From the NCBI GenBank assembly GCA_024227975.1, contig JAAETV010000034.1, positions 1 to 8,198 of the forward strand: DNA of 8,198 nucleotides, written 5' to 3'. Under the pieces are notes generated by a model. That model saw only the letters and a list, made by a program, of their open reading frames with translations, had not been told where the DNA came from and did no database searches. Positions 1-8,198 of the stretch are shown here, piece after piece. Position 1 is the first letter of the stretch; each line of letters starts with the position of its first letter. Origin of the DNA: Actinomycetes bacterium (GTDB lineage: Bacteria; Actinomycetota; Acidimicrobiia; Acidimicrobiales; SZUA-35). Position numbers and translations under genes: made by a program.

Positions 1-818
1 CCCTGGCGGTACTCGAGGTGGAGGCGGCGGACGTGAGGTCGATGCTCGGCGATGGGTAGCTCAGAAAGTTCGAGTAGCTCAGCCGGATCGACGTCGATGG
101 TGAGTCGCAATGGTGAAGTGTCACCGTCGATGTCAAGCAAACAGCTGAGCCACCCCAAAGAGCAGTAGCCCTCACGCTCCAGGTAGATGTGGCGCAGCAC
201 AATCAGAGGGTCAGGGCATGGTCGGACGCCCAGTCGCCTCACCTGGTCGTGTCCTACCAGGGCTTGATGGCTCTGAAGCCGCTGCTCGGGATCCTTGGTT
301 CGGACCATGTTCAGGATGAGCTCCTGGTGGGGAACCGATAGCTGTCGGTCGGTGCAGATGATCCGACCGTCGACCAGCTGGGAATAGAGAGCGACCGCGC
401 CACTCCGTTGAGAACGGCAGATGAGCAACTCGCCGGCGGAATAGACCTTGTACACCGGGCTGCCATCGTCGTTGTCATCGATCAGGGTGAACACCAACTC
501 TGGTCGTCCGTCCGTGCCCCCATCCGATCCTTCCTGACCGCCGCAGATCTCGCTGTCCCCGTAGTGAACGGTCTCCCTGGTGTAGGCCCGGAGGTACCGG
601 ATGTCGACTGGGTTCGTGGCCAAGGCAGCAACTACCCAGAGCCCCAAGAGAATGAGCGGCAACAAAACAGCCACAGCAACGGCCTTTGCCACTGAGATGT
701 CGGTTCCGAGCAACAAGCCGGACACGAGGACCACGAACATTATCGAGAAGACGGCCGATAGGCGCCTGCGAAGTCCTCGCAGTATTCGATCTCTGAGCCA
801 CCGTTGGTTCGGATCCAT
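1..818 (-). CDS. Unrecognised membrane-anchored protein, N-terminal part (3' end beyond the window)
   Basis: Reading the minus strand from the ATG at 818 gives 272 codons without a stop to the window edge, so the gene is truncated by the window and not broken. An in-frame TAA lies two codons before this ATG, so the start cannot lie further upstream. No good Shine-Dalgarno sequence is visible. Residues 1-20 are strongly basic (RDRILRGLRRR). Two hydrophobic helices follow at about 22-38 and 42-67, separated by a very short turn. The positive-inside rule places both the N-terminus and the long remainder (from about 70) in the cytoplasm. The soluble part is mixed alpha/beta in appearance, with an acidic loop (LIDDNDDGS, 112-120) and six cysteines (92, 134, 155, 201, 219, 226). 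I recognise no family and assign no function. It is divergent from the transporter at 897, with 78 bases between them. Confidence 0.72.
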   Translation of the reverse strand, partial: MDPNQRWLRDRILRGLRRRLSAVFSIMFVVLVSGLLLGTDISVAKAVAVAVLLPLILLGLWVVAALATNPVDIRYLRAYTRETVHYGDSEICGGQEGSDGGTDGRPELVFTLIDDNDDGSPVYKVYSAGELLICRSQRSGAVALYSQLVDGRIICTDRQLSVPHQELILNMVRTKDPEQRLQSHQALVGHDQVRRLGVRPCPDPLIVLRHIYLEREGYCSLGWLSCLLDIDGDTSPLRLTIDVDPAELLELSELPIAEHRPHVRRLHLEYRQ

Positions 819-879
819 GCCTTATCTGTCGGTTACTGGCCAGCCAGTCTGAGATCACTCCACGTTTGTCTTCGATTGC

Positions 880-887
880 AGGAGGTG
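880..887 (+). promoter_or_regulatory. Ribosome binding site of the DMT transporter
   Basis: AGGAGGTG, a near-perfect Shine-Dalgarno sequence, ends nine bases before the ATG at 897. It decides the start: an upstream in-frame ATG at 804 would overlap the divergent gene and has no comparable site. Confidence 0.85.
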
Positions 888-896
888 CCCCCAACG

Positions 897-1787
897 ATGT
901 TCGGAGTCCTTCTGGCCGCTCTTTCGGCCCTCTCCTACGGCGCATCCGACTTCTCGGGCGCCGTGGCGTCGAAGAAGGCCGACTCAACCGTCGTCACCGT
1001 GGCTGCTCAGGTTGTCAGCCTCCTGACATTGCTTGCCGTGCTCCTGGTCATGCCGGCCCCAGACCGGAATCTCGTCGATCTCGGCTGGGGCGCCCTCGGT
1101 GGGATTGGCGTTGCCGTTGCCCTGGTTGCCTTCTACCGCGCCTTGGCCCAGGGACCGATGTCAACCGCAGCCGCGACGACCGCTCTGCTCAGTGCCGCCG
1201 TTCCCGTGTTCTTTGGCCTCGTGGTTGGCAACCACCCCGAGCTCCTGACCCTCGTCGGGGTCATGCTGGCGGTCCCAGCCACGGTCTCGGTGGCCGTCGG
1301 GGGCCTGAATTACCATCGCCGAACAATCGACTTCTCGCCGCGAGATCGTGCCACGAGACGAAAGGGGGTAGCCAGTACCCGTCTCCTCTCGGTCATCGCT
1401 GGCCTCGGTTTCGGTTTGTTCTTCGTCGCCCTGTCCCGTGTCTCGGGAGACTCGGGACTCTTTCCGTTGATCGGGGCGCGAGGGGCGTCGATCGCGGCCT
1501 TGGTCGGGTATCTGACCCTTCGCCGGAGTTGGACCCCCCTTCCCAGGCCAACTCGTGGCTCAGTCCTGATAGCCGGCATCTTCGATTGCGGAGCAAACAG
1601 CACCTACCTTCTCGCTCTGGATCGAGGTTCCTTCATCTGGGTTGCTGCCATCGCCTCTATGTATCCGGTCACTACTGTGCTGCTCGCTCGGCTCCGGTTG
1701 GGAGAGGCCCTCTCCCGCATCCAGATGCTCGGGCTCGCGGGCACCATGATTTCCCTAGTGCTCATCACGGTTGGCGCCGAGATCTGA
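897..1787 (+). CDS. EamA/DMT-superfamily transporter
   Basis: This is a 296-residue integral membrane protein of the drug/metabolite transporter superfamily, which moves small metabolites across the cytoplasmic membrane; the substrate cannot be read from sequence. About ten hydrophobic helices fall into two halves (roughly 1-135 and 165-296), separated by a basic hydrophilic loop near 138-163 (HRRTIDF...RATRRKG). Each half has the EamA character: an N-terminal helix with small residues (LSALSYGASDFSGAVA) and, near the end of repeat two, the pattern LGEALSRIQMLGLAGTMISLV, which matches the usual glutamate followed by Q..G at the start of the last helix. The length is normal for the family. The start at 897 is chosen for its strong ribosome binding site. 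The next gene lies 87 bases downstream on the same strand, so co-transcription with the cyclic di-GMP protein is possible but unproven. Confidence 0.88.
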   Translation: MFGVLLAALSALSYGASDFSGAVASKKADSTVVTVAAQVVSLLTLLAVLLVMPAPDRNLVDLGWGALGGIGVAVALVAFYRALAQGPMSTAAATTALLSAAVPVFFGLVVGNHPELLTLVGVMLAVPATVSVAVGGLNYHRRTIDFSPRDRATRRKGVASTRLLSVIAGLGFGLFFVALSRVSGDSGLFPLIGARGASIAALVGYLTLRRSWTPLPRPTRGSVLIAGIFDCGANSTYLLALDRGSFIWVAAIASMYPVTTVLLARLRLGEALSRIQMLGLAGTMISLVLITVGAEI

Positions 1788-1803
1788 TCTATTGAACCTA
1801 GGT

Positions 1804-1817
1804 CGGAGTGCCCTCCG
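1804..1817 (+). other. Small hairpin after the transporter gene
   Basis: CGGAG, loop TGCC, CTCCG: a perfect five-pair stem with a four-base loop, starting 17 bases after the transporter stop. It has no T-run, so it is at most a weak terminator or a pause between the transporter and the large gene at 1875. The rest of 1788-1874 shows nothing else I can name. Confidence 0.3.
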
Positions 1818-1874
1818 TGGTTCTCGTGGCGGTCAATCACTCATGTAGACGCTTCAAGCTCCGATGCTCTTCCC

Positions 1875-4800
1875 ATGGACAAGCTTTGGAGAGCCTGGCT
1901 TGCCGCTTCAGCGGCGGTAGCAGCGTTCTACTTCGTCGTCGACAACACACCCGAGTCCAAGCTGGTCCTCTACAACGGTGTCGGGCTGATCTCCATCATC
2001 ATGGTGGTGGTCGGCATCAGGGCCAACGGCGCCAGGCCTCGCCCGCCCTGGCTCTGGTTTGTGGCCGGGCTCTCGTCGTTTCTCATCGCCGACGTCATCT
2101 ACTACGTCCTAGAACTGCAACACCCAGAAGGACCCCCATTTCCGAACCTCGCCGATGGCTTCTATCTCGGCATGTATCCGGCCATGATCGTCGGTCTCAC
2201 GAAGCTGGTGCGACACGTCGCCCCAGGACGAGACAAGGCCAGCTTCATCGATGCGGCTGTGGTGGGAACGGCCATGTTCGGGATCATGTGGGTGCTGTTC
2301 GTCGACGATGTCTTGAGTAGCGGGGCCGGCATCAACTCCGCCCTCATCGTCTCTCTCGCCTACCCGGTGATGGACGTGGCGCTGTTGGCTGTTGCCGCCC
2401 GACTTGTCGTTACGGTCCACCTGAAGCACTTGCCGTTTGCCTTCATCGTAGGAGCGATCGGTTCACTGGCTATCGCCGACACGGCCTATCAGATCAAGCT
2501 CGGAAACGGCTCCTTCGCCACGGGCCAGTTCCCTGATGCCTTCTGGCTTGCCTTCTATGTGGGGTTCGCCCTAGCTGCCCTCCATCCCAATGCCTCGCGG
2601 AAGGCGCCGCGAAATGACGAGGTGGGCCGCTTGAGCGGGACCCAGCTTGCCATCATGTTTTTTGCCACCCTCGCGGTTCCTGTCGTCGACCTCTTCTTCG
2701 GCCGACCCGAAGATCGCATGGTGACCATCGTCGCCTCGGCTCTGCTCTTCCTTCTCATCCTGGTGCGAGTCTTTGCCCTGATGAAGACGGTCGAAATGGG
2801 CCGTGATCAGCTCCGCCATGAGGCGGAGCACGACGCACTGACCGGTTTGGCCAATCGAGTCCTGTTCTCGAAGCGAACCGCCGAGGCCCTCGCCCCGGAG
2901 CTCAGTGGCAAGTCAGCCGTTCTCTTCATTGATCTCGACGATTTCAAGACCGTCAACGACAGCCTCGGGCATGAGGCCGGTGACCGGCTTCTCGCCGAGG
3001 TGGCCGTTCGGCTCCGCCGTTGCGTCGGCAGCAATGCCACCGTCGCTCGTTTTGGAGGAGACGAGTTCGCCATCCTCATCGACCAGATGGGTAGCCGCCG
3101 TGACGTGGTCAATGTGGCCCGCCAGGTCTTGGAGCTCCTCAACGATCCGATTGATCTCGGCGCTCGGGTCGTTAGGGCCCCTGCCAGCATCGGAATCGCC
3201 CTTCAGAAAGGCGATACCACCGATGTTGATTCGCTTCTGCGCAACGCTGACGTTGCCATGTACCTGTCAAAGGCACGTGGAAAGGGACGATTCGAGTTCT
3301 TCGAAGCGACGATGCACGAGGAAGCGGTCGAACGGCTGGATCTGAAGGCGGATCTGCAGCGAGCCCTTGACAATGGGGAGTTCGTACTCAATTATCAGCC
3401 GGTCTTCAACCTCGAGACCGGGCGGGTCGCCTTGGTCGAGGCACTGATCCGGTGGCAGCACCCGACGAGAGGAATGATCCAGCCTGATCGTTTCATCCCG
3501 CTCGCTGAGGAAAGTGGTCGGATCGTTGAGATCGGACATTGGGTCCTTCAGGAAGCCTGTAGTCAGGCCCGCCAGTGGCAGGACATCGATGGCTACGAAG
3601 AGCTTGGGATCACAGTCAATCTGTCGATGCGGCAGCTCCAGGACAACACACTGCTGAATAGTCTCACCAACGCACTCCGGGACTCTGGGCTGTCGGCATC
3701 GAGTCTGGTACTCGAGATCACTGAGTCGATGCTTGCCAGTGACCCCGATCACGGTGCCAGTGTCTTGAGCCAGCTCAAGACGATCGGGGTGAAGCTGGCG
3801 ATCGATGACTTCGGTACGGGCTACTCATCGCTGAGCTACCTGCGTTCGTTCCCCGTGGACGCCATCAAGATAGACCGGTCCTTCATCGGAGAGTTGCACC
3901 ACTCCTCGACGTCCAATGCGCTCATCGACGCCGTGGTGAATCTGGCAGGAGCCCTCGGTGCTTACACCGTTGCTGAGGGGATCGAGCACAGTGATCAGGC
4001 CAGTCAGCTTCGCAAGCTCGGTTGCGACCATGGCCAAGGGTTCTACTACTGCAGGCCAGTCAGCGCATCGGCTCTCAGCACGCTGCTCAGGCAACACCGC
4101 GGAGATGAGGACGAACCTCTGGACTCCTGGCGCCGGTCATCACAGCTGGTTCAGAAGCGCTCATTTGATGTGACCGTTCGTGATGGACTGCCGGCGATCC
4201 AGTCGGTGGCAGCCGACATCGAACAGCTTGGTCGAGATATGGCGGTGCCAGTGATGGGCACTTGGCCCTGGTTGCGTCAGTGGGCCGACTCGTTCTCCAA
4301 CTGGTCGCCGATGCTGATCGAGGTCAGGGCCGCTGATACCGGTCTACTGGTGGCCACGGCCAATCTGGCCCGCATCGACCGGGCGCAGGGGTCGGCAATC
4401 GTGGCCATGGGCCACGGAAGCTCCCTCTACACCGCCCTTTTGGCTAGAGACGATGCCGCCGCAAACGCGTTGGCCCACGCGGTGGCCGACACCCTGAACG
4501 ATATGCCAGACGCATGGTCACTGGAGCTCGAGCAGGTCCATGAGCTCGACCCCGCGGTGAGCCAACTCGTCGAACTTCTCGATCATGCCCAGGTGCTACC
4601 CGAACTGAGGGTGCCCCGAGTGGTATTCGCGTCCGCCCACACCGTCGATGACGTACTCAGCAAGAGTATGCGCAAGCAGCTCCGCCGGGCCCGCAATCGG
4701 ATCGACAACGAAGGCATCGGCCTGACCATTGGCTTCGACCGAGGCGATGCCGTGAGTACCCAGTTGATCGATGAAGTCGAGGCGGTTCACGTCTCACGTG

Positions 4801-5222
4801 ACCGTGATGCGCGGCGGAGGTCTGATCTCGATCGCCCGTCAGAACGTGACTTCTGGCGGCGAGTGGTTGAGGCAAACGGGGCCGACTGGGAAGTTGAGAT
4901 AGCCTCCCTCCGGCTCGACGGTGAACTGGCGGCCTATGTCGTCGCACTGCTCGACGGCGACACCTACCGTGTCTACGACGGTCGCATGAGTACGGCTCAC
5001 CAGGAGTACTCACCCGGCCGACTCGTTGAAGCGGCCGCACTCAGCCGGGCCATGGGCGACCAGCGATTCACGGTCCTCGACTGGATGTCGGGGGTGGCGG
5101 CAGAGAAGTTGCTCACCACCAACATCGCTGAAGGGCGAGTGCGCCTGGTCGCCACGTCAGGTAGCCGCTACCTGAGCATACCCAAAGACGCGCGGGACCT
5201 GAAGAGCACCGCCGACGCCTGA
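1875..5222 (+). CDS. Membrane GGDEF-EAL protein fused to a CelD/FemAB-like GNAT acyltransferase
   Basis: This 1115-residue protein combines cyclic di-GMP synthesis and hydrolysis with a putative acyl- or aminoacyltransferase. Residues 1-303 hold about ten membrane helices, followed by a short charged linker. The GGDEF domain (about 315-475) has D353-L-D-D-F, NDSLGH and G394-G-D-E-F398, so cyclase activity is expected; the inhibitory RxxD site is absent (GSNA at 385-388). The EAL domain (about 497-740) keeps E522-A-L, N582, E614, D644/D645, K665, E701 and Q721, so phosphodiesterase activity is expected. From about 765 to 1105 comes a tandem GNAT-like module: TWPWLRQW (796-803), then SKSMRKQLRRARNR (929-942), SPG (1046-1048) and LDWMSG (1068-1073) with K1078, matching Acetyltransf_6 (PF13480) of CelD/FemAB proteins. 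These modify glycans, lipids or peptidoglycan precursors; the acceptor here is unknown. No ribosome binding site precedes the ATG, and no other in-frame start lies between 1788 and 1875. The frame is unbroken throughout. Confidence 0.88.
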   Translation: MDKLWRAWLAASAAVAAFYFVVDNTPESKLVLYNGVGLISIIMVVVGIRANGARPRPPWLWFVAGLSSFLIADVIYYVLELQHPEGPPFPNLADGFYLGMYPAMIVGLTKLVRHVAPGRDKASFIDAAVVGTAMFGIMWVLFVDDVLSSGAGINSALIVSLAYPVMDVALLAVAARLVVTVHLKHLPFAFIVGAIGSLAIADTAYQIKLGNGSFATGQFPDAFWLAFYVGFALAALHPNASRKAPRNDEVGRLSGTQLAIMFFATLAVPVVDLFFGRPEDRMVTIVASALLFLLILVRVFALMKTVEMGRDQLRHEAEHDALTGLANRVLFSKRTAEALAPELSGKSAVLFIDLDDFKTVNDSLGHEAGDRLLAEVAVRLRRCVGSNATVARFGGDEFAILIDQMGSRRDVVNVARQVLELLNDPIDLGARVVRAPASIGIALQKGDTTDVDSLLRNADVAMYLSKARGKGRFEFFEATMHEEAVERLDLKADLQRALDNGEFVLNYQPVFNLETGRVALVEALIRWQHPTRGMIQPDRFIPLAEESGRIVEIGHWVLQEACSQARQWQDIDGYEELGITVNLSMRQLQDNTLLNSLTNALRDSGLSASSLVLEITESMLASDPDHGASVLSQLKTIGVKLAIDDFGTGYSSLSYLRSFPVDAIKIDRSFIGELHHSSTSNALIDAVVNLAGALGAYTVAEGIEHSDQASQLRKLGCDHGQGFYYCRPVSASALSTLLRQHRGDEDEPLDSWRRSSQLVQKRSFDVTVRDGLPAIQSVAADIEQLGRDMAVPVMGTWPWLRQWADSFSNWSPMLIEVRAADTGLLVATANLARIDRAQGSAIVAMGHGSSLYTALLARDDAAANALAHAVADTLNDMPDAWSLELEQVHELDPAVSQLVELLDHAQVLPELRVPRVVFASAHTVDDVLSKSMRKQLRRARNRIDNEGIGLTIGFDRGDAVSTQLIDEVEAVHVSRDRDARRRSDLDRPSERDFWRRVVEANGADWEVEIASLRLDGELAAYVVALLDGDTYRVYDGRMSTAHQEYSPGRLVEAAALSRAMGDQRFTVLDWMSGVAAEKLLTTNIAEGRVRLVATSGSRYLSIPKDARDLKSTADA

Positions 5223-5236
5223 TCGGTTCGACAGAC

Positions 5237-5257
5237 GGCACCGGCGCTCCGGATGCC
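5237..5257 (+). terminator. Probable terminator hairpin of the GGDEF-EAL-GNAT gene
   Basis: GGCACCGG, loop CGCT, CCGG(A)TGCC: an eight-pair GC-rich stem with one bulged A, beginning 15 bases after the stop codon. The bases after it (AATCGTTT) are only slightly T-rich, so it is an imperfect intrinsic terminator, as is common in GC-rich actinobacteria. Confidence 0.5.
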
Positions 5258-5279
5258 AATCGTTTCCCTGCCGGTCGAT

Positions 5280-5294
5280 ATCTCGCTTCGAGAT
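5280..5294. other. Second hairpin between convergent genes
   Basis: ATCTCG, loop CTT, CGAGAT: a perfect six-pair stem lying between the end of the large plus-strand gene and the end of the minus-strand tetR gene (stop at 5365). It could help end transcription from either side. It has no T-run on either strand. Confidence 0.35.
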
Positions 5295-5364
5295 GACGGG
5301 CTCGGGGTTGAGCACGGGGCCAGATCGAGGTCAGTGGCTCCTGTTCGGGTCGGCCCATCGGAGA

Positions 5365-6063
5365 CTACGGCGTCATCCCCATGGAGATGGCGACCCGGTC
5401 GACCTGGTGAGTGAAGAGGGCGTCGACGTCATCGAACATGTTGGTGTAGCGGCCAAACACTTCGAAGCTGACCATACCGAAGAGGAGGGCCCAGGCGCTG
5501 GTAGCGGCCATGAACCGCTGGTGGTTGAGCTCCACCTCTTCCGAGTCGAGCAATCGCGAGATCTGCTCGGCCAAGTGCTTGGGGATGGCGACCTGGTCGG
5601 GGACCGGGACGCCAGCCTGATCGAGAGCGACGCAGATGGTGCCCAATTGGCGGAAGACGCGGGTGGCGGGATCGACAGTGTCATGGGGGGCGGCATAGCC
5701 AGGCACCGGGGTTCCGTAGATGAGGGCATACATCTGGGGGTTGGACCTGGCCCAAGCCCGGGCTGAGTTGGCCAGGGCCCGCCACTGGCAGAGTGGGTCG
5801 CTCCTGGCTGCTTCGAGCCCAGCATCGCAGGCGTCGCCGAGCTCGTCGTAGGCCACGATGATCAGCTGGGTCAGGAGGGCATCTCGGTCGGGGAAGTAGC
5901 GGTAGAGAGCGGAGGAGGCCATGCCCAACTCTCGGGCCACTGCCCGAAGCGACAGCTGCCCCGGCCCGACCTCGGCCACCTGGCGGCGGGCGGTGGCGAG
6001 GATCTCGGCCGTGATCTCGGTGCGGGCTCGCTGGCGGGCAGTCCGGGGTGCGCTGGTCGGCAT
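5365..6063 (-). CDS. TetR-family transcriptional regulator with WHG-type C-terminal domain
   Basis: This is a 232-residue DNA-binding repressor, normal for TetR. The N-terminus has the family helix-turn-helix, LSLRAVARELGMASSALYRYF at about 37-57, followed by PDRDALL. The C-terminal ligand and dimer domain resembles PF13305 (TetR_C_33/WHG): WARSNPQMYALIYGTPVPGY (104-123) and WALLFGMVSFEVFG (191-204). The usual WxxxHG signature reads W191-A-L-L-F-G196, so histidine is replaced by phenylalanine. The start at 6063 is preferred: the open frame reaches back to an ATG at 6258, but that would overlap the divergent gene by 47 bases. The nearest promoter-like sequence also puts transcription start at or beside the A of this ATG, implying a leaderless message. 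It is divergent from the dehydrogenase at 6212, the usual arrangement of a TetR repressor and its target. The ligand is unknown. Confidence 0.88.
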   Translation of the reverse strand: MPTSAPRTARQRARTEITAEILATARRQVAEVGPGQLSLRAVARELGMASSALYRYFPDRDALLTQLIIVAYDELGDACDAGLEAARSDPLCQWRALANSARAWARSNPQMYALIYGTPVPGYAAPHDTVDPATRVFRQLGTICVALDQAGVPVPDQVAIPKHLAEQISRLLDSEEVELNHQRFMAATSAWALLFGMVSFEVFGRYTNMFDDVDALFTHQVDRVAISMGMTP

Positions 6064-6069
6064 CGGGCC

Positions 6070-6098
6070 ATTGTGTCCCGTTTCGAGAGCAATGACAA
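6070..6098 (-). promoter_or_regulatory. Predicted promoter of tetR (leaderless)
   Basis: On the minus strand, TTGTCA (6098-6093) matches five of six bases of the -35 consensus. CACAAT (6075-6070) matches four of six of the -10. The spacer is exactly 17 bases. Six bases separate the -10 from the ATG at 6063, so transcription would begin at or within a base or two of the start codon. This agrees with the absence of a Shine-Dalgarno sequence. Confidence 0.5.
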
Positions 6099-6159
6099 TA
6101 ATCGAGAGCACCGCTCTTGTTCTTCGGATCCGGCTGTGCCATAGTGACAAGTGAGAGCA
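6083..6159 (+). repeat. Three copies of GAGAGCA in the tetR/dehydrogenase control region
   Basis: TCGAGAGCA occurs at 6083-6091 and 6102-6110, with starts 19 bases apart. GAGAGCA recurs at 6153-6159. The second copy is half of an imperfect inverted repeat, GAGAGC-acc-GCTCTT (6104-6118). The first copy sits in the spacer of the tetR promoter, the second just before the -35 of the dehydrogenase promoter, and the third at its expected transcription start. They may be regulator contacts; a short low-complexity coincidence is possible. Confidence 0.35.
6117..6145 (+). promoter_or_regulatory. Predicted promoter of the dehydrogenase gene
   Basis: TTGTTC (6117-6122) and CATAGT (6140-6145) are separated by exactly 17 bases, matching three and four of six consensus positions. 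Transcription would start near 6152, giving a leader of about 60 bases that carries the ribosome binding site. The match is moderate. Confidence 0.4.
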
Positions 6160-6160
6160 G

Positions 6161-6178
6161 TGATCTCGAATCAGATCA
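6161..6178 (+). promoter_or_regulatory. Candidate TetR operator: 18-base palindrome
   Basis: TGATCT-CGAATC-AGATCA: perfect six-base arms around a six-base centre, in the region between the divergent tetR and dehydrogenase genes. It lies just downstream of the predicted dehydrogenase transcription start and 33 bases before its ATG, where a bound repressor would block transcription. The length and symmetry suit a TetR dimer. Confidence 0.5.
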
Positions 6179-6198
6179 ACAGTCTCTACCTGTCCCCC

Positions 6199-6206
6199 AA
6201 GGAGGG
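6199..6206 (+). promoter_or_regulatory. Ribosome binding site of the dehydrogenase
   Basis: AAGGAGGG ends five bases before the ATG at 6212 and is a strong Shine-Dalgarno match that fixes this start. Confidence 0.8.
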
Positions 6207-6211
6207 CTCTC

Positions 6212-7132
6212 ATGAGCTTCCACGTCATCGTCGGTGCCGGTCCCATCGGAACGGGCACCGCACTCCAACTGGTTGACCGGGGCCATCAGGTCCGTATCAT
6301 CACCCGGTCGGGATCTGGCCCCAGCCATGATCGCATCGAGTTGGTAGCGGCCGATGCCACTGATGTCGCACGCCTCGTCGAACTGAGCGAAGGCGCGCAC
6401 TCGCTCTACAACTGTGCCAATCCCCCCTACGACAAATGGCCGACGGCCTGGCCCCCTCTGTCTGCCAGCCTGATCAGGGCAGCGACCGCCACCGGCGCCC
6501 GACTCGTCATCATGAGCAACCTCTACGGCTACGCCGAGAACAGCTCACCGATGAGAGCAACCGACCCCCTCGATCCACCATCGAAGAAGGGCGCGGTTCG
6601 AGCTCAGATGTGGCGTGATGCCCTCGCCGCCCATGAGGCCGGAGAGATCCAGGCCACCGAATTGAGGGCTTCGGACTTCTTCGGACCCGGCCTGGGTCAG
6701 GGCGCCCAGCTTGGTGATCGGGTCGTACCCAAGGCGTTGGCTGGCAAGAACGTCAGCGTCGTTGGCGACCCCGATGCCCCCCACAGCTGGACCTTCGTCG
6801 ACGACATCTGCGTAGCCCTGGCCACCCTCGGCACCGACGATCGCTCTCTCGGGCGGGCTTGGCATGCTCCCACCGCACCACCCCAGAGCGCCCGCCAGAT
6901 GGTGACCCAGTTGTGCCAGGCGGCCGGGGTCAAGCCGGTGAAGGTGAAGCCGGTACCGCCGCTCATGCTCAAGGCCATGGGTCTCGTCGTCCCGGCGGTC
7001 GGTGAGCTGGGCGAGATGCTCTACCAGTTCGAAGAGCCGTTCATCATCGATGCCACCGACACCGAAGAGACCTTCGGCATCACATACACCCCCCTCGACT
7101 CCCAACTCGAGAAGACGGTCGCCGGCTGCTGA
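6212..7132 (+). CDS. Atypical extended SDR: NAD(P)-dependent epimerase/dehydratase-like protein
   Basis: This 306-residue cytoplasmic protein has a Rossmann fold with an N-terminal dinucleotide motif, VIVGAGPIG (5-13), fitting the extended short-chain dehydrogenase/epimerase group (NAD-dependent epimerase family, PF01370-like). Other family marks are the acidic VAADATD (45-51), YNCANPPY (66-73) at the end of the beta-4 region, IMSNLYGY (100-107) holding the serine of the catalytic set, and the SWTFVDDIC stretch (192-200) near the substrate end. The usual YxxxK is not intact: the lysine position (K125 or K126 in DPPSKKG) is present, but the residue four before is D121 or P122, not tyrosine. 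It may therefore bind NAD(P) without classical chemistry, or use another acid. The substrate is unknown. The gene is divergent from tetR, probably its target, and convergent with the queuosine gene 23 bases downstream. Confidence 0.83.
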   Translation: MSFHVIVGAGPIGTGTALQLVDRGHQVRIITRSGSGPSHDRIELVAADATDVARLVELSEGAHSLYNCANPPYDKWPTAWPPLSASLIRAATATGARLVIMSNLYGYAENSSPMRATDPLDPPSKKGAVRAQMWRDALAAHEAGEIQATELRASDFFGPGLGQGAQLGDRVVPKALAGKNVSVVGDPDAPHSWTFVDDICVALATLGTDDRSLGRAWHAPTAPPQSARQMVTQLCQAAGVKPVKVKPVPPLMLKAMGLVVPAVGELGEMLYQFEEPFIIDATDTEETFGITYTPLDSQLEKTVAGC

Positions 7133-7142
7133 TGAACCCCTC

Positions 7143-7159
7143 CTGACCGTGGCGGTCAG
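7143..7159. terminator. Shared hairpin between convergent dehydrogenase and qng1-like genes
   Basis: CTGACCG, loop TGG, CGGTCAG: a perfect seven-pair stem starting ten bases after the dehydrogenase stop and covering the stop codon of the minus-strand gene (7156-7158). It has no T-run on either strand. Its position between two gene ends suggests a two-way terminator. Confidence 0.45.
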
Positions 7160-8115
7160 TAGAGAAGGGTGAGTGTTCGGTGGTGTTCGCCGAACGAGGC
7201 GGCCTGTGGGCCGAGGACTGCTTCGGACCAAAGTCGATAGTCGAGGGCGGGGGTCACCACTGGATTGCCCCGCTTGGCCAACGCCTGGCGTAGTTGAGTG
7301 CCGCAGTAGACGGTGGCCCATCGCAGGGCGTGTTCGGCTTCGGAGTCGGCCGGGATCAGCTGGCGACCGTCGATGCTGGCGGCGAGGTCTGGTGAGTACA
7401 CCATGACGCCGAAGTGGCGCAGCACTCGGGGCAACATGTAATCGGGGTAGACGGGGAAGTCGTCGTAGTTGGTGAAGCCGGCGTCGGACCAGCCGAGGCC
7501 GGCCGCCATGAGGGCGGCGGCCAGGTGTGACAACTTGTCGAAGGGCAGCTGGCCGACGCTGGACTGGGGTCGGTCGTAGTAGCCGGGCATCGTCTCGGTC
7601 AACAGATCGGCGATCCGCTTGGCGTCGCGATTGGCGGTGGCCACGAGGTTGGAGGCTGTGCCGTCGTATCGGTCGATGATGGTGCGGGCTACCCGACGGA
7701 GGGTGTCGATTCGTTGGGGGATCAGCTGGAGCGTCCCCCGACCGGCGAAGAGGGCCGACCCCTCGCCTTCAGTGAGGGCGGCGAAGCCGGCGAGTGAGAG
7801 GCCGTCGGGTCCGAGTTTGCGGCTGAAGACGGTGAAGATCCCCGGGGCGTCGTCGAGCCACTGGCCGTCGAGCTCGGCGTGCCAGACCTCGTCGCCTTCA
7901 GGTGGCCAAAGGCAGGCCAAGACGGACACAGCGAGAGTCACATAGTCGAACCACCAGTCCTCGTGGCGCTCACGGGGGGTGCCGGGATAGTCGAAGGCTG
8001 GCAACAGGAATGTGTCGCCCGACCACCGATCAGCCAGCGCGTCGATGGCGTCGTGGTCGACCGTGACCCCCCACTCCGGTGGGGGTGGCAAGGCCTGGAG
8101 ATCGACGATGGTCAT
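7156..8115 (-). CDS. Queuosine salvage nucleosidase-like protein (Qng1/DUF2419 family)
   Basis: This 319-residue cytoplasmic protein fits the Q_salvage family (PF10343, DUF2419), whose studied members release queuine from queuosine 5'-phosphate so that the base can be reinserted into tRNA. The fit is clearest in the C-terminal half: FPVYPDYMLPRVLRHFG (220-236) followed by VYSPDLAASID (239-249), then DSEAEHALRWATVYCG (257-272) and LDYRLW (291-296). The N-terminal half has the tryptophan-rich segment EDWWFDYVTLAVSVLACLWP (52-71), where typical members have a more conserved N-F-x-F-W pattern, so this is a divergent branch. The length is normal. The start at 8115 is supported by a GGGAGGA ribosome binding site eight bases upstream. 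No other queuosine gene lies in the window, and none of the neighbours suggests a pathway link. An unrelated nucleosidase role cannot be excluded. Confidence 0.78.
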   Translation of the reverse strand: MTIVDLQALPPPPEWGVTVDHDAIDALADRWSGDTFLLPAFDYPGTPRERHEDWWFDYVTLAVSVLACLWPPEGDEVWHAELDGQWLDDAPGIFTVFSRKLGPDGLSLAGFAALTEGEGSALFAGRGTLQLIPQRIDTLRRVARTIIDRYDGTASNLVATANRDAKRIADLLTETMPGYYDRPQSSVGQLPFDKLSHLAAALMAAGLGWSDAGFTNYDDFPVYPDYMLPRVLRHFGVMVYSPDLAASIDGRQLIPADSEAEHALRWATVYCGTQLRQALAKRGNPVVTPALDYRLWSEAVLGPQAASFGEHHRTLTLLY

Positions 8116-8123
8116 GGGACGTA

Positions 8124-8130
8124 TCCTCCC
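8124..8130 (-). promoter_or_regulatory. Ribosome binding site of the qng1-like gene
   Basis: GGGAGGA on the minus strand, eight bases before the ATG at 8115: a good Shine-Dalgarno match that supports this start. Confidence 0.7.
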
Positions 8131-8154
8131 GTTGGGTCGGCTACAGCTTGCCTT

Positions 8155-8185
8155 CCGGGAGCGGAGCTCGGGCGCCCGCTCCCGG
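8155..8185. other. Strong GC-rich hairpin upstream of the qng1-like gene
   Basis: CCGGGAGCGG (8155-8164) and CCGCTCCCGG (8176-8185) are perfect ten-base inverted arms around an 11-base loop. No T-run follows on either strand. It may end transcription of a gene to the right of the window, or form in the 5' leader of the qng1-like message 40 bases before its start codon. Confidence 0.5.
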
Positions 8186-8198
8186 ACCGGCCTAGCCG

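What the first reader, a model, noticed from the sequence alone, without database searches (positions are those of the whole stretch)
1875..5222. Cyclic di-GMP synthase/hydrolase fused to a CelD/FemAB-like acyltransferase in one membrane protein
GGDEF-EAL proteins are usually built from sensor domains plus the two enzymes; an additional C-terminal catalytic-type domain is rare. Here about 340 residues after the EAL domain carry the marks of a tandem GNAT protein of the CelD/FemAB type: TWPWLRQW at 796, the basic SKSMRKQLRRARNR helix at 929, SPG at 1046 and LDWMSG..AEK at 1068. Such proteins often act in exopolysaccharide, cell-wall or lipid modification, which are processes cyclic di-GMP commonly controls. 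A single polypeptide could sense a signal, set local cyclic di-GMP and act on an envelope substrate. I do not recall this architecture being described; that is recollection, not a search.
Basis: partly seen in the sequence, partly recalled or inferred. Interest (0 to 1): 0.78.

Follow-up and report, generated by a model that had tools for sequence, protein, structure and literature searches.

The report
Signal enzyme fused to envelope acyltransferase
In a lineage of poorly studied Actinomycetota, one membrane protein carries both the enzyme parts for the bacterial signal cyclic di-GMP and a transferase of the kind that modifies cell-wall or surface material; the pairing, usually with a transporter gene beside it, recurs in other bacteria as neighbouring genes, so it looks like a real working unit.

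The parts
1875..5222 (+). Fusion gene, 1115 aa: membrane region, GGDEF, EAL, tandem GNAT
1875..2789 (+). Residues 1-305: integral membrane region, 8 hydrophobic segments, no Pfam match over its cut-off
   Evidence: simple hydropathy scan; Pfam
2823..3287 (+). Residues 317-471: GGDEF domain, signature intact; RxxD inhibitory-site positions are G385 and A388 here
3348..4058 (+). Residues 492-728: EAL domain, catalytic-type residues intact
4155..5174 (+). Residues about 761-1100: tandem GNAT with Fem/MprF-synthase fold
4662..5108 (+). Residues 930-1078: PF13480 Acetyltransf_6 (second GNAT)
804..1787 (+). EamA-family (PF00892) transporter of the linked subfamily; the subfamily profile starts at 897, so the true start may lie near there
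3..818 (-). C2: protein of unknown family, cut by the window end; next to EamA in 12 of 18 intact fused loci
   Evidence: no Pfam, PHROGs or PDB match over cut-off

Best explanation
The protein is a membrane-anchored, c-di-GMP-wired transferase. SHOWN by sequence and model: one chain with membrane segments, intact-looking GGDEF and EAL signatures, and a tandem GNAT of the Fem/MprF-synthase/CelD fold with no membrane segment of its own; recurrent linkage of this GNAT to GGDEF-EAL proteins, fused or as adjacent genes; a linked EamA-type transporter. INFERRED: the membrane region senses a signal and sets the GGDEF/EAL balance; local c-di-GMP, or the conformation of the GGDEF-EAL module, switches the attached GNAT; the GNAT moves an acyl or aminoacyl group from acyl-CoA or aminoacyl-tRNA to an amine on a membrane-bound envelope precursor (exopolysaccharide, lipid or wall intermediate); EamA carries the substrate or product across the membrane. 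It would thus work like HfsK (c-di-GMP-controlled tandem GNAT acting on an adhesin polysaccharide), with the signalling enzyme built into the same chain.
Confidence: 0.5

Rival explanations
1. Reverse direction: the tandem GNAT is a sensor. It binds an acyl-CoA, aminoacyl-tRNA or envelope precursor and tells the attached GGDEF-EAL module how much c-di-GMP to make or break, with or without catalysis of its own.
For: EAL and GGDEF residues are invariant, so the c-di-GMP enzyme is itself under strong constraint; the GNAT is on the same chain and could report substrate supply.
Against: The protein already has a membrane region of sensor type. In split loci the GNAT is a separate protein. Charged residues of the GNAT are invariant across 14 fused, split and distant rows (R937, R975, E1008, R1049, E1052, D1069, alignment position plus 744), as expected of an enzyme, though also possible for a binding site.
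Confidence: 0.18
2. The GNAT is a protein N-acyltransferase (as the cAMP-regulated Pat enzymes, recalled) that modifies a protein partner, for example the EamA transporter or a c-di-GMP effector.
Confidence: 0.15
3. Two independent activities joined only for co-expression; neither controls the other.
For: The split form exists without covalent attachment; the linker varies from about 35 to about 200 proline-rich residues.
Against: The same GNAT family is linked to two GGDEF-EAL lineages (AU p 4.5e-7 against one clade); 26 other EAL loci read in the same six genomes have no such GNAT within about 1.5 kb; all 18 intact loci of the clade keep the fusion.
Confidence: 0.15
4. Annotation or assembly artefact: two genes joined by a lost stop.
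For: None beyond the fact that split forms exist.
Against: 106 database clusters and 17 further intact fused loci (L001-L015, L065, L066) show one open frame.
Confidence: 0.02

Closest known systems
HfsK of Caulobacter crescentus (PMC5362036, passages read)
   Same: Tandem GNAT with FemX as nearest solved structure, c-di-GMP link, membrane association, inferred action on a surface polysaccharide
   Different: Soluble protein without GGDEF or EAL that binds c-di-GMP with the help of a short C-terminal extension; here the c-di-GMP enzyme and the membrane region are in the same chain and that extension is not recognisable. Sequence kinship not tested
FemABX aminoacyl transferases (FemX, FemA)
   Different: No match to the FemAB Pfam model; no evidence of aminoacyl-tRNA use; Fem proteins carry no signalling domains (recalled)
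MprF / lysyl-phosphatidylglycerol synthase
   Different: No match to its Pfam models; MprF has a flippase domain (recalled), here GGDEF-EAL lies between and the transporter is a separate EamA gene
GGDEF-EAL proteins with solved structures (4rnh, 5m3c)
   Same: Closest solved relatives of residues 314-736 (E 1.1e-113 and 7.3e-102)
   Different: The matched chains end with EAL; the names MorA and MucR are partly recalled (the listing says Motility regulator and Diguanylate cyclase)
CelD/BcsL-type PF13480 acetyltransferases
   Same: Same Pfam family
   Different: Stand-alone proteins (recalled); no NCBIfam model matched the C-terminal part at E up to 1

Membership tests
PF13480 Acetyltransf_6 (CelD/BcsL-type GNAT) | Score over the curated cut-off | tested here: met
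   63.0 bits whole protein, 64.1 for residues 745-1115, cut-off 22
PF13480 Acetyltransf_6 (CelD/BcsL-type GNAT) | Acyltransferase activity on an envelope substrate | not testable with these tools
   needs biochemistry
GGDEF-EAL bifunctional c-di-GMP enzymes | GGDEF signature | tested here: met
   G395 D396 E397 F398 in 76 of 76 chains
GGDEF-EAL bifunctional c-di-GMP enzymes | EAL catalytic-type residues | tested here: met
   11 positions identical in 76 of 76; which residues are catalytic is recalled
GGDEF-EAL bifunctional c-di-GMP enzymes | RxxD inhibitory site (not obligatory) | tested here: not met
   Window has G385, A388; R in 47 of 76, D in 73 of 76
GGDEF-EAL bifunctional c-di-GMP enzymes | Synthesis and hydrolysis of c-di-GMP | not testable with these tools
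   needs biochemistry
FemABX | FemAB Pfam model (PF02388) match | tested here: not met
   not among families at E up to 1
FemABX | Two GNAT domains in the Fem arrangement | tested here: met
FemABX | Aminoacyl-tRNA as donor | not testable with these tools
   -
MprF | Pfam match to its synthase and flippase domains | tested here: not met
   neither among families at E up to 1
HfsK-type c-di-GMP effector | Tandem GNAT with FemX-like fold | tested here: met
   HfsK description from PMC5362036
HfsK-type c-di-GMP effector | C-terminal extension with arginines that helps bind c-di-GMP | tested here: inconclusive
   last 20 residues poorly conserved (mean 0.325); no HfsK sequence was compared
EamA/DMT transporters | Two EamA repeats, score over cut-off | tested here: met
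   66.8 bits, 2 stretches, cut-off 28.2

The most novel reading that the evidence does not exclude
EamA, GGDEF-EAL and the Fem-type GNAT form a self-contained, signal-gated envelope-modification machine: sensor, second-messenger switch, transferase and flippase or exporter in one locus, i.e. an MprF-like synthase-plus-transport unit placed under private c-di-GMP control, assembled at least twice with different GGDEF-EAL partners.
Probability: 0.25. Interest if true: 0.85.

Novelty: new variant of a known kind. Interest (0 to 1): 0.66.

Why it matters
How c-di-GMP enzymes reach specific targets despite a diffusible messenger is a long-standing question. Here the enzyme and a probable target are one polypeptide, or neighbouring genes in relatives, so local control can be tested directly: break the GGDEF, the EAL or the linker and measure the GNAT. 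It also offers a candidate c-di-GMP output, with a defined transporter partner, in Actinomycetota outside the well-studied genera (that few such outputs are known there is recalled).

Tried and rejected
Whole genome of the window: none held, so copy number and neighbours beyond 8.2 kb are unknown. No sequence relative of the GNAT part among solved structures (two chance matches, E 0.2), none for EamA (two chance matches, E 0.6), none for C2.

Considered and rejected: read-through or assembly artefact. L064 looked split inside the fused clade, but its frame runs into undetermined bases, so it is counted neither as fused nor as split. L146 has the GNAT about 1.6 kb downstream of a GGDEF-EAL gene and is not counted as adjacent; the stretch between gave no Pfam family. 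tRNA and Rfam scans of the window found nothing. L134 (another EamA of the linked subfamily in G005) has no GGDEF-EAL or GNAT in its 19 kb. Weak GNAT matches of the genome searches (L033, L034, L037-L043, L050, L062, L063) were not examined for neighbours. Neighbour proteins were tested by Pfam only in a chosen set.

Full report
WHAT IS THERE. The window's ORF 1875-5222 (+) starts with ATG and encodes 1115 aa. Pfam finds GGDEF at 317-471, EAL at 492-728 and PF13480 Acetyltransf_6 at 930-1078 (63.0 bits, cut-off 22). A simple hydropathy scan gives 8 hydrophobic segments in residues 1-305, one inside EAL (682-700, probably not a membrane segment) and none in the GNAT part, so the GNAT should lie in the cytoplasm next to the membrane (inference). 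The membrane region matches no Pfam family over its cut-off.

THE FUSION IS CONSERVED. A search with residues 745-1115 among proteins 0.55-1.75 times the length of the whole returned 92 proteins; 91 carry PF13480 and EAL, 90 of these GGDEF as well. The exception, P0086, is identical to the first 888 residues of the window's protein, probably cut by a contig end. A search with the C-terminal part of the most distant fusion (P0092) returned 17, all with the three domains, 15 of them new. Both scored only the best ~7990 candidates, so these are lower bounds. Names, where given, are Acidimicrobiales, Acidimicrobiia, Ilumatobacteraceae and Actinomycetota, apart from one Verrucomicrobiales MAG label (P0066, 61% identity), perhaps a binning error. 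A search with the C-terminal part alone (length limits exclude whole fusions) gave 46: 6 with EAL, 40 without. Of the 40, 25 are 60% or more identical to the window; their contexts were not seen, so single split genes in this clade are not excluded.

Over 76 full-length chains (the window and 75 of the 92; truncated and some near-alike rows left out) the median identity to the window is 62.0% for the membrane region, 65.2% GGDEF, 73.4% EAL, 52.6% first GNAT, 74.9% second GNAT. dN/dS of the second GNAT is 0.026, 0.035, 0.041, 0.118 and 0.196 in five of six pairs (not computable in L002/L005); of EAL 0.021-0.205, of the first GNAT 0.032-0.339 (dS exceeds 1.5 in some pairs, so these are rough). 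The second GNAT is held as firmly as the EAL domain; the first drifts more.

CATALYTIC SIGNATURES. Eleven EAL-type positions and GGDEF 395-398 are invariant in 76 of 76. The RxxD inhibitory site has R in 47 and D in 73 of 76; the window has G385 and A388 and so lacks it. Across 14 fused, split and distant GNATs R937, R975, E1008, R1049, E1052 and D1069 are invariant (alignment position plus 744).

SPLIT FORMS AND THE TRANSPORTER. One scan of genome contigs gave 22 loci; more came from whole-genome searches, of which I fetched the surroundings of the strong matches. Six-frame profile scans (recount) cover 39 loci with the window: 18 intact fusions (window, L001-L015, L065, L066); 11 with the GNAT as its own gene directly after a GGDEF-EAL gene on the same strand (L017, L018, L020, L067, L069-L074, L145); 1 with undetermined bases between the halves (L064); 1 with the GNAT about 1.6 kb downstream (L146); 4 with no GGDEF-EAL in the stretch read (L068, L129, L130, L131); 4 cut by a contig end (L016, L019, L021, L022). 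L132, L133, L135, L147 and L148 re-read contigs already counted. In L018 the two genes overlap by four bases, in L017 the gap is 14 bases. Some loci are close kin (L010 and L011 nearly identical; L009, L013 near them; L069-L074 one family), so they are not independent.

An EamA-type (PF00892) gene stands beside 25 of the 29 fused or adjacent-split loci: 15 of 18 fused (not L004, L065, L066) and 10 of 11 split (not L018); in L001 and L145 only its end lies on the contig. It is upstream on the same strand in 13 of the 15 fused loci, divergent in L014, convergent in L012, upstream of GGDEF-EAL in the Kineococcus family, and downstream of the GNAT in L017, L067 and L145; the cut locus L021 has it too. 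It is one subfamily: 24 linked EamAs (23 of the 25, and L021) score 210-442 bits on a profile made from 14 of them (the ten held out 210-437), while of 20 other EamA places chosen from five of the same genomes 15 gave no match at E 1e-3, four gave 22 bits or less, and one (L123) 176. Six genomes hold 2-26 EamA half-matches and 7-45 EAL matches each, so adjacency by chance should be about 1% or less per locus (my estimate). Of 30 EAL loci read from those genomes with about 1.5 kb on each side, the only 4 with this GNAT are the linked ones already known. A second neighbour, C2 (no family known), lies next to EamA in 12 of 18 fused loci and was not detected in the split ones.

HISTORY. In a tree of 43 GNATs (L011 and short pieces left out, 11 database proteins added) the fusions form one group (support 89) with L064 inside it; L017 and L067 lie beside it and the Kineococcus genes further off (quick method, several weak forks). 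In a tree of 53 GGDEF-EAL regions (five repeats left out) the 28 linked ones fall in two places, 20 (the 17 fusions with L064, L017, L067; support 94) and 8 (Kineococcus family with L018; support 99), among 25 unlinked; holding the 28 together is rejected (AU p 4.5e-7). Long branches are present among the paralogues, so the number of origins is less sure than the p value suggests. Either the GNAT was joined to GGDEF-EAL twice or its partner was replaced; both argue for a functional tie.

DISTRIBUTION. Patchy. In the family of G005, 16 of 39 genomes match: 13 fusions, one with undetermined bases, one cut by a contig end, and one weak match not examined. In a second family 4 of 19 match, open frames 1132-1160 aa. 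In the family of a Kineococcus genome 9 of 12 match. Wider draws: class 9 of 395 at E 1e-3, phylum 4 of 396 at E 1e-20, with at most five candidates scored per genome; order of G006 6 of 148 at E 1e-20 (at most 13 scored). Many are drafts, so absences are soft.

FUNCTIONAL HINTS. Other neighbours of the fusions recur only in sets of two to four loci, mostly close kin (one such family, in L009, L013, L014 and L016, was not identified), and 14 neighbour proteins tested by Pfam around fused loci (L064 included) gave no recognisable envelope pathway. Beside split loci, L018 has an L,D-transpeptidase gene and L071 a cell-wall-binding-repeat gene, single cases. Stand-alone relatives are more telling: L129 has this GNAT, a second PF13480 GNAT and a polysaccharide deacetylase in a row; L131 (a weak relative, 68 bits) has GNAT, deacetylase, GNAT; L068 lies beside a Wzy-type ligase; L130 gave nothing. 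Deacetylase plus GNAT is the pairing of HfsH and HfsK in holdfast modification (PMC5362036 and PMC8449245, passages only). HfsK is a tandem GNAT closest to FemX among solved structures, binds c-di-GMP (Kd 724 nM), moves from membrane to cytosol at peak c-di-GMP and is proposed to be inactivated by it. The same passages say that its chemistry is unclear, and in Hirschia baltica its deletion had no holdfast effect.

READING. I take the protein for a membrane-anchored transferase with its own c-di-GMP switch (confidence 0.5 for the mechanism; about 0.97 for the architecture). Sensor-type use of the GNAT, protein acylation, and mere co-expression remain open.

NOVELTY. Six searches of the open-access library listed no paper whose title or abstract start concerns a GGDEF-EAL/GNAT fusion; PF13480 with GGDEF had no hit, and the one paper holding EamA, GGDEF, GNAT and operon is a table of enriched domains in marine bacteria (PMC12487129, passages). 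sought later HfsK papers. Subscription papers and preprints are not covered. Database entries exist under names such as 'GNAT family N-acetyltransferase' or 'diguanylate cyclase (GGDEF)-like protein', so the sequences are known and the architecture is visible in Pfam annotation, but no account of it was found. Known domains, new combination, with a conserved partner: a new variant of a known kind.

Noticed in passing
window 3-818 (-): C2: conserved neighbour protein with a hydrophobic stretch near its N-terminus (by eye) and no Pfam, PHROGs or PDB match, next to EamA in 12 of 18 intact fused loci.
   Followed up: partly
window 5365-6258 (-) and 6212-7132 (+): TetR-type regulator divergent from an NAD-dependent epimerase-type gene; no blastp match at 1e-5 among the genes called in the other loci.
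   Followed up: no
window 7156-8115 (-): Queuosine salvage protein (PF10343, E 1.4e-25).
   Followed up: no
window 3027-3038 (residues 385 and 388 of the fusion): The RxxD inhibitory site of the GGDEF domain is missing here though the aspartate is kept in 73 of 76 chains.
   Followed up: partly
L065 and L066: Fusions whose EAL and GNAT parts are joined by a proline-rich linker of about 200 residues instead of about 35; a methyltransferase gene follows in L065.
   Followed up: partly
L129, L131: Two PF13480 GNAT genes with a polysaccharide deacetylase in one run, an HfsK/HfsH-like pairing.
   Followed up: partly
L123 / L134 (G005): A second EamA of the linked subfamily without GGDEF-EAL or GNAT in 19 kb.
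   Followed up: yes
G404, G407 (family of a Kineococcus genome): 38 and 45 EAL-domain matches per genome, a large c-di-GMP repertoire.
   Followed up: no
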